Shown here: piece by piece, positions 1 to 64,000 of the stretch | Numbering within the stretch: position 1 is the first letter of the stretch | Layout of the letters: every line of letters starts with the position of its first letter | Assembly (NCBI RefSeq): GCF_033170155.1 | Contig: NZ_CP137079.1 | Span: 3,286,001 to 3,350,000 of the forward strand | DNA length: 64,000 nt | Direction of reading: 5' to 3' | Origin: Raineyella sp. W15-4 | GTDB taxonomy: Bacteria; Actinomycetota; Actinomycetes; Propionibacteriales; Propionibacteriaceae | The notes under the pieces: model-generated | Databases searched by the model: none | The model's input: the letters and a program-made list of their open reading frames with translations, nothing else | What the model was told of the DNA's origin: nothing | Program-made: the position numbers and the translations under genes

Positions 1-106
1 GCGGCACCACTGCCACCGGCGCGCGCAGCACCAGGGCCATCAGCAGAAAGGCGGCGATCGGGACCAGGCCCCAGATCCGCGCCCGGCACGACGGTTTGTC
101 GACCAC
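1..106 (-). CDS. MFS transporter, N-terminal fragment (gene runs off the left edge)
   Basis: Only the first 35 codons lie in the window. They read from a GTG at 106 that is preceded by AGGAGG (111-116 on the plus strand). The peptide has a short charged start followed by a hydrophobic segment of about 20 residues (residues 12-30) and then LRAPVAVVP. That resembles the first helix of MFS transporters of the CynX/NimT type, where an RAP motif ends helix 1. The substrate cannot be told. A perfect 16-bp palindrome overlaps the region just upstream of the ribosome-binding site, so the gene is probably under a local repressor. Confidence 0.55.
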   Translation of the reverse strand, partial: MVDKPSCRARIWGLVPIAAFLLMALVLRAPVAVVP

Positions 107-114
107 AGCCCCTC

Positions 115-130
115 CTTTGTCCGGACAAAG
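115..130. promoter_or_regulatory. 16-bp perfect palindrome, candidate operator of the MFS gene
   Basis: CTTTGTCC followed directly by GGACAAAG is a perfect inverted repeat. It sits 8 nt upstream of the minus-strand GTG start and overlaps its AGGAGG. The TTGTCC/GGACAA arms resemble operators of FadR-type GntR regulators (TnGT...ACnA). That regulator assignment is inference; the palindrome is seen directly. Confidence 0.6.
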
Positions 131-146
131 CCAGTCTAGGGGGTCA

Positions 147-236
147 GGATCATCCACGAGCGCCGGGGCCGACCGGTCCCTCGCTGACGCACCGATCGAT
201 CCCGAGCGGATCATCCACGAGCGCCGGGGCCGACCG
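147..236. repeat. 29-nt direct repeat, two copies 61 nt apart
   Basis: The same 29 nt (beginning GGATCATCCACGAG and ending GGCCGACCG) occur at 147-175 and 208-236. They lie in the short non-coding gap between the MFS start and the HerA-like gene's stop. The two copies are identical. Their role is unknown. Confidence 0.85.
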
Positions 237-269
237 CTCCATGCCGCCGGTCCGTGCCGAACAGTCCGC

Positions 270-1928
270 TCAGCGCCGCCGGCCGGTGCCGAACAGTGAC
301 CGGGTGATCTCCCGGGCCGCCGATCGGGCCATCTGGCGCACCATGGTATTCTCACTGATCTCCTCGATCAGCGACTTCTCCCGGCGGGCCGGGCGTGAGG
401 GTGTCGTCCGCCCCGCCGTGCGGTCGGCCTGGCGCTGGGCACGCTCGGCCTCCGCGGCGGCCCGGTCGGCCTCGCGGGTCGCGGCGGCTTCGGCCTTCGC
501 CCGTTCGGCCTCCTCCTTCGCCCGCTGCGCCTCGGCCTTGGCCTGCTCGGCGGCCGCCTGTTCTGCCGCAGCCGCGGCCGCTCCGGCCTGCAGCTTGGCG
601 TTCAGCACCTCGTACGCCGACTCCCGGTCGATCGCGGTGCCGTAGCGGGCCTGCAGCGGCGAGCCCTCCACGGCCGCCGTCATCGCCGGCGCCTCGAGCG
701 GCTGCATGCTGGCCTGCGGGGCGCGCATCCGGGTCCAGGCCACCGGGGTCGGGGCACCGTCGGGGTTGAGGACGGTGACGATCGCCTCACCGATGCCGAG
801 CTGCTGGAGGCGTTCGGCGAGGTCGTAGTCGGTCTTCGGGTAGGTCGCCACCGCGGCCTTCAGCGCCTTGGCGTCGTTCGGGGTGTGGGCGCGGAGCTGG
901 TGCTGCACCCGCGACCCGAGCTGGGCGAGGACGTCCTCCGGGACGTCCTTCGGCGACTGGGTGACGAAGACGACGCCGACGCCCTTGGACCGGATCAGCC
1001 GTACGGTCTGTTCGATCGCGTCCAGGAACGCCTTGGAGGCGTCGTCGAACAGCAGGTGCGCCTCGTCGAAGAAGAAGACCAGCTTGGGCCGGTCGAGGTC
1101 TCCCGCCTCGGGCAGGTGCTGGTAGAGGTCGGCGAGCAGCCACATCAGGAAGGTGGAGAACAGCGCCGGCCGTTGGGCCAGATCGGGCAGCTCGAGCAGC
1201 GAGATCAGCCCGCGCCCGTCGGGCGTGGTGCGCAACAGGTCCTCGGTCTCGAACTCGGGCTCCCCGAAGAACAGATCCCCGCCCTGGGCCGACAGCGCGG
1301 CGAGCTGACGCTGGATGACCCCGACGGTGGCCTTCGCCAGCCCGCCGAGGTCGGCCAGCTCGGCCTTGCCGTCGTCGGAGACGAGGAACTTCAGCAGTTC
1401 GTTGAGGTCCTTCAGGTCGAGCAGCAGCAGCCCGTTGGTGTCGGCGTAGTGGAAGACCAGCGACAGCGACGACTCCTGGGTGGCGTTGAGCCCCAGCACC
1501 TTCGACAGCAGCAGCGGCCCGAAGGAGCTCACCGTGGCCCGCAGCGGCACCCCCGACCCCTGGCCGCCGAGCGCATAGAACTCCACCGGGCAGGCCGCCG
1601 GGGTGAAGTCCTGGCCGATCGCGGCGGTCCGGGTCAGCAGCTTCTCGTTGGCCGTGCCGGGCGCCGCGAGGCCGGACAGGTCGCCCTTGATGTCGGCGGC
1701 GAAGACAGGCACCCCCGCCGCGGAGATCTGCTCGGCGATGAGTTGCAGGGTCTTCGTCTTGCCGGTGCCGGTGGCGCCGGCGACCAGCCCGTGCCGGTTC
1801 AGCATGCTGAGGGCGAGCCGGATCTTCACGTCGGGGACGGGCTGGCCGTCGGCCACCAGCACGCCCAGCTCGATGGCATCGCTGTCGAAGGTGTAGCCCT
1901 TGCGGACCGCCTCGGTGGCATCGCTCAT
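270..1928 (-). CDS. HerA-like / DUF853-family ATPase
   Basis: This 552-residue protein is a RecA-fold ATPase of the HerA/FtsK superfamily. The Walker A is GATGTGKT at residues 51-58, and a Walker B-like stretch ending FFFDEAH lies near residue 286. FVTQSPKD follows, as in the DUF853 (helicase HerA-like, C-terminal) group. Residues about 440-515 are an Ala/Glu/Arg-rich coiled coil, and the tail is basic. Family members are presumed DNA- or protein-translocating hexamers; the substrate is unknown. No Shine-Dalgarno precedes the ATG. Instead a -10-like TAGCCT lies 6 nt upstream, indicating a leaderless mRNA. It stands alone in its orientation. Confidence 0.85.
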   Translation of the reverse strand: MSDATEAVRKGYTFDSDAIELGVLVADGQPVPDVKIRLALSMLNRHGLVAGATGTGKTKTLQLIAEQISAAGVPVFAADIKGDLSGLAAPGTANEKLLTRTAAIGQDFTPAACPVEFYALGGQGSGVPLRATVSSFGPLLLSKVLGLNATQESSLSLVFHYADTNGLLLLDLKDLNELLKFLVSDDGKAELADLGGLAKATVGVIQRQLAALSAQGGDLFFGEPEFETEDLLRTTPDGRGLISLLELPDLAQRPALFSTFLMWLLADLYQHLPEAGDLDRPKLVFFFDEAHLLFDDASKAFLDAIEQTVRLIRSKGVGVVFVTQSPKDVPEDVLAQLGSRVQHQLRAHTPNDAKALKAAVATYPKTDYDLAERLQQLGIGEAIVTVLNPDGAPTPVAWTRMRAPQASMQPLEAPAMTAAVEGSPLQARYGTAIDRESAYEVLNAKLQAGAAAAAAEQAAAEQAKAEAQRAKEEAERAKAEAAATREADRAAAEAERAQRQADRTAGRTTPSRPARREKSLIEEISENTMVRQMARSAAREITRSLFGTGRRR

Positions 1929-1934
1929 GGGGTC

Positions 1935-1940
1935 AGGCTA
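1935..1940 (-). promoter_or_regulatory. -10 hexamer TAGCCT of the HerA-like gene (leaderless)
   Basis: TAGCCT on the minus strand ends 6 nt before the ATG at 1928, so transcription would start at or next to the start codon. The same arrangement recurs at a dozen other genes in the window. Confidence 0.5.
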
Positions 1941-2095
1941 GCGAACGGCCGGGCCCGGCGTGACCCCCTGTCGGGTGCGGCCTGTCGGGTGCGGCCTGTC
2001 CGGTGCGGCCCGCCGGGTGCAGACGGCCGAAGGCCCCGGTGCCTGGGGGACGGCACCGGGACCCCCACCTGTGTGTGACTTCTTGCTGTGTTCTG

Positions 2096-2548
2096 CTACG
2101 ACGGCTGACCTCCCTGCTCCGACCCCTTGTCCTCAGGGCCCATGTACGGCATGCCGGCGGTCGGATCGGTGGCCTGGGCCCGGGTGGTCCGCAGCGTGTC
2201 GACCCGCTCGCGGTAGTCCTCGGGGCTGATGTCCCCCGCGGCGAGGCGGTTGGCGAGCGTACGCAGCGCCTCGTCCTCGGGAGCCGGCGGGGTGTGCGGG
2301 CCGTGGTGGTGGTGCGGATAGGCCCCGGGGCCGCCCTCGGGGCGTCCCTCCGGACCCCAGCCGAACAGCGGCGTCCCACGCCGTTCCGCCCGCTTGTACA
2401 AGAAGATGAGGAAGAGGACCAGCAGCAGCGGGCCGAGGAACATCAGAATGCCTCCGAAGAAGGATGAGAAACCGTACGCATGGTGGCCCATCATCGGGCC
2501 GGGCCCGATGTAGCCCGGCACCACCAGGGGCAGCAGCGAGGTGAACAT
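2096..2548 (-). CDS. Small membrane protein with C-terminal SHOCT domain
   Basis: The 150-residue product has one hydrophobic helix at about residues 30-51, then basic residues, a Gly/Pro/His-rich linker and a C-terminal SHOCT-type motif (about 95-125, with LAAGDISPEDYRERV). SHOCT domains are short oligomerisation or targeting modules often found at the C-terminus of membrane proteins. The ATG at 2548 was preferred because the frame further upstream is Arg/Pro-rich and runs through the divergent regulatory region. The gene is divergent from the sensor kinase at 2714 and shares a 165-nt intergenic region containing paired palindromes, so it may be a target of that two-component system (inference). 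Confidence 0.7.
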   Translation of the reverse strand: MFTSLLPLVVPGYIGPGPMMGHHAYGFSSFFGGILMFLGPLLLVLFLIFLYKRAERRGTPLFGWGPEGRPEGGPGAYPHHHHGPHTPPAPEDEALRTLANRLAAGDISPEDYRERVDTLRTTRAQATDPTAGMPYMGPEDKGSEQGGQPS

Positions 2549-2614
2549 GGCTCCAGTCTGGTCGGCCGGGCGGGTGCACACATCGGCCCGCGGGCGACAC
2601 TTCACGTACGCCCC

Positions 2615-2655
2615 TCGACGTACGTCGCCCCCTCGCCTCGACGTACGTCGCCCCC
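2615..2655. promoter_or_regulatory. Paired direct repeats each holding the palindrome CGACGTACGTCG
   Basis: TCGACGTACGTCGCCCCC occurs at 2615-2632 and again at 2638-2655, 23 bp apart and so about two helical turns. Each copy contains the perfect 12-bp palindrome CGACGTACGTCG. A weaker relative (CACGTACGCCCC) lies just upstream. The pair sits between divergent genes, 45-100 nt from the kinase promoter, which is where a dimeric regulator would bind. The most obvious candidate is the LuxR-type regulator encoded at 4597 (inference). Confidence 0.6.
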
Positions 2656-2701
2656 GGACGGCTACGCTCCGGCGGCGATGGTGCGCCCCGGGATACGTAC
2701 G

Positions 2702-2707
2702 TACGAT
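2702..2707 (+). promoter_or_regulatory. -10 hexamer TACGAT of the sensor kinase gene (leaderless)
   Basis: TACGAT ends 6 nt before the ATG at 2714. No Shine-Dalgarno is present, so the transcript is probably leaderless. Confidence 0.5.
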
Positions 2708-2713
2708 CGGGGC

Positions 2714-4093
2714 ATGGAACCCCGCCCCGGCCTGCCCGCATCGGGCCCGGACTCCCCCGACGGGCGCTCCCACGACTTCCCCTGGGGGCGTTCCCACGGC
2801 TCTCCCGCAGGACACGCCCACCCGCGGCACCGACTCGTCGCGACGGTGCTCAGCGCGATCGTGGTGGCCTGGCTGATGCTGGTCGCCGCGCTCCCCTCCG
2901 CCGTGCAGCGGGCGATGCGCGAGCACATGCGCGACCAGTCGATGATGCCGGGCCGCTATGACCCGTACGACCCCGGCTACCCCGACCCGACCGGCCCGTG
3001 GGCGCAGGCGCTCGACTCGCCGTGGCTGCCGGTGTTGGTCGCCGGGTGCCTGGTGGTCGGGGCCGGTCTGTTGCTGCGGACGGTCCGGCCGCGGCTGGCG
3101 TACGTGATGGTGTTGGCCGGGGTGGCCGGCTATCTGGTCGCCGGGGGCTCGCTGCCGTTCGCCCTACCGGCCCCGGCGATCGCCCTGGTCGCGCTGACCA
3201 GCAGCCGGCCCGGCCGGGCCTGGACCGCCTGGGTGCTGGCGCTGGTGCCGATGCTGTCGGCCGTCGGCTGGCGCCAGCCCTACCTCGGGCTGACCAGTGC
3301 CTGGCTCTACCCGGCGATCATCTTCGGCTTCGCGGCGATCCTGGTGCCGACCCTGATCACCGAGATGCGGCGCAGCCAACTGTTGGCCCGCCGACAGGCC
3401 CACGAGGAGGAGATGCGCCGGGTCGCCTATCGGGAGCGGCTGCGGCTCGCCCAGGACCTGCACGACGTCGTCGGGCACAGCCTGTCGACGATCTCGCTGC
3501 AGGCCGGGGTGGCACTGCGGTTCCTCGACGACGACCCGGCCCAGGCACGCGCATCTCTGGAGGCGATCCGCACCAGCGCCAAGGACTCGCTGACCGACGT
3601 CCGGCGCACCCTCGGCATCCTCCGCGACCCCCAGGAGGCCGCCCCGCTCGCCCCGGGCCCGACCCTGGACCGGCTCGACGACCTGATCGCCCCACTCGTC
3701 GCCGGCGGCGCGGCGATCACCCTGCACCGCAGCCCGGGGCTGGTGTCCAGCGTGCCGACACCGGTCCAGCAGGTCGCCTACCGAATCGTCCAGGAAGGAC
3801 TGACGAACGCCGTCCGGCACGCCCCCGGCACCCCGGTGGACCTCCGGGTCGACCGGGTCGGGGACCAGCTGCTGATCGAGGTCAGCAACGGCGGCCCGGC
3901 GCCCGACCGGCCGATCGTGGCCGGCAACGGCCTGCGCGGCATGCGGGAACGGGTCGCCACCCTCGGCGGCACACTGACGATCCACGACGAGGGCCCGGGA
4001 GGGGTGGCGATCAGCGCCGGCCTGCCGCTCGGGCCGACCGGCGAGGCAGGGCCGCCCGTCGCGTCGCCCGCCGTTCCCGGGCCGAGGGAATGA
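2714..4093 (+). CDS. Two-component sensor histidine kinase, NarL/HisKA_3 type
   Basis: This 459-residue membrane kinase has an extracytoplasmic Met/Tyr/Asp/Pro-rich loop after the first TM segment (about 42-62) and then about five further TM segments up to residue 215. A HisKA_3 dimerisation domain follows, with the phospho-acceptor His near residue 250 in DLHDVVGH. The ATPase domain has an N box NAVRHAPG near 365 and GNGLRGMRERV at about 403-413. It should phosphorylate the LuxR-type regulator at 4597. The two genes are separated by 503 nt of non-coding DNA, so they are not tightly coupled. The signal is unknown. Confidence 0.9.
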   Translation: MEPRPGLPASGPDSPDGRSHDFPWGRSHGSPAGHAHPRHRLVATVLSAIVVAWLMLVAALPSAVQRAMREHMRDQSMMPGRYDPYDPGYPDPTGPWAQALDSPWLPVLVAGCLVVGAGLLLRTVRPRLAYVMVLAGVAGYLVAGGSLPFALPAPAIALVALTSSRPGRAWTAWVLALVPMLSAVGWRQPYLGLTSAWLYPAIIFGFAAILVPTLITEMRRSQLLARRQAHEEEMRRVAYRERLRLAQDLHDVVGHSLSTISLQAGVALRFLDDDPAQARASLEAIRTSAKDSLTDVRRTLGILRDPQEAAPLAPGPTLDRLDDLIAPLVAGGAAITLHRSPGLVSSVPTPVQQVAYRIVQEGLTNAVRHAPGTPVDLRVDRVGDQLLIEVSNGGPAPDRPIVAGNGLRGMRERVATLGGTLTIHDEGPGGVAISAGLPLGPTGEAGPPVASPAVPGPRE

Positions 4094-4239
4094 GCGCGAA
4101 TCCGGCCGGGCGAAAGCCCGCCCCCGGCCTCCGACCGTTCCTGCCCACGGCTGGCGGTGGCCGGCCGGCTCCCGCGATATCGAGACGGATGCCGCCGGGT
4201 TCGGCAGCCGCGGTATCAGGTTGCCGCCGCGGTTCCAGT

Positions 4240-4269
4240 CAGATGCCGCCTGCCGACGCGCGGCATCTG
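4240..4269. terminator. Hairpin, 10-bp perfect stem, candidate terminator of the kinase gene
   Basis: CAGATGCCGC (4240-4249) and GCGGCATCTG (4260-4269) form a perfect stem around a 10-nt loop. It lies 147 nt after the kinase stop. No U-tract follows, so termination is only one possibility; a regulatory hairpin is another. Confidence 0.4.
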
Positions 4270-4305
4270 ACCACAAACGCGGGGTGTGACCACAAACGCG
4301 GGGTG
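4268..4305. repeat. 19-nt tandem duplication
   Basis: TGACCACAAACGCGGGGTG is present twice head to tail (4268-4286 and 4287-4305) without a mismatch. Confidence 0.8.
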
Positions 4306-4333
4306 TGACCTGTCGAGCCAACGGGGCGGCGCG

Positions 4334-4382
4334 CTCAGCGACCAGAACACGCGACAGCCATCACCTCAGCGACCAGAACACG
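4334..4382. repeat. 18-nt direct repeat, copies 31 nt apart
   Basis: CTCAGCGACCAGAACACG is present at 4334-4351 and 4365-4382, identical in both. Its function is unknown. Confidence 0.8.
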
Positions 4383-4541
4383 TTAGGACCCCCGACCTCT
4401 CTCCGCCCGGCGCACCACAGGAGCGCAGCACTACGATCCGCCACAACCGTCCGAGGTCCACCCACTAGCGTTACCGGTCGTGCACGACAACGAAACTCGG
4501 CCGCACATCGCCGTCGTCCTCGCCGACGAGACAACGGGGCG

Positions 4542-4583
4542 GACGAGACAGTCACCTTTCCATGACGAGACAGTCACCTTTCC
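4542..4583. repeat. 20-nt repeat in tandem (22-nt period) upstream of the response regulator
   Basis: GACGAGACAGTCACCTTTCC occurs at 4542-4561 and 4564-4583, one helical-turn multiple apart and 14 nt before the start codon of the regulator gene. A third partial GACGAGACA lies at 4526. The position suggests an operator or a leader element; this is inference. Confidence 0.6.
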
Positions 4584-4596
4584 CCAGGGAAGACCT

Positions 4597-5376
4597 ATGC
4601 CCCCCGAAGACACAACCACTTCCGGCTCCACCGCCGGCACCTCGTCCGGCCCCACCACCAGCGGCTCCCACTCCCCCCGTGCCAACACCAGCACCCCCCA
4701 CCCCGTCGAGCCCACCGCGGCCGAGCCCATCACCGTCCTGATCGCCGATGACCAACCGCTGGTCCGGATGGGGCTACGGGCCTTGGTCGACGCCGAGCAC
4801 GACATGACCGTCGTCGCGGAGGCGGGCACCGGTCTGGAGGCGGTGGCGCGGGTCCGGGAGCTTCATCCCGACGTGGTGCTGATGGACATCCGGATGCCCG
4901 AACTGGACGGCATCGCCGCGCTGCGCCGAATCGGCGCCGACCCCACCTGCGCCTCGACCCGGGTGGTGGTGCTGACCACCTTCGAACTCGACGAGTACGT
5001 CTTCGCCGCACTGCAGGCGGGCGCCGCCGGCTTCCTGGTCAAGGACTCCGAGCCCGACGAGATCCTCCGCGGCATCCGGCTCGCGGCCGGCGGATCCTCG
5101 TTGCTGTCGCCGAGCGTGACGCGTACGGTGATCGCCACCTTCACCGGCGCCGCCCCGACCGTACGCTCCGACGACCGGCTGGCCGTGCTGACCGAGCGCG
5201 AGCAGGAGGTGCTCGCCCTGGTCGGTGAGGGTCTCAACAACGCCGAGATCGGCGACCGACTGGTGGTGAGCACCGCCACCGCCCGCACCCACGTCAGCCA
5301 CATCATGGCCAAGCTCGGCGCCCGCGACCGGCCCCAGCTGGTGGTGATCGCCTACCAGACCGGGCTGGTGCGGTAG
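4597..5376 (+). CDS. LuxR/NarL-family response regulator
   Basis: The 259-residue product has a receiver domain starting at about residue 45 (ITVLIADDQ), a phospho-acceptor Asp near 97 in LMDIRMPELDG, and a C-terminal LuxR-type helix-turn-helix at about 200-250 (TEREQEVLALV, then ARTHVSHIMAKL). The first 43 residues are Thr/Ser/Pro-rich and unlike the family, which normally starts at the receiver. The ATG at 4597 is supported by AGGGA six nt upstream. An in-frame start 117 nt earlier would run through the tandem repeat and lacks a ribosome-binding site. The likely partner is the kinase at 2714. Confidence 0.88.
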   Translation: MPPEDTTTSGSTAGTSSGPTTSGSHSPRANTSTPHPVEPTAAEPITVLIADDQPLVRMGLRALVDAEHDMTVVAEAGTGLEAVARVRELHPDVVLMDIRMPELDGIAALRRIGADPTCASTRVVVLTTFELDEYVFAALQAGAAGFLVKDSEPDEILRGIRLAAGGSSLLSPSVTRTVIATFTGAAPTVRSDDRLAVLTEREQEVLALVGEGLNNAEIGDRLVVSTATARTHVSHIMAKLGARDRPQLVVIAYQTGLVR

Positions 5377-5540
5377 GCGGGCACGCCGGCACGGTCCGGA
5401 GAGCCGGCACGGCCGGCACGACGTCACCAGGACAGGCCGGCGGCAACCCATGTCCTGCTGACCCGCCAGCCGACGGGCCCGCAGCCCCGCCCGCTCACGC
5501 CGTCCTCACCGTACGTGCGCCCCGCCGACCGCCGCACCGT

Positions 5541-5546
5541 TAGAAT
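5541..5546 (+). promoter_or_regulatory. -10 hexamer TAGAAT upstream of the beta-helix protein gene
   Basis: TAGAAT lies 40 nt before the ATG at 5587. A conventional leader with a GGGAGGT ribosome-binding site follows. I see no clear -35. Confidence 0.45.
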
Positions 5547-5586
5547 CTGTCCCGGTCGGCGCCTGCCGGCACTGGGAGGTACGTCC

Positions 5587-6810
5587 ATGCAGGGAAAGCC
5601 ACGTGGCTTCGACAAGGCCAGACAGCTGATCGAACGCGGCGCCGACATCCCCAACCCGTGGACCCTCGATATCGGTGAGGACGTCGACATCGACCGGATC
5701 TCCGCCGACGGTGTGACCATCCATCCCGGCTGCCGGATCCACGGTGCGGACACGGTGATCTCCGCCGGCGTTGTCCTCGGCGAGGAGGGTCCGGTCACCC
5801 TGCAGGACTGCCGACTCGGCCCGGACGTACGTCTCAAGGCCGGCTACTTCGACCGCGCGGTGTTCCTCCAGGGCGCGTCGATGGGGCTGGGCGCCCACGT
5901 CCGCGAGGGCACCCTGCTGGAGGAGCAGGCCGGTGGGGCGCACACCGTCGGGCTGAAGCAGACGATCCTCTTCCCGTTCGTCACCCTCGGCAGCCTGATC
6001 AACTTCTGCGACGTGCTGATGGCCGGCGGCACCAGCCGTGCGCACCACTCCGAGGTCGGCTCCTCCTACATCCACTTCAACTTCACCCCCGACGGCAACA
6101 AGACGACCGCCTCGCTCTTCGGGGACGTGCCCCGCGGGGTGATGCTCGACCAGCCGCCGATCTTCCTCGGCGGCCAGGGCGGCACCGTCGGCCCGGTCCA
6201 GGTCGGCTTCGGCACCGTCGTCGGCGCCGGCTCGATCCTGCGCGACGACGTCCGGGAGGACGGCCTGCTCGTCCTCACCCCGCCGACCGACGGCGTCCGG
6301 CGCCCCAACACCCCCCGCCGGTACAAGCGGCTGACGCCGCTGCTGGAGAAGAACCTCGGCTATATCGCCAGCCTGATCGCCCTGGAGGCGTGGTACCGCA
6401 GCGTCCGCCGGCCGTTCTTCGCCGCCCAGGAGCTCGGCGAGCTGGTCCTCGAGGGCGCGCTGGAGATGCTGGAGCGGGCCCGGGCGGAGCGTACGAAGCG
6501 CCTCGCCGCGCTGATCACCACGATCGACCCGGACACCCCCGGCCGCCGGCAGCTGGTCGACCGGTACGCCGAGCTGCTGGCCTCCTGCGCCCCCGAGCAG
6601 GTCCCCGACACGCTGCGGACGGCCCCGCCGGCCCTGCTCGACCCGCTGGTCGCCGCCGCGGCCGCGGGCACCCGCTACGTCGCCGCCGTCCAGGAGCTGG
6701 CGGCCCCGGCAAAGGAGGCGGGCACCGCCTGGCTCCAGGCCATCATCGACGACACCGACGCCCGAGCGGCCGCCCTGGTGCCGGACATGGGCCTGTTCGA
6801 GGCCGACTGA
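5587..6810 (+). CDS. Left-handed beta-helix (hexapeptide-repeat) protein, UDP-GlcNAc pyrophosphorylase-like annotation
   Basis: The 407-residue protein starts at an ATG behind GGGAGGT. Residues about 50-225 carry hexapeptide-like turns of the left-handed beta-helix fold found in acyl- and nucleotidyltransferases such as the C-terminal part of GlmU (GVTIHPGCRI, VISAGVVLGE, VGPVQVGFGTVVGAGS). A helical domain fills residues 260-407. No classic nucleotidyltransferase P-loop is visible. Relatives are often annotated as UDP-N-acetylglucosamine pyrophosphorylase on thin evidence. Its position upstream of glmM and a nucleotidyltransferase-like gene supports a role in amino-sugar activation, but the enzyme activity is unproven. 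Confidence 0.65.
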   Translation: MQGKPRGFDKARQLIERGADIPNPWTLDIGEDVDIDRISADGVTIHPGCRIHGADTVISAGVVLGEEGPVTLQDCRLGPDVRLKAGYFDRAVFLQGASMGLGAHVREGTLLEEQAGGAHTVGLKQTILFPFVTLGSLINFCDVLMAGGTSRAHHSEVGSSYIHFNFTPDGNKTTASLFGDVPRGVMLDQPPIFLGGQGGTVGPVQVGFGTVVGAGSILRDDVREDGLLVLTPPTDGVRRPNTPRRYKRLTPLLEKNLGYIASLIALEAWYRSVRRPFFAAQELGELVLEGALEMLERARAERTKRLAALITTIDPDTPGRRQLVDRYAELLASCAPEQVPDTLRTAPPALLDPLVAAAAAGTRYVAAVQELAAPAKEAGTAWLQAIIDDTDARAAALVPDMGLFEAD

Positions 6811-6941
6811 CCGACCACGCAGCACACGCACCGTAGGACCCGCCGGGTGACAGGGCCGGAAGCGCCTAACGTCTCACGAGACGGTAGACGGTGGGTAGGA
6901 CCCGTCGGGTGAGGACCCGGCACCAGAAGGAGACACAGCAG

Positions 6942-8300
6942 ATGGGCAAGTTGTTCGGCACCGACGGCATCCGCGGCCAGGCCAACAGGTATCCGATGGA
7001 CGCGATCACCGCGTACCGGCTGGGCCAGGCCGTCACCCACGTGGTCAGCCGGGGCAAGCCCGCGGGACACCGCGTCCGGATCGTCATCGGCAAGGACACC
7101 CGCATCTCCGGCGACATGCTGGAGGGCGCCCTGGAAGCGGGCGTCACCTCGATGGGCGGCAACGTCGAGCTGCTCGGCGTACTGCCCACCCCGGGCATCG
7201 CCTACATCACCGAGTCGATGCGCGCCGACGCCGGGTTTGTCGTCTCGGCCTCGCACAACCCCTACCAGGACAACGGCATCAAGGTCTTCGCCGGCACCGG
7301 CTACAAGCTCTCCGACGAGGACGAGCACGAGATCGAGGACCTCATCCTCGGCGACGGGCTGGATGCGCTGGCCGCCGCCCCGCACGACCTCGGGCGGGCC
7401 CACCGGCTGGAGGACGCGGCCGGCCGCTACACCGTCTTCCTCAAGAACACCTTCCCCCGGGAACTGTCGATGGAGGGCGTCAAGGTCGTCCTCGACACCG
7501 GCAACGGCGCCACTTTCCAGGTCGCCCCGGCGATCTTCCGCGAACTCGGCGCCGACGTCACCGTCATCCACGACGAGCCGGACGGCTACAACATCAACGA
7601 GAACTGCGGTTCCCAGCACACCGAGGACCTGCGGGCCGCGGTGCTGGCCCGCGGCGCCCAGGTCGGGCTGGCCTTCGACGGTGACGGCGACCGGCTGATC
7701 GCCGTCGACGAGCGCGGCCAGGAGATCACCGGTGACCAGATCCTCGTCGTCTGCGCCAACCAGCTGCACGACGAGGGGCGGCTGGCCAACGACCTGCTGG
7801 TCTCCACGGTGATGAGCAACCTGGGCCTGACCCTGGCCTGCGAGAAGTACGGCTACAAACACCACGCCGCCAAGGTCGGCGACCGCTACGTCCTGGAGGA
7901 CATGCGCCGGCTCGGCGCGAACCTCGGCGGCGAGGACTCCGGCCACGTGATCTTCCTCGACCACCACACCACCGGCGACGGCGAACTGACCGCCCTCCAG
8001 GTGGTCGCCACCATGCTCAAGACCGGCCGGACGCTCTCCGACCTCGCCGCGGCGATGGACGTCTTCCCCCAGGTGCTGGTCAACGTCGAGGTCAACCGCA
8101 AGCCCGTCATCGACACCGTCCCGGAGATCGTCGCCGCGATCGGGCGGGCCGAGACCGAGCTGGCCGGCAAGGGCCGGGTGCTGGTGCGCTACTCCGGCAC
8201 CCAGAACCTCTGCCGGGTGATGGTGGAGGGTCCCACCCAGGAGCTGACCGGCCACTACGCGGAGGCGATCGCCGAGGTCGTTCGCTGCGCCCTCGGCTGA
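6942..8300 (+). CDS. glmM: Phosphoglucosamine mutase GlmM
   Basis: GlmM interconverts glucosamine-6-phosphate and glucosamine-1-phosphate on the way to UDP-GlcNAc for peptidoglycan. The 452-residue length is typical. The start reads MGKLFGTDGIRG, the family N-terminus. The phosphoserine loop is SASHNP with Ser about 104. The metal loop is DGDGDR near 246, the sugar-binding loop is GGEDSGH, and the phosphate-binding loop RYSGTQN is near the C-terminus. AAGGAG precedes the ATG by 9 nt. The next gene starts 3 nt after the stop, so the two are coupled. Two copies of GTAGGACCCG(C/T)CGGGTGA lie in the leader at 6833 and 6895. Confidence 0.95.
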   Translation: MGKLFGTDGIRGQANRYPMDAITAYRLGQAVTHVVSRGKPAGHRVRIVIGKDTRISGDMLEGALEAGVTSMGGNVELLGVLPTPGIAYITESMRADAGFVVSASHNPYQDNGIKVFAGTGYKLSDEDEHEIEDLILGDGLDALAAAPHDLGRAHRLEDAAGRYTVFLKNTFPRELSMEGVKVVLDTGNGATFQVAPAIFRELGADVTVIHDEPDGYNINENCGSQHTEDLRAAVLARGAQVGLAFDGDGDRLIAVDERGQEITGDQILVVCANQLHDEGRLANDLLVSTVMSNLGLTLACEKYGYKHHAAKVGDRYVLEDMRRLGANLGGEDSGHVIFLDHHTTGDGELTALQVVATMLKTGRTLSDLAAAMDVFPQVLVNVEVNRKPVIDTVPEIVAAIGRAETELAGKGRVLVRYSGTQNLCRVMVEGPTQELTGHYAEAIAEVVRCALG

Positions 8301-8303
8301 CCG

Positions 8304-9326
8304 GTGACCCCTCCCGACCCGGATCGCACCGCCGGCAGCAGGCCCGAGCAGGCCGTCAGCAGGCCCGGGCACATCGGAGACCGGCCCGATCACGCCACCG
8401 GTGGGTCCGAGCGCACCGAGCTGGCAGACCGGGCGCTGAGTACGGTCTCCTTCCGCGGGCCGCTGACCGGCTCCCAGCTGCACGAGGCGCTGGGGGCCGG
8501 CGGCTTCCCGCTGTGGCAGGCCTGCCTCGGTGACCCGCGGCTGGCCCATCGGGTGATCGGCAAGCGCTACGTACGCCTCGACATCAAACTCGACGGCTAC
8601 GTACGCCTCTCGCCGTCGATCCTGCGGGAGTTCCTCACCTACACCGTGGTCGGCCCGGCCGACGAACCCGACGCCCTCGACGCGGCGGCCGCCGAGCTGG
8701 CCGACCACATCGAGCAGGTCAGCCGGCGCAAGCTCTACACCGCGCGCCGGATCATGGACGACATCACCCGGCCCTTCCTCACCGACCCGCTGCTGGCCGG
8801 GCACTTCTGCGTCGCGATCGCCGGCGACATCGTCTACGGGATGGCCCACGACGTGCTGCGCCCGGAACGGTCCACCGGGATCCTGGTGCAGGGATCGGAC
8901 CTCGACATCGTCGTCCTGGTCGGCGACGACGCCCCCGACGGACTGGTCACCACCCTGGACGAGGCGATCTACGCCAGGAAGTACTTCTACCTGCGCAACC
9001 CCGGCTTCCGCGAGGAGCTGGACTACATCGTCAAGCCGTTGGCGACGCTGCGGGCCCAGTCCGGCCTCGCCGACTTCCACGACATGGTGGCCTGCAAGGT
9101 GTGGCGGGAGAGCCGGCTGCTGTGCGGTGACGAGGGGCTGTTCCGGGCCGGCAAACAGGTGCTTGCCGCGGCCGGGGTCGGCGACCGGCTCGACACTCTG
9201 GCCCGGGAGGCCGCGGAGGCGCGCGCGGCGCAACAGCAGCGCCTGCTCACCCTGCCGGTCGACGAGCTGCGGGACGGCGACCTCGGACTCTTCTACACCG
9301 CCGAGGAGTCCGAGGAGTTCCACTGA
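8304..9326 (+). CDS. Nucleotidyltransferase-fold protein downstream of glmM
   Basis: The 340-residue product begins at GTG 3 nt after the glmM stop. The first 35 or so residues are Pro/Arg-rich and probably disordered. Near residue 198 the sequence GSDLDIVVLV matches the GS-x-D-x-D core of polymerase-beta-type nucleotidyltransferases. The rest, with several conserved-looking aromatic and charged segments, does not match a family I can name. Tight linkage with glmM and the beta-helix protein suggests that it acts on the same sugar phosphates or regulates the pathway (inference). An aminoglycoside-type or minimal nucleotidyltransferase is an alternative. Confidence 0.6.
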   Translation: MTPPDPDRTAGSRPEQAVSRPGHIGDRPDHATGGSERTELADRALSTVSFRGPLTGSQLHEALGAGGFPLWQACLGDPRLAHRVIGKRYVRLDIKLDGYVRLSPSILREFLTYTVVGPADEPDALDAAAAELADHIEQVSRRKLYTARRIMDDITRPFLTDPLLAGHFCVAIAGDIVYGMAHDVLRPERSTGILVQGSDLDIVVLVGDDAPDGLVTTLDEAIYARKYFYLRNPGFREELDYIVKPLATLRAQSGLADFHDMVACKVWRESRLLCGDEGLFRAGKQVLAAAGVGDRLDTLAREAAEARAAQQQRLLTLPVDELRDGDLGLFYTAEESEEFH

Positions 9327-9541
9327 GCTCCAGACCCGGTGCACGGCATCCGGTGGCACGGCGTGGTCGACGCCCCCACAACCCGACCGACGCAGCTGAA
9401 CCCGACCGACACACCTCAACTTCGCTGAACGAACCCGGACCCGAGCAGTATCTGAGAATCTGTGATCAGCATGCGAGAAGCGTGATCGTACGGAGATCGT
9501 GCCGAGACCGTGCCGAGACCGGAACGCTCCGACATCAACAA
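9327..9541. other. Non-coding start of a 680-nt regulatory region
   Basis: The 680 nt from 9327 to 10006 hold no credible gene. The downstream part carries a CRP-type site, a promoter and a c-di-AMP riboswitch, all listed separately. This first part has short direct repeats (GATCGTGCCGAGACC then CGTGCCGAGACCG at about 9497-9523) and nothing else I recognise. Confidence 0.6.
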
Positions 9542-9561
9542 ATCGTGATCTGCATCACGAT
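9542..9561. promoter_or_regulatory. CRP/GlxR-type operator upstream of the NlpC/P60 gene
   Basis: ATCGTGAT and ATCACGAT form a perfect inverted repeat around CTGC. The core is GTGA-N6-TCAC, the invariant part of the CRP-family consensus TGTGA-N6-TCACA. It lies about 190 nt before the promoter of the riboswitch transcript. CRP and c-di-AMP control of secreted resuscitation or cell-wall hydrolases is known for actinobacterial rpf genes, which makes this placement sensible. Confidence 0.65.
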
Positions 9562-9747
9562 CCCCGAAGGGGCCGGAGACCTCCACCGACGACCTCCCGA
9601 AGCCCCACCCGGACACCCGATAACAGGCTTCTGGCAAGGCATTTCACTGCCACCTCCGAGATTGTCCGGCAGCGCTGCCGCGGTATCCGCCCACCCCTCC
9701 GGGAGAACCCTGACACCCTTCGACCGCCACCACCCTGCGTTACCGAT

Positions 9748-9777
9748 TTGTGATCAAGCGACGGGTCGGGTTAGCGT
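9748..9777 (+). promoter_or_regulatory. Sigma-A-like promoter of the riboswitch transcript
   Basis: TTGTGA (9748-9753) and TAGCGT (9772-9777) are separated by 18 nt. Transcription would begin about 35 nt before the riboswitch aptamer. Confidence 0.5.
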
Positions 9778-9820
9778 GACGAACGCGTGGCAACACCAGG
9801 AACCACGCCGCGGGCGGTCC

Positions 9821-9993
9821 GCCGAGTTCTGCCGCCGTCCGTGTCCGTTGTCATCAACGTCCAGGCAGAAGCGGGGGAACCACGTGTGACCGGCCCACCA
9901 GGTCGGCCTAGGGGTGAAGCCGAGGGGGACCCACCACAGTCCCCCGAGGCCGGGTGCCTCCCACCCGAACCCGACAGCTCACCCCGCAGGCAT
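9821..9993 (+). ncRNA. ydaO-type cyclic-di-AMP riboswitch
   Basis: The leader carries the conserved blocks of the ydaO class in order: GCCGAGTTCTGCCGCC, then GGGGGAACCACG, then AGGGGTGAAGCCG, and finally CCCGACAGCTCACCCCGCAG followed by GCAT. This is the pattern seen before rpfA and NlpC/P60 genes in other actinobacteria. GGAGG and the ATG at 10007 follow immediately, so ligand binding probably sets transcription or translation of the hydrolase. The class is normally an OFF switch when c-di-AMP is high. Boundaries are approximate. Confidence 0.88.
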
Positions 9994-10006
9994 ACGGAGG
10001 CCCCCC

Positions 10007-10885
10007 ATGTCGCAGTCCCTGTCCACCACGCCTCGCCGCAGCGCCGGTATCGCCGCCGACCGCACCTGGCGCGCCCACTCCGTGGCCGCGCACAGCGCCG
10101 GGTACACCGACGGTTCGGTTGCCCGCCGCGCCGGCATCGCCGTCGCCGCCGGTCTTGTCACCCTCGGTGGTGCGGCTCCGCTCGCCCACGCCAACGGCTC
10201 CGCCCCGGTCGGCGCCTCGACGACCACCGTCGCCCCGGTGGCGTCCACGTCCTCGACCACCAGCTCCGCGGGTACCCGCACCACCACCGTCGCGCTGAAC
10301 GTCCGCACCGGCGCGGGCACCCAGTTCACCCGGGTCACCACGCTGCCGGTCGGCACCACGGTGACCACCACCGGCACGACCACCACCGATTGGACCCAGA
10401 TCGACTACAACGGCGCCAAGCGCTGGGTCGCCACCCGATACCTGAGCGACGGCGCCCCGCACGGGGGCAGCGCCCCGGCCGGCACGAAGACCACGACGGT
10501 CTCCGCCAAGACCGCGTCCGCCTCGGTGAACACCGCCGGACTGTCCGCCAAGCGCGCCGCGATCGTCAAGGCTGCCTACAGCGGCATCGGCTCCGCCTAC
10601 GTCTACGGCGGCACCAAGCCCGGCGCCTGGGATTGCTCCGGCTTCACCCAGTGGGTGTACGCCCAGGCGGGCATCAGCCTGCCCCGGACGTCCCAGACGC
10701 AGCCCTCCGCACTGACCCGCACCAGCAACCCGCAGCCCGGCGACCTGGTGCAGCAGAACGGCGGCGGCCACGTCGGCATCTACGTCGGCAACGGGATGAT
10801 GATCTCCGCGCTGAACCCGAGCCAGGGCACGCAGCTGCATCCGGTCAGCTGGATGCCGGTCAGCGGCTACTTCAGCATCGGCTGA
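10007..10885 (+). CDS. Secreted NlpC/P60 peptidoglycan endopeptidase with SH3 domain
   Basis: The 292-residue protein should cleave peptide cross-bridges or stem peptides outside the cell. Residues 40-63 form the hydrophobic export signal. A bacterial SH3 domain spans about 85-145 (LNVRTGAGTQFTRV). A Thr/Ser-rich linker follows, and the NlpC/P60 domain fills about 180-292. The catalytic Cys is about 210 in WDCSGFTQWV, and His is about 255 in GGHVGIYVG. The third residue may be the Asn in ALNPS. GGAGG lies 6 nt before the ATG. The gene is monocistronic: a riboswitch and CRP-type site lie upstream and a hairpin lies 43 nt downstream. Confidence 0.92.
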   Translation: MSQSLSTTPRRSAGIAADRTWRAHSVAAHSAGYTDGSVARRAGIAVAAGLVTLGGAAPLAHANGSAPVGASTTTVAPVASTSSTTSSAGTRTTTVALNVRTGAGTQFTRVTTLPVGTTVTTTGTTTTDWTQIDYNGAKRWVATRYLSDGAPHGGSAPAGTKTTTVSAKTASASVNTAGLSAKRAAIVKAAYSGIGSAYVYGGTKPGAWDCSGFTQWVYAQAGISLPRTSQTQPSALTRTSNPQPGDLVQQNGGGHVGIYVGNGMMISALNPSQGTQLHPVSWMPVSGYFSIG

Positions 10886-10927
10886 TGCTGACCATCGCCT
10901 GACGCTGCGCCGTCCCGCTGACCCGCC

Positions 10928-10958
10928 ACGACGCCCTCGGCACCGCCGGGGGCGTCGT
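10928..10958 (+). terminator. Hairpin terminator after the NlpC/P60 gene
   Basis: ACGACGCCC (10928-10936) pairs with GGGCGTCGT (10950-10958), 43 nt after the stop codon. It is G+C-rich without a U-tract, as is usual in this kind of genome. Confidence 0.55.
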
Positions 10959-11059
10959 CCGGTCCGGGGACGGCCGATCGACTACCGTGGGCGTGGGCCG
11001 GGGTCACGACCCGGCACCACTCCACACCGCCCGCCCCCTCCCCCGGCCCCGAGGTGGTC

Positions 11060-13753
11060 ATGATCGACGAACACCATCCGTCCCCCGGCATTCCGCAGCC
11101 GGCGCCCTTCGGCTCAGGTCAGCCGGGCTCCGGCGCGGCGGGGACCTACCGTGCTCGTCTCCACGCCCAGCGGGCCGCCCTCGCCGGTGCCGCCGTGACC
11201 GATCCCGGCCACCTCGACGCCGCCCGCCACGCCGCCGAGGGATCCGCCGACCACTTCTCCGGTGACCGCTCCACCGCTGACCGCTCCACCGACCGGTCGG
11301 CCACCACCTCGACGAACCCGTGGGCCCGCCGCCTACCTGCCGACACCGGGACGCCGGCCGGGACCGATCCGGTGGACGCTTGGTGGCGCCCGATCCCGAC
11401 CCCACCGCCCGACCCGATCCCCTCCGCACTGGAGGCGGCCCTCCACTCCGTGCTGCCTACTGACCTCCCTCCAGGGCCACCGACCGGCCCCGGCCCGCGG
11501 CACCCCGACCGTATGCCCGGTGCGGGAGCCGCCGTGCTGGTCACGGCCGGGGCGGGGGCTGCCGGTGCAGCAATCACCGCCGGCGCAGCAGCGACGGCCG
11601 GGGAGACCACCGACCGCGGCCCGCTCGGCCGGATCCTCTCCCCCGGCTTCTCCTACCCCACCCCGGAACCCGCCGCCCGTCACGCGTACGGTCCGGACGG
11701 GCCGGACGACCGACCGTCGTACGAACGGGCCGGCGAAGACCCGGAGAGCTACGGCGACACGGTGTCGCTGCGGTCGCGCTGGGCCCGCCAGGCCATGGAG
11801 ACCACCGCCCCCGAACTGCGTGCCTACCACCGCGACCAGCGCCGGCGACGGGTCGTCGGCACGCTGGTCACGCTCGTCGCCCTGGCGGTGCTGGGCACCG
11901 GCGCCGGCGCCGGCCTGCTCTACGCCCGCGCCGACCTCAGCGACACCAACCGGGCCTTCACCAGCAACACCACCGCCCTCTACTTCGGCGACGGGAAGAC
12001 CCCGCTGAGCACCCTGGCGGTGCAGAACCGCACCACCATCCCGTACACGGACATCCCCACATCGCTGAAGAACGCCGCGGTCGCGGCGGAGAACCGTTCG
12101 TTCTGGACCGATCCCGGCGTCTCGGTCCAGGGCATGGCCCGGGCCGCCGCGGCGATGGTCACCGGCCAGCCGGTGCAGGGCGGGTCGACCATCACCCAGC
12201 AGTACGTCAAGCTGGTCTACCTCTCCCAGGACCGGACGATCACCCGCAAGATCCGCGAGATCGCGTACGCCCTGAAGCTCGACAACGATCGCTCCAAGGA
12301 CCGGATCCTCGGCGACTACCTCAACACCGTCTTCTTCGGCCGCGACGCGTACGGGGTGCAGGCCGCGGCGCAGGCATGGTTCGGCAAGAACGCCAAGGAC
12401 CTCACCATCGGCCAGAGCGCCGTGCTGGCCGCGGTGATCCAGAACTCCTCGATCCTCGACCCCTCGATCGACCCCGACAACCTGCCCCGGTTGCAGGCCC
12501 GCTACGAATACGTGCTGTCCGGCATGCTCGAGATGGGCACCATCACCCAGGCCCAGTACGACCAGTTCCACGGTCACCTGCCGGCCACCCCGGTGCAGAG
12601 CACGGAGAAGCGTTACGAGGGTCCGCAGGGCTTCCTGGTCAACATGGTCGAGCAGGAACTCAAACGGGACGGCTTCAGCGAGGCGCAGATCAACGGTGGT
12701 GGCCTGCGGGTGACCACCACCTTCGATCCGAAGGCCCAGCAGGCCGCCCAGGACGCCGCCCAGAAGTACCAGCAGAAGGCGGTGACCAGCGCCTCCGGGT
12801 CGCCGAGCTCCACCGACCTGCACGCCGCCATCGCCTCGGTGGACTCCCGGACCGGCGAGGTGCTGGCCCTCTACGGCGGCGACGACTTCGTGAAGAACTC
12901 CCGCAACTGGGCAACCACCGCCCGGATGACCGGGTCGACCTTCAAGGCGTTCGGCGTGGTGGCGGGGCTACGTGACGGTTTCACCCTGCGGTCGACGTTC
13001 AACGGCAACACCTTCCAGCTGGACAAGCAGCCGATGCCGGTGCGCAACGAGTTCAACACCAACTACGGCTCCGCGGTGTCGCTGCAGTACGCCACCCAGG
13101 AGTCGATCAACACCGCCTTCGTCGACATGGTCCACCAGATGCAGGACGGGCCGAAGAAGGTGATGAAGGCCGCCAACGACGCCGGCGCCCCGAGTGGCAC
13201 CGGCTGGGGCAACTACGACCGGATGGTCCTCGGCGAGCCCGAGGTGAGCCCGCTGGACATGGCCTCGGCGTACGCCACCATCACCAACGGCGGCACCCGC
13301 TACCCCTCGCACGTGGTCCGCGAGGTCCGCGACATGAACGGCACGGTGCTCTACAGCGCCGACACCAAGGGCGAGCAGGCGATCGAGTCCGACATCGCCA
13401 ACACCACCACCTACGCCCTGCAGCAGGTGACCCGCGCGGGCACCGGCACCACGGCGGCGGACCTGAACCGCCCGGTGGCCGGCAAGACCGGCACCGCCGG
13501 TGTGGAGGACAAGATCTACGCCGCCTGGTTCATCGGCGCGACCACCCGGGTCTCCACCGCGGTGATGTACGTCGCCGGCTCCGACGGGCAGGGCGATCTC
13601 GATCCGTACTCGGCGCCCGGCGACAAGACGTTCTTCGGCTCGGGCTACCCGGCCAGGACCTGGCTGTCGTACATGACCGTGGCCACCCAGGGTGACCCGG
13701 TCGAACAGTTCGCCTCCCCGTCGTACGCCTCCCGACCGCGGCTGCGCGGCTGA
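11060..13753 (+). CDS. Bifunctional class A penicillin-binding protein
   Basis: This 897-residue enzyme polymerises and cross-links peptidoglycan. A long Pro/Thr/Ala-rich cytoplasmic tail (1-250) precedes a TM helix at about 262-283. The glycosyltransferase-51 domain (about 310-490) has its catalytic Glu near 344 in AAENRSFW, where the usual Glu-Asp pair is Glu-Asn, and [11 protein letters not shown]. The transpeptidase has SxxK Ser near 626 (STFK), SIN in ESINTAF and KTG near 809 (AGKTGTAG). GAGG lies 5 nt before the ATG at 11060; a GTG 6 nt earlier overlaps that site and is less likely. Confidence 0.93.
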
Positions 13754-13768
13754 GGGCGCGGCGCCCTC
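13752..13768 (+). terminator. Short G+C hairpin at the PBP stop codon
   Basis: GAGGGCGC and GCGCCCTC are separated by one base, so the real stem is 6 bp with a 5-nt loop. It begins inside the stop codon. Confidence 0.4.
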
Positions 13769-13795
13769 GTGGCCGTCTCTGGCCTCACCTGTGGG

Positions 13796-13845
13796 TTTCG
13801 ACCGCGCGTTCGTGTTCGACTACCAGCACAAGTGCGCGGGCGAAA
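13796..13845. repeat. 50-nt intergenic palindrome, copy A
   Basis: The element runs from TTTCG to CGAAA with imperfect arms (4 mismatches when extended to 24 nt each side, 13791-13850) around a loop containing GACTACCAG. It starts 43 nt after the PBP stop. The same 50-nt element recurs at 21188 and 26119. The remainder of the 370-nt gap to the next gene holds no gene I can support. Confidence 0.88.
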
Positions 13846-14123
13846 CCCACCCGTGGGCCGGCAGGGGCTCCCGGTACTCAGGAGCCAGCTGATCGTTGCG
13901 TGAGTCCTTGCGTGCCGCAGAATGATCCCAGTGATCCTGTGAATACCCTCGGGGGGTAGGGAGGGAATGGCGTCATTGCGTGGATCGAGCTGGTCGACCT
14001 CACAGAAAAGTTGACCATTCGAATACACAGGCGCATCTCTCCTACAGACCGTCGTACTACGGGCACCGGTGGTGTACTTTTCATCTGTACCCCCCAAACC
14101 AATGGAGAGGAAGAGGGAAGATC

Positions 14124-14705
14124 ATGGAACGCACCGTCTATGGTGTTCTGAGCAGGGTGGCGGCCATCGTGTTGGTCGTCGTGGGAGTCGTCGCCATCAT
14201 CGGCGGCACCTACGCCAATGGCTACGTGAAGAACCAGCTGTCTTCGGAGCGCATCACCATGCCGGCCGGGGCGGCGCTGGATGCCCTGAAGAACGACGGC
14301 GCAAAGGCGGCGCTCAGCAAGTACGCGGGGACCCCTCTCGACAGCGGCCCCAAGGCCCAGGCCTTCGCCAACCACTACATCCTCGTGCACATGAATGCGT
14401 CGAGCAACGGCAAGACCTACAACGAGATCTCCGGCCAGTACACCCAGCTGAGCGCCACGGACAAGGCCTCTCCGGATGGCGTGGCGCTCGGCAATCTGCG
14501 CCAGACCCTCTTCATGGGTGACACGCTGCGCGGCATGCTGCTGACCGCGTACGCCTGGTGGCTCGTCGGCACCATCGCGCTGTGGGCCGGTATCGCCCTG
14601 GTGGTCGTCGGCGTGGTCCTGGCCATCCTCGGCTGGGGTCCGCTGCGCAGCGGGAAGTCCACCGGTGCCCACAGCACCGAAGGACCCGCCGCCAAGGCCG
14701 CCTGA
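14124..14705 (+). CDS. Actinobacterial membrane protein with two TM segments, unknown function
   Basis: The 193-residue protein has a TM segment at residues 10-30, a soluble domain of about 110 residues (NQLSSERITMPAG, then YAGTPLDSGPKAQAFANHYI) and a second TM at about 148-175, followed by a short hydrophilic tail. Homologues with the same layout are widespread in actinobacteria and sometimes carry the misleading name LigA. The soluble part should face outward. AGAGGG six nt upstream supports the ATG. No function is assigned, and the neighbours give no clue. Confidence 0.6.
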   Translation: MERTVYGVLSRVAAIVLVVVGVVAIIGGTYANGYVKNQLSSERITMPAGAALDALKNDGAKAALSKYAGTPLDSGPKAQAFANHYILVHMNASSNGKTYNEISGQYTQLSATDKASPDGVALGNLRQTLFMGDTLRGMLLTAYAWWLVGTIALWAGIALVVVGVVLAILGWGPLRSGKSTGAHSTEGPAAKAA

Positions 14706-14876
14706 ACCGTCAGGCATCGCGACCGCACCCCCCAGCAGCCGCGGATCCCCACCGCAGCGGACCACCCGTCCGCCGGGGCCCCGGGATCCGCGACTGTTCG
14801 CGTCGGGGCGTACGACCTGGCGGTGCACTCCGGCAGAGTGCGCTCGCCGACGCTCAGCCGGCGCTCCCGCCGGCGC

Positions 14877-15794
14877 TCAGGCGGCCGCCAGCGGGCGCAC
14901 CAGTCCGCCGGGAACGTCCCGCAGCACCGCCGCGATCTCCGGCAGCAGTTCGCGGAAGACGCTGGTCCGCCGCCACAGCAGCGCGATGTCGCGGTGCGGG
15001 GCCGGATCCTGGAAGCGCCGCAGCGCGATCCCCGGATTGGGTGTGACGGGCGCGGCGACGGCGAGCTCGGGCAGCAGTGTCGCGCCGACCCCCGCGGCCA
15101 CCATGTGCCGCAACGTCTCCAGACTGGTCGCCCGGAAGCCCGCATGCTCGGTCGCCCCGGTCTCGGCGCAGACCTCCAGGGCCTGGTCACGCAGGCAGTG
15201 CCCCTCGGTCAACAGCAGCAGATCCTCGCCGTCCAGGGCGCCGGGATCGAGCGGGCCGTCCCCCTCCGCCATCACGTCGCCGACCGGGGCGGCGAAGACG
15301 AAGTCCTCGCGGAACAGCGGTTCGATGTGCAGGGTCTCGTCGGCCACCGGCAGCGCCACCGCGGCCGCATCGAGGGCCCCACTGCGCAACTCGTCCAGCA
15401 GCACCGCGGTCTTCTCCTCCACCAGCAGGATCTCCAGCCCGGGGAACCGGTGGTGCAGCTCGGGGACGATGTGCGGCAGCAGGTAGGGCCCCAGCGTCGG
15501 GAACATCCCCAGCCGGATGGTGCCGGCGTGCGGCTTGCGGGCCTGGCGGGCGAGGCCGCGGATGTCCTCGGCGTCGGCGAGGATCCGTCGGGCCCGGATC
15601 ACCACTGCCTCCCCCACCGCGGTGAAGATGACGCTGCGGGAGCTGCGTTCGATCAGCTCGACACCGAGCTCGGACTCCAGCTTGCGCAGCTGGGTCGACA
15701 GGGTCGGCTGGCTGACGAAACACGCCGCGGCCGCGCGCCCGAAGTGGCGCTGCTCGTGCAGGGCCACGAGATATTCGAGATCACGCAGGTTCAT
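14877..15794 (-). CDS. oxyR: LysR-type hydrogen-peroxide sensor OxyR
   Basis: The 305-residue regulator has an N-terminal LysR helix-turn-helix (residues 3-62) and a substrate-binding-like domain containing the redox pair GHC-(8)-C, Cys about 200 and 209, which matches the OxyR Cys199/Cys208 disulfide switch. It is downstream of ahpC and ahpF on the same strand, 95 nt after ahpF with a hairpin between. OxyR-like sites (ATAG-N7-CTAT) lie upstream of ahpC, so it probably activates that operon on peroxide stress. The start ATG follows a GGAG-containing sequence. Confidence 0.92.
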   Translation of the reverse strand: MNLRDLEYLVALHEQRHFGRAAAACFVSQPTLSTQLRKLESELGVELIERSSRSVIFTAVGEAVVIRARRILADAEDIRGLARQARKPHAGTIRLGMFPTLGPYLLPHIVPELHHRFPGLEILLVEEKTAVLLDELRSGALDAAAVALPVADETLHIEPLFREDFVFAAPVGDVMAEGDGPLDPGALDGEDLLLLTEGHCLRDQALEVCAETGATEHAGFRATSLETLRHMVAAGVGATLLPELAVAAPVTPNPGIALRRFQDPAPHRDIALLWRRTSVFRELLPEIAAVLRDVPGGLVRPLAAA

Positions 15795-15835
15795 GGTTCT
15801 CCTCCGGCGGTCTCGGCCGGATCGGCACCCCGGGA

Positions 15836-15853
15836 CCGCCCGACGGCGGGCGG
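15836..15853 (-). terminator. Hairpin between ahpF and oxyR
   Basis: CCGCCCG (15836-15842) and CGGGCGG (15847-15853) pair around ACGG, 36 nt downstream of the ahpF stop. It may partly uncouple oxyR from ahpCF. Confidence 0.5.
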
Positions 15854-15888
15854 CCCCGAGATGGTGTCGGGTGGTGCCGGGCGCCCGG

Positions 15889-17469
15889 TCAGTGGGCCGC
15901 CGCGGCCACCGGGGCCGGGGTGCGGATCAGGTGGTCGAAGGCGCTCAGCGCCGCGGTGGCACCGGAACCCTCGGCGACCACGATCTGCTTGAACGGGACG
16001 GTGGTGCAGTCGCCGGCACCGTAGATGCCGGGGATGTCCGTCTCGCCCTTCTGGTTGATGACGATCTCGCCGCGCGGGGTGAGCTCGACCGAGCCTTTCA
16101 GCCAGTCGGTGTTGGGCAGCAGGCCGATCTGGACGAAGACGCCGTCGACGTCCAGGGTCCGCAGCTCCCCGGTCGTCCGGTCCTCGTACTGCAGGCCGGT
16201 CATCTGCTTGCCGTCACCGTCGACCTCGGTCGTCCGCGCCGAGGTGATGACCTCGGTGTTGGGCAGGCTGTCCAGCTTCCGCAGCAGCACGTCGTCGGCC
16301 TTGAGCTGGTCGAGGAACTCCACGACGGTGACGTGTTCGGTGACACCGGCCAGGTCGATCGCGGCCTCGACACCGGAGTTGCCGCCGCCGACCACGGCGA
16401 TCGGCTTGCCCTTGAACAGCGGGCCGTCACAGTGCGGGCAGAACGACACGCCCTTGTTGCGGTAGTCCGCCTCACCGGGGACGCCGAGCGTACGCCACCG
16501 GGCGCCGGTGGCCAGGATGACCGTACGTGCCCGCAGTCGGCCGCCGCCCTCGAACTCGACGGTGTGCAGGTCGCCGTCCTCGCCCGGGATGAGTCGGCTG
16601 GCCCGGACACCGGGGATCTGGTCGATGTCGTACGCGCTCATGTGTGCGCCGTACGCCGCGCCGAGAGTCGGTCCCTCGGTGTAGACCTGCGAGATGTGGT
16701 TCTCGATCGCCAGCGTGTCGAGCACCTGGCCGCCGATCCGCTCGCACGCCATGCCGGTGCGGATGCCCTTGCGGGCGGCGTAGATGGCGGCCGAGGCGCC
16801 GGCCGGGCCACCGCCGACGACCAGCACCTCGTACGGTTCGCGCTCGTCGAGCTTCTCGGCGGTGCGGGCCGCGGCGTGGTGGTCGAGGCGCTCGACGAAC
16901 TGCTTCATGTCCGTACGTCCCGAGCCCCATTCCTCACCGTTGAGGTAGATGGTGGGGACGGCGAGGATCCGGCGCTCCTCGATCTCGTCCTGGAACAGGG
17001 ACCCCTCCACGGCGGTGTGCTTGATCCGCGGGTTGAGGACGGCCATCGCGTTGAGTGCCTGGACGACGGTCGGGCAGTTCTGACAGGTCAGCGACATGTA
17101 GGTGACGAACTCGTAGTCACCGTCGAGGTGCTCGACCGCCTCGAGGGTCTCGGCGTCCTCCTTGACCGGCACGCCGCCGACCTGGAGCAGGGCGAGGACC
17201 AGCGAGCTGAACTCGTGGCCCATCGGGATACCGGCGAAGCGGATGGAGATGTCCGCGCCCGGGCGGGTCACCGCGAAGGAAGGCCGGCGCGCGTCGTCGT
17301 CGGCGCGGCGGTAGGTGATCTTGTCCGACAGCCCGGCGATCTCCTCGAGCAGCTCGGCCATCTCCCGCGACTTCGGGCGGTCGTCCAGCGAGCTGACGAG
17401 CTCGACGGGCTCGGTGAGCTTGGTCAGGTACTGCTGTTGCAACTGGGTCTTGAGGGTGGCATCGAGCAT
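15889..17469 (-). CDS. ahpF: Alkyl hydroperoxide reductase flavoprotein subunit AhpF
   Basis: AhpF passes electrons from NAD(P)H through FAD to AhpC. The 526-residue length matches the family. An N-terminal double thioredoxin fold carries Cys129/Cys132 in CQNC. The FAD-binding motif [14 protein letters not shown] begins near residue 222, the redox disulfide is CPHC near 344-347, the nucleotide-binding motif is [10 protein letters not shown], and the second FAD motif is GAGDCTT near the C-terminus. The ATG at 17469 has AGGAGG five nt upstream, so 25 extra in-frame residues further upstream were discarded. The gene lies 99 nt after ahpC. Confidence 0.96.
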
Positions 17470-17568
17470 GGGGTCCTCCTGGTGCGGGGTCGGCGGCGGG
17501 CGGGAAACGGGCGCGGTGGGCACCCGGACGGACCGGGCACCCACCGCTCACTCAGGTGTCGGTCCGGA

Positions 17569-18132
17569 TCAGATCTTGCCGACGAGATCGATGCCCGGGG
17601 TGAGGGTCGCCTCGCCCTCTTCCCACTTGGCCGGGCAGACCTCGCCCGGGTGGGAGGCGACGTACTGGGCGGCCTTGATCTTGCGGATCAGCTGGCCGGC
17701 CTCACGGCCGATGCCCTCGGCGGTCGTCTCGATGTACTGGATGGTGCCCTCGGGATCGACCAGGAAGGTCGCCCGGTCGGCCTGGCCGGCCCCCGGACGC
17801 GCGTTGTCGAAGTTGTTGGTGATGGTGCCGTTCGAGTCGCCCAGCATGTAGTACTGGATCTTGCCGACCTCATCGGAGGAGTCGTGCCAGGCCTTGTGGA
17901 CGAAGTGCGAGTCGGTGGACACGGAGAAGACCTCGACACCGAGCTTCTGCAGCTCGTCGTAGTGGTCGGCCATGTCGCCGAGCTCGGTCGGGCAGACGAA
18001 GGTGAAGTCGGCCGGGTAGAAGAAGAAGACCGACCACTTGCCGAGGGCGTCCTTCTCGGACACCTCGACGAACTTGCCCTGGTGGTAGGCCTGCGTGGTG
18101 AACGGCAGGATCTTGGTGTTCATGAGCGACAT
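17569..18132 (-). CDS. ahpC: Alkyl hydroperoxide reductase peroxiredoxin AhpC
   Basis: This 187-residue typical two-Cys peroxiredoxin reduces hydrogen peroxide, organic peroxides and peroxynitrite. The peroxidatic Cys47 is in DFTFVCPTE and the resolving Cys is near 166 in GEVCPAKW. The length and the N-terminus MSLMNTKI match the enterobacterial protein, which fixes the start at 18132. It is first in the ahpC-ahpF-oxyR cluster. The upstream region holds two ATAG-N7-(C)TAT or CGAT elements and a -10-like TAGAGT (18176-18181, minus strand). Confidence 0.97.
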
Positions 18133-18175
18133 CGGGTGAACCCCTTTTCTGGACGGCTTGCTGAATGCAATACAG

Positions 18176-18181
18176 ACTCTA
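18176..18181 (-). promoter_or_regulatory. -10 hexamer TAGAGT of ahpC
   Basis: TAGAGT on the minus strand lies 43 nt before the ahpC ATG. The OxyR-like element at 18202-18216 lies 20 nt upstream of it, overlapping where a -35 would sit. That position suits an activator. Confidence 0.45.
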
Positions 18182-18201
18182 TATCGGTCACCCCGACTTC
18201 G

Positions 18202-18250
18202 ATAGGCGTTTTCGATCGAACTTGTGGATCGCATCATAGGCTCCGTCTAT
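18202..18250. promoter_or_regulatory. Two OxyR-type sites upstream of ahpC
   Basis: ATAG-GCTCCGT-CTAT at 18236-18250 fits the OxyR half-site pair ATAG-N7-CTAT exactly. ATAG-GCGTTTT-CGAT at 18202-18216 is a near match. Two such pairs in tandem are what a tetrameric OxyR contacts. They sit 70-120 nt before the ahpC start codon, in an unusually A+T-rich stretch. Confidence 0.65.
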
Positions 18251-18276
18251 CGAAGTGGCCTGGATCACACTATCGT

Positions 18277-18942
18277 TCACGCCTCGGTGACCTCGCCGGC
18301 CACGATCCGCAGCCGGCGCTGGGCCCGCGCAGCGACCGTGGAGTCGTGGGTGACGATCACCATGGTCAGCTGGTTGTCCCGCCAGTACGACTCCAGGAGG
18401 CCCATGATCTCGTCCCGCATGGCCTCGTCCAGATTGCCGGTCGGCTCGTCCGCGAGCAGCACCTTGGGGTCCTTCACCAGGGCCCTGGCGATGGCGACGC
18501 GCTGCTGCTGGCCGCCGGACAGTTCGCCCGGCAGATGGTCCGCCCGGCTGCCCAGGCCCACTGCCTCCAATGCCTCCTGGGCCCGTCGGCGGCGGTCGGC
18601 CGCCGGCACCCGCGCCGGAACGAGGGCGCACTCGACGTTCTCCCGGGCCGACAGCGTCGGGATCAGGTTGAACGCCTGGAAGACGAAGCCGATCTCGTCG
18701 GCGCGGACCCGGGTCAGTGCCCGCTCCTTCATCGCGGCGAGGTCCTGGCCGGCCATCGCCACCTGGCCGCCGGTGGGTCGGTCCAGTCCCCCGAGCATCT
18801 GCAGCAGGGTGGACTTGCCGCCGCCGGTGGGTCCCTGCACGGCCACCATCTGGCCGTCGGGGATCTCCAGGTCGACGTCCTTGAGCGCGACCACGGTCCG
18901 CTTGCCCTGGTAGGTCTTGTTGACGTGTGACAGCTGGTACAT
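18277..18942 (-). CDS. ABC transporter ATP-binding protein, MacB/LolD type
   Basis: This 221-residue ATPase has Walker A GPTGGGKST at 37-45, a Q-loop in FVFQAFNLIPTLSA, the signature LSGGQQQR near 141 and Walker B VLLADEP near 160, the set typical of the MacB/LolD/FtsE group. It pairs with the permease encoded just upstream, whose stop lies 11 nt before this start. GAGGAG precedes the ATG at 18942 by 7 nt; a TTG 15 nt earlier overlaps the permease stop and is unlikely. The exported substrate is unknown, and lipoproteins, peptides and drugs are all possible. Confidence 0.93.
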   Translation of the reverse strand: MYQLSHVNKTYQGKRTVVALKDVDLEIPDGQMVAVQGPTGGGKSTLLQMLGGLDRPTGGQVAMAGQDLAAMKERALTRVRADEIGFVFQAFNLIPTLSARENVECALVPARVPAADRRRRAQEALEAVGLGSRADHLPGELSGGQQQRVAIARALVKDPKVLLADEPTGNLDEAMRDEIMGLLESYWRDNQLTMVIVTHDSTVAARAQRRLRIVAGEVTEA

Positions 18943-18953
18943 CGTTGCGCTCC

Positions 18954-20441
18954 TCAATCCATGCTTCGCAGGGCTACGGCGGGGCTCAGCCGGGCCGCTC
19001 GTGATCCGCCGATCAGTCCGGCCAGCAGGCCGCCGACGACGGCCGCCGCGAGGCCGAGGACCAGCATGGTCGGCTGGACCGGACTGTGCAGGACCACCTG
19101 GACCGCGTTGGCGGTGCCCCCCATCGCCGCACCGGCCGGGCCCGCGGCTGCCGCGCTCGCCATGCCGCCGGCCATGCTCGGCATGCCGCCTCCGCCGCCG
19201 GACCGTCCGAGCCCCAGACCGGCCGATCCGGACAGGGTGATCCCGACCGCGTTGAGGACCCCGAGGATGCCGGCGCCGAGCGCGATGCCGACCAGGCCGC
19301 CGATCGCGGCACGTACGGCCGCCTCGCCGGTGATCTGCCCGATCACCCGGTTGTTCGACCAGCCGATCGCCTTCAGGGTGCCGAGCTCACGGGTGCGGCG
19401 GTTGACTCCGGACAGGGTGAACAGGATCGCCAGCAGGAAGGCGAGCACCAGGGTGGCCACGGAGACCCACTGGCCCAGGCCCTCGGTCAGCTTCGCGGCG
19501 GAGGCCAGCGAACCGGAGACCGACGAGGCGAGGTCCGACTGGGTCGAGACGGTGGTCGAGGGCAGCGCCTCGCGCAGCGCGGCCGCGGTGGCGTCCACCT
19601 GGCCGGCGGAGGTGGCGCGGACGTAGATCTCGTTCACCTTGCCGGTGTCCCCGGAGGCGCTCTGGGCGAAGCCGAGCGGCAGGTAGATGTCCGACAGGGT
19701 GGTCGAGTCGGAGGAGGCGATCCCGACGACCTTGACCGTGCTGGTGCCGATCGTGATCGTGCTGTCGACGCTCAGGCTCTGCGTGCTGGCGTAGTTCGCG
19801 CTGATCACCGCGACGGCCTGGTCGTTGTCCGACGCCGTCAGGGCGCGGCCCAGGGTGATGGTGGCCGAGGCCAGCGGGCCGAGTTCGGTCGAGGCCGGGT
19901 CGACGCCCGACACCGAGGTCTGCTGGAAGCCGAAGCTGCCGCCGCCGAACCCACCGCCGGGCGTGCCTTCCTGCCCCTGGGTGGTCCTCGAGCCCTGTGC
20001 CGGCGCCGAGGAGGTGCCGCTCGGCAGCTCACCGGAAAAGTTCATCAGGTTGAGGTTGAGCACGCCGGTGGCAGCGGACACCCCGGTGACCCCGCGCGCG
20101 GTGTCGACCGTGGCGGCGTCGAGCGTCGAACTGCCCCGTGACGTTTCCAGCCGGCTGGACTGCAGCGACGTGGTGCCGTTCTGGGTGGAACCCTGGCCAC
20201 GGTCGAACTCGAACCGCTGGCCCGGGGTCGCCCCACTCCCGGGGGCTGCGACCTGGCTCACGGTGATGTCGGTCCCCACCCCGTACAGGGACTGCAACAC
20301 CTGGGACTGGCCGTTCCGGATGCCTGCCGAGACACCGCTCAGGACGATCAGCAGCGCAGTGGCCACCGCCATCCCGAGCGCGATGATGATCGTTTCCTTG
20401 CGCCGTCGGGTCAATTCCCGCCGAACCGTCAGACCGAACAT
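18954..20441 (-). CDS. ABC transporter permease, MacB/FtsX type
   Basis: The 495-residue permease has one N-terminal TM segment (about 20-42), a large extracytoplasmic MacB-PCD-like domain (about 45-300) rich in Ser, Thr and Gly, and three C-terminal TM helices of the FtsX domain. The segment NRRTRELGTLKAIGW is the conserved FtsX coupling region. A Gly/Met-rich insertion interrupts the loop between the last two helices. AGGAGG lies 3 nt before the ATG; a GTG 12 nt upstream is possible. It forms an exporter with the ATPase downstream. Confidence 0.9.
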   Translation of the reverse strand: MFGLTVRRELTRRRKETIIIALGMAVATALLIVLSGVSAGIRNGQSQVLQSLYGVGTDITVSQVAAPGSGATPGQRFEFDRGQGSTQNGTTSLQSSRLETSRGSSTLDAATVDTARGVTGVSAATGVLNLNLMNFSGELPSGTSSAPAQGSRTTQGQEGTPGGGFGGGSFGFQQTSVSGVDPASTELGPLASATITLGRALTASDNDQAVAVISANYASTQSLSVDSTITIGTSTVKVVGIASSDSTTLSDIYLPLGFAQSASGDTGKVNEIYVRATSAGQVDATAAALREALPSTTVSTQSDLASSVSGSLASAAKLTEGLGQWVSVATLVLAFLLAILFTLSGVNRRTRELGTLKAIGWSNNRVIGQITGEAAVRAAIGGLVGIALGAGILGVLNAVGITLSGSAGLGLGRSGGGGGMPSMAGGMASAAAAGPAGAAMGGTANAVQVVLHSPVQPTMLVLGLAAAVVGGLLAGLIGGSRAARLSPAVALRSMD

Positions 20442-20637
20442 GGTCCTCCTCACGAAACCGGTAGTAGCGACTCGACGGTAAGGAGGACGGTTAGTGCGGT
20501 GGTGTCACGATTCTGTGCGGTCGCTGTGCCGTCGGGTCGGCTGGGTCACATCGGCGGTCGACGCCGAGGGCTTCGTCCCGGGCCGGCCCCCGCTGCGGCG
20601 ATCGACCCGACAGGGCCACCGCAGTCCGCGCCCGCAC

Positions 20638-20643
20638 TAGGCT
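20638..20643 (+). promoter_or_regulatory. -10 hexamer TAGGCT of the AhpD-like gene (leaderless)
   Basis: TAGGCT ends 7 nt before the ATG at 20651, with no Shine-Dalgarno. Confidence 0.5.
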
Positions 20644-20650
20644 GACCAGC

Positions 20651-21109
20651 ATGGCGCGCTTCTACCTCGACAAGTCCGACCCCGCGAGCTGGGCCGCTGG
20701 CAACGCCTGGTCCGACACCATCCAGCGTGCGGTGCACGCGGCCGGTATCCAGCTCGCCGTGATCGAACTGATGAACCTGCGGATCTCGCAGATCAACGGG
20801 TGCGCCTACTGTCTCGACGTCCACGCCCGCAAGGCCGCCGGCGCCGGCATCACCGCCCAGCAGCTCGCCGTGTTGTCCGCCTGGCGGGAGGCCGAGGAGA
20901 TGTTCACCGACCTGGAGCGCGCTGCGCTGACCATCGCCGAGGCGGCCACCGTCCTGCCGGAACCCGAGGTGCGGAAGGCGGAGCTGGCGCGCGCCCGCGC
21001 GGCGCTGACGGACGAGCAGTTCTCCGCGCTGCAGTGGTCGGCGATCAGGATGAACGTCTACAACCGGGTCTCCATCCTGAGTGAGCATCCGGTCCGTCCC
21101 CGGGAGTGA
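20651..21109 (+). CDS. AhpD/carboxymuconolactone-decarboxylase family protein
   Basis: The 152-residue all-helical protein has the family's redox motif NGCAYCLDVHAR, with Cys51, Cys54 and His58. The CxxC-(3)-H arrangement gives alkylhydroperoxidase or disulfide-reducing activity in AhpD relatives. It may serve general thiol-dependent peroxide removal, which fits the ahpCF-oxyR cluster 3 kb away, although it is not in that operon. It is transcribed divergently from the ABC permease with a leaderless start. A 50-nt palindrome begins 79 nt after the stop. Confidence 0.88.
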   Translation: MARFYLDKSDPASWAAGNAWSDTIQRAVHAAGIQLAVIELMNLRISQINGCAYCLDVHARKAAGAGITAQQLAVLSAWREAEEMFTDLERAALTIAEAATVLPEPEVRKAELARARAALTDEQFSALQWSAIRMNVYNRVSILSEHPVRPRE

Positions 21110-21187
21110 ACTCGGACGTGACGGGGCGGACAAGACCGGCGACGAGACCGGGCGGACGTGACGGGGCAGCCCAATCCCACCTGCGGG

Positions 21188-21237
21188 TTTCGCCCGCGCA
21201 CTTGTACTGGTAGTCAGACACAAACGCGCGGGCGAAA
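21188..21237. repeat. 50-nt intergenic palindrome, copy B
   Basis: It has the same length and ends (TTTCG...CGAAA) as copies A and C, with TTTCGCCCGCGC perfectly inverted at the other end. The loop GGTAGTC is the reverse complement of that in A and C, so this copy is inverted. It starts 79 nt after the AhpD-like stop. Confidence 0.88.
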
Positions 21238-21303
21238 GGCACCCGTGGAATGAAGGGTAGAGCCCCTGTGGCCCCGCGGTTTTCGGGATCCTGCCCCGCC
21301 GGG

Positions 21304-21309
21304 TAGGAT
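21304..21309 (+). promoter_or_regulatory. -10 hexamer TAGGAT of the manganese riboswitch transcript
   Basis: TAGGAT stands directly before the aptamer. A weak TTTTCG 18 nt upstream could serve as -35. Confidence 0.45.
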
Positions 21310-21415
21310 GGCCGGTGAAAGGGAGTAGTCCCCGAACTGTCACGTCGACATACTGGCTCCTGCCCGGCGTGACGGCCATCGATGATGGCGGACGAGACTT
21401 TCGGCCGTTTTGCCC
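21310..21415 (+). ncRNA. yybP-ykoY manganese riboswitch
   Basis: The conserved paired blocks of this class are present: GGTGAAAGGGAGTAG near the 5' end, GTCACGTCGACATACTGG, and GGCGGACGAGACTTTCGGCC at the 3' side, followed by a T-rich run. The class binds Mn2+ and switches on metal exporters. Its target here, the GDT1/TMEM165-type gene at 21488, is one of the two protein families most often found behind it. Boundaries are approximate. Confidence 0.82.
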
Positions 21416-21487
21416 CCCATCGGACGGGGACGGTCGGAGCCATCCCTTTCCGGGCGGCCCGTGGCCGTGCCCGGAGAGGACCCTCTC

Positions 21488-22072
21488 GTGAACGCCCTGC
21501 TCCTCAGCATCGCCGTCATCTTCGTCGCCGAACTCGGCGACAAGAGCCAGCTGATGGCGATGACCTTCGCCGCCCGCTACCGCCCCCGCGACGTCCTGAT
21601 CGGCATCAGCATCGCGACCGCCATCGTCCACCTGGCCTCGGTGGGCATCGGCTTCTTCATCGGCGACGTGTTCGGCCAGTGGCAGGGCGGCATCGCCGTC
21701 GTCGCCGGCATCGCCTTCCTGGCCTTCGCGGTGTGGACGCTGCGCGGCGACGAACTCACCGAGGCCGAGGCCGACAAGGCCCGCAATGCCAAGGGATTCT
21801 CGCTGGTCGCCGTGGGCACCGCGTTCCTCCTGGCCGAGCTCGGCGACAAGACCATGCTCGCCACCATCACCCTCGCCACGCAGGAGAACTGGTTCTGGAC
21901 CTGGATCGGGTCGACGGTCGGCATGGTTGCCGCCGACGCCCTGGCGATCCTGGTCGGTTTCATCCTCAAGCGCCGGCTCCCCGAGAAGGTGATCCGGATC
22001 GGCGCCGCCGCACTGTTCGTGCTGTTCGGACTGCTACTGATCGGCGAGGGCACCGGCGTTCTGGGCCGCTGA
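21488..22072 (+). CDS. GDT1/TMEM165 (UPF0016) family manganese exporter
   Basis: The 194-residue membrane protein has six predicted helices and the two signature motifs of the family, ELGDKS at residues 15-20 and ELGDKT near 118. Bacterial members (MneA, Mnx) export Mn2+. The GTG at 21488 has GGAGAGG 8 nt upstream. The manganese riboswitch in the leader supports the substrate. The 3' end overlaps the convergent rhomboid-like gene by 39 nt. Confidence 0.9.
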   Translation: MNALLLSIAVIFVAELGDKSQLMAMTFAARYRPRDVLIGISIATAIVHLASVGIGFFIGDVFGQWQGGIAVVAGIAFLAFAVWTLRGDELTEAEADKARNAKGFSLVAVGTAFLLAELGDKTMLATITLATQENWFWTWIGSTVGMVAADALAILVGFILKRRLPEKVIRIGAAALFVLFGLLLIGEGTGVLGR

Positions 22073-23008
22073 GCCGACCCGGGACGCCAGCACGGCGTCT
22101 ACGGTCCCGGCGGAGCGTACGGTGCCGGCGGAGCGTACGGGCCCCGGCGAGCCCACGGGAACCGGCGAGCCCACGGGAACCGGCGAGGCCACGGGCCGGA
22201 GCGGCCGCACCGACGCGGAAGACCGCACCGGCCAGGGCCTCCGCCCGGAGGCCGGCCGCCACGCGAACCGCTCGCCGAGAGTGTCCAGCTGCGCCACCGG
22301 CCACCCGGTCGGTGCCGGCCGGTGCAGGAAGACCGGTCCGATCGCGAACCCGATCGCGGCCGCCAGGATGTGCCCCAGCGAGGTGAATCCCGGCGTGAGG
22401 ACCGCCGCCTGCACCAGGTAGGCGATCACCAGGCCCGCCCACACCGGACGCCACCGGCCCCGCAGCCCGTATGTCCCCACCGCGGCGACGCAGAAGAAGG
22501 CGTAGCTGGCGCCGACGTCGATGGTGTTCACGACAGTCGCCGGCACCCGTCCGGTGCTGACGCCGACCGACAGCAACACCGCCACCAGCAGGGTGGCGCC
22601 GATGTGCCCGGCCCAGAACACCAGCAGCCAGGCACGGGTCCCGATCCAGTGCTCGACCGGGGCCGCGACCAGCGTGAAGAGCACCAGCCAGCCGATCATC
22701 TCGGCCGGCGTGGCCCAGAAGGCGCTGCGCACCAGCACGGTCATCGGCTCGGACTGGAGCTGGTGCAGGTTGGTGCTCATGTCGCGCAGCAGCGCAGTGG
22801 TGAGCCGGCTGCCGGCACCGGCCAGGATCCAGGTGGTCACCCCGAGGACCGCCAGCGTGACGAAGGTCGCCGGCGCCGTACGGACGTAGCGGACGATCGC
22901 CGGGCCGCGGCGCAGCCACAGGGCGTGCAGCCGGCGGGTGCCCGGCCAGTCGCGGCCGACGGCGAAAGTCGCCAGCCCGATGGCCACGGCGACGACGAGT
23001 GTGACCAT
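22034..23008 (-). CDS. Rhomboid-like membrane protein
   Basis: The 324-residue protein has about seven hydrophobic segments. VEHWIGTRAWL, then GHIGATLL, then DVGASYAFFCVAAVG and later GHILAAAIG resemble the rhomboid fold. The catalytic GxSG is replaced by GASY, so it may be an inactive (pseudoprotease-like) rhomboid. Residues 250-324 are a repetitive Val/Pro/Ser/Gly tail encoded by 18-nt tandem repeats (about 22140-22200), and the last 13 codons overlap the manganese exporter gene. The true stop could be earlier in related strains. The 18-nt repeats look recently expanded. Confidence 0.6.
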   Translation of the reverse strand: MVTLVVAVAIGLATFAVGRDWPGTRRLHALWLRRGPAIVRYVRTAPATFVTLAVLGVTTWILAGAGSRLTTALLRDMSTNLHQLQSEPMTVLVRSAFWATPAEMIGWLVLFTLVAAPVEHWIGTRAWLLVFWAGHIGATLLVAVLLSVGVSTGRVPATVVNTIDVGASYAFFCVAAVGTYGLRGRWRPVWAGLVIAYLVQAAVLTPGFTSLGHILAAAIGFAIGPVFLHRPAPTGWPVAQLDTLGERFAWRPASGRRPWPVRSSASVRPLRPVASPVPVGSPVPVGSPGPVRSAGTVRSAGTVDAVLASRVGSAAQNAGALADQ

Positions 23009-23201
23009 GAGGGCTCCCGCGGCTCGGACGTACGGAACGCCTCCATCGTGGGCAGCACCGACAAGAGGCCGATGAGAGGTTCCCGTGCGGTTCCTGTGCG
23101 GAGGGGAGGATCCCCCAGCGGACCCGGAGCCGGCCGATGCCGAGCACCCAGAAGTCCCGGATCCACCGCTCCGGCAGGGCCGACACGCCGGGGTCGCGGC
23201 C

Positions 23202-23207
23202 TAGCCT
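23202..23207 (+). promoter_or_regulatory. -10 hexamer TAGCCT of the small acidic protein gene
   Basis: TAGCCT lies 49 nt before the ATG at 23257. A normal leader with GGGAG follows. Confidence 0.4.
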
Positions 23208-23256
23208 TGAACCAACGCAGCCGGTCCACCCGGCACATCATCACGGGAGCACTGAC

Positions 23257-23631
23257 ATGGGATTCAACTTCGACGAGGCCAAGAAGAGCCTGGAAGAGAC
23301 CCTCGACAAGGTGGGCAAGGTCGTCAAGGAGGCCGTCGACCAGATCGACGACGTCATCGAGAAGGGCCGCGAGACGCTGAGCGAGAAGCTCGAGCCGACG
23401 CAGGAGGGCGAAGCCGCCACATCGCCGGAGGGGGCCGCCGGCACCACCACCGCCACCGCCGAGAAGCCCGGCGCCGAAGGGGCCACCGCCGAGGAGGCCA
23501 CTTCTGGGGAGGCCACCACTGACACCGACGAGTCCGCCGCGGACACCAGCGAGTCCGCCACCCCTGAGTCGGCCACTCCTGACGAATCGACGCCGTCGGA
23601 CGAGCCCAAGCCGGACGACTTCACCATCTGA
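23257..23631 (+). CDS. Small acidic protein, amphipathic N-terminus and low-complexity tail
   Basis: I do not recognise a family. Of its 124 residues, the first 50 form a charged amphipathic helix (FDEAKKSLEETLDKVGKVV) that could be a coiled coil. The rest is Thr/Ser/Ala/Glu/Pro-rich and strongly acidic, ending in KPDDFTI. There is no signal peptide or TM segment. GGGAG precedes the ATG by 7 nt, and a strong hairpin lies 34 nt after the stop, so it is a genuine monocistronic unit. Confidence 0.6.
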   Translation: MGFNFDEAKKSLEETLDKVGKVVKEAVDQIDDVIEKGRETLSEKLEPTQEGEAATSPEGAAGTTTATAEKPGAEGATAEEATSGEATTDTDESAADTSESATPESATPDESTPSDEPKPDDFTI

Positions 23632-23664
23632 CCCCACCGTCTGACCCCTCCGGATCCGTCACTC

Positions 23665-23688
23665 ACCGGCGGGGCCCACCCCGCCGGT
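23665..23688 (+). terminator. Perfect 10-bp hairpin after the small acidic protein gene
   Basis: ACCGGCGGGG (23665-23674) and CCCCGCCGGT (23679-23688) pair around CCCA, 34 nt after the stop. Confidence 0.65.
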
Positions 23689-23731
23689 GTCGCCCGCCGG
23701 ACGCGCACACGGACCATGCGGAGCCCGGGCC

Positions 23732-23737
23732 TACCAT
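23732..23737 (+). promoter_or_regulatory. -10 hexamer TACCAT of the acetyltransferase gene (leaderless)
   Basis: TACCAT ends 6 nt before the ATG at 23744, with no Shine-Dalgarno. Confidence 0.5.
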
Positions 23738-23743
23738 CGGCCC

Positions 23744-24451
23744 ATGGTTCCCGTGGTCCGTGATGGCGTCACCCCCGCTGTTCCGTCGGCTCCCGCTGCG
23801 TCGACCGTACGGTCGGCTCCCGCTGCATCACCTGCGCCCTCGGCGCCCATGGCTCCGTCGGCGTCGACCGCCACCACCGACTCGCCCATCGCCGCCGTGC
23901 CCACCACGGCCGTACCGGGACAAATGATCATCCGCGACGCCATCCCCGCCGACGCGGCGGCGTGCGCCGCGATCTACGCCCCCTACGTCGACGACACCAC
24001 CATCACGTTCGAGGAGGTCGCCCCCTCGGTGGAAGAGATGGCCGGCCGGATGGCGAGAGCGGCTACAGACTGGGCGTGGCTCGTCGCCGAGGTCGACGGA
24101 CGGGTGCTCGGCTATGCGTATGCCGGGCGCTTCAAGGAACGCGTCGCGTTCCGCTGGTCCTGCGAGACCAGCGTCTACTTGGCCGCCGACACCCGCGGCC
24201 GAGGCCTCGGGAAGCTGCTCTACACCACGCTGCTCGACCGGCTGACGCAGCGTGGCTACCGGACCGCCGTCGCGGTGATCACCCAGCCCAACGAGGCGAG
24301 CATGGCGCTGCACCGGTCGTTCGGCTTCGAACAGGTCGCCCTGCTCCCCTCGATCGGGTTCAAGCACAACGCCTGGCGGGACGTGGTGTGGCTGCTCAGG
24401 TCGCTCGGCGACGGTCCGGTGCCCGACCAGGCACCCGCCGAGCCGCGCTGA
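23744..24451 (+). CDS. GNAT acetyltransferase, phosphinothricin acetyltransferase-like
   Basis: The 235-residue protein has an Ala/Pro/Ser/Thr-rich extension (1-59) and then a GNAT domain (60-225) of the Pat/YncA/MddA type. Landmarks are RDAIPADAAACAAIY, the acetyl-CoA loop TRGRGLGKLLY near 155, and SMALHRSFGF. Relatives acetylate phosphinothricin, methionine sulfoximine or methionine sulfone. The ATG at 23744 is supported by a leaderless promoter. A start at residue 60 (MIIRDA) would give the usual family length, so the long tail is odd. It contains a repeated GTCGGCTCCCGCTGC. Confidence 0.82.
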   Translation: MVPVVRDGVTPAVPSAPAASTVRSAPAASPAPSAPMAPSASTATTDSPIAAVPTTAVPGQMIIRDAIPADAAACAAIYAPYVDDTTITFEEVAPSVEEMAGRMARAATDWAWLVAEVDGRVLGYAYAGRFKERVAFRWSCETSVYLAADTRGRGLGKLLYTTLLDRLTQRGYRTAVAVITQPNEASMALHRSFGFEQVALLPSIGFKHNAWRDVVWLLRSLGDGPVPDQAPAEPR

Positions 24452-24475
24452 ATCCACCGCGTCGCCCCCGGCCTC

Positions 24476-25546
24476 TCAGCCGGCCAGTTCCAACGGCCGC
24501 CCCTCGAAGTCGGCGAGTCGCTGCGCCTCGGCCGCGATGGCCTTCCGTTGCCGTGCCGTCACCGACGGGCTGAGGTCAAGGCTGACCCTGGTGGTGGCGC
24601 CTGTCGCCCGGCGCTGCCACAGCCCGACCTCCGCCAGGTCGCAGATCACCACCCCGCCGCCGACCCGGGCGTACGTGGGCGGTCGGTCACCCTTGGGATG
24701 GCCGGGGACCCGTTCCCACGAGGGTGCCAGGTAGGTCAGCGTGGCCTCGTCGAAGGTGGGCAGCAGGTGCGCCCGGCGGGGCCGGGTCCCCTCCGCCACC
24801 GCGGTCGGGTCCCACCACAGCTCCACCCCGTCCACCGTCGCCGAGGACAGCCCCAGGTCTCCCAGCGCCGACCTGACCTCGGCCTGTGTCACCGCCGCCC
24901 AGCGGGTGAGTTCCTTTACGCTCGCCGGTCCGTGGCCGGCGAAGAACCGGGCGGTGAGGTCGCGGACCAGGTCCTCCCGGGTGCGCTCCGGGACGGTGGG
25001 GATGAGGTCGTCCATCAACACGTACGTGTGCTGGCCGTCCGCCGAGGGCCCCGAGACGATCAGCTCCCGCAGTTCGGCGACCAGCAGCAGATGGCCCACC
25101 ACCTGGCCCTGTTCCGGGAATCCGGTCGTCGGCAGCAGCGGGTGCAACTGCCGACGGGTCAGCGGTCCCTGCGCGGTCAGCGTCTCCCGCAGCACCGCGA
25201 AGGCCCGCTCCAGCACTGCCTCGGTAATCCGCAACTGCCGGTGCCGGGCCCCCATCGACCGCTCGATCCGGGCAGCACTGAGCGCCAGCAGCCAACGCAG
25301 GTCCTCGGGGAGCACATAGTGCCAGGTGGGCCGCAGCACGTGGGTGCGGACCAGCCGGCCCTCGTCCACCGCCCGGCTGACGACGCCGTCGTCGGCCGCG
25401 GAGCGCATCCCGATCGACCAGCGGGCCATCGGGGCGTCCTGGGACTGGACGGCGAGCGCCTCACCGACGACCCGCACCGGATCGGCGGGAGCCGCGGTCA
25501 GCCGCTGGGTGACCAGCCGCTGGGCCAGCAGCGTCGTACGGTCCAT
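24476..25546 (-). CDS. Winged-helix protein of the HTH_42 / AlkZ family
   Basis: The 356-residue protein belongs to the tandem winged-helix group once called DUF1006, which includes the DNA glycosylases AlkZ (azinomycin self-resistance) and YcaQ (crosslink repair). Near residue 37 the sequence LAVQSQDAP has the QxQ motif where AlkZ carries its catalytic glutamines. RPTWHYVLPEDLRWLL and GRLVRTHVLRPTWH are further family landmarks. It may unhook alkylated or cross-linked bases. AGGAGG precedes the ATG at 25546 by 4 nt. Many relatives are only annotated as DNA-binding, so the activity is inferred. Confidence 0.78.
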   Translation of the reverse strand: MDRTTLLAQRLVTQRLTAAPADPVRVVGEALAVQSQDAPMARWSIGMRSAADDGVVSRAVDEGRLVRTHVLRPTWHYVLPEDLRWLLALSAARIERSMGARHRQLRITEAVLERAFAVLRETLTAQGPLTRRQLHPLLPTTGFPEQGQVVGHLLLVAELRELIVSGPSADGQHTYVLMDDLIPTVPERTREDLVRDLTARFFAGHGPASVKELTRWAAVTQAEVRSALGDLGLSSATVDGVELWWDPTAVAEGTRPRRAHLLPTFDEATLTYLAPSWERVPGHPKGDRPPTYARVGGGVVICDLAEVGLWQRRATGATTRVSLDLSPSVTARQRKAIAAEAQRLADFEGRPLELAG

Positions 25547-25651
25547 GCCGCCTCCTGTCCCGACACACGGCCCCCGGTGCCCCACCGCCGAGCAGGGATG
25601 ATCAGCGGTCGCCGGGCGGTGACCCTCAGTCCGGTCGCCGGGCAGTGATCC

Positions 25652-25978
25652 TCAGTCCTGCTCGACCTGCTCCTGCTCCTTGCGGCCATGGCCCTTGTAG
25701 AGCATGTCCAGGTAGTCGGGGTGACGATGCATCCAGCCGTTGATGAACGGGCAGATCGCCAGCACCTCACGGTCGCCCTCGGCCCGGACCTCGTCGAGCG
25801 CGGTCCTCGCCAGCGCCGACCCGACCCCCTTGCCCTCGAAGGCGGGCCGGGTCTCGGTGTGGGTGAAGACGATCAGGTTCGTCGCGAGCTGATACTCCGC
25901 GAACCCGGCAAGCTCGCCGTCGACGCGGGCCTCGTAGCGCCCCTCGGACTCGTTGCGGGTGACAATGACCTCGGTCAT
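25652..25978 (-). CDS. Short GNAT-like N-acetyltransferase (YjdJ type)
   Basis: The 108-residue protein matches the small GCN5-related family with one compact domain. It includes GELAGFAEYQL, the acetyl-CoA loop FEGKGVGSALAR and CPFINGWMHRHPDYLDMLY at the C-terminal side. Substrates of this group are unknown. The mRNA should be leaderless: TAGGAT ends 6 nt before the ATG at 25978. Confidence 0.85.
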   Translation of the reverse strand: MTEVIVTRNESEGRYEARVDGELAGFAEYQLATNLIVFTHTETRPAFEGKGVGSALARTALDEVRAEGDREVLAICPFINGWMHRHPDYLDMLYKGHGRKEQEQVEQD

Positions 25979-25984
25979 GCGGAC

Positions 25985-25990
25985 ATCCTA
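25985..25990 (-). promoter_or_regulatory. -10 hexamer TAGGAT of the short acetyltransferase gene (leaderless)
   Basis: TAGGAT on the minus strand ends 6 nt before the ATG. Confidence 0.5.
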
Positions 25991-26118
25991 GCCACCGCCT
26001 CCGACGCCGCCCGGGCTGCGCACGGTATCCCAGGCCGAGGGAGGCTCGCCTCAGCATCCCGGACCGAGGGGCGCTCGTCTCGGCGCTGACATGGGACCAC
26101 GCCCGTTCCACAGGTACG

Positions 26119-26168
26119 TTTCGCCTGCGCACTTGTGCTCGACTACCAGCACAAGTGCGCAGGCGAAA
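26119..26168. repeat. 50-nt intergenic palindrome, copy C (perfect 21-bp stem)
   Basis: The 21-nt arm TTTCGCCTGCGC...TTGTGCT and its exact complement flank the 8-nt loop CGACTACC. It lies 70 nt downstream of the stop of the minus-strand glycosyltransferase gene. Copies A and B are degenerate versions of the same length. Confidence 0.92.
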
Positions 26169-26237
26169 CGCGCAGGCGACGCACGTGGTCGCGATGTGGA
26201 CACCGTCCGCAGGACGGTGCCGACCGCACCTCGGCTG

Positions 26238-28598
26238 TCAGGACGTCGGCGCGGTGAGGTCGTAGACGGTGGCGGTGCCCACGGTCTGCGCCGTGTAGTG
26301 GGAGGTGACCCAGCTGGAGATCTCCGAGGCGGCGGACGATCCGCCGTTCTGCTGGCCGCCCATCCCACCGGCGATGAAGTAGTGGATCCGGCCCTGGGCG
26401 ACGTACTCCTGGAACTGGGCCAGGGTCGGGCTGGGATCGGATCCGTTGAAGCCGCCGATGGCCATCACCGGGAGCTGGGTGGCGAGCTGGTAGGACGCGG
26501 CGTTCTGCGAGCCGATGCTGGCGGCGACCCAGGTGTAGCGGGAGGCGTCCGCGGTGAGCAGGGTGGTCATCTCGGAGGAGACCTGCGCACCCTCGAGCAA
26601 CCCACCGGCCCCGCCGGCACGACCGGCGCCGACTTCGCCGAGACCGCCGGTCTGGCCCATTGGTCCGGCGCCGAAGGCGGGCAGCTGACCAGTGCTGCCG
26701 GTGCCGTTCTGCGTACCGGTGCCAGTGCCGTTCTGCGTGCCGGTGCCGGTCTGACCGAAGCCACCCGGAGGCATCCCTTGCGCGCCCTGGCCGGGACCAC
26801 CCTGCGAGGTGCCGCCCGCCGTCGTGCCGCGGGTCCGGTTGAACCCTGCGGCGCGCCCGGTCCGACCGGCGCCCCCCGGGCCGCCGTTGCTCACCGGTCC
26901 GGCCGTGACGATCGACCCGGTGTGCGGGGTGGCCGCGGTGTCCAGGGCGTACGCAGCCGGCCCGACCAACGCGGCGGCCAGCGCGACCCCCACCACGGTC
27001 GAGCGCAGAGCCCGGCCGACGACGCGGACCGCCAGCAGCGCCACCGTCGCCAGGGTGCCGAGCAGCAGGACGACCCAGCGCAGGGTCAGGTAGAGGCCGG
27101 AAGCCTCGCTGAGCAGCACGATCGCCCAGACGGTGGTCAGTGCCATCGTCCCGGCGAGGACGATCCGGCCGGCGAGGGAGTTGCGCCGGCCCCACACCAC
27201 GTAACCGCCGAGGGCGAGCAGCGCCCCGATCGCCGGGGCCAGCACCACGGTGTAGTAGTCGTGGTAGATGCCGGCCATGAACGAGAACACCACCATCATC
27301 GTCACCAGCCAGCCGCCGAACGCGATAATCGCGGCGCGCAGCAGGTCGGTCCGCTTCCGGCCGTGCAGGAAGACCAGCGCGGCGACGCCGAGGACCAGGG
27401 CGGCGGGGATCAACCAGGACACCATGCCGCCGGAGACTCCGGAGAACATCCGCAGCAGCCCGGTCTCCCCCCACATGCCGCCGCCGGCCCCACCGCCGCC
27501 GAAGCCACCGCCCCCGCCGGTCACCGAGCCGGTCTCGTTGCCGGTGATCCGGCCGAAGCCGTTGTAGCCGAAGGCCAGCTCGAGGATCGAGTTGTTCTGC
27601 GATCCACCGATGTAGGGCCGCAGCGACGCCGGGGTCAGCTCGACGACCGCGACATACCAACCGAACGACACCACCATGGCGGCGAACGCGTAGAGCAGGT
27701 GCCGGATCCGGCGGCCCCACCCGGTCGGTGCCGCGACCAGGTAGGCGGCGACCAGCGCGGGCAGCACCAGGAAGGCCTGCAGCATCTTGGTGAGGAAGCC
27801 CAGGCCGATCACCACCCCGGCAGCGACCAGCCAGCGCGCCCTGGCCCGTTCGGCGGCGCGCAGGGTGAAGTACGTGGCCAGGATCATGCAGAAGGTCAGC
27901 AGCGCGTCCGGGTTGTTGAACCGGAACATCAGCACGGCGACCGGGGTGAGGGCGAACACCGCCGCACCGACCAGGGACGCGACGTGGGCGCGGAGGGTCA
28001 GCGGGATCCGGGCCCCGCCCTCGCCACGGGTCAGCACCCGGCGCAGGGTGGCGTAGATCAGGCCGACCGAGGCCACCCCGAGCAGCGCCTCGGGGGCCAG
28101 GATGCTCCACGAGGACAGCCCGAAGAGCCGTACGGACAGCCCCATCAGCCACAGCGCAGCCGGCGGCTTGTCGACGGTGATGGCGTTGGCGGCGTCGAGG
28201 GAGCCGTAGAACCAGGCCTTCCAGTCCGTGCCGCCGGCCTGGGCCGCGGCGGAATAGAAGGAGTTGGCCCAGCCGGAGCCGGACAGGCCGTAGAAGTAGA
28301 GCACCGCGGTCCCGGCCAGCAGCAGGACCACCGAGGCGGCGACGATCCCGCGGCCGATCGGGACGGAGGGCACCTCCGCCTGACCGCCCCCGGAACCGGA
28401 ACCGCCGGTCCGCGGCAGGACGCCGGTCGGACCGGAGCCACCGGGCCCGCCGTCGGCACGGCCGGGACCGGAGGGCCCGCCGGGGCCGTCCGGGTCGCCC
28501 GCCCCTCCGGTCGGGCCGCTGGTGGTGTCGGTGCCGGTCCAGGGGGCCGCGACGTGCGGCGGACCGGCGAAGGTCGGCAGGGCGTTGTTCGCAGTCAT
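26238..28598 (-). CDS. Family-39 (ArnT/PMT-like) membrane glycosyltransferase
   Basis: The 786-residue protein has a Gly/Pro-rich cytoplasmic N-terminus (1-105), about 12 TM helices and a soluble C-terminal domain (about 610-786). Family landmarks are the first loop with AITVDKPPAALWLMGL and YDYY-like residues in MAGIYHDYYTV. Such enzymes transfer mannose, arabinose or other sugars from polyprenyl phosphates to cell-envelope targets. A Gly/Thr/Asn/Gln-rich linker with repeated GTGTQN (about 640-670) precedes the C-terminal domain. No clear ribosome-binding site precedes the ATG. It is divergent from an OmpR-type regulator, which may control it. Confidence 0.85.
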   Translation of the reverse strand: MTANNALPTFAGPPHVAAPWTGTDTTSGPTGGAGDPDGPGGPSGPGRADGGPGGSGPTGVLPRTGGSGSGGGQAEVPSVPIGRGIVAASVVLLLAGTAVLYFYGLSGSGWANSFYSAAAQAGGTDWKAWFYGSLDAANAITVDKPPAALWLMGLSVRLFGLSSWSILAPEALLGVASVGLIYATLRRVLTRGEGGARIPLTLRAHVASLVGAAVFALTPVAVLMFRFNNPDALLTFCMILATYFTLRAAERARARWLVAAGVVIGLGFLTKMLQAFLVLPALVAAYLVAAPTGWGRRIRHLLYAFAAMVVSFGWYVAVVELTPASLRPYIGGSQNNSILELAFGYNGFGRITGNETGSVTGGGGGFGGGGAGGGMWGETGLLRMFSGVSGGMVSWLIPAALVLGVAALVFLHGRKRTDLLRAAIIAFGGWLVTMMVVFSFMAGIYHDYYTVVLAPAIGALLALGGYVVWGRRNSLAGRIVLAGTMALTTVWAIVLLSEASGLYLTLRWVVLLLGTLATVALLAVRVVGRALRSTVVGVALAAALVGPAAYALDTAATPHTGSIVTAGPVSNGGPGGAGRTGRAAGFNRTRGTTAGGTSQGGPGQGAQGMPPGGFGQTGTGTQNGTGTGTQNGTGSTGQLPAFGAGPMGQTGGLGEVGAGRAGGAGGLLEGAQVSSEMTTLLTADASRYTWVAASIGSQNAASYQLATQLPVMAIGGFNGSDPSPTLAQFQEYVAQGRIHYFIAGGMGGQQNGGSSAASEISSWVTSHYTAQTVGTATVYDLTAPTS

Positions 28599-28813
28599 GC
28601 GACGACGGTCGCCCGACGGTGTGTGTCGGCACGCAGCCGACCCTGTGCCGGTTCTGTGGAATCCGGTGACCGGCACCACCCGACCAAATCCCGTGCCGGA
28701 GCGACGGTCGCCGGCTCACAGACCCGGCACAGGCTGCGTACGCCACCGGCACACCAATCACGGGTGCCATGGTGGACGGCTCCTGTCCGCCGCCGGCGAG
28801 CCGGGGCCGAACC

Positions 28814-28819
28814 TAGACT
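28814..28819 (+). promoter_or_regulatory. -10 hexamer TAGACT of the OmpR-type operon
   Basis: TAGACT lies 47 nt before the ATG at 28867. A leader with GGGGGAC follows. Confidence 0.45.
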
Positions 28820-28866
28820 GGCACCACCACCCGCCGCCGTACGCGGCCCGATCGCTGGGGGACGGC

Positions 28867-29616
28867 ATGAGCACGCACCAGAACTTCGCCGCACTCGCCG
28901 AGGTGCTGCCGAAGCTGAGTCACCCGGACGGGTCCCCGATCCGGGCCCTCGTCGTCGACGACGAGGCGGTGCTCGCCGACCTGGTCGCGATGGGTCTGCG
29001 GATGTGCAACTGGGACGTCCGGGTCTCCCACGACGGGCTGGACGCGGTCGAGCAGGCCCGGACGTACGCCCCCGACGTCCTTGTCCTCGACTGGATGCTG
29101 CCCGGCCTGGAGGGCGACGAGGTGCTGGCCCGGATCCGCCAGCACTTCCCCGAGGTGCCCTGCCTGTTCCTCACCGCGAAGGACAGCGTCGAGGACCGGA
29201 TCACCGGCCTGGTCCGCGGCGGCGACGACTACGTCACCAAGCCGTTCGCCATCGAGGAGGTGCTGCTGCGGCTGCACCGGCTGGTGGAGCGATCCGGGGC
29301 GGCCTACCAGGACTCGGCCGAGCTGGTGGTCGGTGACCTGACGATGAACGTGGAGACCCGGGAGGTCACCCGCGGCGGGGACGACATCGACCTGACCGCC
29401 ACCCAGTTCGAGCTGCTGCGCTACCTGATGGAGAACCCCAAGGTGGTGCTCACCCGCGGGCAGATCCTCGACAACGTCTGGCACTACGACTTCGCCGGCC
29501 AGGCGAACATCGTCGAGCTCTACATCTCCTACCTGCGCAAGAAGATCGATGCCGGTCGCGAGCCGATGATCCACACCGTCCGAGGCGTCGGCTACGTGCT
29601 GAAGCCCGCCGTCTAA
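28867..29616 (+). CDS. OmpR/PhoB-family response regulator
   Basis: The 249-residue protein has a receiver domain from about residue 26 (IRALVVDDE), a phospho-acceptor Asp near 75 in LVLDWMLPGLEG, the Lys in DDYVTKPF, and a C-terminal winged helix (about 150-245) with LTATQFELLRYLMEN and HTVRGVGYVL. The stop codon overlaps the start of the kinase gene in TAATG, so both are translated together. The divergent glycosyltransferase is a natural target (inference). Confidence 0.94.
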   Translation: MSTHQNFAALAEVLPKLSHPDGSPIRALVVDDEAVLADLVAMGLRMCNWDVRVSHDGLDAVEQARTYAPDVLVLDWMLPGLEGDEVLARIRQHFPEVPCLFLTAKDSVEDRITGLVRGGDDYVTKPFAIEEVLLRLHRLVERSGAAYQDSAELVVGDLTMNVETREVTRGGDDIDLTATQFELLRYLMENPKVVLTRGQILDNVWHYDFAGQANIVELYISYLRKKIDAGREPMIHTVRGVGYVLKPAV

Positions 29617-31313
29617 TGGCGGCGGACCCGACGACACCCGCCGCCGGCCCCAGGAGCCTCGGTAAGCCGCAGCGGCCGGGATTCCTGCGGCCAGGCGGCA
29701 CGGCTCTGCGGGCCGACTCCTCCACGACACCGCCCGGTCCGGGCCCCGCCACGCTCGCCGGTGCGGCCGCGCCCGGAGCGGACCGACATCGGCGGCGATT
29801 CAGCCTGACCACCCGGCTGGTCGCGGTGATCCTGGTGATCATGGCCGCCGTGCTCGGCGTCTTCGGTGCGGTCACCGTCGCGGTGATGCACCACAACCTC
29901 ACCCAGCGGCTCGACTCCGACGTCGAGCAGGCGGCCCTGCGGTCCCTTTCGTACGCCCGCCCGGCCCAGCACGACGGCGACGACCACTACCGCAACCCGA
30001 TCGACGCTCCCGGCCAGCCGACCCGGGTGCTGACCCTGGTCCGCGATTCCACCGGGAATGTGGCGGCGTACTACCGGGTCCCGGACGGTTCCGCCGCCGC
30101 GCTGAAGGTGGCCGATGTGCAGACGATCGCCGACGCCGGCCTGCTGACCCCCAGCGCGGGAACGGTCCAGCAGACCGACCCCGAGGCCACCTCCTCCCGG
30201 CAGGCCAGGCCGCAGACCGTCCGGCTGTCGATCGGCGAGTACCGGATGCTGCCGCTCACCGTGGTCGACACGTCGACCGGATCCGTCCAGGTGGTGGTGA
30301 CCGGGCTGCCGACGTCCACCGTGGACGGGCCGGTGGCGTTCCTCACCCTGACCGAGGTGATCGGCGGTGCGGCGGCGCTGGTGCTGGCCGGGCTGGTGGC
30401 GACGCTGGCGATCAGCCGCTCGCTGCGGCCGCTGGCCCGGATCTCGAAGGTGGCCACCGATGTGGCGGCGATGCCGCTGGAGACCGGCACCGTCGACCTC
30501 AGCGGCCGCCGGGTGCCGGCTGACCTGGCCGAACCGGGGACCGAGGTCGGCAACGTCGGCCACGCCCTCAACCTGCTGATCGACAACGTCGACGACGCGC
30601 TGACCGCCCGAGCGCGCACCGAGCGCCAGCTCCGCGCCTTCGTCGCCGACGCCTCCCACGAACTGCGGACACCACTGGCGGCGGTCCGCGGCTACACCGA
30701 CATCCTCCGGCTCACCGAGGAGCTCAGCCCGGAGGGACGGACCTCGCTGGGCCGGGTGGAGTCGCAGACCGACCGGATGACCGGACTAGTCGAGGACCTG
30801 CTGATGCTGGCCCGGCTCGACGAGGGACGTACGCCCACCTTCGTCGACCTGGACCTCAGCGAACTCGCCGTCGAGGCAGTGCTGGACGCCACCGCAGCCG
30901 GGCCGGACCACGAGTTCACCTGCGAGGTCCCCGACGAGGCGATGACGGTGCACGGCGACAGCCGCCAGCTGTCCCAGGTGCTGGCCAACCTGCTCTCCAA
31001 CGCCCGCAAGCACACCCCGGCAGGCACCACGGTGAACACGGTGGTCCGCCGCGCCGAGGACGGCTTCGTCGAGGCGACGGTGACCGACGACGGTCCCGGC
31101 ATCGACCCGGCCTTCCTGCCGCAGCTGTTCGACCGCTTCGCCCGGGCGGACACCTCCCGCAGGTCGACCGAGGGCAGCACCGGGCTCGGCCTGGCCATCG
31201 TCCGCGCCGTCGTCGAGGCGCACGGTGGGACGGTGGCGTGTACCTCCCGGCCCGGGGAGACGGTGTTCACCGTCCGGATCCTCCCGGCCGGGACCGCCGC
31301 TGTCAGGCCCTGA
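29616..31313 (+). CDS. Membrane sensor histidine kinase (HAMP/HisKA type)
   Basis: The 565-residue kinase has a Pro/Ala-rich N-terminus, TM1 at about 65-88, an extracytoplasmic sensor domain to about 240, TM2 at about 245-268 and then HAMP. The HisKA phospho-acceptor is His about 348 in ASHELRTPLAAV. The ATPase motifs are NLLSNARKHTP, DDGPGIDP, FDRFARAD and GLGLAIVRAV. The start is coupled to the response regulator by a one-base overlap. Its last 11 nt overlap a convergent VOC gene. It resembles the TcrY/MprB-like kinases of actinobacteria, but the signal is unknown. Confidence 0.94.
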   Translation: MAADPTTPAAGPRSLGKPQRPGFLRPGGTALRADSSTTPPGPGPATLAGAAAPGADRHRRRFSLTTRLVAVILVIMAAVLGVFGAVTVAVMHHNLTQRLDSDVEQAALRSLSYARPAQHDGDDHYRNPIDAPGQPTRVLTLVRDSTGNVAAYYRVPDGSAAALKVADVQTIADAGLLTPSAGTVQQTDPEATSSRQARPQTVRLSIGEYRMLPLTVVDTSTGSVQVVVTGLPTSTVDGPVAFLTLTEVIGGAAALVLAGLVATLAISRSLRPLARISKVATDVAAMPLETGTVDLSGRRVPADLAEPGTEVGNVGHALNLLIDNVDDALTARARTERQLRAFVADASHELRTPLAAVRGYTDILRLTEELSPEGRTSLGRVESQTDRMTGLVEDLLMLARLDEGRTPTFVDLDLSELAVEAVLDATAAGPDHEFTCEVPDEAMTVHGDSRQLSQVLANLLSNARKHTPAGTTVNTVVRRAEDGFVEATVTDDGPGIDPAFLPQLFDRFARADTSRRSTEGSTGLGLAIVRAVVEAHGGTVACTSRPGETVFTVRILPAGTAAVRP

Positions 31314-31725
31314 GTCCCTTGGCGTACGCGGTCGCGTGCCGCGGCTGGTAGAGGAGCATGTCCTCGGCGCCGGGCACCTGGACCGTCACCGCCAGGCCCC
31401 AGCCCAGGTCCTGCGCCTCACCGGTGAACACCGCGCCGCGCCCCGCGAGCTCGGCCATGGTGTCCGCCAGGTCGTCGCACATCAGCGAGATGCTGTGGTG
31501 CTGCGGGGATTCGTACGTCGTCCCCTCGTTCTCGGCGTGGGTCGGGTGGACGGCAATCTCACAGGGACCGCCGGCGAAGACCAGCCAGTCGTCGACCGAA
31601 GCCTCGTCCGTCTCGGCGTCATAGGCGGAGACCGACACCGACTCCAGCAGCAGCACGTCACGCAGGAAAGTCCGGGTCGCGGCGGCGTCGTCGGAGTAGA
31701 TGAGCAGGTGCATGGCCGTGATCAT
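31303..31725 (-). CDS. VOC (glyoxalase/dioxygenase superfamily) protein
   Basis: The 140-residue protein consists of a paired beta-alpha-beta-beta-beta fold: MHLLIYSDDAAATRTFLRDVL at the start and PQHHSISLMCDDL in the middle. HHSISL and the C-terminal QVPGAEDMLLYQP carry potential metal ligands. The function within this superfamily cannot be told. Starts at 31725 and 31713 are both possible; neither has a clear ribosome-binding site. The gene converges on the kinase gene with an 11-nt overlap. Confidence 0.75.
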   Translation of the reverse strand: MITAMHLLIYSDDAAATRTFLRDVLLLESVSVSAYDAETDEASVDDWLVFAGGPCEIAVHPTHAENEGTTYESPQHHSISLMCDDLADTMAELAGRGAVFTGEAQDLGWGLAVTVQVPGAEDMLLYQPRHATAYAKGLRA

Positions 31726-31772
31726 GGGCTCATCGTGCCCCCTCAGCCCGCACCCGCGCCACCGGAAAGTTC

Positions 31773-33761
31773 ATGCTGACCGCTGCCGGAGACCCGTTGA
31801 CCATGACCCCACGGGTGGCGAAGACTGCCGGAGTGCCCCCCACGTCCCGCCCGTTCCGGCCGTCCCGCAGGTCCCGACCCTCCCGCCTGTCCGGCAGATC
31901 CATCGGGTCACGGCTGCTGCTGCCCGCCCTGGCCCTGGTCCTGCTGGCCACCACCGTCGGCTGCGGCCCGCTGACCCGGTGGGGCCTCGACCCGGAGGTG
32001 ACCGCCCTGAAGAAGGGCCTCGAGGCCGGGTCGCTGGCCGGGCTGCGGACCAGCAACGGCACCGACGCCGGGGCGGAACTGACCACCCTGACCAGCGGGA
32101 TGGACGGTCTGAGGCCGCAGGTCACCCCCGGCACGATCACCGTCAACGGGCAGAAGGCATCCGTCCCGCTGACCTATGACTGGGTCTTCCCGGCCGGCAC
32201 CTGGCACTACGACGCCACCGCCACCTTCACCCGGACCGGTCAGGGCTGGGCGCTGGACTGGGCACCGAGCGTGCTGCACCCCGCCCTCACCTCCACCACC
32301 CGGCTGGTCCACCGGCGCACCCAGGCCGCCCGGGGACAGATCCTCGGCAGCGGCGGCCTGCCGATCGTCAAGGAACGCGACGTCTTCGTCCTCGGCCTGG
32401 ACAAGTCGACCGTCGCCGCCGGCCAGGTGGACGACTCCGCCCGGCGGATCGCCCGGGCGCTCGGCATCGACGAGCAGCGCTACCTCGACCGGGTCCATGC
32501 CGCGGGCAGCGTCGCGTTCGTCGATGCGCTCACCATCCGGGCCGAACGGGCCCAGGTCTCCCAGGACTTCCTCGCCACCCCGGGGGCCCGGATCCAGCGC
32601 GACGTCCGCCAGCTGGCGCCCACCGCGACCTTCGCGCAGGGCCTGCTCGGCTCCGTCGGGACCGCCGACGCCGCCCGGGCCCAGGCGTCCGGTGGCGCGA
32701 TCCTGGCGGGCGATCCGATCGGCGTCGGTGGGCTGCAGGAGCGCTACGACACCCAGCTGCGGGGCAAGCCCGGCGACCGGGTGGTGATCGTCCCCCGCGA
32801 CACCCCCGCCGGGCAGGTCGCCGACCCGCCGGCGGTGTTCAACGCCACCGCGACCTCCGGCGCGGCCCTGGAGACCACCCTGGACCCGGACCGCCAGACC
32901 CGGGCCGAGCAGGCACTGTCCTCGGTCAAGGGCTCCGCCGCCCTGGTCGCGCTGGACACCTCCACCGGGGCCGTCCTCGCTGCGGCGACAGCCCCGGACG
33001 ACGGGGCGAACCCGACCGCGACCTTCGGCCGGATCGCCCCCGGATCGACGTTCAAGATCGCCACCAGCCTGGCGCTGCTGCGCGCCGGGCTCACCCCGGA
33101 CAGCGCCGTCAGCTGCACCCCCTCGGTGACCGTCGACGGGCGTACGTTCACCAACTACTCCGACTTCCCCAGCAGCGGTCTGGGCCAGACCACCCTGCGC
33201 GGTGCGGTGGCGAACTCCTGCAACACCGCGATGATCGGCCTGCGCGACCGGATCACCCCGCAACAGCTCACCGACGCGGCGGCCAGCCTCGGGCTCGGCA
33301 AGGACCACGACGCCGGCTTCCCGGCCTTCTACGGCTCGGTCCCGGCCCCGGCGAACACCGTCGGCGGTGCCGAGGCACTGATCGGGCAGGGCCTCGTCGA
33401 GGCCTCCCCGATGGCGATGGCCGGGGTCGCTGCCTCGGTGGCGAGCGGGCACACCGTGGTCCCCTACCTGCTCCCGTCGCAGCGGCCGACGGCGGACGCG
33501 GCCCCGCTCACCGACCAGGAGGCCACGAGCCTGCGGTCGATCATGCAGGCCGTGGTCGACCAGGGCACCGCCGCCGGGATGCGGGGCACCCTCACCGGCG
33601 CGAAGACCGGCACCGCCGAGTACGGCACCGACACCCCGCCGAAGACCCACGCCTGGATGATCGGTTACCGCGACGGGATCGCGGTGGCCGTCTATGTCGA
33701 GAACGGCAGCTCCGGCTCGGCCGCCGCCGGGCCGATCATCAAGGCCTTCCTCGGATCCTGA
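31773..33761 (+). CDS. Penicillin-binding transpeptidase with NTF2-like N-terminal domain (class B-like)
   Basis: The 662-residue protein has an Arg-rich start, a hydrophobic export segment (about 48-62) and TTVGC, a borderline lipobox. A MecA_N/NTF2-like domain (about 70-165) and a dimerisation region follow. The transpeptidase domain has SxxK Ser near 425 (GSTFK), the SCN triad in NSCNTAM, and KTG near 611 (AKTGTAE). It cross-links peptidoglycan without glycosyltransferase activity. NTF2-containing PBPs are related to low-affinity PBP2a/PBP5-type enzymes. An alternative start lies at 31803. Weak GGAAAG precedes the chosen ATG. Confidence 0.85.
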   Translation: MLTAAGDPLTMTPRVAKTAGVPPTSRPFRPSRRSRPSRLSGRSIGSRLLLPALALVLLATTVGCGPLTRWGLDPEVTALKKGLEAGSLAGLRTSNGTDAGAELTTLTSGMDGLRPQVTPGTITVNGQKASVPLTYDWVFPAGTWHYDATATFTRTGQGWALDWAPSVLHPALTSTTRLVHRRTQAARGQILGSGGLPIVKERDVFVLGLDKSTVAAGQVDDSARRIARALGIDEQRYLDRVHAAGSVAFVDALTIRAERAQVSQDFLATPGARIQRDVRQLAPTATFAQGLLGSVGTADAARAQASGGAILAGDPIGVGGLQERYDTQLRGKPGDRVVIVPRDTPAGQVADPPAVFNATATSGAALETTLDPDRQTRAEQALSSVKGSAALVALDTSTGAVLAAATAPDDGANPTATFGRIAPGSTFKIATSLALLRAGLTPDSAVSCTPSVTVDGRTFTNYSDFPSSGLGQTTLRGAVANSCNTAMIGLRDRITPQQLTDAAASLGLGKDHDAGFPAFYGSVPAPANTVGGAEALIGQGLVEASPMAMAGVAASVASGHTVVPYLLPSQRPTADAAPLTDQEATSLRSIMQAVVDQGTAAGMRGTLTGAKTGTAEYGTDTPPKTHAWMIGYRDGIAVAVYVENGSSGSAAAGPIIKAFLGS

Positions 33762-33854
33762 CCCCCGGGCCCGACCTCGGGACGTCCTGACCCGGGCGCG
33801 TTCCACTGCCCGCAGGGCGATACGGCGACGTATCGAAAGTTGCAGAGGGCGACC

Positions 33855-33860
33855 TAAGCT
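33855..33860 (+). promoter_or_regulatory. -10 hexamer TAAGCT of the first tandem VOC gene (leaderless)
   Basis: TAAGCT ends 6 nt before the ATG at 33867. Confidence 0.5.
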
Positions 33861-33866
33861 GGTGTC

Positions 33867-34292
33867 ATGACGCCACCCTGCCTGTCATCGATCACCTTGG
33901 GGGTGCGTGATCATGCCCGTTCCCTGGCCTTCTACCGTGCGGTCGGGTTCCGGGTGCTGGCCGATGACGAGCGCGGCACCGTCCTGGCGGCCCACGGCCT
34001 CCGCCTCATCCTCCGTGGCTGGACCGAGCTCGCCGACGACTTCGGCGTGGCCCCGGAGACCGGTGGGTTCCGCGGCAGCCACCTGACCCTCCACCTCGCC
34101 GACCAGGCCGCGGTCGACGGCACGTACGACACCTGGATCACCGCCGGGGCGATCGGCGTCCGCCAGCCGGCCGCCAAGGACTGGGGCGGCTACGCCGGCG
34201 TGGCGGCCGACCCGGATGCCCACCTGTGGGAGATGAGCTTCGCTCCCGGTATCGCGACCGTGCTGGCACTCCCCGACGGGCAGGACGCGTGA
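33867..34292 (+). CDS. VOC family protein, tandem copy 1
   Basis: The 141-residue protein opens with LSSITLGVRDHARSLAFYRA, the usual first motif of glyoxalase-like proteins, and ends in ADPDAHLWEMSF. It shares its layout and the DWGGY/ADPDAHLWE block with the protein encoded at 34342, so the two genes arose by duplication. The sequences are otherwise quite diverged. The transcript is probably leaderless. The substrate is unknown. Confidence 0.8.
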   Translation: MTPPCLSSITLGVRDHARSLAFYRAVGFRVLADDERGTVLAAHGLRLILRGWTELADDFGVAPETGGFRGSHLTLHLADQAAVDGTYDTWITAGAIGVRQPAAKDWGGYAGVAADPDAHLWEMSFAPGIATVLALPDGQDA

Positions 34293-34328
34293 TCCCGGTC
34301 ACCGTCACCGCGACCGGCCTGTCGGGAC

Positions 34329-34334
34329 TACGGT
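34329..34334 (+). promoter_or_regulatory. -10 hexamer TACGGT of the second VOC gene (leaderless)
   Basis: TACGGT ends 7 nt before the ATG at 34342. The GTG inside the hexamer is therefore not the start. Confidence 0.45.
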
Positions 34335-34341
34335 GATCGGC

Positions 34342-34770
34342 ATGCAGCCACGCCTGTCGATCGTGACCCTCGGGGTGAAGGACCTGGAGCGGTCGGCGCA
34401 GTTCTACCAGGCCGTCGGCTTCGAGGCCCGCCGCGGACCGTCGGATGTGATCCTGTTCCAGACCATCGGGCCGATTCTGGCGCTGTCGAGCTGGGACCGG
34501 CTCGCCGCGGAGGCCCAGCTGTCCCCCTGTGGTGCCGGATTCCGCGGGCAGCGGCTGGTCTCCCACTTCCGCACCGACGCCCAGGTCCGGGAGGCGTACG
34601 AGGAGTGGCTGGCAGCGGGCGGCTACTCCGTCCGTCCACCGACCGACCGCGACTGGGGGGCGTACACCGCCATCGTCGCCGACCCCGATGCGCACCTGTG
34701 GGAGTTCGTCCACCATCCCGACCAGGATCTCGTCCGGTTCAACATGTTCGGCCAGCTCGAGCTGAGCTGA
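34342..34770 (+). CDS. VOC family protein, tandem copy 2
   Basis: The 142-residue protein has LSIVTLGVKDLERSAQFYQA and DWGAYTAIVADPDAHLWEFV, matching its neighbour at 33867 in order. A GTG 9 nt upstream is in frame but lies inside the -10 hexamer, so the ATG is preferred. Whether it binds a metal or an antibiotic is unknown. Confidence 0.8.
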   Translation: MQPRLSIVTLGVKDLERSAQFYQAVGFEARRGPSDVILFQTIGPILALSSWDRLAAEAQLSPCGAGFRGQRLVSHFRTDAQVREAYEEWLAAGGYSVRPPTDRDWGAYTAIVADPDAHLWEFVHHPDQDLVRFNMFGQLELS

Positions 34771-34859
34771 TCCGGCCACCGCCCGGCGCCGGTCGTGCTG
34801 CAATTGAGCGATTGGGCGAGGACCGAGGCCGCTGGCGGCCGAGGCAGGAGGTGGTCGGG

Positions 34860-36182
34860 GTGGATGCCGATGTCATCGTGATCGGGGCCGGCGTTGCGGG
34901 TCTGCGGTGCGCCCGGGTGTTGGAGGACGCCGGCCTGCGCGTCCTCACCGTGGATGCCGGGCAGAGCGTCGGGGGACGGATCCGGTCCTCCCGGATCGAC
35001 GGCTTCATCTGCGACTGGGGACTGATGACGGTCAACCCGCAGATGCCCGCCGTGCACCGGTGGGTGGACCTGTCCCGACTCGACCTGCACTTCCCGCTGG
35101 CTGCGCTGCTGGTCCGGCGGACCGACGGCCCGCAGCTCTTCGGCGACCCGCGCCGGGTCCCGCGGCTGCTGCCGTCAATGGTCCGCAGCCGGATGATCTC
35201 CGCGGCCGACCTCACTGCGCTGGCCCGCTGGTCGTCCAGCGGGTTGGTCGGCGGGCGGGTGCTCGACTCCGACAACGACACCACCCTGCTGGCCTCGTTG
35301 GACGAGTTCAGGGTGCGCGGCGCGCTGCGCGAGGAGTTGCTGCTCCCGGTGCTCTCCGCCATGCTCGCCGACAGCAGCGGGACGACTTCGGCGGCGTACG
35401 CGAAGTGGGTGCTGCACTCGATCCTGGCCGGCACCCCCGGGTTGCCGGCCGGGGGGATGCAGGCACTGCCGGAGCTGCTCGCCTCGCAGCTGCGCGACCC
35501 GGTCCGGCTGGAGGTGCACGCCTCGGCCGTGCTGGAGACCGGCGGCGGCGTGGAGGTGCAGACCTGGGGTGACACCCTGCGGGCCCGCAAGGCGGTGGTG
35601 GCGGTGAGCCCGGAGGCGGTGAACCAGCTGCTCCCGGTGCGCCGCCCGCGGATGCAGGGCGTGGTCACCTGGTGGTTCCGGACGCCGAGCGCGCCGTTCT
35701 CGCTGCCGGTCTTCGCCCTCGACGGGCGCGGGCCGATCGGGCCGGTGTGGACAGCGGTGGAGGTGACCAGCTTCGCCCCCTCGTACGCCCCGCCGGACAG
35801 CCACCTGGTGGCCGCGAAGACGCTGCTCGACCGGTTCGACGGGCGGGCCAGCGTCCGGGTCGTCCGCCGGCACCTGGCGGCGATCTACGGTGTGCCGACG
35901 GACGACTGGGAGGTGGTGGCGCACTTCGAGCTGCCGAACGCGGTGCCGACGCACCGGCCGCCGCTGTCGGATCGCCAGCAGGTACGGATCTGGGACGACG
36001 TGTACGTCGCCGGGGACCACCGCAAGACCGGGTCGATCCACGGCGCGATGGTGTCGGGGCAGCGCGCCGCCGAGGCGGTGCTGGTCGATCTGGGGATCAT
36101 CGGGGCGCTGCCGCGGCGACGCCGCGCGCTGCCGGAGCTGTATCCGCTGCAGCCGGCCGCGAGCGACCCGGCGGCGACGTAG
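34860..36182 (+). CDS. FAD-dependent amine oxidase / desaturase-like oxidoreductase
   Basis: The 440-residue flavoprotein starts at GTG with AGGAGG 8 nt upstream. The N-terminal Rossmann motif is VIVIGAGVAGLRCARVLE, followed by GGRIRSS, the second FAD contact of the amine-oxidase/phytoene-desaturase superfamily. The C-terminal FAD motif is VYVAGDHRKTGSIHGAMVSG. There is no cofactor-attachment or signal sequence. The substrate could be a polyamine, a carotenoid-like lipid or another amine; nothing nearby settles it. It converges on hspR with a hairpin between. Confidence 0.82.
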   Translation: MDADVIVIGAGVAGLRCARVLEDAGLRVLTVDAGQSVGGRIRSSRIDGFICDWGLMTVNPQMPAVHRWVDLSRLDLHFPLAALLVRRTDGPQLFGDPRRVPRLLPSMVRSRMISAADLTALARWSSSGLVGGRVLDSDNDTTLLASLDEFRVRGALREELLLPVLSAMLADSSGTTSAAYAKWVLHSILAGTPGLPAGGMQALPELLASQLRDPVRLEVHASAVLETGGGVEVQTWGDTLRARKAVVAVSPEAVNQLLPVRRPRMQGVVTWWFRTPSAPFSLPVFALDGRGPIGPVWTAVEVTSFAPSYAPPDSHLVAAKTLLDRFDGRASVRVVRRHLAAIYGVPTDDWEVVAHFELPNAVPTHRPPLSDRQQVRIWDDVYVAGDHRKTGSIHGAMVSGQRAAEAVLVDLGIIGALPRRRRALPELYPLQPAASDPAAT

Positions 36183-36221
36183 CGGAGATCGGAGGACGGT
36201 TCCGCGACCGGGTACACCGCT

Positions 36222-36257
36222 GGCCGCTGACCGGCCGCCGGCGACCGGTCAGCGGCC
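36222..36257. terminator. Bidirectional hairpin between the amine oxidase gene and hspR
   Basis: GGCCGCTGACCGG (36222-36234) and CCGGTCAGCGGCC (36245-36257) form a perfect 13-bp stem with a 10-nt loop between two convergent genes. The right arm includes the last codons of hspR, so the hairpin is partly coding. Confidence 0.75.
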
Positions 36258-36683
36258 GGTCAGCGCGCGGGGCGGGTACGGCCGGCCCATCGAGGACCCC
36301 ATCCGGACACTGCCCGACGGGTCGGCGGTGAAGAACCGGGACCCGGCCGGGGCGATCAGCGCCTCCCGGAGCCGCTCCTCGAGTTCCCGCACCTGGCCCT
36401 GCAGCTCCTCGACCAGGTCCTGCATCTGGAGGATCCGGCGGATCCCCTCCAGGTTGATCCCCTCGACCTGGCTGAGGTGCTGGATCATCCGCAACCGCTC
36501 GACGTCGCGGGGCGAGTAGCGCCGCCCCCGCCCGGACGTACGCCGCGGGGAGACCAGGCCGAGGCGGTCGTACGTCCGCAACGTCTGCGGGTGCATGCCG
36601 GCGAGTCGGGCCGCGACCGAGATAGCGAAGATCGGCGCATCCCGGTCGATCCGCTCCGGGAGCCGGCTCGACTCGGCGACCAT
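36249..36683 (-). CDS. hspR: Heat-shock repressor HspR (MerR family)
   Basis: HspR represses the chaperone operon with DnaK as co-repressor. The 144-residue protein has a MerR-type helix-turn-helix (AISVAARLAGMHPQTLRTYD), then RRTSGRGRRYSPRDVERLR and a helical region (LVEELQGQVRELEERLREAL). It is last in the dnaK operon, and its ATG overlaps the dnaJ stop (TGATG). Its operators (HAIR) lie upstream of dnaK at 40676 and 40702, giving an autoregulatory loop. Confidence 0.94.
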   Translation of the reverse strand: MVAESSRLPERIDRDAPIFAISVAARLAGMHPQTLRTYDRLGLVSPRRTSGRGRRYSPRDVERLRMIQHLSQVEGINLEGIRRILQMQDLVEELQGQVRELEERLREALIAPAGSRFFTADPSGSVRMGSSMGRPYPPRALTGR

Positions 36684-37834
36684 CAGGGCTCCCGGGCGAA
36701 GAGCGCCGCGCGCGGGTTGGTCTCGCCGGCCTCGTCGGCGTAGATCAGCAGCGCGTTGCGCGCCTTGTCGGGCAGGCTGGCCGGGACCGTCACCTCGATG
36801 GTCACCAGCAGGTCACCCTTCGAGCCGTCCTTGCGGGCCACGCCCCGGCCGCGGACCCGGAACGTACGTCCGTTCGGCGTCCCGGCAGGGATCCGCAGCC
36901 GGACATGCTGTCCGTGCAGGGTCGGCACCTCGATCTCGGCCCCCAGCGCCGCCTCGGTGAAGGTCACCGGCACGGTGATGGTGAGGTTGGTGCCGCTGCG
37001 ACCGAAGAGCTTGTGCGGGGTGACGTGAACGTCGACGTAGAGGTCGCCGGGGCCGCCGCCGTGCTCGCCCTGCGAGCCCTTGCCCTTGAGCCGGATCCGC
37101 TGACCGTCCTCGACCCCGGCCGGGATCCGCACCTGCATGGTGTGGGTCGACCGGCCCCGTCCCGAGCCGCCGCAGACCGGGCACGGGTCGTCGACGATCA
37201 GGCCGCGACCGTGGCAGTCCGGACAGGGCTCGGTCACCTGGAACACGCCGCCGGAGGTGGCTGTCCGCATCCCGGAGCCCTGGCAGGTCGGGCAGACCCG
37301 CGGCACGGTGCCGGACTTGGCGCCGGTGCCGGAACAGGCCGGGCAGGGGGCGTCGGAGACCATCTGCATCGAGACGGTGGTGCCCTCGACCGCCTGGTCG
37401 AAGTCGATCGTCACGTCCCCCTCGACGTCGGCGCCGCGGCGCGGGCTGCGGCTGGTGGTCCGCCGGATCCCGCCGGACCCGCCGAACAGGCCGCCCAGGA
37501 TGTCGGAGAAGTCGCCGGCGCCGGAGGTGGCGTTGCGGAACAGGTCGTCGACGTTCGGGGACGCCTGGCCCTGGCCGCGGTTGAACCGGAAGCCGCCACC
37601 GAACAGGCTGCGCTGCTGGTCGTACTCCTTGCGCTTCTTCGGGTCGGACAGCACGTCGTTGGCTTCCGAGACGGCCTTGAACCGCTCGGCCTTGTCGGCG
37701 TTGCCCGGGTTGGCGTCGGGGTGGTTCTCGCGCGCCAGCTTGCGGAAGGCCTTCTTGATGTCGTCCTGGGAGGCGTCCTTCGAGACGCCCAGGACCTTGT
37801 AGTAGTCCTTCTCGAGCCAGTCCTTGGTGCTCAC
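36683..37834 (-). CDS. dnaJ: Chaperone DnaJ
   Basis: The 383-residue co-chaperone stimulates the DnaK ATPase and loads substrates. It has an N-terminal J domain with HPD at about 38-40, a Gly/Phe-rich region (about 75-130) and four zinc-binding CxxCxGxG repeats (CPACSGTG, CPTCQGSG, CPDCHGRG, CPVCGGSG). Two substrate-binding barrels follow. The start is GTG at 37834. It ends in the overlap with hspR. The gap to grpE is 156 nt and holds no gene. Confidence 0.95.
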   Translation of the reverse strand: MSTKDWLEKDYYKVLGVSKDASQDDIKKAFRKLARENHPDANPGNADKAERFKAVSEANDVLSDPKKRKEYDQQRSLFGGGFRFNRGQGQASPNVDDLFRNATSGAGDFSDILGGLFGGSGGIRRTTSRSPRRGADVEGDVTIDFDQAVEGTTVSMQMVSDAPCPACSGTGAKSGTVPRVCPTCQGSGMRTATSGGVFQVTEPCPDCHGRGLIVDDPCPVCGGSGRGRSTHTMQVRIPAGVEDGQRIRLKGKGSQGEHGGGPGDLYVDVHVTPHKLFGRSGTNLTITVPVTFTEAALGAEIEVPTLHGQHVRLRIPAGTPNGRTFRVRGRGVARKDGSKGDLLVTIEVTVPASLPDKARNALLIYADEAGETNPRAALFAREP

Positions 37835-37990
37835 CGGCGCGGCCTCTCATCCATGGTGTTGGTGGTGGTGGAGTGCTCGTCGTGCTGGGGCGGGTGGGAT
37901 CCGGGGCGGGCGGAAGGGGCGAGGGATCGGCGGCCCGGATGAACACTCCGGATCGGACCGCCGATCGTCCTCTCCCCCGCGTGGGGTGGG

Positions 37991-38682
37991 TCAGGCCCCG
38001 GTGACGGCCACCCGGGCGGGACGCAGGATGCGCTCGCCGATCCGGTAGCCGGGCTGCAGCACCGCGACGACGGTCGGCCCGTCGACCTCGGTGCCCTCGG
38101 GAGCCGGCTGGTGCATCAGCGCCTCGTGGACCTGCGGATCGAAGGCCTCGCCCGTGGTGCCGTACGCCTCCAGACCGTGCTTGGTGGCGACCTTCTCGAT
38201 CTCCTCGGCGACGGCCTTGAAGCCGCCGGTGAGGTCCTCGTGGGCGCGGGCCGCACGGAGGTCGTCGAGGACCGCCAGCAGGTCCGCCAGCACCGACTCG
38301 ATCCCGCTCTGGCGGGCCACGTCACGATCCCGGTCGACCCGGCGCTTGTAGTTCACGTACTCCGCTTGGAGGCGCTGCAGGTCCTCGGTGCGCTCGCGCA
38401 CCTGGGACTCCAGCTCCACCACCCGCTCGTCCGCCACCAGCGCGCTCGCGTCGTCGGGCACCACGAACTCACCGGGCACCTCGCCCTCCTCTTCCTCGGG
38501 CGCGGTGTCGGCCTCCTCGGCCGCCGCGGGCTCATCGGCCGGCTGCCCCGGGGTCCCGGCGGCCTCCTCGGCCGCCGGGGCCGGGACACGGCGCTCGTAC
38601 GTCTCGGGATCGAAACGGCGCTTGTCGGAGATGTGCAGGCCCTCCTGCTCCTCCGCCCCGCCGTTCACGCTCTCGGGATCGG

Positions 38683-38686
<4 letters not shown>
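37991..38686 (-). CDS. grpE: Nucleotide exchange factor GrpE
   Basis: GrpE releases ADP from DnaK. The 231-residue protein has a long acidic Glu/Ala/Pro N-terminal extension (1-80), a coiled coil (about 85-135, with [13 protein letters not shown]) and the C-terminal beta-wing with GVEAYG-like [12 protein letters not shown] and [14 protein letters not shown]. The start is GTG, and its GTGA overlaps the dnaK stop by 4 nt, so grpE translation is coupled to dnaK. Confidence 0.94.
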
Positions 38687-40554
<1,868 letters not shown>

Positions 40555-40566
40555 GTGATGTACCTC

Positions 40567-40608
40567 CATGGTGTTTTGACCTGCATGGTGTTTGCCCTGC
40601 ATGGTGTT
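40567..40608 (-). repeat. Triplicated CATGGTGTT in the dnaK leader
   Basis: CATGGTGTT (AACACCATG on the coding strand) occurs at 40567, 40584 and 40600, at spacings of 17 and 16 nt. Each copy supplies an ATG, and only the first and third are in frame with dnaK. The repeats lie immediately before the GGAGGT of dnaK and might influence translation (inference). Confidence 0.6.
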
Positions 40609-40675
40609 GTCCGAGTGGTGCCGGTGCCCGGTGCCGGTGACACCGGTCCACGCGGACCAGGGAACTGCTGTTGAG

Positions 40676-40722
40676 TTGAGTCTAACCGGCTCAAGGCTGA
40701 CCTTGAGCCACATCCACTCAAC
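40676..40722. promoter_or_regulatory. Two HAIR operators for HspR in the dnaK promoter
   Basis: TTGAGT-N7-GCTCAAG is found at 40676-40695 in the plus direction and, in the opposite orientation, at 40702-40722 (CTTGAGC-N7-ACTCAA). Both fit the HspR consensus CTTGAGT-N7-ACTCAAG closely. A -10-like TAGACT (minus, 40684-40679) overlaps the first site, so binding would block the polymerase. Confidence 0.85.
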
Positions 40723-40847
40723 TATCCCCCGGAGGCGGGTATTCCCACCATGGGGGAAGTCCCTGAAGTTCGTGGTCTCTGCGGCCGAGGGCCACCGCTG
40801 CTCACGGACGGTGACCTGTCCGGCGCCGGCCGACAGGAGGAATTTGC

Positions 40848-40853
40848 TAGGGT
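40848..40853 (+). promoter_or_regulatory. -10 hexamer TAGGGT upstream of the guanidine riboswitch
   Basis: TAGGGT lies 25 nt before the aptamer. I see no convincing -35. Confidence 0.35.
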
Positions 40854-40878
40854 CCGGGACGGAACCCCCTCAGGGTTC

Positions 40879-40914
40879 GCGGACGAGGGAGCAGTACCCG
40901 CACGGACAAGACTG
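40879..40914 (+). ncRNA. Guanidine-III (ykkC-III) riboswitch
   Basis: GCGGACGAGG, then CAGTACCCGC and GGACAAGACTG, match the compact actinobacterial guanidine-III class almost base for base. Its pseudoknot can be drawn: GCGG (40879-40882) pairs with CCGC (40898-40901), and CAGT (40892-40895) pairs with ACTG (40911-40914). It is 18 nt from the start of the first SMR gene, the expected target of this class. Confidence 0.87.
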
Positions 40915-40932
40915 ACTCGGACGGGTCCTGTC

Positions 40933-41247
40933 ATGTCTTGGTTGATCCTCGTCGCCTCCGGAGTGATGGAAGCCGTCTGGGCCACCGCCTTGGGTGCTTC
41001 CCACGGTTTCCGGCGGCCGGTGGCCACCATCACGTTCTTCGTCTCCCTGATCCTCAGCATGCTCGGTCTTGCTCGGGCGATGACCGACCTGCCGACCGGG
41101 ACCGCGTACGCGGTCTGGGTGGGGATCGGTGCCACCCTCACCGTCGTGGTCGGCCTGGTCACCGGGACCGAACGCCTCACGGTCGCCCGCTGCCTCCTGC
41201 TGGTCCTGCTGATCGGGTCGGTCGCCGGACTGAAGGCGGTGAGCTGA
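40933..41247 (+). CDS. SMR-family guanidinium exporter subunit 1
   Basis: The 104-residue protein has four TM helices and the SMR hallmarks: an essential Glu at residue 13 in GVMEAVWATALG, and GTAYAVWVGIGA. It pairs with the next gene, 2 nt downstream, as in heterodimeric SMR pairs such as YkkCD. The guanidine-III riboswitch in the leader indicates guanidinium export (Gdx function) rather than general drug resistance. The ribosome-binding site is weak, as is usual when a riboswitch masks it. Confidence 0.88.
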   Translation: MSWLILVASGVMEAVWATALGASHGFRRPVATITFFVSLILSMLGLARAMTDLPTGTAYAVWVGIGATLTVVVGLVTGTERLTVARCLLLVLLIGSVAGLKAVS

Positions 41248-41249
41248 CC

Positions 41250-41591
41250 ATGGCTTGGGTCGTCCTGCTGATCAGCGCGGTGTTCGAGGCGGTCTGGGCG
41301 ACCGCCCTCGGACAGTCCGACGGGCTCTCCCGGCCGATCCCCAGCCTCGTCTTCCTGGTGGCGCTCGCGGCCAGCATGGTCGGCCTCGGGCGAGCCACCC
41401 GGCGGATCCCGATCGGCACCGCGTACGCCGTGTGGGTCGGGGTCGGTGCGGCACTGACCGTCGGCTGGGCGATAGCCACCGGTTCCGAGACGGTCTCGCC
41501 GTGGAAACTGGTGTTCATCGGCGGCATCGTGGCTGCGGTGGTCGGACTGAAGCTCGTGGCGACGGCACCACGCGACGTTTCGTCGCGGTGA
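41250..41591 (+). CDS. SMR-family guanidinium exporter subunit 2
   Basis: The 113-residue partner also has four TM helices, with Glu13 in AVFEAVWATALG, GTAYAVWVGVGAALT and a short basic tail. It starts 2 nt after the stop of subunit 1, so the two are co-translated. Homology between the two subunits is clear throughout. Two unequal subunits inserted with opposite orientations would form the antiparallel dimer. Confidence 0.88.
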   Translation: MAWVVLLISAVFEAVWATALGQSDGLSRPIPSLVFLVALAASMVGLGRATRRIPIGTAYAVWVGVGAALTVGWAIATGSETVSPWKLVFIGGIVAAVVGLKLVATAPRDVSSR

Positions 41592-41739
41592 CGGTGCCCG
41601 GGCTCCGGGACCGTCCCACGGACCGCAGCGAACAGTCGTGTTCCGGTCCGGTAAATGTCCCCTTCTCGGCTGGGGAACGCCCGACCGATCGGGAAGGATC
41701 GTCATATCCCGTTCCGAGCTGACGACTGGAGGAGGACCC

Positions 41740-42768
41740 ATGATGCTCGAAACCGCACCCCTTCCCGACCTGACGTCGGAGCGACAGCTGTCCCAGCAGG
41801 TCGCCGCCCGGGCGGCCGCCGCGCACGGCTTCGGCAGCGCCGCGACGATCGAGCTGCTCCAGGTGTCGGAGAACGCGACCTTTCTGGCCACCGAGCGCTG
41901 CTCGTACGGCGACCGGTCGGCGGTGATCCGCGTACACCCCGCCGACAACCGCGACCCCGAGGCGATCGAGTCGGAACTGGTCTGGCTCGACGTCCTGCGC
42001 GAACGCAGCATCCTCCCGGCGATCCGACCGCTCGCCACCGCCACCGGGGAGCGGGTGCTGTCCTTCCCGGTCGGCGGTATGGTCCGCCACGCGGTGGCGT
42101 TCGAGACGATCGCCGGCAGCACCACCGACGAGGCCCTGCTGCGTCCCGCCGATTTCCACCGGCTCGGCCGGATCGCCGCGACTCTGCACGAGAGCGTGCG
42201 GCACATCCACCGGCCGGTCACCCGGTTCTCCTGGGACTGGGAACACACCCTCGGCACCGGAGCGCGCTGGGGACGGTGGGAGGACGGCCCGGGGATGACC
42301 CCCGCACTCGTCGCGGACATCGAGCCGGCCGTCCGGCTGCTGAAGAACCGGCTGGCGGTGTACGGCCGCGATCCCCGCCGGTTCGGACTGATCCACGCCG
42401 ACCTGCGGGTCGCCAACCTGGTCGGGGACGCCGAGGGGTACACCGTCATCGACTTCGACGACTGCGGCTTCGGCTGGTTCATGTACGACTTCGCCGCCGC
42501 GGTCTCCTTCCTGGAGACCGATCCCCGGCTGCACAGCTGGCAGCAGGCCTGGACCGCCGGCTACCGCGAGGTGCGTCCGCTGTCCCGCAAGGACGAGGTG
42601 ATGCTGCCGAGCTTCGTGATGATGCGGCGGCTGATGCTGCAGGCCTGGCTGGGCAGCCACCCCGATGCCACCGAGACCGCCCGGCTCGGCGACTCGTACG
42701 CCGAGGGGACCGCGGAGCTGGCCCGGATCTACCTGGCCAACGCCGGCCGGCTCTTCGCCGCCGCCTGA
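41740..42768 (+). CDS. APH/choline-kinase-like phosphotransferase linked to eutBC
   Basis: The 342-residue protein has a protein-kinase-like fold with the catalytic loop HADLRVANLV (Brenner motif HxDxxxxN) near 221, and the metal motif IDFDDCG after it. Relatives include aminoglycoside kinases, homoserine kinase II and choline/ethanolamine kinases. It lies 95 nt upstream of eutB and could be an ethanolamine or amino-alcohol kinase (inference). GGAGGAGG precedes tandem ATG codons at 41740 and 41743. Confidence 0.72.
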   Translation: MMLETAPLPDLTSERQLSQQVAARAAAAHGFGSAATIELLQVSENATFLATERCSYGDRSAVIRVHPADNRDPEAIESELVWLDVLRERSILPAIRPLATATGERVLSFPVGGMVRHAVAFETIAGSTTDEALLRPADFHRLGRIAATLHESVRHIHRPVTRFSWDWEHTLGTGARWGRWEDGPGMTPALVADIEPAVRLLKNRLAVYGRDPRRFGLIHADLRVANLVGDAEGYTVIDFDDCGFGWFMYDFAAAVSFLETDPRLHSWQQAWTAGYREVRPLSRKDEVMLPSFVMMRRLMLQAWLGSHPDATETARLGDSYAEGTAELARIYLANAGRLFAAA

Positions 42769-42863
42769 CCGCCCGTCCACCGACCGAACCGCCAACCGGC
42801 CCGACCGCCGTCCACCAGTCCGAACCGATCACAGGCCCGAACCATTCACAGGGAGGAACAGAG

Positions 42864-44279
42864 GTGACCACCTACCGGCAGATCCTCAACGGTGTCGCCC
42901 ACCGGTTCGATGGGCTGGTGGAGGTGTTGGCCAAGGCCTCGCCACGGCGGTCGGGTGACGAACTCGCCGGCTGCGCGGCCCGTTCTGCCGCGGAGCGGGC
43001 GGCCGCCCAGTGGGCCCTGGCCGACATCCCGCTCACCACCTTCCTCACCGAGGAGGTGGTGCCGTACGACACCGACGACGTCACCCGGCTGATCATCGAC
43101 GGCCACGATCCGGAGGCCTTCGCGGAGATCTCCCAGCTCACCGTGGGAGGTCTGCGGGAGTGGCTGCTGGACGCGGTGACCCGGCCCGACGCGGCCGCCC
43201 GGCTGGGCCGGATCGCCGCCGGGCTCACCCCCGAGATGGTCGCGGCCACCTCGAAGATCATGGCCGGCCAGGATCTGATCGCGGTCGCCGCGGCGGTGCA
43301 CCACCCGGCGGCGTTCCGCACCACGGTGGGGCTGCCGGGCCGGCTCGCCACCCGGCTGCAGCCCAATCACCCGACCGACGACCCGTCCGGTGTCGCGGCG
43401 GCGATCATCGACGGGCTGCTGATGGGGGCCGGGGACGCGGTGATCGGGATCAACCCGGCGAGCGACTCCCCACAGGCGGCCGCCGACCTGGTGCGACTGC
43501 TCGACGACGTCCGGGTGCAGCTGGACGCGCCGATCCAGTCGTGCGTGCTGACCCATGTCACCACCACGATCGGGCTGATCGAGGCCGGCCTGCCGGTCGA
43601 CCTGGTCTTCCAGTCGATCGCCGGCACCCAGGCGGCCAACCGCAGCTTCGGCGTCACCCTGCCACTGCTCGCCGAGGCCCGGGCCGCGGGCGAGTCCCTC
43701 GGCCGGGGCACCGTCGGTGGCAACGTGATGTACTTCGAGACCGGCCAGGGCTCGGCGCTGTCGGCGCATGCACACATCGGGGTCGGCGGCAAACCGGTGG
43801 ACCAGCAGACCCTGGAGGCCCGGGCGTACGGCGTGGCCCGCGCGTACGATCCCCTGCTGGTCAACAGCGTGGTCGGCTTCATCGGCCCGGAGTACCTCTA
43901 CGACGGCAAGCAGATCATCCGCGCCGGGCTGGAGGACAACTTCTGCGGCACGTTGCTCGGCCTGCCGATGGGCGTCGACGTCTGCTACACCAACCACACC
44001 GAGGCCGACGCCGACGACATGGACGTGCTGCTGACCCTGCTCGGCGCCGCCGGCACGGCGTACGTCATCTGCGTGCCCGGCACCGATGACGTCATGCTCG
44101 GCTACCAGTCGGCGTCCTTCCACGACGCGCTCTACGTCCGGCGGACCCTGGGACTGCGACCGGCACCCGAGTTCGAGGCCTGGCTGGCCTCGCTCGGGAT
44201 GATCGACGACGCCGGCCGGATCATCCCGTTGCCCGCCATCGGCTCCCCGCTGGCGGCCCTGACGACGAAGGTGGCGTGA
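42864..44279 (+). CDS. eutB: Ethanolamine ammonia-lyase heavy chain EutB
   Basis: EutB binds ethanolamine and, with EutC and adenosylcobalamin, converts it to acetaldehyde and ammonia. The 471-residue length is normal. Characteristic blocks are LPGRLATRLQPNHPTDD, LTHVTTTIGLIEAG, VFQSIAGTQAANRSFGV, MYFETGQGSALSA and VVGFIGPEYLYDGKQIIRA. GGAGG precedes GTG by 9 nt. The stop overlaps the eutC start. No eutL, eutM or eutN shell genes, aldehyde dehydrogenase or regulator are visible nearby, so the pathway here appears to lack a microcompartment locus. Confidence 0.95.
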   Translation: MTTYRQILNGVAHRFDGLVEVLAKASPRRSGDELAGCAARSAAERAAAQWALADIPLTTFLTEEVVPYDTDDVTRLIIDGHDPEAFAEISQLTVGGLREWLLDAVTRPDAAARLGRIAAGLTPEMVAATSKIMAGQDLIAVAAAVHHPAAFRTTVGLPGRLATRLQPNHPTDDPSGVAAAIIDGLLMGAGDAVIGINPASDSPQAAADLVRLLDDVRVQLDAPIQSCVLTHVTTTIGLIEAGLPVDLVFQSIAGTQAANRSFGVTLPLLAEARAAGESLGRGTVGGNVMYFETGQGSALSAHAHIGVGGKPVDQQTLEARAYGVARAYDPLLVNSVVGFIGPEYLYDGKQIIRAGLEDNFCGTLLGLPMGVDVCYTNHTEADADDMDVLLTLLGAAGTAYVICVPGTDDVMLGYQSASFHDALYVRRTLGLRPAPEFEAWLASLGMIDDAGRIIPLPAIGSPLAALTTKVA

Positions 44280-45103
44280 CGATGGGCGAGCCGCTCCTGC
44301 TGCACGACGAGTCCGCCGATCCGGCCGACGGCGAGCGCGCCTTCTGGGACCTGCTGCGGACGCGTACGCAGGCCAGGATCGGGCTCGGTCACGCCGGGGA
44401 CAGCCTGCCCACCACCGCGGCGCTGACCCTGCGGGCCGCCCACGCCGCCGCCCGCGACGCCATCCACCTCCCGCTCGACGTCGCGACCCTGGCGGCGGAG
44501 GTGGCGACCCTGGGGATCGGGCCGGCCAGCGTGATCACCAGCCGGGCCGCCGACCGGGCCGAATACCTGCGGCGCCCCGATCTCGGGAAGCTGCCGGCCG
44601 ATCTGCCCCATCCATCGGTGGGTGCCGACATCGGGATCCTGATCGCGGACGGGCTCTCCCCCCGGGCGGTGACCGACCACGCCGTCGGTCAGCTCGCGGC
44701 GCTGCTCATCGCGCTGCCGAAGAACCTCGTGGTGGCCCGTCCGGTGATCGCCACGAATGCCCGGGTCGCTCTCGGCGACCGGGTCGGCCGGGCCCTCGGC
44801 GCCACCACGATGGTGGTGCTGATCGGCGAGCGGCCCGGCCTGTCGGTGGTCGACAGCCTCGGCATCTACCTCACCCACCTCCCCGGACCAGGGCGTACGG
44901 ATGCGGATCGCAACTGCATCTCGAACATCCATCCGCCGTCCGGACTGTCCTACCAGCGGGCCGCGGCGATCGCGGCGAACCTTGTCGTCGGCGCCCGGGC
45001 GTTGGGCCGTTCCGGGGTGGATCTCAAGGACACCTCCGCGATGTTCGCTCCCCTCGACCCGGACGCCCAGGCTCCGCTGCTACCGGGAGGCCGGGGGCGC
45101 TGA
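44276..45103 (+). CDS. eutC: Ethanolamine ammonia-lyase light chain EutC
   Basis: The 275-residue small subunit binds the cobalamin cofactor with EutB. Landmarks are TRTQARIGLGHAGDSLPT at about 30-47, LGATTMVVLIGERPGLSV in the middle and NCISNIHPPSGLSYQRAA toward the C-terminus. The GTG at 44276 overlaps the eutB stop in GTGA; an ATG 6 nt later would give almost the same protein. The last 24 nt overlap the convergent antiporter gene. Confidence 0.94.
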   Translation: MTMGEPLLLHDESADPADGERAFWDLLRTRTQARIGLGHAGDSLPTTAALTLRAAHAAARDAIHLPLDVATLAAEVATLGIGPASVITSRAADRAEYLRRPDLGKLPADLPHPSVGADIGILIADGLSPRAVTDHAVGQLAALLIALPKNLVVARPVIATNARVALGDRVGRALGATTMVVLIGERPGLSVVDSLGIYLTHLPGPGRTDADRNCISNIHPPSGLSYQRAAAIAANLVVGARALGRSGVDLKDTSAMFAPLDPDAQAPLLPGGRGR

Positions 45104-46339
45104 GCCCTCATCCTTCGTATCGCCGCCGCCGGTGTCGTCGCTGCCCGTATCGCCCCTTGTGGCGTCGCCCTTCGTGGCGTCGCCCTTCGTACCGGCGGCC
45201 TGCTCGGCCCCGGCTGTCGCGATCCGGCCCACCGGTCCGGAGAGCAGCCCGACGGCGACCACCGTCACCAGCGCACTGAGCAGCAGGGCCGAATCCTCAC
45301 CGGGGCTGAGCACCCCGAGGTTCGTGCCCAGGGTGGCGGCGGCCACCGGCACCCCCATCTGGGCGGCGGTGAGGGCGGCCACCGGCAGCGGCTGGCGGGT
45401 CACCACCATCGCGCCGTGCACGACCAGAGCCCCCAGGCCCAGCGCCAGCCCCAGTCCGATCGCTGCCGGGTGGGAGCCGAGCTGTCGCAGGTCGAGCGAG
45501 GCCCCCAGCCAGACGAAGAAGATCGGCGAGAACAGCCCCTCGGTGACCGCGAAGATCTGATGGGAGAGCCGCCGGGGTTCCCCGATCGCGGCGTACGCCA
45601 GGCCCAGTGCGAAGCCGGCCAGCATGATCGAGACGTGCAGGGTGGCCGCCAGCGCGGCCAGCGCGAACAACAGGGTGAGCGCCAGGCGCAGTTCGATCGC
45701 CAGGCTGTGGTCCTGGGAGAGGTCATGGATGGCCTTGCGTCGACCCGTCCGCTCCAGCCAGCGCAGGAAGAGGAGGACCAGCGCGGCCGCCGCGAGCACG
45801 GCAACGGCGCCAATCCCCGCGCGCATCACATGGGCGGGGTCGATCACCAGCGGCAGCAACACGATCGACGCGGCGTCGGCCAGCGCCACCTGTGGCAGCA
45901 GCTGGACGATCGCCCGCCCGTCCAGCGGCAGCCCGTTGAGGGCCGGCATCACCATGGCCGCCGACGAGGAGGCCAGCACCACCGCATAGAGGGCGCCGTG
46001 CCCGGTGCCGAAGAGCATCCCCAGCCCGGCACCGAGCAGCGCAGCGAGCGCCCCCACGAACAGCGCCCGGAGCAGGCCGATCTGGAGCCCGGTCCGCAGT
46101 GCCGGGTCCCGGACCGGGACATGGGAGCCGGCGACGAACATCACCAGGCCGAACCCGATGTCGGCCAGGAAGGAGAAGGTGGGGTCGGAGGCGGGCAGCA
46201 CCCGCAGGCCGGTGGCCCCCAGCACCAGGCCGACCGCCAGTTCACCGACCACCACCGGCAGGTGCGAGCCCCGGGGGAGGCTCAGCACCGGGCCGGCGAG
46301 GGCCACCAGGCAGAGCAGGGCCAGGACGGCGAAGCTCAT
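45080..46339 (-). CDS. CPA2-type cation:proton antiporter
   Basis: The 419-residue protein has about 12 TM helices of the Na+/H+ exchanger (NHE/CPA2) domain. Landmarks are LPVVVGELAVGLVLGATGL near residue 30, ADIGFGLVMFVAGSHV, and FVWLGASLDLRQL later, as in KefB-like carriers, but without the C-terminal RCK/TrkA-N domain. Residues 378-419 are a hydrophilic tail with the repeat TKGDATKGDAT. It starts in an ATGA overlap with the upstream gene. The ion is unknown. Confidence 0.85.
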   Translation of the reverse strand: MSFAVLALLCLVALAGPVLSLPRGSHLPVVVGELAVGLVLGATGLRVLPASDPTFSFLADIGFGLVMFVAGSHVPVRDPALRTGLQIGLLRALFVGALAALLGAGLGMLFGTGHGALYAVVLASSSAAMVMPALNGLPLDGRAIVQLLPQVALADAASIVLLPLVIDPAHVMRAGIGAVAVLAAAALVLLFLRWLERTGRRKAIHDLSQDHSLAIELRLALTLLFALAALAATLHVSIMLAGFALGLAYAAIGEPRRLSHQIFAVTEGLFSPIFFVWLGASLDLRQLGSHPAAIGLGLALGLGALVVHGAMVVTRQPLPVAALTAAQMGVPVAAATLGTNLGVLSPGEDSALLLSALVTVVAVGLLSGPVGRIATAGAEQAAGTKGDATKGDATRGDTGSDDTGGGDTKDEGSAPPASR

Positions 46340-46890
46340 GGCCGGGCGGGGTCGACGATCGGCCGAGCCGGGTCACCAGTCGGCCGAGCGGGATCGACGA
46401 TCCGGACCGGGATGTCGGTGTTCTCGTCGGTCCAGTAGCTGGCGCACACCCGGTGGTAGCCGTCGGCGATCAGCGCCGGACGGCCCTCGTGCAGGTCACC
46501 GCGTACCATCAGCACCGGCGACAGTGGCTTGTCCTCGGCGATCTTGCGCAGGTCGGAGGCGACGTGGGGGTTGCTCTCCGGCAGCAGCGCGAGCCGGGCC
46601 GCCCGCAGGATGTCCTTGGCCTTGAAGTGCGCCGGCTCGGCCTCCCGCAGCGTGGCCACCGTCGCGTGCGCCACCCCGGGGTCGGTCAGCAGGGAGAGAT
46701 AGGACTCGGCGGCCGGATAGTCGTGTTCCTCCGGGTCCAGGATCCACCGGACCGGGTCGGTCCCACGCCCGGCGCCGTTCTTGCCGGAGCCGTCCTTGCC
46801 GGAGCCCTTCTGTCCGCTCTTTCCGCGTTCCTTCGCCGCAGGCTTCTGCGAGCCCTCCGACCGTTTCTGTGAGCCCTCCGAGGTGGCCAT
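46336..46890 (-). CDS. Protein of unknown function with ParB/sulfiredoxin-like domain
   Basis: The 184-residue protein has a Lys/Gly/Ser-rich basic N-terminus (1-48) and a conserved domain (about 50-165). Features are FKAKDILRAARL, then SPVLMVRGD and LIADGYHRVCASYW, which recalls the ParB-N/sulfiredoxin fold. ParB assignment is tentative. AAGGAAG precedes the ATG at 46890. Its stop overlaps the start of the antiporter gene (ATGA), so the two are co-translated, which suggests that it regulates or assists the antiporter (inference). The C-terminal tail is VDPARPTGDPARPIVDPARP. Confidence 0.55.
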   Translation of the reverse strand: MATSEGSQKRSEGSQKPAAKERGKSGQKGSGKDGSGKNGAGRGTDPVRWILDPEEHDYPAAESYLSLLTDPGVAHATVATLREAEPAHFKAKDILRAARLALLPESNPHVASDLRKIAEDKPLSPVLMVRGDLHEGRPALIADGYHRVCASYWTDENTDIPVRIVDPARPTGDPARPIVDPARP

Positions 46891-47031
46891 GATGCTTCCT
46901 TCCCGTGCAGACACTTCCTCCCAGAGTGGCCCAGCGGGCGGGGGAAGGGAAGCATCCGCGCGTCGGGCCAGGGGGATCGGTCCGACGCCGCCAGGATCGG
47001 TCCCGCGCGGGGAGCGGTCCGGCCGACCGGG

Positions 47032-47706
47032 TCAGGCTGGACCGGTGCCCTGGCCGGGATCGGTCCGCAGCTCCTCGAGGCCGTCGAGCACGATCCGCAG
47101 GCCCACCTCGAACGAGTCGCCGAAGGCGTAGCCCGGGACGGTCGCATGTCCGGCGGCGAACTCGGCCAGACGCGGGAAGTCGGCCAGGTCCATCCCGCTC
47201 ACCAGGTCCTCGGCCGACCCCTCCAGATCCACCGAGGCCAGCATCGCCTCCTGCAGGGCGAAGCCGTAGACGTACGCATCGAGCACAGCGTACGCATGCC
47301 CGGCCGCCGGCAGGGCGAACCCCGCCGCCGACAGGACGGCCAGCACGGCCTCGTGGTTGGCGAGGCTGGCGCGGCCGGGATGGGCCCGGGTCTCCATCAA
47401 GGCGACCGCCCAGGGGTGCCGGCCGAGCGCCGCCCGCATGGACCGCGAGCGGTGCGCCAGCTCATCCCGCCACCGACCCGTCGCGGTGGGGACGTGCACC
47501 TCCGCGAACACCGCGTCGACGATCGCGTCGAGGATCGCCTCCTTGTGCGCCACGTGGTGGTAGAGGGCCATCGGACGTACGCCCAGCCGGGCCGCCAGCG
47601 CCCGGATCGTCAGTGCGTCCAGCCCCTCCTGGTCGGCGAGATCGACGGCGCCGGCGACCACCCGGTCACGGGTCAGGGTGTTACGAGGGGCTCTGGACGT
47701 CGACAT
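47032..47706 (-). CDS. TetR-family repressor
   Basis: The 224-residue regulator has a TetR helix-turn-helix (about 8-55, with LTIRALAARLGVRPMALYHHV) and a TetR_C-type ligand domain (HPWAVALMETR, then GHAYAVLDAYVYGFALQE). It is divergent from the frameshifted DUF4386 gene and separated from it by 80 nt containing an inverted repeat, the classic layout for a local repressor. The start ATG at 47706 follows a leaderless -10 TACTGT by 7 nt. Confidence 0.9.
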   Translation of the reverse strand: MSTSRAPRNTLTRDRVVAGAVDLADQEGLDALTIRALAARLGVRPMALYHHVAHKEAILDAIVDAVFAEVHVPTATGRWRDELAHRSRSMRAALGRHPWAVALMETRAHPGRASLANHEAVLAVLSAAGFALPAAGHAYAVLDAYVYGFALQEAMLASVDLEGSAEDLVSGMDLADFPRLAEFAAGHATVPGYAFGDSFEVGLRIVLDGLEELRTDPGQGTGPA

Positions 47707-47713
47707 GGGCCCG

Positions 47714-47745
47714 ACAGTACCGTACTTTGTATCGTACTTAGTACG
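47714..47745. promoter_or_regulatory. GTAC-rich operator and leaderless -10 of the TetR gene
   Basis: CGTAC-TTA-GTACG (47733-47745) is a perfect inverted repeat. Two more GTAC units lie at 47717 and 47722. The minus-strand -10 TACTGT (47719-47714) overlaps the left end, so repressor bound here would block its own promoter and also the divergent gene. Confidence 0.65.
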
Positions 47746-47786
47746 TTCATTACCCGTTCGCCCACCGCCTGCCCCAGGAGGACGCC

Positions 47787-48502
47787 ATGACCACCACCGA
47801 ACCCTCGACACCACCGACTTCAGCCGCACCGACCTCGACGCCACCGTTCTCGGATCCACCGATGCCGACACCGCCGACCCGGGGCTCCGCCGGAGCGGAC
47901 CCGACCTCGTCAGCCGCTCCCTCGACCTCACCCACCCTTTCAGCCCTCCGCGCCCCGTCACTGGTCGCTGGGCTGGCCATGGCGGCAATGGCGTGCTCTC
48001 CCCGGTCGGGCTGCTGGTCGCCCTGCCTGCGGGCCACACCGCCCTCGCCGCGTACGTGGCGCTCGTGGTCGCCAGCCTGGACGTCGTCGTCGCCGTCGCC
48101 CTCCTGCCCGTGCTGACTCCGGGCGGAAGGCTGCTGGCGCAGATCGCGGTAGCGCTGCGGGTGACGTACGCCGCCGTGTTCGCTGTCGCCGGCGGCTGGC
48201 TGCTGGCGTCGGCTGACGCATCGCGGTTCGAGGCGGTCTGGAACGCCGGTCTGCTGCTCTTCGGGACCCATCTGGTCCTGGTGGGCATCGCGGCGGTGCG
48301 GACCGGCTTCGTGCCGGCATGGATCGGAGCGCTGGTGACGATCGCCGGCACGGGATACGCCATCGACTCCACCACCGCTGCCCTCCTGCCGGGCACCGGG
48401 ATCTCCGTCAGCGGGTTCACCTTCGTCGGCGAAGTGGTGCTACTGGTGTGGCTGGTCGCTCGCGGAGGCCGGCCGCGGCGGAGCGTGCGCCTGATCTGGT
48501 GA
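47787..48502 (+). pseudogene. DUF4386-like membrane protein gene with a one-base frameshift
   Basis: AGGAGG lies 5 nt before ATG 47787. The first frame runs Thr/Ser/Pro-rich and then into LRAPSLVAGLAMAAMA (to about 47990). At that point the hydrophobic family sequence continues in another frame: LSPVGLLVALPAGHTALAAY, then VTYAAVFAVAGG, then GTHLVLVGIAA and FVGEVVLLVWLVARG to the stop at 48502. One missing base near 47988-47995 explains it. A corrected product would be about 238 residues with five or six TM helices. It may be a real inactivating mutation, a sequencing error or, less likely, programmed frameshifting. Confidence 0.7.
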
Positions 48503-48604
48503 CGCGATCCGGCGACGGCGCCTCCGAGCATCCGGCCCACGACGCCGCATCCGAGCACCGGGCCACCTGACATACCGTGGGGCCTCGGGGCCGACAGCAG
48601 CGAT

Positions 48605-48642
48605 CTCTCAGGTCTGTCGTCGACTCTCAGGTCTGTCGTCGA
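48605..48642. repeat. 19-nt tandem duplication at the outer end of inverted-repeat element 1
   Basis: CTCTCAGGTCTGTCGTCGA occurs twice head to tail (48605-48623 and 48624-48642). The second copy is the outer part of the left inverted repeat of the element. Confidence 0.8.
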
Positions 48643-48814
48643 GCGTAGGTTTCATCCCCGGGGTGACAAGCACTCAACCCGCGAGGCACCTGCTGCAGGG
48701 GGGAATGTGGCGCCATTCGGTGCGTCCGGCTCCGATAACCGGCGCCGTAGCCGCCCGCGAGACCCCCACCGGCGTCACCAGGGGGGTGAAACTCTCGCTT
48801 GACGACAGCCCTGG
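48626..48814. repeat. Inverted-repeat element 1 (about 190 nt, MITE-like)
   Basis: The left end (48626-48667) is, in reverse, GTCACCCCGGGGATGAAAC then GCTCGACGACAGACCTGAG. The right end (48774-48814) is GTCACCAGGGGGGTGAAAC then GCTTGACGACAGCCCTGG. The two ends are imperfect inverted repeats of about 42 nt around 106 nt with no gene. A similar-sized element lies at 55256. No target-site duplication is evident. Confidence 0.65.
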
Positions 48815-48881
48815 AATCGCGTCGCTCGATGACAGACCCGGAATCGCGTTGCTCGAGGACAGACCCGGAATCGCGTCACCG
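48801..48881. repeat. 27-nt tandem repeat, three copies
   Basis: Three units of 27 nt, each with GA(C/T/G)GACAG(A/C)CC(C/T)GGAATCGCGT, start at 48801, 48828 and 48855. The unit begins as the outer tail of element 1's right end and is then amplified. It lies 51 nt before the next gene. A 9-residue repeat would be encoded in one frame, but no start site supports translation. Confidence 0.8.
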
Positions 48882-48919
48882 GGATCGCGTCACCGGGGCA
48901 CGCTGGCCCCCGGATTCAA

Positions 48920-48925
48920 TAGGCT
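48920..48925 (+). promoter_or_regulatory. -10 hexamer TAGGCT of the six-TM protein gene (leaderless)
   Basis: TAGGCT ends 6 nt before the ATG at 48932. Confidence 0.5.
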
Positions 48926-48931
48926 CGGGGC

Positions 48932-50089
48932 ATGTCCTCCCCTGCCTTCCCCGCGCCTGGGACGCTCCCCCGCCACCCCCTCACCCTGGGGGATGTCCTG
49001 TCGGCGGCCTTCAGCTTCTATGGGCGGCGCTTCGGCCAGCTCATCGTCATCGCCCTCATCCCGACACTGGTGGCGTTCGCGGCCGGCCTGCTCGCCGTGG
49101 CGCTGATCGTGGGCGCGGTGATCCGGATGATGGGGGGCGTTGCCTCGGACACCTTCCCGACGGTTGATCCGGGCTCGGTGGGCCTGCTCGTCGGTGGGGT
49201 GCTGCTGTTGCTCGTGGTGTGGCTGATCGCGGCGGTGGTGCAGATCAAGTGCCAGGGCATGATCGCCCTCGCCGGTCGCGACATCGAGGACGGCCGCCCG
49301 TCCACCGTGGGCGAGCTGTGGCGGCGTACCCGCGGCCTGGCCAGCCGAGCGATCCTGCTGGTGCTGCTCCTGGTGGTCGCCATCCTCGCCCTCTCGGCGA
49401 TGATCGGCGGAGTGGCCGCCTGGCTGACCGGCGGCCCGGACTCGAGTCCCGCCCCCGGGCTGATGGCAGTGGTGATCATCGTCGTCGTGCTCGGGGTGAT
49501 CTATCTGGGGACCCGGTGGGCGTTCGTCCTGCAGGCACTGGCGATCGACGGCGACGGGCCGCTGGCCGCGTTGGGGCGTTCCTGGCGGGTCTCCGGCGGG
49601 GCATTCTGGCGGATCTTCGGCTACCTGCTGGTGGCCGACCTGCTCGTCGGGATCGCCAGCAGCGTGTTCTCCGGCATCTCGCAGGGCATCCTGGCGCCGC
49701 GGCTGGCGAACCTGCAGGACGCCGATCCGGCGAAGCTGATCGCCCAACTGACCAGTCTGATCCCGCTGTTCCTGCTGAGCAGCCTGGGGTCCGAGCTGGT
49801 CGCACTGCTCGCCGGCCCGTTCCGGGTGCTCTTCAGCACGATCCTCTACATCGACCAGTTGCGTCGACTGGGGCTGGAGACGCCCGCACCGGGCGGGCCG
49901 GAATGGGGCCCAGGCTATGGCGCCGGCGGTCCGGGCCAGCCCGGTGGACCCGGTTTCCCTGGTGATCCGGGCCAGCCCGGTGGAGCCGGCTATCCGTACG
50001 GTCCGGGGCAGACCGGCGGATTCGGCGATCCCGGTCAGCCCGGGGGCCCCGGACAGCCTGGCGGCTCCGGCTACCCGTACGGGAGCTGA
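48932..50089 (+). CDS. Six-TM membrane protein with Gly/Pro-rich C-terminus (glycerophosphodiester-phosphodiesterase membrane-domain-like)
   Basis: The 385-residue protein begins with a Pro-rich leader and HPLTLGDVLSAAFSFYGRRF, the N-terminal signature of a common actinobacterial family with six TM helices. Other landmarks are DGDGPLAALGRSWRVSGGAFWRIF and FRVLFSTILYIDQLRRLG. Residues 320-385 are a tail of Gly/Pro/Tyr/Gln repeats (GPGQPGGPGF, GAGYPYGPGQ). The function is unknown; lipid or glycan handling is a common guess without proof. The transcript is leaderless. Confidence 0.75.
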   Translation: MSSPAFPAPGTLPRHPLTLGDVLSAAFSFYGRRFGQLIVIALIPTLVAFAAGLLAVALIVGAVIRMMGGVASDTFPTVDPGSVGLLVGGVLLLLVVWLIAAVVQIKCQGMIALAGRDIEDGRPSTVGELWRRTRGLASRAILLVLLLVVAILALSAMIGGVAAWLTGGPDSSPAPGLMAVVIIVVVLGVIYLGTRWAFVLQALAIDGDGPLAALGRSWRVSGGAFWRIFGYLLVADLLVGIASSVFSGISQGILAPRLANLQDADPAKLIAQLTSLIPLFLLSSLGSELVALLAGPFRVLFSTILYIDQLRRLGLETPAPGGPEWGPGYGAGGPGQPGGPGFPGDPGQPGGAGYPYGPGQTGGFGDPGQPGGPGQPGGSGYPYGS

Positions 50090-50147
50090 CCGGCTCCGGC
50101 TCCCGCACGCCGGGACGGAACCCCTTGCCAGCGCCTCGCCGTCCCCC

Positions 50148-50153
50148 TAGCCT
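50148..50153 (+). promoter_or_regulatory. -10 hexamer TAGCCT of the SDR gene (leaderless)
   Basis: TAGCCT ends 7 nt before the ATG at 50161. Confidence 0.5.
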
Positions 50154-50160
50154 GCCCGAC

Positions 50161-50853
50161 ATGGACCGACCTGTAGCCCTGATCACCGGCGCCAGCCGAG
50201 GCATCGGCCGCGGCATCGCGGACGTGCTCGCCGACACCCACCATCTGCTGATCGGCGGCCGTTCCGCCGCGGCCGTCGCCCCGGTGGTGGCGGCCCTGCC
50301 CTCCGCCGAGCCGTTCGTGGCAGACCTCACCGACGGCGCCGCCACCGAGGCGGCCGTCCGGGGGATCGAGCGGCTCGATGTCCTGGTCCACTCCGCCGGC
50401 CGGGACGCTCCCCGCCACCTCGAGGAGATGACCCGTGAGGACTGGCGGGACCTGATGGAGCTGAACGTCATCGCGGTGGCCGATCTCACCCGCCTGCTAC
50501 TCCCAGCCCTGCGGGCGGCCGGGGGGATGGTGATCATGATCAACTCCGGCGCCGGTCGGCGGGTGGTCGGTTCGCCCGCCTACTCCGCGTCCAAGTACGC
50601 CTTGCGGGCGCTGGCCGACGGACTACGGGAGGACGAACGGGGGCGCGTACGGGTCACGACGATCTACCCCGGCCGCGTCGACACCGACATGCAACGCCAC
50701 CTCCAGACCGAGTCCGGCCGCGGCTACAACCCCGAGGAGCACCTGCGGGTGACGTCGGTCGCGGCCGTCGTCCGGACAGCCGTGGACGCGACCCCGGAGG
50801 GGACGGTGGAGGAGATCGCCCTCCGGCCGATCCCCCGGGTCCCGAAGGGCTGA
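50161..50853 (+). CDS. Short-chain dehydrogenase/reductase
   Basis: The 230-residue oxidoreductase has the NAD(P)-binding motif TGASRGIGRG at about residues 9-18, an NSG-like HSAGRD in place of NNAG, the catalytic Ser in INSGAG, and Y-x-x-x-K in YSASKYALRAL. It follows classical SDR length. The start is the ATG at 50161, set by a leaderless promoter; a longer frame upstream has no support. The substrate is unknown. Confidence 0.88.
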   Translation: MDRPVALITGASRGIGRGIADVLADTHHLLIGGRSAAAVAPVVAALPSAEPFVADLTDGAATEAAVRGIERLDVLVHSAGRDAPRHLEEMTREDWRDLMELNVIAVADLTRLLLPALRAAGGMVIMINSGAGRRVVGSPAYSASKYALRALADGLREDERGRVRVTTIYPGRVDTDMQRHLQTESGRGYNPEEHLRVTSVAAVVRTAVDATPEGTVEEIALRPIPRVPKG

Positions 50854-50857
50854 CCGG

Positions 50858-50877
50858 GCCGGACCATCCCGTCCGGC
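50858..50877 (+). terminator. Hairpin after the SDR gene
   Basis: GCCGGAC (50858-50864) and GTCCGGC (50871-50877) pair around CATCCC, 5 nt after the stop codon. Confidence 0.5.
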
Positions 50878-51030
50878 GCTCCACGCGACCCACCGAGGCT
50901 CCGGCACCGATTTCCTGGTGCCCGGGCCGCGGGTGCGGCAGTCTGGTCGCAGAGGACGGACGCCGAGCCGAGCTCGACGACGATCTGTCCGGTACCCCGA
51001 GTATCGATCTGACTCATCGGAGGAGCCATC

Positions 51031-51435
51031 ATGGCCAGCTCAACCCGCCCCATGCACTTCGAGATCCACGCCGACGACATCGATCGGGCGAAGGCCTTCT
51101 ACAGCGAGGTCTTCGGCTGGGCCTTCGTCGACTGGTCGGGGACGACCGGCGACACCTACTGGGGGATCACCACCGGGGAGGAGGGCACCCCGGGCATCGA
51201 CGGCGGACTGCTCCGCCGGACGGGCGGCAGCCCGGAACTCGACCAGCCCGTCAACGCGTACGTCGTGACGATGGTCTGTGACGACTTCGACCTGTACGAG
51301 GAGCGGATCCTGGGACACGGTGGCGAGGTGGCACTGCCCAAGACGGCGCTCACCGGGATGGCCTGGCAGGGCTACTTCAAGGACCCGGAGGGCAACATCT
51401 TCGGTCTGCACCAGCCGGACCCGAACGCCGCCTGA
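51031..51435 (+). CDS. VOC family protein (glyoxalase/bleomycin-resistance-like)
   Basis: The 134-residue protein has two tandem VOC motifs: MHFEIHADDIDRAKAFYSEV and YVVTMVCDDFDLYEERI, with FKDPEGNIFGLHQPD near the C-terminus. This group includes small actinobacterial glyoxalase-like proteins of unknown substrate. GGAGGAG precedes the ATG by 6 nt. It converges on the patatin gene with only 2 nt between stops. Confidence 0.86.
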   Translation: MASSTRPMHFEIHADDIDRAKAFYSEVFGWAFVDWSGTTGDTYWGITTGEEGTPGIDGGLLRRTGGSPELDQPVNAYVVTMVCDDFDLYEERILGHGGEVALPKTALTGMAWQGYFKDPEGNIFGLHQPDPNAA

Positions 51436-51437
51436 GG

Positions 51438-52433
51438 TCAGCCGTCCAGGCCGAGGAACTCCCGCCAGGCCGGCAGCTCGCGCCGCACCTGGGCCAGACC
51501 CTGCTCGTGCGCGGCGCGCAGCTTGGCGACGTTGCGTTCCCCGTTGGTGACCGGCATGGTCTCCGGCACGAAGAGCATCGCCCGGCCCTCCCGCTCCAGC
51601 TCGAACAGCTCCTCGCGCGTGCTGTTGTAGTGCTCCGGGCGGCGGATCAGCGCGTCGACGACCGCCGGCGTACGGCGGAACCGGCGGCCGAAGAGTCGCT
51701 CGTTCTTCAGCCGGGGCTTCACATACGTACGAGGTTGGGTGAGCACGACGAGGAACCTCTCGTACCCGGCCGCCCGGGCGGCATCGAGGGCGAACCCACC
51801 GGTGGGGCCGAGCGCCCCGTCGAGGTAGTCGGCCCCGTCGATCGTCACCGGGGGCATCAGCACCGGCATGGTCGAACTGGCCCGCACCCGCTTCATCAGC
51901 GATGGCAGGTCGGGGGTGTCGTCCTTGCCCCAGTAGACCATCGCGCCGTCGCTCATCCGGAATGACCCGATCGCCATCGTGGCGGGGTTGGCGATGTAGG
52001 TGGGGAAGTCGAAGGGCAGGGCCTGGCCCGGGTAGCCGGTGGTCTCGTAGATGTACTCGGCGTTGAACAGGCCCTTGCCGCGCAACCAGGTGCCGAGGTT
52101 GCCCATCCGGGGATCGGCGGAGAACTCGACGAAGGAGATCCGGGCCCGCTCGGCGTCGCGGGTCAGATAGTTCACCGTGTTGGATGCGCCCGCGGAGATG
52201 CCACCCACCCAGTCGATGTGGATGCCGGCGGCCAGCAGGGCGACAACCACGGCCGACGTGTAGCTGGCCCGCATGCCACCGCCCTCGAAAATCAGCGCAG
52301 TGTCGGTGACGTTGGTGGACACCGGCTCGCCCTTCGTCCGATCCGCGCCGCTCGTCGGGCCGGCGCCGCTCGTCCGGCCGGCATTCCGGTCGGCGCCGCT
52401 CGTGCGCTCGCTACTGCTCATCCGTTCGGTCAT
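51438..52433 (-). CDS. Patatin-like phospholipase
   Basis: The 331-residue lipase has an N-terminal Ser/Thr/Gly/Arg tract (1-38) with a repeated TSGADR/TSGAG unit. The oxyanion loop is GGGMRASYTSAV at about 51-62, the nucleophile Ser80 lies in GISAGASN (GxSxG), and the catalytic Asp is near 205 in DGALGP. Patatins hydrolyse phospholipids or lipids and can be secreted, but no signal peptide is visible. GGAGG precedes the ATG at 52433. A CRP-type site lies 140 nt upstream. Confidence 0.87.
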   Translation of the reverse strand: MTERMSSSERTSGADRNAGRTSGAGPTSGADRTKGEPVSTNVTDTALIFEGGGMRASYTSAVVVALLAAGIHIDWVGGISAGASNTVNYLTRDAERARISFVEFSADPRMGNLGTWLRGKGLFNAEYIYETTGYPGQALPFDFPTYIANPATMAIGSFRMSDGAMVYWGKDDTPDLPSLMKRVRASSTMPVLMPPVTIDGADYLDGALGPTGGFALDAARAAGYERFLVVLTQPRTYVKPRLKNERLFGRRFRRTPAVVDALIRRPEHYNSTREELFELEREGRAMLFVPETMPVTNGERNVAKLRAAHEQGLAQVRRELPAWREFLGLDG

Positions 52434-52572
52434 CACCTGTCCTCCCCGATCCACGGCGCCCGGCCACGGTCCGCTGACCAGCGTAATCGGGCTCTCCGGA
52501 AGAGGCCGGGGTTCCAGGACCCCGGAGCCCGCCGAAACAGCCACCTCGGGCAGGCGCGACACAGGAGCCCGA

Positions 52573-52594
52573 AAGTGTGATTTTCATCACACTT
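52573..52594. promoter_or_regulatory. CRP/GlxR-type operator between the patatin and PTS genes
   Basis: AAGTGTGA and TCACACTT are perfect inverted arms around TTTTCA. This fits TGTGA-N6-TCACA without a mismatch. It lies 140 nt upstream of the patatin start and 347 nt upstream of the PTS start. Global carbon control of the sugar permease is the expected role. Confidence 0.8.
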
Positions 52595-52940
52595 CGTGGA
52601 CGACTGGTCACCCCTCCATCAAGGAGATCCCCTACGGGGCACCTCCACACCCAGAAAGCAACACCTATCGAACCTTGGTATATCAAGCAGGAGAGCTTAC
52701 GTTCGATTGACGTACGTTAAGCGACCGTCGCTTGATTTTCTCCCAACGAGGACATAACGCCGTACATCCTTGCAACCACAGGCAACGACTCGAAATTCAG
52801 CCGCTCTCTTCAGTGGCGGGCCGCCGATCCGTCAGGTTACGATTGTGTTCGTTCGATGGAACCGAGTACTCGGAACCCATCCATGGGACACGAGCGGAGC
52901 CAAGGACGGCTCCACTGGTCGCACGAGAAAGAGAACCCAG
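52595..52940 (+). other. A+T-richer 346-nt PTS leader with a palindrome
   Basis: The 507 nt from 52434 to 52940 hold no gene I can support. This portion is visibly less G+C-rich than its surroundings. It contains AAGCGAC-C-GTCGCTT (52719-52733), a perfect inverted repeat followed by a T-run, and a -35-like TTGACG at 52707. A BglG-type antiterminator sequence is not apparent, and no licT-like gene is nearby. Confidence 0.45.
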
Positions 52941-55055
52941 ATGGCGAGTTCATCAGCCAGCGACATCGTGAAGGGCGTGGGGGGCGCTGGGAACATCCAG
53001 AGCTTCAGCCATTGCGCCACACGCCTTCGCTTCCAGCTCAAGGACGGCACCAAGGTCGACACCTCGGCCGTCGAGGCGATCCCCGCGGTGATGGGGGCAG
53101 TGCCCCAAGCCGGCGATCGCTACCAGGTGGTCATCGGCGGTGCGGTGACCCAGGTCTTCGAAGACATCCAGAACCTCCCGGAGATGGCGAAGGTCTCCAG
53201 TGGCGAGGAGTCCGACGCCGACGTCAAGGCCGCGGCCCGCGCCAAGGGCCCGCGCGGCAGGTTCGCCTGGCTGGACACCTTCTTCGAGTTCCTGTCGGAT
53301 TCGTTCCGCCCGACCATCGGCGCCCTGCTGGGCGCCTCCCTCTTCATCACCTTCATGGCGCTGATGAGCACCCTGGGGATCATCGGCAACTGGGCCGATC
53401 CCCGCACCGCGCTGCCGCCGTCGTGGGCGTTCGTCAACCTGGCCTGGCAGTGTGTGTTCGTCTTCCTGCCGCTGATGGTGGCCTACAACGCCACCAAGAA
53501 GCTCGGCGCCGACCCGTGGGTCGGCTTCGCCATCATGGCTGTCGTGATGCTGCCCGGCTTCACCGCGCTGAAGGACGCCGCGGTCCAGATGCAGTTCGCC
53601 GGCAGCGAGATCTCGGTGGTGAGCATCTTCGGTGCCCCGCTGACGATCTTCAACTACAGCTCGCAGGTGTTCCCGCCGCTGCTGATGGCCGGTGTCCTCG
53701 GCCCGTTGACCAAGCTGCTGCGCCGGATCATCCCGGAGAACGTCCAGCTGATCTTCGTGCCGTTCCTGTCGATGCTGATCATGATCCCGCTGACCGCCTT
53801 CCTGATCGGCCCGCTCGGCGTCTATGCCGGTGCCGGTCTGGCCAACGCCCTGCGGGCGGTCAACGACTTCTCCCCGCTGATCTTCGCCATCGTCGTCCCG
53901 CTGGCCTACCCCTTCATGGTCCCGCTGGGCCTGCACTGGCCGATCAACGCGATCATGCTGCTGAACATCCAGAGCCTGGGCTACGACTTCATCCAGGGCC
54001 CGATGGGCTCGTGGAACTTCGCCGCCTTCGGCGCCACCGCTGGTGTTCTCTTCCTGTCCATCCGTGACAAGGACACGATGATGCGCCAGACCGCCACCGG
54101 TGCCCTCGCCGCCGGCCTGCTGGGCGGCATCTCCGAGCCCTCCCTCTACGGCATCCACCTGCGCTACAAGCGGATCTACCCGCGGATGCTGGTCGGCTGC
54201 TTCCTCGGTGGTCTGATCACCGGCATCGGCGGCGGCCTGAAGACCAGCGCCTTCGTCTTCACCTCGCTGCTGACCATCCCGGCCTTCAACAACATCCCGC
54301 TGTACGCGCTGTCCATCGGTGTGGCGTTCTTCACCTCGATGATCCTGGTCATCATCTCCGACTACCGCACCCCGGAGCAGAAGGCCCAGGCCGCCGCTGT
54401 CCGTGAGGCGGAGGAGACCGTCCACGCCGCTGCCGTCGAGGCCGCTGCCGAGGCCGCCGCGGCCCAGGCGCCGGCCGTCGAGGCGAGCGCTCCCAGTACC
54501 GGACGCCCGGTCAAGCCCGCGATGCGCCCCGGCGCGATCACCCAGATCGGCGCCCCACTGGCGGGCACCGTGATGCCACTGGAGCACATCCCCGATCCGG
54601 TCTTCAGTCGCGGCACCGTGGGGGCCGGCGTCGGCATCATGCCCACCGGTGACACCGTGGTCGCCCCGGCCGCCGGCAAGCTCCTCGTCGCCCACGAGAC
54701 CGGCCACGCCTTCGGCATCCGGCTGGACAGCGGGATCGAACTGCTGATCCACGTCGGCATCGACACCGTCAACCTCGAGGGCCGCGGTTTCGACGTCAAG
54801 GTCACCACCGGCCAGCGGGTCGAGGCGGGCACCCCGCTGGTGACCTTCGACCGGGAGCTGATCGAGGAGGCCGGCTACTCCCTGGCGACCCCGGTGCTGG
54901 TGACGAACGGCAAGAAGTTCGGCGCCATCACCCAGGCCATCTCCGGGGAGGTGGCGATCGGCACCCCGGTCATCATCGTCAACGCCAAGGCACCGGAGCC
55001 CGAGCCGGAGGCCGTCGCGCCCGCTCCCGCCGAGGCCGTCGGCGCGGCGGAGTAG
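52941..55055 (+). CDS. PTS permease EIIBCA of the beta-glucoside family
   Basis: The 704-residue protein imports and phosphorylates a sugar using phosphoenolpyruvate-derived phosphate. The N-terminal EIIB has its phospho-Cys near residue 25 in SHCATRLRF. The EIIC membrane domain spans about 110-480, with PLGLHWPINAIMLL and ISEPSLYGIHLRYKR. An Ala/Glu linker precedes EIIA (about 540-690), which has HETGHAFGI near 589 and phospho-His near 604 in IHVGIDTVNLEG. Domain order B-C-A is typical of BglF. A CRP-type site lies upstream and a 16-bp hairpin downstream. The sugar (beta-glucoside, sucrose or trehalose) is not decided by the sequence. Confidence 0.92.
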   Translation: MASSSASDIVKGVGGAGNIQSFSHCATRLRFQLKDGTKVDTSAVEAIPAVMGAVPQAGDRYQVVIGGAVTQVFEDIQNLPEMAKVSSGEESDADVKAAARAKGPRGRFAWLDTFFEFLSDSFRPTIGALLGASLFITFMALMSTLGIIGNWADPRTALPPSWAFVNLAWQCVFVFLPLMVAYNATKKLGADPWVGFAIMAVVMLPGFTALKDAAVQMQFAGSEISVVSIFGAPLTIFNYSSQVFPPLLMAGVLGPLTKLLRRIIPENVQLIFVPFLSMLIMIPLTAFLIGPLGVYAGAGLANALRAVNDFSPLIFAIVVPLAYPFMVPLGLHWPINAIMLLNIQSLGYDFIQGPMGSWNFAAFGATAGVLFLSIRDKDTMMRQTATGALAAGLLGGISEPSLYGIHLRYKRIYPRMLVGCFLGGLITGIGGGLKTSAFVFTSLLTIPAFNNIPLYALSIGVAFFTSMILVIISDYRTPEQKAQAAAVREAEETVHAAAVEAAAEAAAAQAPAVEASAPSTGRPVKPAMRPGAITQIGAPLAGTVMPLEHIPDPVFSRGTVGAGVGIMPTGDTVVAPAAGKLLVAHETGHAFGIRLDSGIELLIHVGIDTVNLEGRGFDVKVTTGQRVEAGTPLVTFDRELIEEAGYSLATPVLVTNGKKFGAITQAISGEVAIGTPVIIVNAKAPEPEPEAVAPAPAEAVGAAE

Positions 55056-55081
55056 CCGCCCGGCTCCACCAACCTCACCCA

Positions 55082-55116
55082 CCCGTCCTCCGGACCGTCT
55101 CGGTCCGGAGGACGGG
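55082..55116 (+). terminator. Strong hairpin terminator after the PTS gene
   Basis: CCCGTCCTCCGGACCG (55082-55097) and CGGTCCGGAGGACGGG (55101-55116) form a perfect 16-bp stem with the loop TCT, 26 nt after the stop. Confidence 0.8.
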
Positions 55117-55255
55117 GCCATCTCGGGCTCACGTCCGGCTTCTGATGGGTGCTCCGTTCTGATGGGTGCTCCGTACTGACAGGCTGCCCGCCCCGACAAG
55201 CGGGCCCCGCCCCGACACGCTACCCGTCCACCGCGACCCGGCCCACCGTGGCCGA

Positions 55256-55447
55256 TCCGAAGTCAGTCGTCGAGCAAGAGATGCAACCCCCTGGTGACGC
55301 CATCGGGAACTGTCACGACCGCGATCGGACCGGCCATCCGGCGCAGATCGACCAGATAGCGCCGTTCTCCTCCACAGAGCATCCGACCGGCGGGAGTCGA
55401 CCGTGTCACCCGGGGGGTGAAACACGAGTTCGACAACAGACCTCAGG
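55256..55447. repeat. Inverted-repeat element 2 (about 190 nt, MITE-like)
   Basis: The left end in reverse reads GTCACCAGGGGGTTGCATC then TTGCTCGACGACTGAC (55298 to 55256). The right end (55405-55447) reads GTCACCCGGGGGGTGAAAC then GAGTTCGACAACAGACC. These resemble the two ends of element 1 in the opposite order. The 106-nt interior has no gene. Beyond this element the gap 55448-55520 holds nothing I recognise. Confidence 0.65.
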
Positions 55448-55520
55448 CCGTCGGCGGTCCGCCCTGAGGTCGACGGTCCGCTCTGAGATGACGGCGTGGC
55501 GGCGTGTCACCTCGGCCAGC

Positions 55521-56765
55521 TCAGCGCGCGGCCGGCATCGTCGCGACCAGCTGCTCCAGGTCCGCCGTGAAGGTGTCGGGGTCGGCCACCATCGACAGGT
55601 GACCGGCCCCCGGGATCACCAGGGTCGGCGGGTCACCGAGGTTGCTCCGGGCATCGGCCAGCGACCCACCGGACCGCAGGTCCTTCTCGCCCCAGATCAC
55701 CGCGCGGGGCACGGTGATGGCGCGCAGCTGCTCGGGAGCCAGGTGCAGGACGCCGTCGGACGCCATCCGGGGCAGCGCCGCCTCGGCCGCCCCCTGCTGC
55801 AGTGGACGCAGCCACTCCTCGGCCAGCCCGGAGGTGAGTCCGCGACAGGGTGAGCCGCACTGGGCCTGGATCAGCCGGTCACCCCACCACGAGGACCGGG
55901 TCACCAGCCGATAGGCGGAGATCAGATAGGGCGACCGGATGATCCCGGTGGGCAGCCGCCCGCCGACACCCGCGCTCCCGTCGCCTCCGCTGCCGTCGCC
56001 TCCGCTGCCGTCGGTCCCGCTGCCGTCGCCTCCGCTGCCGTCGCCTCCGCTGCCGTCGGTCCCGGCGGTGCCGCTGCCACCTCCACTGCTGTTGCTGAAG
56101 GGCAGGCCGTCCCCGTCGACGAAGACGATCCCGCCGACATCACCGGGATGTTGCAGGGCCACTCCGCCGACCACCGCCGCCCCCATCGAGTGACCGACCA
56201 GCACCGGACGGTCCAGGTCGAGGGCCCGGACGAACCCGTCGACCAGAGCCACCTGGTCGGTCAGGGCGTAGTGCCCGGTGTACTCGGTGTAGCCGTAGCC
56301 GGCCAGGTCGACCGCGTACACCACGTGGTCCCGGGCCAGCAGCCGGGCCGCCGGCTCCCAGGCGACGGTCGATTCCGCGAAGCCGTGGATCAGGACCAGC
56401 GGGCTGCCCTGTGTGCCCCAGCGCTGGTAGTGCACCCGGATGCCGTCGACGGTGATGTCGGCCCCGGACGGCGCCGGAAGGGTGGCCGGCGGGGTGGTCA
56501 GGGCGTTGAAGCCGACGGAGGCGAGGGTGACGAGCAGCACCAGCGCCACGAGGGCGATCCCCACGGTGCGCAGTCGCCGCCACCAGCGCTGAGCCCTGCC
56601 ACGCCGGGACCTCGCCGGCGCCGCCGGCCGTCCCTCCGCCGGTACCCCGTCGCCAGGGGGCAGGGCTCCCGCGTCGCGGGACCCCGCCGGCCCCGGATCT
56701 CCCGGCGACCCAGGGTCTCCCGACGACACGGGATCTTCCGACGATGCAGCGCGGATCGTACGCAC
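55521..56765 (-). CDS. Alpha/beta hydrolase, membrane-anchored
   Basis: The 414-residue protein has a cytoplasmic Pro/Asp/Gly-rich N-terminus, a TM helix at about 66-88 and an extracytoplasmic alpha/beta-hydrolase domain. The nucleophile Ser is near 193 in VGHSMGAA, the acid is in WGEKD, and the His is in GAGHLSM. IHGFAES carries the oxyanion HG. A loop near residues 232-261 is made of GGDGS-type pentapeptides encoded by 15-nt tandem repeats. The start is GTG 56765 by best fit, without a strong ribosome-binding site. Confidence 0.8.
   Translation of the reverse strand: MRTIRAASSEDPVSSGDPGSPGDPGPAGSRDAGALPPGDGVPAEGRPAAPARSRRGRAQRWWRRLRTVGIALVALVLLVTLASVGFNALTTPPATLPAPSGADITVDGIRVHYQRWGTQGSPLVLIHGFAESTVAWEPAARLLARDHVVYAVDLAGYGYTEYTGHYALTDQVALVDGFVRALDLDRPVLVGHSMGAAVVGGVALQHPGDVGGIVFVDGDGLPFSNSSGGGSGTAGTDGSGGDGSGGDGSGTDGSGGDGSGGDGSAGVGGRLPTGIIRSPYLISAYRLVTRSSWWGDRLIQAQCGSPCRGLTSGLAEEWLRPLQQGAAEAALPRMASDGVLHLAPEQLRAITVPRAVIWGEKDLRSGGSLADARSNLGDPPTLVIPGAGHLSMVADPDTFTADLEQLVATMPAAR
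55981..56070. repeat. 15-nt minisatellite in the hydrolase gene, arranged as AAB-AAB
   Basis: Six units of 15 nt, TCGCCTCCGCTGCCG (A) and TCGGTCCCGCTGCCG (B), alternate as A-A-B-A-A-B (last unit degraded). The 45-nt supraunit is thus duplicated. In protein this is Gly-Gly-Asp-Gly-Ser. Confidence 0.85.
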
Positions 56766-56812
56766 GCCCCCATGGTGGCACGGGCACCCGCGGCGGCTCC
56801 GAGCCCGCTCGC

Positions 56813-56818
56813 TAGGCT
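56813..56818 (+). promoter_or_regulatory. -10 hexamer TAGGCT of the alkyltransferase-like gene (leaderless)
   Basis: TAGGCT ends 7 nt before the ATG at 56826. Confidence 0.5.
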
Positions 56819-56825
56819 GCCGGGC

Positions 56826-57350
56826 ATGGACGAACGGCTGCGGTGGACCGAGATCGCCACGCCGTTCGGCGGGTTCGTCGCAGCCTGGACCGGTGACGAT
56901 GACCCGGTGGTGCGCGCCGCGGGGTTCGCTCCCATGACGGAGGTGCTGGCTCCCCTCCGCCACGCCGATGTCGCGCCGGCGCCGGGACCCGGGCCGATCC
57001 GTGACGATGCGGAGGGCGTCGTACGGTCCGCGGTGCTCGCCCATCTCGACGGTGACCGGACCGCGTACGACCGGCTGCGCGTCGACCAGCCGGGGGCGGC
57101 CTTCCATCAGGCGTGCTGGGAGGTGATCCGGGCGACCCGGTTCGGGCAGCGGCTCAGCTACGGAGAGGTGGCCCGGGCCGCCGGGGCACCGCGGGGAGCC
57201 CGTGCCGCGGCGAACGCCTGCGCGGCCACCCGGATCTCGTGGATCATCCCGGTCCACCGGGTGATCATGGCCGACGGGTCGCTCGGCGGGTACGGCGGTC
57301 GCGAGGATCTCAAGGAGGCGCTGCTCGACTGGGAGGCGGCGCTGCTCTGA
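56826..57350 (+). CDS. O6-alkylguanine-DNA alkyltransferase-like protein without the acceptor Cys
   Basis: The 174-residue protein matches the Ogt/AGT C-terminal domain: FHQACWEVIRATRFGQRLSYGEVARAAGAPRGARAA and then PVHRVIMADGSLGGYGGREDLKEALLDWE. The family signature PCHRV has Val at residue 143, so it cannot accept an alkyl group in the normal way. This matches the alkyltransferase-like (ATL) proteins, which bind O6-alkylguanine and hand it to nucleotide-excision repair, although known ATLs usually carry Trp or Ala there. A short N-terminal domain is retained. The mRNA is leaderless. Confidence 0.82.
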   Translation: MDERLRWTEIATPFGGFVAAWTGDDDPVVRAAGFAPMTEVLAPLRHADVAPAPGPGPIRDDAEGVVRSAVLAHLDGDRTAYDRLRVDQPGAAFHQACWEVIRATRFGQRLSYGEVARAAGAPRGARAAANACAATRISWIIPVHRVIMADGSLGGYGGREDLKEALLDWEAALL

Positions 57351-57496
57351 CGCGCTACCCCGACGCCACGCCCCGCCGACCCCCGCACCGACCGAACGCC
57401 GCCCCGACCGACGCTGGCCTGGAGTCCCGGCGCGACGCATGATGGTGGCAGGCACCGCCGGGCACCGACCCGACGGCGACCGAGAGGGGTTTCGCT

Positions 57497-58924
57497 GTGA
57501 CGGTCTTCGAACACACCGCGACCTACCCGCATCCCCGTGCCGAGGTGTTCGGCTGGCACGAGCGCCCCGGCGCGTTCGTGCGGCTGAGCCCGCCCGGCTC
57601 GATCGTCACCGTCGACGGCCCCAGCGACGGGATCCACGCCGGATCGCGCCGCGCACTGCGGATCTCCTCTCCACTGATCGCCGCCCTGTGGCCGGGCCGT
57701 ACCATGCCGAGCACAGTGCGGACCGTGCCCGGGCTGCGCTGGCTGGTGGAACACACCGCGTACGAGTCCGGCAGCCTGTTCGTCGACGAACAGGTCAGCG
57801 GCCCGCTGCGCCGCTGGCGCCACGAGCACGTGTTCGAGGATGCCGAGGACGGCGGCACCCGGATCACCGACCGGGTGACGTACGAGCTGCCGCCGGCCCT
57901 CGCCGGGTCGGGCGGCGAGCGCCGGATGCGCCGCTACCTGGACGGGCTGTTCCGGTTCCGGGAGGAGCAGCTGCGCGCCGACCTCGCCCTGCACCGGCAG
58001 CTGTCGGGTGCCCCCAGAGTCGTCGCGGTCGCGGGCGCCTCCGGGACCATCGGCAGCCAACTGACCGCACTGCTGACCACCGGCGGGCACACCGTGCTGC
58101 GGCTGGTGCGCCGCCCCGCCCGCGGCTCCGACGAGATCAGCTGGGCACCGGAGCTCGGCGACCTCGACCCCGCCCGGCTCGCCGGGGTCGACGCCGTGGT
58201 GAACCTCTCCGGACGCCCAATCGTCACCCGGTTCACCCCGACCACGAAACACGAGATCCTCTGGTCGCGGCTCGACGCCACCCGCACCCTCACCCGGGCG
58301 ATCGTCGCAGCCCGACGGGCCGGGGACGGCCCGGCCGCCCTGGTGCAGGCCAACGCCGTGGGCTACTACGGCGGACACCGCCCCGGCGAGCTGCTCACCG
58401 AGGACTCCCCCGCCGGCACCGACTTCCTCGCCGATGTCGGCCGCCGCTGGGAGGAGACCGCCCGCCGGGTCGAGGAGGACGGGGCCCGGCTGGTGGTGTT
58501 GCGCACCGGGACGGTGCTCGGCGCGGCGGCCGGGATGCTGGCCCTGGAGCTGCCGCTGTTCCTGATCGGCGCCGGCGGGCGGATCACCTCCCCGCAGGCG
58601 ATGATCAGCTGGATCGGGCTGGACGACATCACCCGGGCGTACGGGCACGTGATCCTCGACGAGTCCTGCCGTGGCCCGTACAACGCGGTGGCCCCGGAGG
58701 CGGTCATCGCCGGGGCGTTCGCCACCCGGCTCGGGGAGGTGCTGCACCGGCCCTCGCTGATCCCCACACCCGGGTTCGCTCCCGCGCTGCTGCTGGGCCG
58801 GGAGGCGGCGGCCGTCCTGGTGCACACCGATCTGCACGTCTCGCCGGTGAAGCTGGAGGCCGCCGGCTTCCGCTTCGCCCAGCCGGAACTGGTGTCGGCG
58901 CTGCGACATGCGCTGGCTCGGTGA
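57497..58924 (+). CDS. TIGR01777 family protein: SRPBCC domain fused to epimerase
   Basis: The 475-residue protein has an N-terminal SRPBCC/START-like domain (about 1-165, beginning FEHTATYPHPRAEVF) and a C-terminal atypical epimerase (YfcH/SDR39U1) domain with the Rossmann motif VAGASGTIGSQL near 180, NLSGRPI, QANAVGYYG and FRFAQPELVSALR. Members have NAD(P)-binding folds but no settled reaction. The start is GTG with GAGAGG upstream. It converges on the HhH gene with a 22-nt gap. Confidence 0.9.
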   Translation: MTVFEHTATYPHPRAEVFGWHERPGAFVRLSPPGSIVTVDGPSDGIHAGSRRALRISSPLIAALWPGRTMPSTVRTVPGLRWLVEHTAYESGSLFVDEQVSGPLRRWRHEHVFEDAEDGGTRITDRVTYELPPALAGSGGERRMRRYLDGLFRFREEQLRADLALHRQLSGAPRVVAVAGASGTIGSQLTALLTTGGHTVLRLVRRPARGSDEISWAPELGDLDPARLAGVDAVVNLSGRPIVTRFTPTTKHEILWSRLDATRTLTRAIVAARRAGDGPAALVQANAVGYYGGHRPGELLTEDSPAGTDFLADVGRRWEETARRVEEDGARLVVLRTGTVLGAAAGMLALELPLFLIGAGGRITSPQAMISWIGLDDITRAYGHVILDESCRGPYNAVAPEAVIAGAFATRLGEVLHRPSLIPTPGFAPALLLGREAAAVLVHTDLHVSPVKLEAAGFRFAQPELVSALRHALAR

Positions 58925-58946
58925 GCCGAATCTGCCGCGTCAGGCA

Positions 58947-59540
58947 TCAGGCGTCAGGCATAGCCTTCGCGGCCTTGGCCTTCGCCTTCATCTCCTTCTT
59001 GAAGGCGCGGACCTCGGCGAGGCTCTGCTCGTCCACCACATCGGCGATGGAGCGGCGGCAGCCGTCCGCGGCGTAATCGCCGGCCGCCTCCCGCCAGCCC
59101 GGCGCCGACAGTCCGCACTGCTTGCCGAGCAGGGCGAGGAAGATCTTCGCCTTCTGGTCACCGAACCCGGGCAGCTGCTTCAGCCGCCGGAGGATCTCGG
59201 CGCCGGTCGGCTCGCCCTCGGTCCAGATCGCCTCGGTGCGCCCGCCGTACCTGGCGACCACCTCGGCAGCCAGCGCCTGCACCCGCTCGGCCATCGCTCG
59301 CGGGAACCGGTGCACCGCCGGCCGTTCGGCGAACGCCGCGAGGAACTCTTGCGGATCCATCGCCGCGATCGCCGACGGATCGACGGTCCCCAGCCGGTCG
59401 AGCAGCTTCACCGGCCCGGAGAACGCGACTTCCATCGGCACCTGTTGGTCGAGGAGCATCCCGGTCAGCAGGGCGAACGGTTCGCTGCCGAGCAGCGCGT
59501 CGGCCTTCTCGTCACCGACGAGGTGGAGCGTACGCGTCAT
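58947..59540 (-). CDS. HhH-GPD-type protein (DNA glycosylase-like, TIGR03252 type)
   Basis: The 197-residue protein has the helix-hairpin-helix plus GPD layout of base-excision glycosylases: LLTGMLLDQQVPMEVAFSGP and LPGFGDQKAKIFLALLGK (helix-hairpin-helix near 130-145). It lacks the Fe-S cluster cysteines. Members of this uncharacterised group are mostly actinobacterial. The ATG overlaps the MFS stop (ATGA), so it is translated with the transporter above it. The C-terminus is Lys/Ala-rich. Confidence 0.78.
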   Translation of the reverse strand: MTRTLHLVGDEKADALLGSEPFALLTGMLLDQQVPMEVAFSGPVKLLDRLGTVDPSAIAAMDPQEFLAAFAERPAVHRFPRAMAERVQALAAEVVARYGGRTEAIWTEGEPTGAEILRRLKQLPGFGDQKAKIFLALLGKQCGLSAPGWREAAGDYAADGCRRSIADVVDEQSLAEVRAFKKEMKAKAKAAKAMPDA

Positions 59541-61018
59541 GCCGCCATGGTGCCACGATCCGCGGCCCCCGGCGCCACCTCGTCCGGGCCTGGCGCCCCG
59601 CGACGGGCCCGGACAAGGACCCACACCGCGGCCAGCGTGGCCAGACCGGTGGCGACGGCCCCGACGCCGAGCGTGGCCCGGGCGCCGAACTGGGCGCCGA
59701 CCCACCCGATCAGCGGGGCGCCGATCGGCGTGCCGCCCATGAAGACCATCATGTAGAGCGCCATCACCCGGCCCCGCATCGCCGGATCGACCGACAGCTG
59801 GACCGTCGCGTTGGCGCTGGTCATCACGGTCAGCGAGGTCAGGCCGACGAGGATCAGCACGGCGATGTAGACCAGATAGGAGGGGGCGACGGTCAAGCCG
59901 ACCATTCCCAAGGTGAAGCCGCCCAGCGCCCCGACCAGGACCACCATCCGCGGTTCCTTGCGGGAGGCGGCCATCAGCGCCGCCCCCAGGGTGCCGACGC
60001 CCATCACGGTGCCCATCAGGCCGTACTGCTCCGGGCCGACGCGGAACACCTGGGTCGCCATCAGAGCATTGGTGACCTGGAAGTTCAGCCCGAAGGTGCC
60101 GAGCATGAACACCATGAACATCACCAACAGGATGTCCGGCCGGCGCCACACGTACGCCAGGCCGGCCCGGACCGAGCCGCGGCCGCGGGTCTTCGGCGAG
60201 CGATGCAGGTCGGCGGGATCCATCACCACGAGGGCGACCAGGGTCGCGGCGTAGCTGATCGCGTTGACCAGGATGGCCGGCCCGACGCCCCAGACGCCGA
60301 TCATCAGGCCGGCCAGGCCGGGGCCGAGCAGCCGGGACGCATTGAAGGTGGTGGCGTTCAGGCCGACGGCGTTGACCAGGTACGGCTCGGGGACCAGTTC
60401 GGAGACGAACGCCTGGCGGGCCGGGTTGTCGAACGAGGCGACCACGCCACCCAGGGTGGCCAGCACATAGACATGCCACAGCTGGACGGTGCCGGTCAGC
60501 ACCAGCGCCGCCTGGACCAGGGCGACCAGGCCGGCTGCCGTCTGGGTGACCATCAGCAGCTTGCGCTGGTCGAACCGATCGGCGACCGCGCCGCCGTACG
60601 CCGACAGCAGCAGGATCGGCAGGAACTGCAGGCCGGTGATGGTGCCCAGCGCCAGCGACGAATGCTGGGTGAGCTGGGTCAGCACCAGCCAGTCCTGAGC
60701 GACCCGGAACATCCACAGGCCGATGTTCGACAGCAGCATGCCGAAGAAGAACCACCGGTAGTTGCGCACCGCCAACGAGGCGAAGATGCCGTGCGGGGTG
60801 GCGCGGAGGGCCCGACGGGACCGGCGTCGGGCCGCCGCGACGGACGCGGCCGACGTACGGTCGGCATCCTGGCGCGCGACGGGACGCTCAGTGCCAAGGG
60901 AACGCTCGGTGTCAAGGAGACGCTCAGTGCCAAGGAGACGCTCGGCGACGAGAGGACGCCCGAGGTCGAGGGAACGCTCGGTGGCCACGGGACGGGGGCC
61001 GATATCGGTGCGGCTCAT
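59537..61018 (-). CDS. MFS transporter of the MFS_3 (EntS-like) type
   Basis: The 493-residue transporter has a cytoplasmic N-terminus with an irregular ER(S/L)LGTER repeat (about 13-45), then 12 TM helices. Landmarks include RNYRWFFFGMLLSNIGLWMFRVAQDWLVL, GGAVADRFDQRKLL and PARQAFVSELVPEPYL, which place it near enterobactin- and macrolide-export-type MFS proteins. The start ATG overlaps the marR stop (ATGA), so the regulator and pump form an operon. The substrate is unknown. Confidence 0.88.
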   Translation of the reverse strand: MSRTDIGPRPVATERSLDLGRPLVAERLLGTERLLDTERSLGTERPVARQDADRTSAASVAAARRRSRRALRATPHGIFASLAVRNYRWFFFGMLLSNIGLWMFRVAQDWLVLTQLTQHSSLALGTITGLQFLPILLLSAYGGAVADRFDQRKLLMVTQTAAGLVALVQAALVLTGTVQLWHVYVLATLGGVVASFDNPARQAFVSELVPEPYLVNAVGLNATTFNASRLLGPGLAGLMIGVWGVGPAILVNAISYAATLVALVVMDPADLHRSPKTRGRGSVRAGLAYVWRRPDILLVMFMVFMLGTFGLNFQVTNALMATQVFRVGPEQYGLMGTVMGVGTLGAALMAASRKEPRMVVLVGALGGFTLGMVGLTVAPSYLVYIAVLILVGLTSLTVMTSANATVQLSVDPAMRGRVMALYMMVFMGGTPIGAPLIGWVGAQFGARATLGVGAVATGLATLAAVWVLVRARRGAPGPDEVAPGAADRGTMAA

Positions 61019-61563
61019 CGGCCGAGCACCTCCTGCAGCACGGCGGTGGCGGCGGCCAGAACGGCGCGCTGTTCCCCGGAGAGTTCCGAGAGGCGCTGCA
61101 TCATCCAGGTGTCCCGGGCGTTGATCGTCCGTTCGACGACCTCCTCCCCGGCGGGGGTGAGGTGCAGCAGTCGCTGCCGGCCGTCGTCGGGGTTGCCGAC
61201 CTTCTCGACCAGGCCGCGCTCGCACAGGCAGTTGACCGTACGCGTCATGCTCGGCGGGCTCACCCGCTCGGCCTCCGCCAGTTCACCCGGCGTCCACGGG
61301 CGATGCCGTAGCTTCACCAGGACGCTGAACTGGTGCGGCGCCACGTCGGTGTCGCTCTCGAACCGTACCCGCCGGCTGACCTGCTGGCAGACCATCCGGA
61401 CGTCGTTGGCGAGCCCCAGCAGGGCCTCCGTGTCGGACACCACCGGCACCTCTGTTCCCCTCGTCCGTTCCGTATCCCTCGTGCCTTGCGTGTCCGTGCC
61501 TCCATCCGTTCCGGGTCCGGCACCGGCCGGCCCGCATCGTGTGCCGGCCCTCCGGCCGACCAC
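61015..61563 (-). CDS. MarR-family regulator
   Basis: The 182-residue regulator has a 45-residue Gly/Thr-rich leader, then a MarR winged helix: LGLANDVRMVCQQVSRRV, TPGELAEAERVSPPSMTRTV, and NPDDGRQRLLHLTPAGEEV for the wing. The promoter places the start at GTG 61563. An ATG 18 nt upstream lies between the -35 and -10, so it is not used. It heads the marR-MFS-HhH operon and probably represses it. Confidence 0.86.
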   Translation of the reverse strand: MVGRRAGTRCGPAGAGPGTDGGTDTQGTRDTERTRGTEVPVVSDTEALLGLANDVRMVCQQVSRRVRFESDTDVAPHQFSVLVKLRHRPWTPGELAEAERVSPPSMTRTVNCLCERGLVEKVGNPDDGRQRLLHLTPAGEEVVERTINARDTWMMQRLSELSGEQRAVLAAATAVLQEVLGR

Positions 61564-61569
61564 ATCGTT

Positions 61570-61597
61570 AGCATAGTTCATTACCCAAGCTAATCAA
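61570..61597 (-). promoter_or_regulatory. marR promoter with an A+T-rich overlapping operator
   Basis: TTGATT (61597-61592) and TATGCT (61575-61570), both on the minus strand, are 16 nt apart. The GTG start is 6 nt beyond the -10. TTAGC and GCTAA arms flank the spacer, a pattern consistent with a MarR-type autorepression site. Confidence 0.6.
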
Positions 61598-61653
61598 TAA
61601 CGCACAGCAGCCCGATCGGCTCCTCGGGATCGGGCCGCTGGCAGAATCGCCCC

Positions 61654-62172
61654 ATGCACCGTTCCGTGATCCGCCCGGTGACGCTCGAGGACGCGCCGGT
61701 CCTGGCGACGCTCTATCGTCGCAACCGCACGTTCCTGCAGCCCTGGGAGCCGCAGCGTGACGAGTCCTGGTTCACCGTGCCGGGTCAGCGGACGTTCCTG
61801 GTCGAGGCACTGCGCGACCGGGAGGCGGGGCTCGCGGCCCCGTTCGTCATCCTCGACGGCGACGAACCGGTCGGCCGGATCACCGTTTCCCGGATCACCC
61901 GCGGCGCGTTCCTCTCCGGCGGGATCGGCTACTGGGTGTCGCTGGACCACACCCGCAGAGGCCTCGCGACGGCGGCGGTCGACGCCGTCAAGGCGTACGC
62001 CTTCGGGGAGCTGCGGCTGCACCGGCTGGAGGCGGCGACCCTGCCGCACAACATCGCCTCCCAGCATGTGCTGCACACCAACGGCTTCGTCCGGATCGGC
62101 CGGGCTCCGCGCTACCTGCAGATCAATGGGCGCTGGCAGGACCACATCCTCTTCCAGGTGCTCGCCGACTGA
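61654..62172 (+). CDS. RimJ/RimL-type GNAT acetyltransferase
   Basis: The 172-residue protein has a single GNAT domain: VIRPVTLEDAPVLATLY, the acetyl-CoA loop HTRRGLATAAVDAV, LHRLEAATLPHNIASQHVLH and NGFVRIGRAPRYLQINGRWQDHILF. It resembles N-terminal acetyltransferases of ribosomal proteins (RimJ/RimL), but the specific target is unknown. The upstream CAGAAT lies 6 nt from the ATG, a weaker version of the leaderless pattern. Confidence 0.87.
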   Translation: MHRSVIRPVTLEDAPVLATLYRRNRTFLQPWEPQRDESWFTVPGQRTFLVEALRDREAGLAAPFVILDGDEPVGRITVSRITRGAFLSGGIGYWVSLDHTRRGLATAAVDAVKAYAFGELRLHRLEAATLPHNIASQHVLHTNGFVRIGRAPRYLQINGRWQDHILFQVLAD

Positions 62173-62300
62173 GCTCACCGGCGACCCCCGTCGGGGTTTC
62201 CGCGGCCCGCGGAGCGGGATCCCGGTCCCCGCGGACCGGAGCCGCCGGGGCCCGCGGACCCGGGCCGCCGGAGCCCTGCCCCGACCGGGCCGGCAACCGT

Positions 62301-62306
62301 TAGAGT
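62301..62306 (+). promoter_or_regulatory. -10 hexamer TAGAGT upstream of the GNAT gene at 62397
   Basis: TAGAGT lies 90 nt before the ATG, and a conventional leader with GGAAGGAG follows. Confidence 0.4.
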
Positions 62307-62396
62307 GATGATCGTGCCCACCCGGCCCCACCGGGGCTCGTGCACGAGGCGTCGTGGCAGTCCCGCCTGACGCGGCATGACACGGAAGGAGCCATC

Positions 62397-62903
62397 ATGA
62401 CCGAGTTCGAGATGGGTGCCACCAAGACCCGCGACCCCAAGCTGGTCAAGCAGGCTGCCACCATCTGGGCCGAGGCCACCGCGCATCGTGATCTCGTCGA
62501 CGCCAGCGACGTGAAGATCAACGATTCCATCCCCCTGATCGAGGAGGTGCTGGCCGCCTCCGACCACTCTTTCCTGCTGGCGATCGCCGACGACGTGGAG
62601 GGCATCGTCTCCTTCGCCGCCGTCGAGCCGGAGCGCGAGGCCACCACCGCGAACCGCGGCGAACTGCGCTTCCTCGGTGTCGCGCCCGAACACTGGGGTG
62701 AGGGCTGGGCCCGGCGGCTGCTGATCGCCCTGCCCGAGGCCTGCCGCGAGGAGGGCTTCAGCGACATCATCCTGTGGGTGTACGCCGACAACACCCGCGC
62801 CATCTGGGTGTACGAGGCGATGGGCTGGAACGCCACCGGCCGCACCCGCAAGCACGAGGTCACCGGCCGGCTGGAGGCCGAGTACCGGATCAAGCTCGGC
62901 TGA
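62397..62903 (+). CDS. GNAT family N-acetyltransferase
   Basis: The 168-residue protein has a GNAT domain with ELRFLGVAPEHWGEGWARRLL (acetyl-CoA-binding region) and YADNTRAIWVYEAMGWNATGRTRK. GGAAGGAG precedes the ATG by 6 nt, so a frame extending 57 nt further upstream was discarded. The substrate is unknown. A hairpin follows 23 nt after the stop. Confidence 0.87.
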   Translation: MTEFEMGATKTRDPKLVKQAATIWAEATAHRDLVDASDVKINDSIPLIEEVLAASDHSFLLAIADDVEGIVSFAAVEPEREATTANRGELRFLGVAPEHWGEGWARRLLIALPEACREEGFSDIILWVYADNTRAIWVYEAMGWNATGRTRKHEVTGRLEAEYRIKLG

Positions 62904-62926
62904 ACCCTCGACTCGACTGACCCTCC

Positions 62927-62954
62927 ACCGGTGCGGCAGAGCCGCCGTACCGGT
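62927..62954 (+). terminator. Hairpin after the GNAT gene
   Basis: ACCGGTGCGGC (62927-62937) pairs with GCCGTACCGGT (62944-62954) with one G-T wobble, around AGAGCC. Confidence 0.5.
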
Positions 62955-62987
62955 CAGGCCCCGCGCGGTGCGGGCGTACGACGCCAC

Positions 62988-62993
62988 TACTGT
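62988..62993 (+). promoter_or_regulatory. -10 hexamer TACTGT of the threonine aldolase-like gene (leaderless)
   Basis: TACTGT ends 7 nt before the ATG at 63001. Confidence 0.5.
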
Positions 62994-63000
62994 GGGTCGC

Positions 63001-64000
63001 ATGCTCGCACCGCTCCATGATCCGGCCCGCCACGGTTTCGCCTCCGACAACATCTCCGGGGTCCATCCCGAGGTGCTCGAGGCGATCGTCGCGGCCAACG
63101 GCGGCCACGTGGTCAGCTACGGCGAGGACCCCTACACCGAGCGACTCCAGCAGGTCATCCGGCGTCATTTCGGGGAACAGGCCACCGGCTACCCGGTCTT
63201 CAACGGGACCGGCGCCAACATCATGTCGCTGGCGATGCTGACCGAGCGGTGGGACGCCGTCATCTGTGCCGAGACCGCGCACATCCACGTGGACGAGTGC
63301 GGCGCCCCGGAGAAGCTGGTCGGTGTCAAGACGTTGACCGTGGAGACCCCGGATGGCAAGCTCACCCCGGCGCTGGTCGACCGCCGCGCGCACGGCTTCG
63401 GGGTCGAGCACCACGCCCAGCCCGCGGTGGTGAGCGTGGCCCAGTGCACCGAGGTCGGCACCGTCTACACCCCGGAGGAGCTGCGGACGCTGGCCGACCA
63501 CGTCCACGCACTGGGGATGCACCTGCACATCGACGGCTCCCGGCTGGCCAACGCGGCCGTCTCGCTGGGCTGCGGCCTCGGCGACCTCACCACCGCGGTC
63601 GGTGCCGACGTGCTCAGCCTCGGCGGCACCAAGAACGGGCTGATGGGGGCGGAGGCGGTCGTCGTGCTCAACCCCGACGTCGCCCGCGGCCCGCGCTACG
63701 TCCGCAAGCTGCTCACCCAGCTGCCGAGCAAGATGCGGTTCATCTCGGCCCAGCTGCTCGCCCTGTACGACGGGGACCTGTGGCAGCGCTCGGCCGGACG
63801 GGCGAACGCGATGGCGGCCCGGTTGGCAGCCGGCGTCCGAGACCTGCCGGACGTACGGATCACCCAGTCGGTCGACGCCGACGCGGTCTTCGCGATCCTG
63901 CCGCGGCAGGCGGCGGAGCGGCTGCGGAAGCGGTTCTTCTTCTACGACTGGGACGAGGCCACCGGGGAGGTGCGGTGGATGTGCACCTTCGACACCACCG
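63001..64000 (+). CDS. Low-specificity L-threonine aldolase-like PLP enzyme (cut by the right edge)
   Basis: The first 333 codons lie in the window. The frame is open to the end. Landmarks of the beta-eliminating lyase/threonine aldolase family are FASDNISGVHPEVLEAI, YGEDPYTERL, NGTGANIMSL, HIDGSRLANAAVSLG and the PLP-Lys near residue 211 in GGTKNGLMGAEAVV. Such enzymes cleave threonine or allo-threonine to glycine and acetaldehyde. The catalytic histidine region (TAHIHVDECGAP) is present. The ATG at 63001 sits behind a leaderless promoter. The C-terminal end is missing here. Confidence 0.88.
   Translation, partial: MLAPLHDPARHGFASDNISGVHPEVLEAIVAANGGHVVSYGEDPYTERLQQVIRRHFGEQATGYPVFNGTGANIMSLAMLTERWDAVICAETAHIHVDECGAPEKLVGVKTLTVETPDGKLTPALVDRRAHGFGVEHHAQPAVVSVAQCTEVGTVYTPEELRTLADHVHALGMHLHIDGSRLANAAVSLGCGLGDLTTAVGADVLSLGGTKNGLMGAEAVVVLNPDVARGPRYVRKLLTQLPSKMRFISAQLLALYDGDLWQRSAGRANAMAARLAAGVRDLPDVRITQSVDADAVFAILPRQAAERLRKRFFFYDWDEATGEVRWMCTFDTT

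Follow-up and report, generated by a model that had tools for sequence, protein, structure and literature searches.

Three 50-nt palindromes lie between unrelated genes in a 64,000-nucleotide stretch of Raineyella sp. W15-4 (the window; C1:3286001-3350000 of G000, a genome of one contig and 3,962,933 bases), raising the question of what kind of element they are and what spreads or maintains them. All three are present where an earlier note had placed them and run from TTTCG to CGAAA. The stem of copy 3 is indeed free of mismatches and closes on the loop CGACTACC, and copy 2 carries its GACTACC inverted, as described. As 80-nt single-stranded DNA, copies 1, 2, and 3 have folding z scores of -5.6, -5.5, and -7.5, respectively, and GACTACCAGCACAAGT at ≤3 mismatches has 4 matches in the window (0.11 expected), which are the three palindromes and one unrelated site with 3 mismatches. 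A position 40 to 80 nt after a stop codon (43, 79, and 70 nt here, measured to the nearest gene ending towards the copy with a home-made codon-bias gene caller) is not a rule elsewhere. Many copies also extend beyond 50 nt, with CRCAGGTG-like shoulders flanking the core on both sides.

The window palindromes are members of a REP-like family of dispersed hairpins with a very narrow distribution. A strict pattern finds 4 copies in the whole genome, the core 20-mer at ≤3 mismatches finds 10 places, and an 80-position model built from those ten (R1) finds at least 26 distinct places at E ≤ 0.01. A 50-position model (R2), built from 25 copies each of G000 and its nearest relative G003, finds at least 29 places in the 3.96-Mb genome of G000, at least 40 in G003, and at least 5 in G001 at the same threshold, of which 4, 15, and 5, respectively, are not training copies, which match by construction; distinct places of both models are hand counts. 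G002, the fourth genome of the genus set, has no R2 place at E ≤ 0.01 among the matches listed. The genome-wide count rules out chance or local duplication, to which the repeat would have been attributed had only three copies existed. Across 57 genomes, R1 has matches at E ≤ 0.001 in G000, G003, G001, and G022, the last a relative within the same family as G000, and an exact-pattern scan of a public genome collection, from which this genome and near records are possibly missing, returns 0 matches.

The palindromes fall into types according to their centers. In G000, an exact GACTACC (type A) is found in 14 of 27 copies, GTCATTC or GTCACTC (type B) in 6, and other centers in 7, whereas in the 28 G003 copies, aligned with a few weak rows possibly out of register, there is no GACTACC, 16 have GTCATTC, and 6 are type E, with the stem TTG(C/T)G(C/T)TCATGC. 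The description as a genus-specific, REP-type hairpin survives as to dispersal and narrow range (GACTACC in G000 and not G003, no R2 place in G002) but not as to a RAYT transposase or a terminator role, both considered below; its other suggestions, a protein-binding site or a mobile hairpin, gain a sharper form from the partner gene described next.

Close pairs of palindromes point to single genes of 297 to 311 aa (Table 1). The gene bracketed by the GACTACC type, gene A, is outside the window. In G002, one of two genes has palindromes of its own and the other is without matching flanks. Gene A is present in G000 and absent from G003, and type A palindromes occur where gene A occurs in the four genomes.

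Table 1. Window palindromes (window coordinates) and partner genes in the genus with their nearby palindromes (genome coordinates)
Feature	Genome	Position	Strand	Palindrome context	R1 score (bits)
Palindrome copy 1, type A (GACTACC center), imperfect stem	G000	13796..13845; with shoulders 13781-13860	+		79.4
Palindrome copy 2, type A (GACTACC center on - strand)	G000	21188..21237; with shoulders 21173-21252	-		87.4
Palindrome copy 3, type A, perfect 21-bp stem	G000	26119..26168; with shoulders 26104-26183	+		97.2
Gene A	G000	C1:3742163-3743095		Between palindromes 3742077 and 3743223, both type A	
Gene B	G000	2411660-2412592		Between palindromes 2411501 and 2412689, both type B	
Third gene	G000	3108139		Flanked by palindromes of its own	
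Gene E	G003	2274590-2275516		Between palindromes 2274264 and 2275706	
Gene B (87% identical to G000 gene B)	G003			Palindrome upstream at 2393714; next one 1.9 kb downstream	
Single close homologue	G001	2621408-2622340		Between palindromes 2621260 and 2622382	

The association of palindrome and gene is widespread and well supported beyond Raineyella. Homologue loci were taken from a public genome collection (the best 80 of 107 confirmed) and include Propionibacteriaceae, Jiangella, Phytoactinopolyspora, Gordonia, Nocardioides, Phycicoccus, and others; 12 loci with a short match or a flank under 260 nt were dropped, leaving 68. The upstream and downstream flanks resemble each other in 52 of the 68 (above the 99th percentile of 816 mismatched pairs), and in 44 the likeness exceeds the maximum of the mismatched pairs; 16 loci fail, and a shifted control passes in 4/128 cases. 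A search of the family, in which 61/117 genomes have a homologue at E ≤ 1e-10, added 20 loci, of which all except L231, L232, and L244 pass (17/20). With flanks cut at the called start and stop, and a row scored as a miss whenever a flank is shorter than 200 nt, 42/68 aligned rows still pass (direct in 22 and inverted in 20), a fall due at least partly to the downstream palindrome overlapping the 3' end of the gene in some loci; it is over or just past the stop in many. Hairpins are present on both sides in 22/68 loci (2/255 shifted placements) and on at least one side in 46/68, compared with 2/63, 35/64, 5/64, and 0/64 in controls, the 35/64 coming from a control window that reaches into the upstream flank of the gene itself.

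The stem sequences vary from genus to genus, and so do copy numbers. The gene-flanking palindrome of Phytoactinopolyspora limicola has about 99 dispersed copies: at ≤3 mismatches its arm matches 99 times in forward and 96 times in reverse orientation, and a control has no match. A pattern from two Gordonia loci is present at 8 and 3 places in two of seven Gordonia genomes and is absent from the other five, and Propioniferax innocua has four places with a TTTGTG..CACAAA center, of which two bracket its gene. Across 42 loci, the likeness of the palindromes does not correlate with protein identity (rho 0.03, 319/1000), leaving deep coevolution of protein and palindrome unsupported. Carriage by plasmids or phages was likewise set aside, with one protein checked against each collection: the L147 protein is without a plasmid match at 1e-20, and the L166 protein has one partial phage match at 1e-10.

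The two arms of the palindromes change together. In the genus stems, pairing holds in 86.8% of the cells of 49 distinct copies, and both sides have changed in 17 of 21 pairs (111 cells versus 51.4 in shuffles, 0/500 shuffles; slid controls are far lower), in an ungapped alignment centered by a palindromy-rewarding script that somewhat favors structure. The P. limicola set gives 53 distinct copies (70 loci loaded, 5 weak ones skipped, and 12 merged as second arms), whose outer arms, 30 to 36 nt from the center, vary among copies yet pair within a copy (272/371 cells versus 196 permuted, 0/2000); variable core positions pair in 295/318 cells (237 permuted). Outer arms also pair in G003 (119/175 cells versus 97.8), and in G000 there is no pairing beyond the 50-nt core (83/182 versus 85.4). 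Either fold-back copying gives new copies their arms or the element enters existing hairpins, and the data fit both.

The partner protein is predicted to consist of an AbiEi-like winged-helix domain followed by a nuclease domain that adopts the Vsr/EDxHD fold. All four genus proteins examined match PF13338 (AbiEi_4), and PF04480 (DUF559) gives a weak match, below cut-off in those four and above it in the third gene of G000. Among six wider homologues, AbiEi_4 matches L228, L147, L166, and L118; DUF559 is above cut-off in L228, below it in L131, and not found in L147, L166, L196, or L118, and L196 has neither domain match. Because the wider homologues match the Pfam domains so patchily, the two-domain label owes as much to the predicted fold as to Pfam. 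An AlphaFold2 model made from 68 aligned homologues (pLDDT, 92.9) has as its top Foldseek match the AbiEi structure 6y8q (E = 6.3e-08), with further matches to Rv2827c (E = 1.2e-04), the catalytic domain of I-Bth0305I (3r3p; E = 0.013, TM(target) = 0.78), and NGO0050 (3hrl; E = 0.033). A sequence profile searched against PDB chains has two matches, AbiGI (9hlo) and 6y8q; PADLOC AbiEi models match all four proteins compared with them, and NCBIfam has no match for six. Residues E189, D217, E228, D230, and H235 are invariant in the 68 homologues, which would suit a working, though putative, nuclease.

The best reading of these findings is that the hairpins are spread or maintained by the putative nuclease encoded beside them, in the manner of REP/RAYT systems (REPtrons) and with an unrelated enzyme; the palindromes are probably short noncoding elements that depend on the cognate protein whose gene they bracket. 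We infer that this protein binds, cleaves, and moves the palindrome. The winged-helix part may recognize it, perhaps through the conserved center when extruded as a hairpin, and the nuclease would cut either at the palindrome itself or at some target, after which repair would copy the palindrome into a new place and fold-back synthesis would derive one arm from the other. As in REP/RAYT systems, most copies are noncoding, and the gene itself is present once or a few times in the chromosome. A stronger version, that Actinomycetota have their own class of palindrome-spreading system, with the AbiEi-EDxHD nuclease in place of the HUH transposase and copying by hairpin cleavage and fold-back repair, is offered tentatively, as somewhat short of an even chance. 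On that version, repair that turns flanks into matching arms would explain both the copy-specific pairing of outer arms and the coupled arm changes.

Several other explanations can be weighed against these data. The palindromes could be RNA terminators or 3'-end stabilizers amplified for that role, with the bracketing of nuclease genes a by-product, as would suit the strong fold of the window copies, the covariation at paired sites, and the position of the window copies just past stops. However, copies sit between co-directional, convergent, and divergent genes alike (14, 7, and 5 of 27 places in G000, with 1 overlapping a called open reading frame [ORF]; 12, 5, and 9 of 28 in G003, with 2 overlapping ORFs), which makes a terminator role unlikely. 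The terminator scan of the window copies reports a partial stem of 5 pairs, within copy 1, and no T-tailed stem of full length; no Rfam family covers the palindromes at gathering score, and the P. limicola outer arms covary even though they differ between copies. Neither the terminator suggestion of the earlier note nor this broader transcript reading, which we regard as very unlikely, fares well against the divergent placements and missing T tails. Location inside genes was also rejected, as the three overlapped ORFs are without a Pfam match and look like shadow frames. That these are ordinary REP or MITE repeats moved by some other transposase, the nuclease gene being incidental, would agree with their palindromic, intergenic, dispersed, and lineage-specific nature. 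In a search directed at Y1 transposases, however, the RAYT partner suggested previously finds no support, PF01797 matching none of the four genomes of the genus (a control matched 5/14 genomes); the bracketed gene fits no known transposase class, and its link to the palindromes recurs in loci of many genera. We give this explanation a slim probability.

Other alternatives give the partner protein a role without movement. AbiEi antitoxins autoregulate via inverted repeats, and the palindromes might be operators to which the AbiEi-like protein binds, with autoregulation through the flanking pair, regulation of other genes or titration of the protein by the dispersed copies, and a secondary role for the nuclease domain. 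The N-terminal fold matches to 6y8q and Rv2827c, the PADLOC matches, and the co-occurrence of palindrome type and gene all agree with such a regulon, but a second palindrome lies downstream of the gene, at or just past the stop in many loci, solo copies have no preference for promoter positions, and an operator needs neither the roughly 99 near-identical copies in P. limicola nor invariant acidic residues; we consider it unlikely. Alternatively, the nuclease could act on cruciforms, with palindromes as its substrate or as protective tags, in an addiction or genome-maintenance module that is not mobile. This would accommodate a hairpin that is conserved while its sequence changes and an N-terminal domain resembling those of toxin-antitoxin systems, and yet the range of copy number, a few to about 99, and the sites that are empty between species are better suited to spread, and no AbiEii toxin is found among the few neighbors of genes A and B scanned with Pfam (four); we consider a nonmobile module decidedly improbable.

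Compared with known systems, the arrangement is REP/RAYT-like in anatomy, in that small palindromes are scattered between genes, cognate palindromes bracket a gene that is itself present only once or a few times, and a genome can have several palindrome types, yet it fails the defining enzyme test of that family: the bracketed gene codes for an AbiEi-like and EDxHD-fold protein rather than a Y1 HUH transposase. GTAG/CTAC, sought in the palindrome centers only, is not enriched (10/68 versus a shuffled mean of 6.8). CGTC-tagged REPs are also dispersed palindromes without a RAYT and are described as lacking a dedicated enzyme (Di Nocera 2013; PMC3733652), whereas the repeats here bracket a candidate enzyme gene. 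The predicted C-terminal fold is that of EDxHD homing endonucleases (I-Bth0305I) and Vsr-like nucleases, but the gene is located between palindromes, with no intron or intein as far as seen, has many noncoding palindromes, and has an AbiEi-like domain fused in front. The N-terminal domain is shared with the AbiEi antitoxins found in AbiE type IV toxin-antitoxin systems; here it is fused to a nuclease-fold domain, the palindromes are dispersed genome-wide, and no AbiEii was found among the four scanned neighbors of genes A and B. MITEs too are short, noncoding, dispersed inverted-repeat elements, although those described here are palindromic almost throughout; no constant direct duplication was noticed by eye in the 53 P. 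limicola copies.

The pairing looks like a mechanism of short-repeat spread that has not been described before, in which REP-like repeats of another phylum bracket a predicted nuclease family unrelated to the known REP transposases. No earlier report of it was found in the literature searched, the coverage of which excludes most subscription papers and bioRxiv preprints; titles and opening lines of abstracts on DUF559 contain nothing on repeats, and DUF559 combined with palindromic returns unrelated papers only. If the reading is right, it adds a route for the spread of short repeats in genomes, assigns a role to a common protein family at present classed as toxin-antitoxin or of unknown function, and may yield hairpin-specific nucleases. 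On the stronger version, many proteins labeled AbiEi antitoxin or DUF559 would be repeat-mobilizing enzymes. The recurrent bracketing needs explaining even should movement be wrong.

Comparison of sites between genomes bears on the age and ends of the copies. Read by eye, none of the three window sites has a palindrome in G001 or G002, and no R2 place of either genome falls at these sites. In G003, site 1 is without a palindrome, the same genes at site 2 are separated by a much longer gap with a GTCATTC-type palindrome, and the counterpart of site 3 is unmapped. Clean insertions with exact ends were sought between G000 and G003 (none in 6 sites read; both flanks aligned at 11/27 places, a low figure due partly to orthologous regions taken by interpolation), in two Gordonia pairs (none clean), and beside gene A (none clean; the neighbor of gene A is without a good relative in the genus). 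Site 3733870 spans 274 nt in G000 and 33 nt in G003, with ends that are not sharp. At site 1293518 an almost identical palindrome is present in both genomes, and some copies of the palindrome are therefore old.

Coding DNA of Raineyella sp. W15-4 and its nearest relative, G003, is often near 92% identical, whereas the intergenic regions around the palindromes have diverged strongly between these two genomes and are of unequal lengths. In G001, another genome of the genus, the intergenic region matching the site of palindrome copy 1 (locus L093) contains a 30-nt unit present three times in tandem, as TCCGCGAGGGCTCACGCCGCCCCCATACCG and a variant, and these units occupy the place held by the palindrome in W15-4.

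At loci L214 and L215 (genomes G129 and G065, respectively), the repeat flanking the homologue of the palindrome-bracketed putative nuclease gene is compound rather than simply palindromic and starts TTGGGGACTCCTGTAGT; in a comparison of Gordonia aichiensis with G. otitidis (L159 and L163), likeness ends ∼34 nt past the nuclease gene stop codon.

The window also contains matches to three riboswitch families. The c-di-AMP riboswitch lies directly upstream of an NlpC/P60 gene, and the Guanidine-III riboswitch precedes a gene coding for a small multidrug resistance protein. The manganese riboswitch match, which is below the gathering score, sits just 5′ of a GDT1 family gene and runs into it.

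Riboswitch matches and adjacent genes in the window
Feature	Position	Strand	Match
c-di-AMP riboswitch	9842-10004	+	RF00379, 40.5 bits
NlpC/P60 gene	10007-10885		
Manganese riboswitch, sub-threshold match	21321-21466	+	RF00080, 22.6 bits (gathering score 45)
GDT1 family gene	21461-22072		
Guanidine-III riboswitch	40858-40921	+	RF01763, 41.7 bits
Small multidrug resistance protein gene	40942-41247
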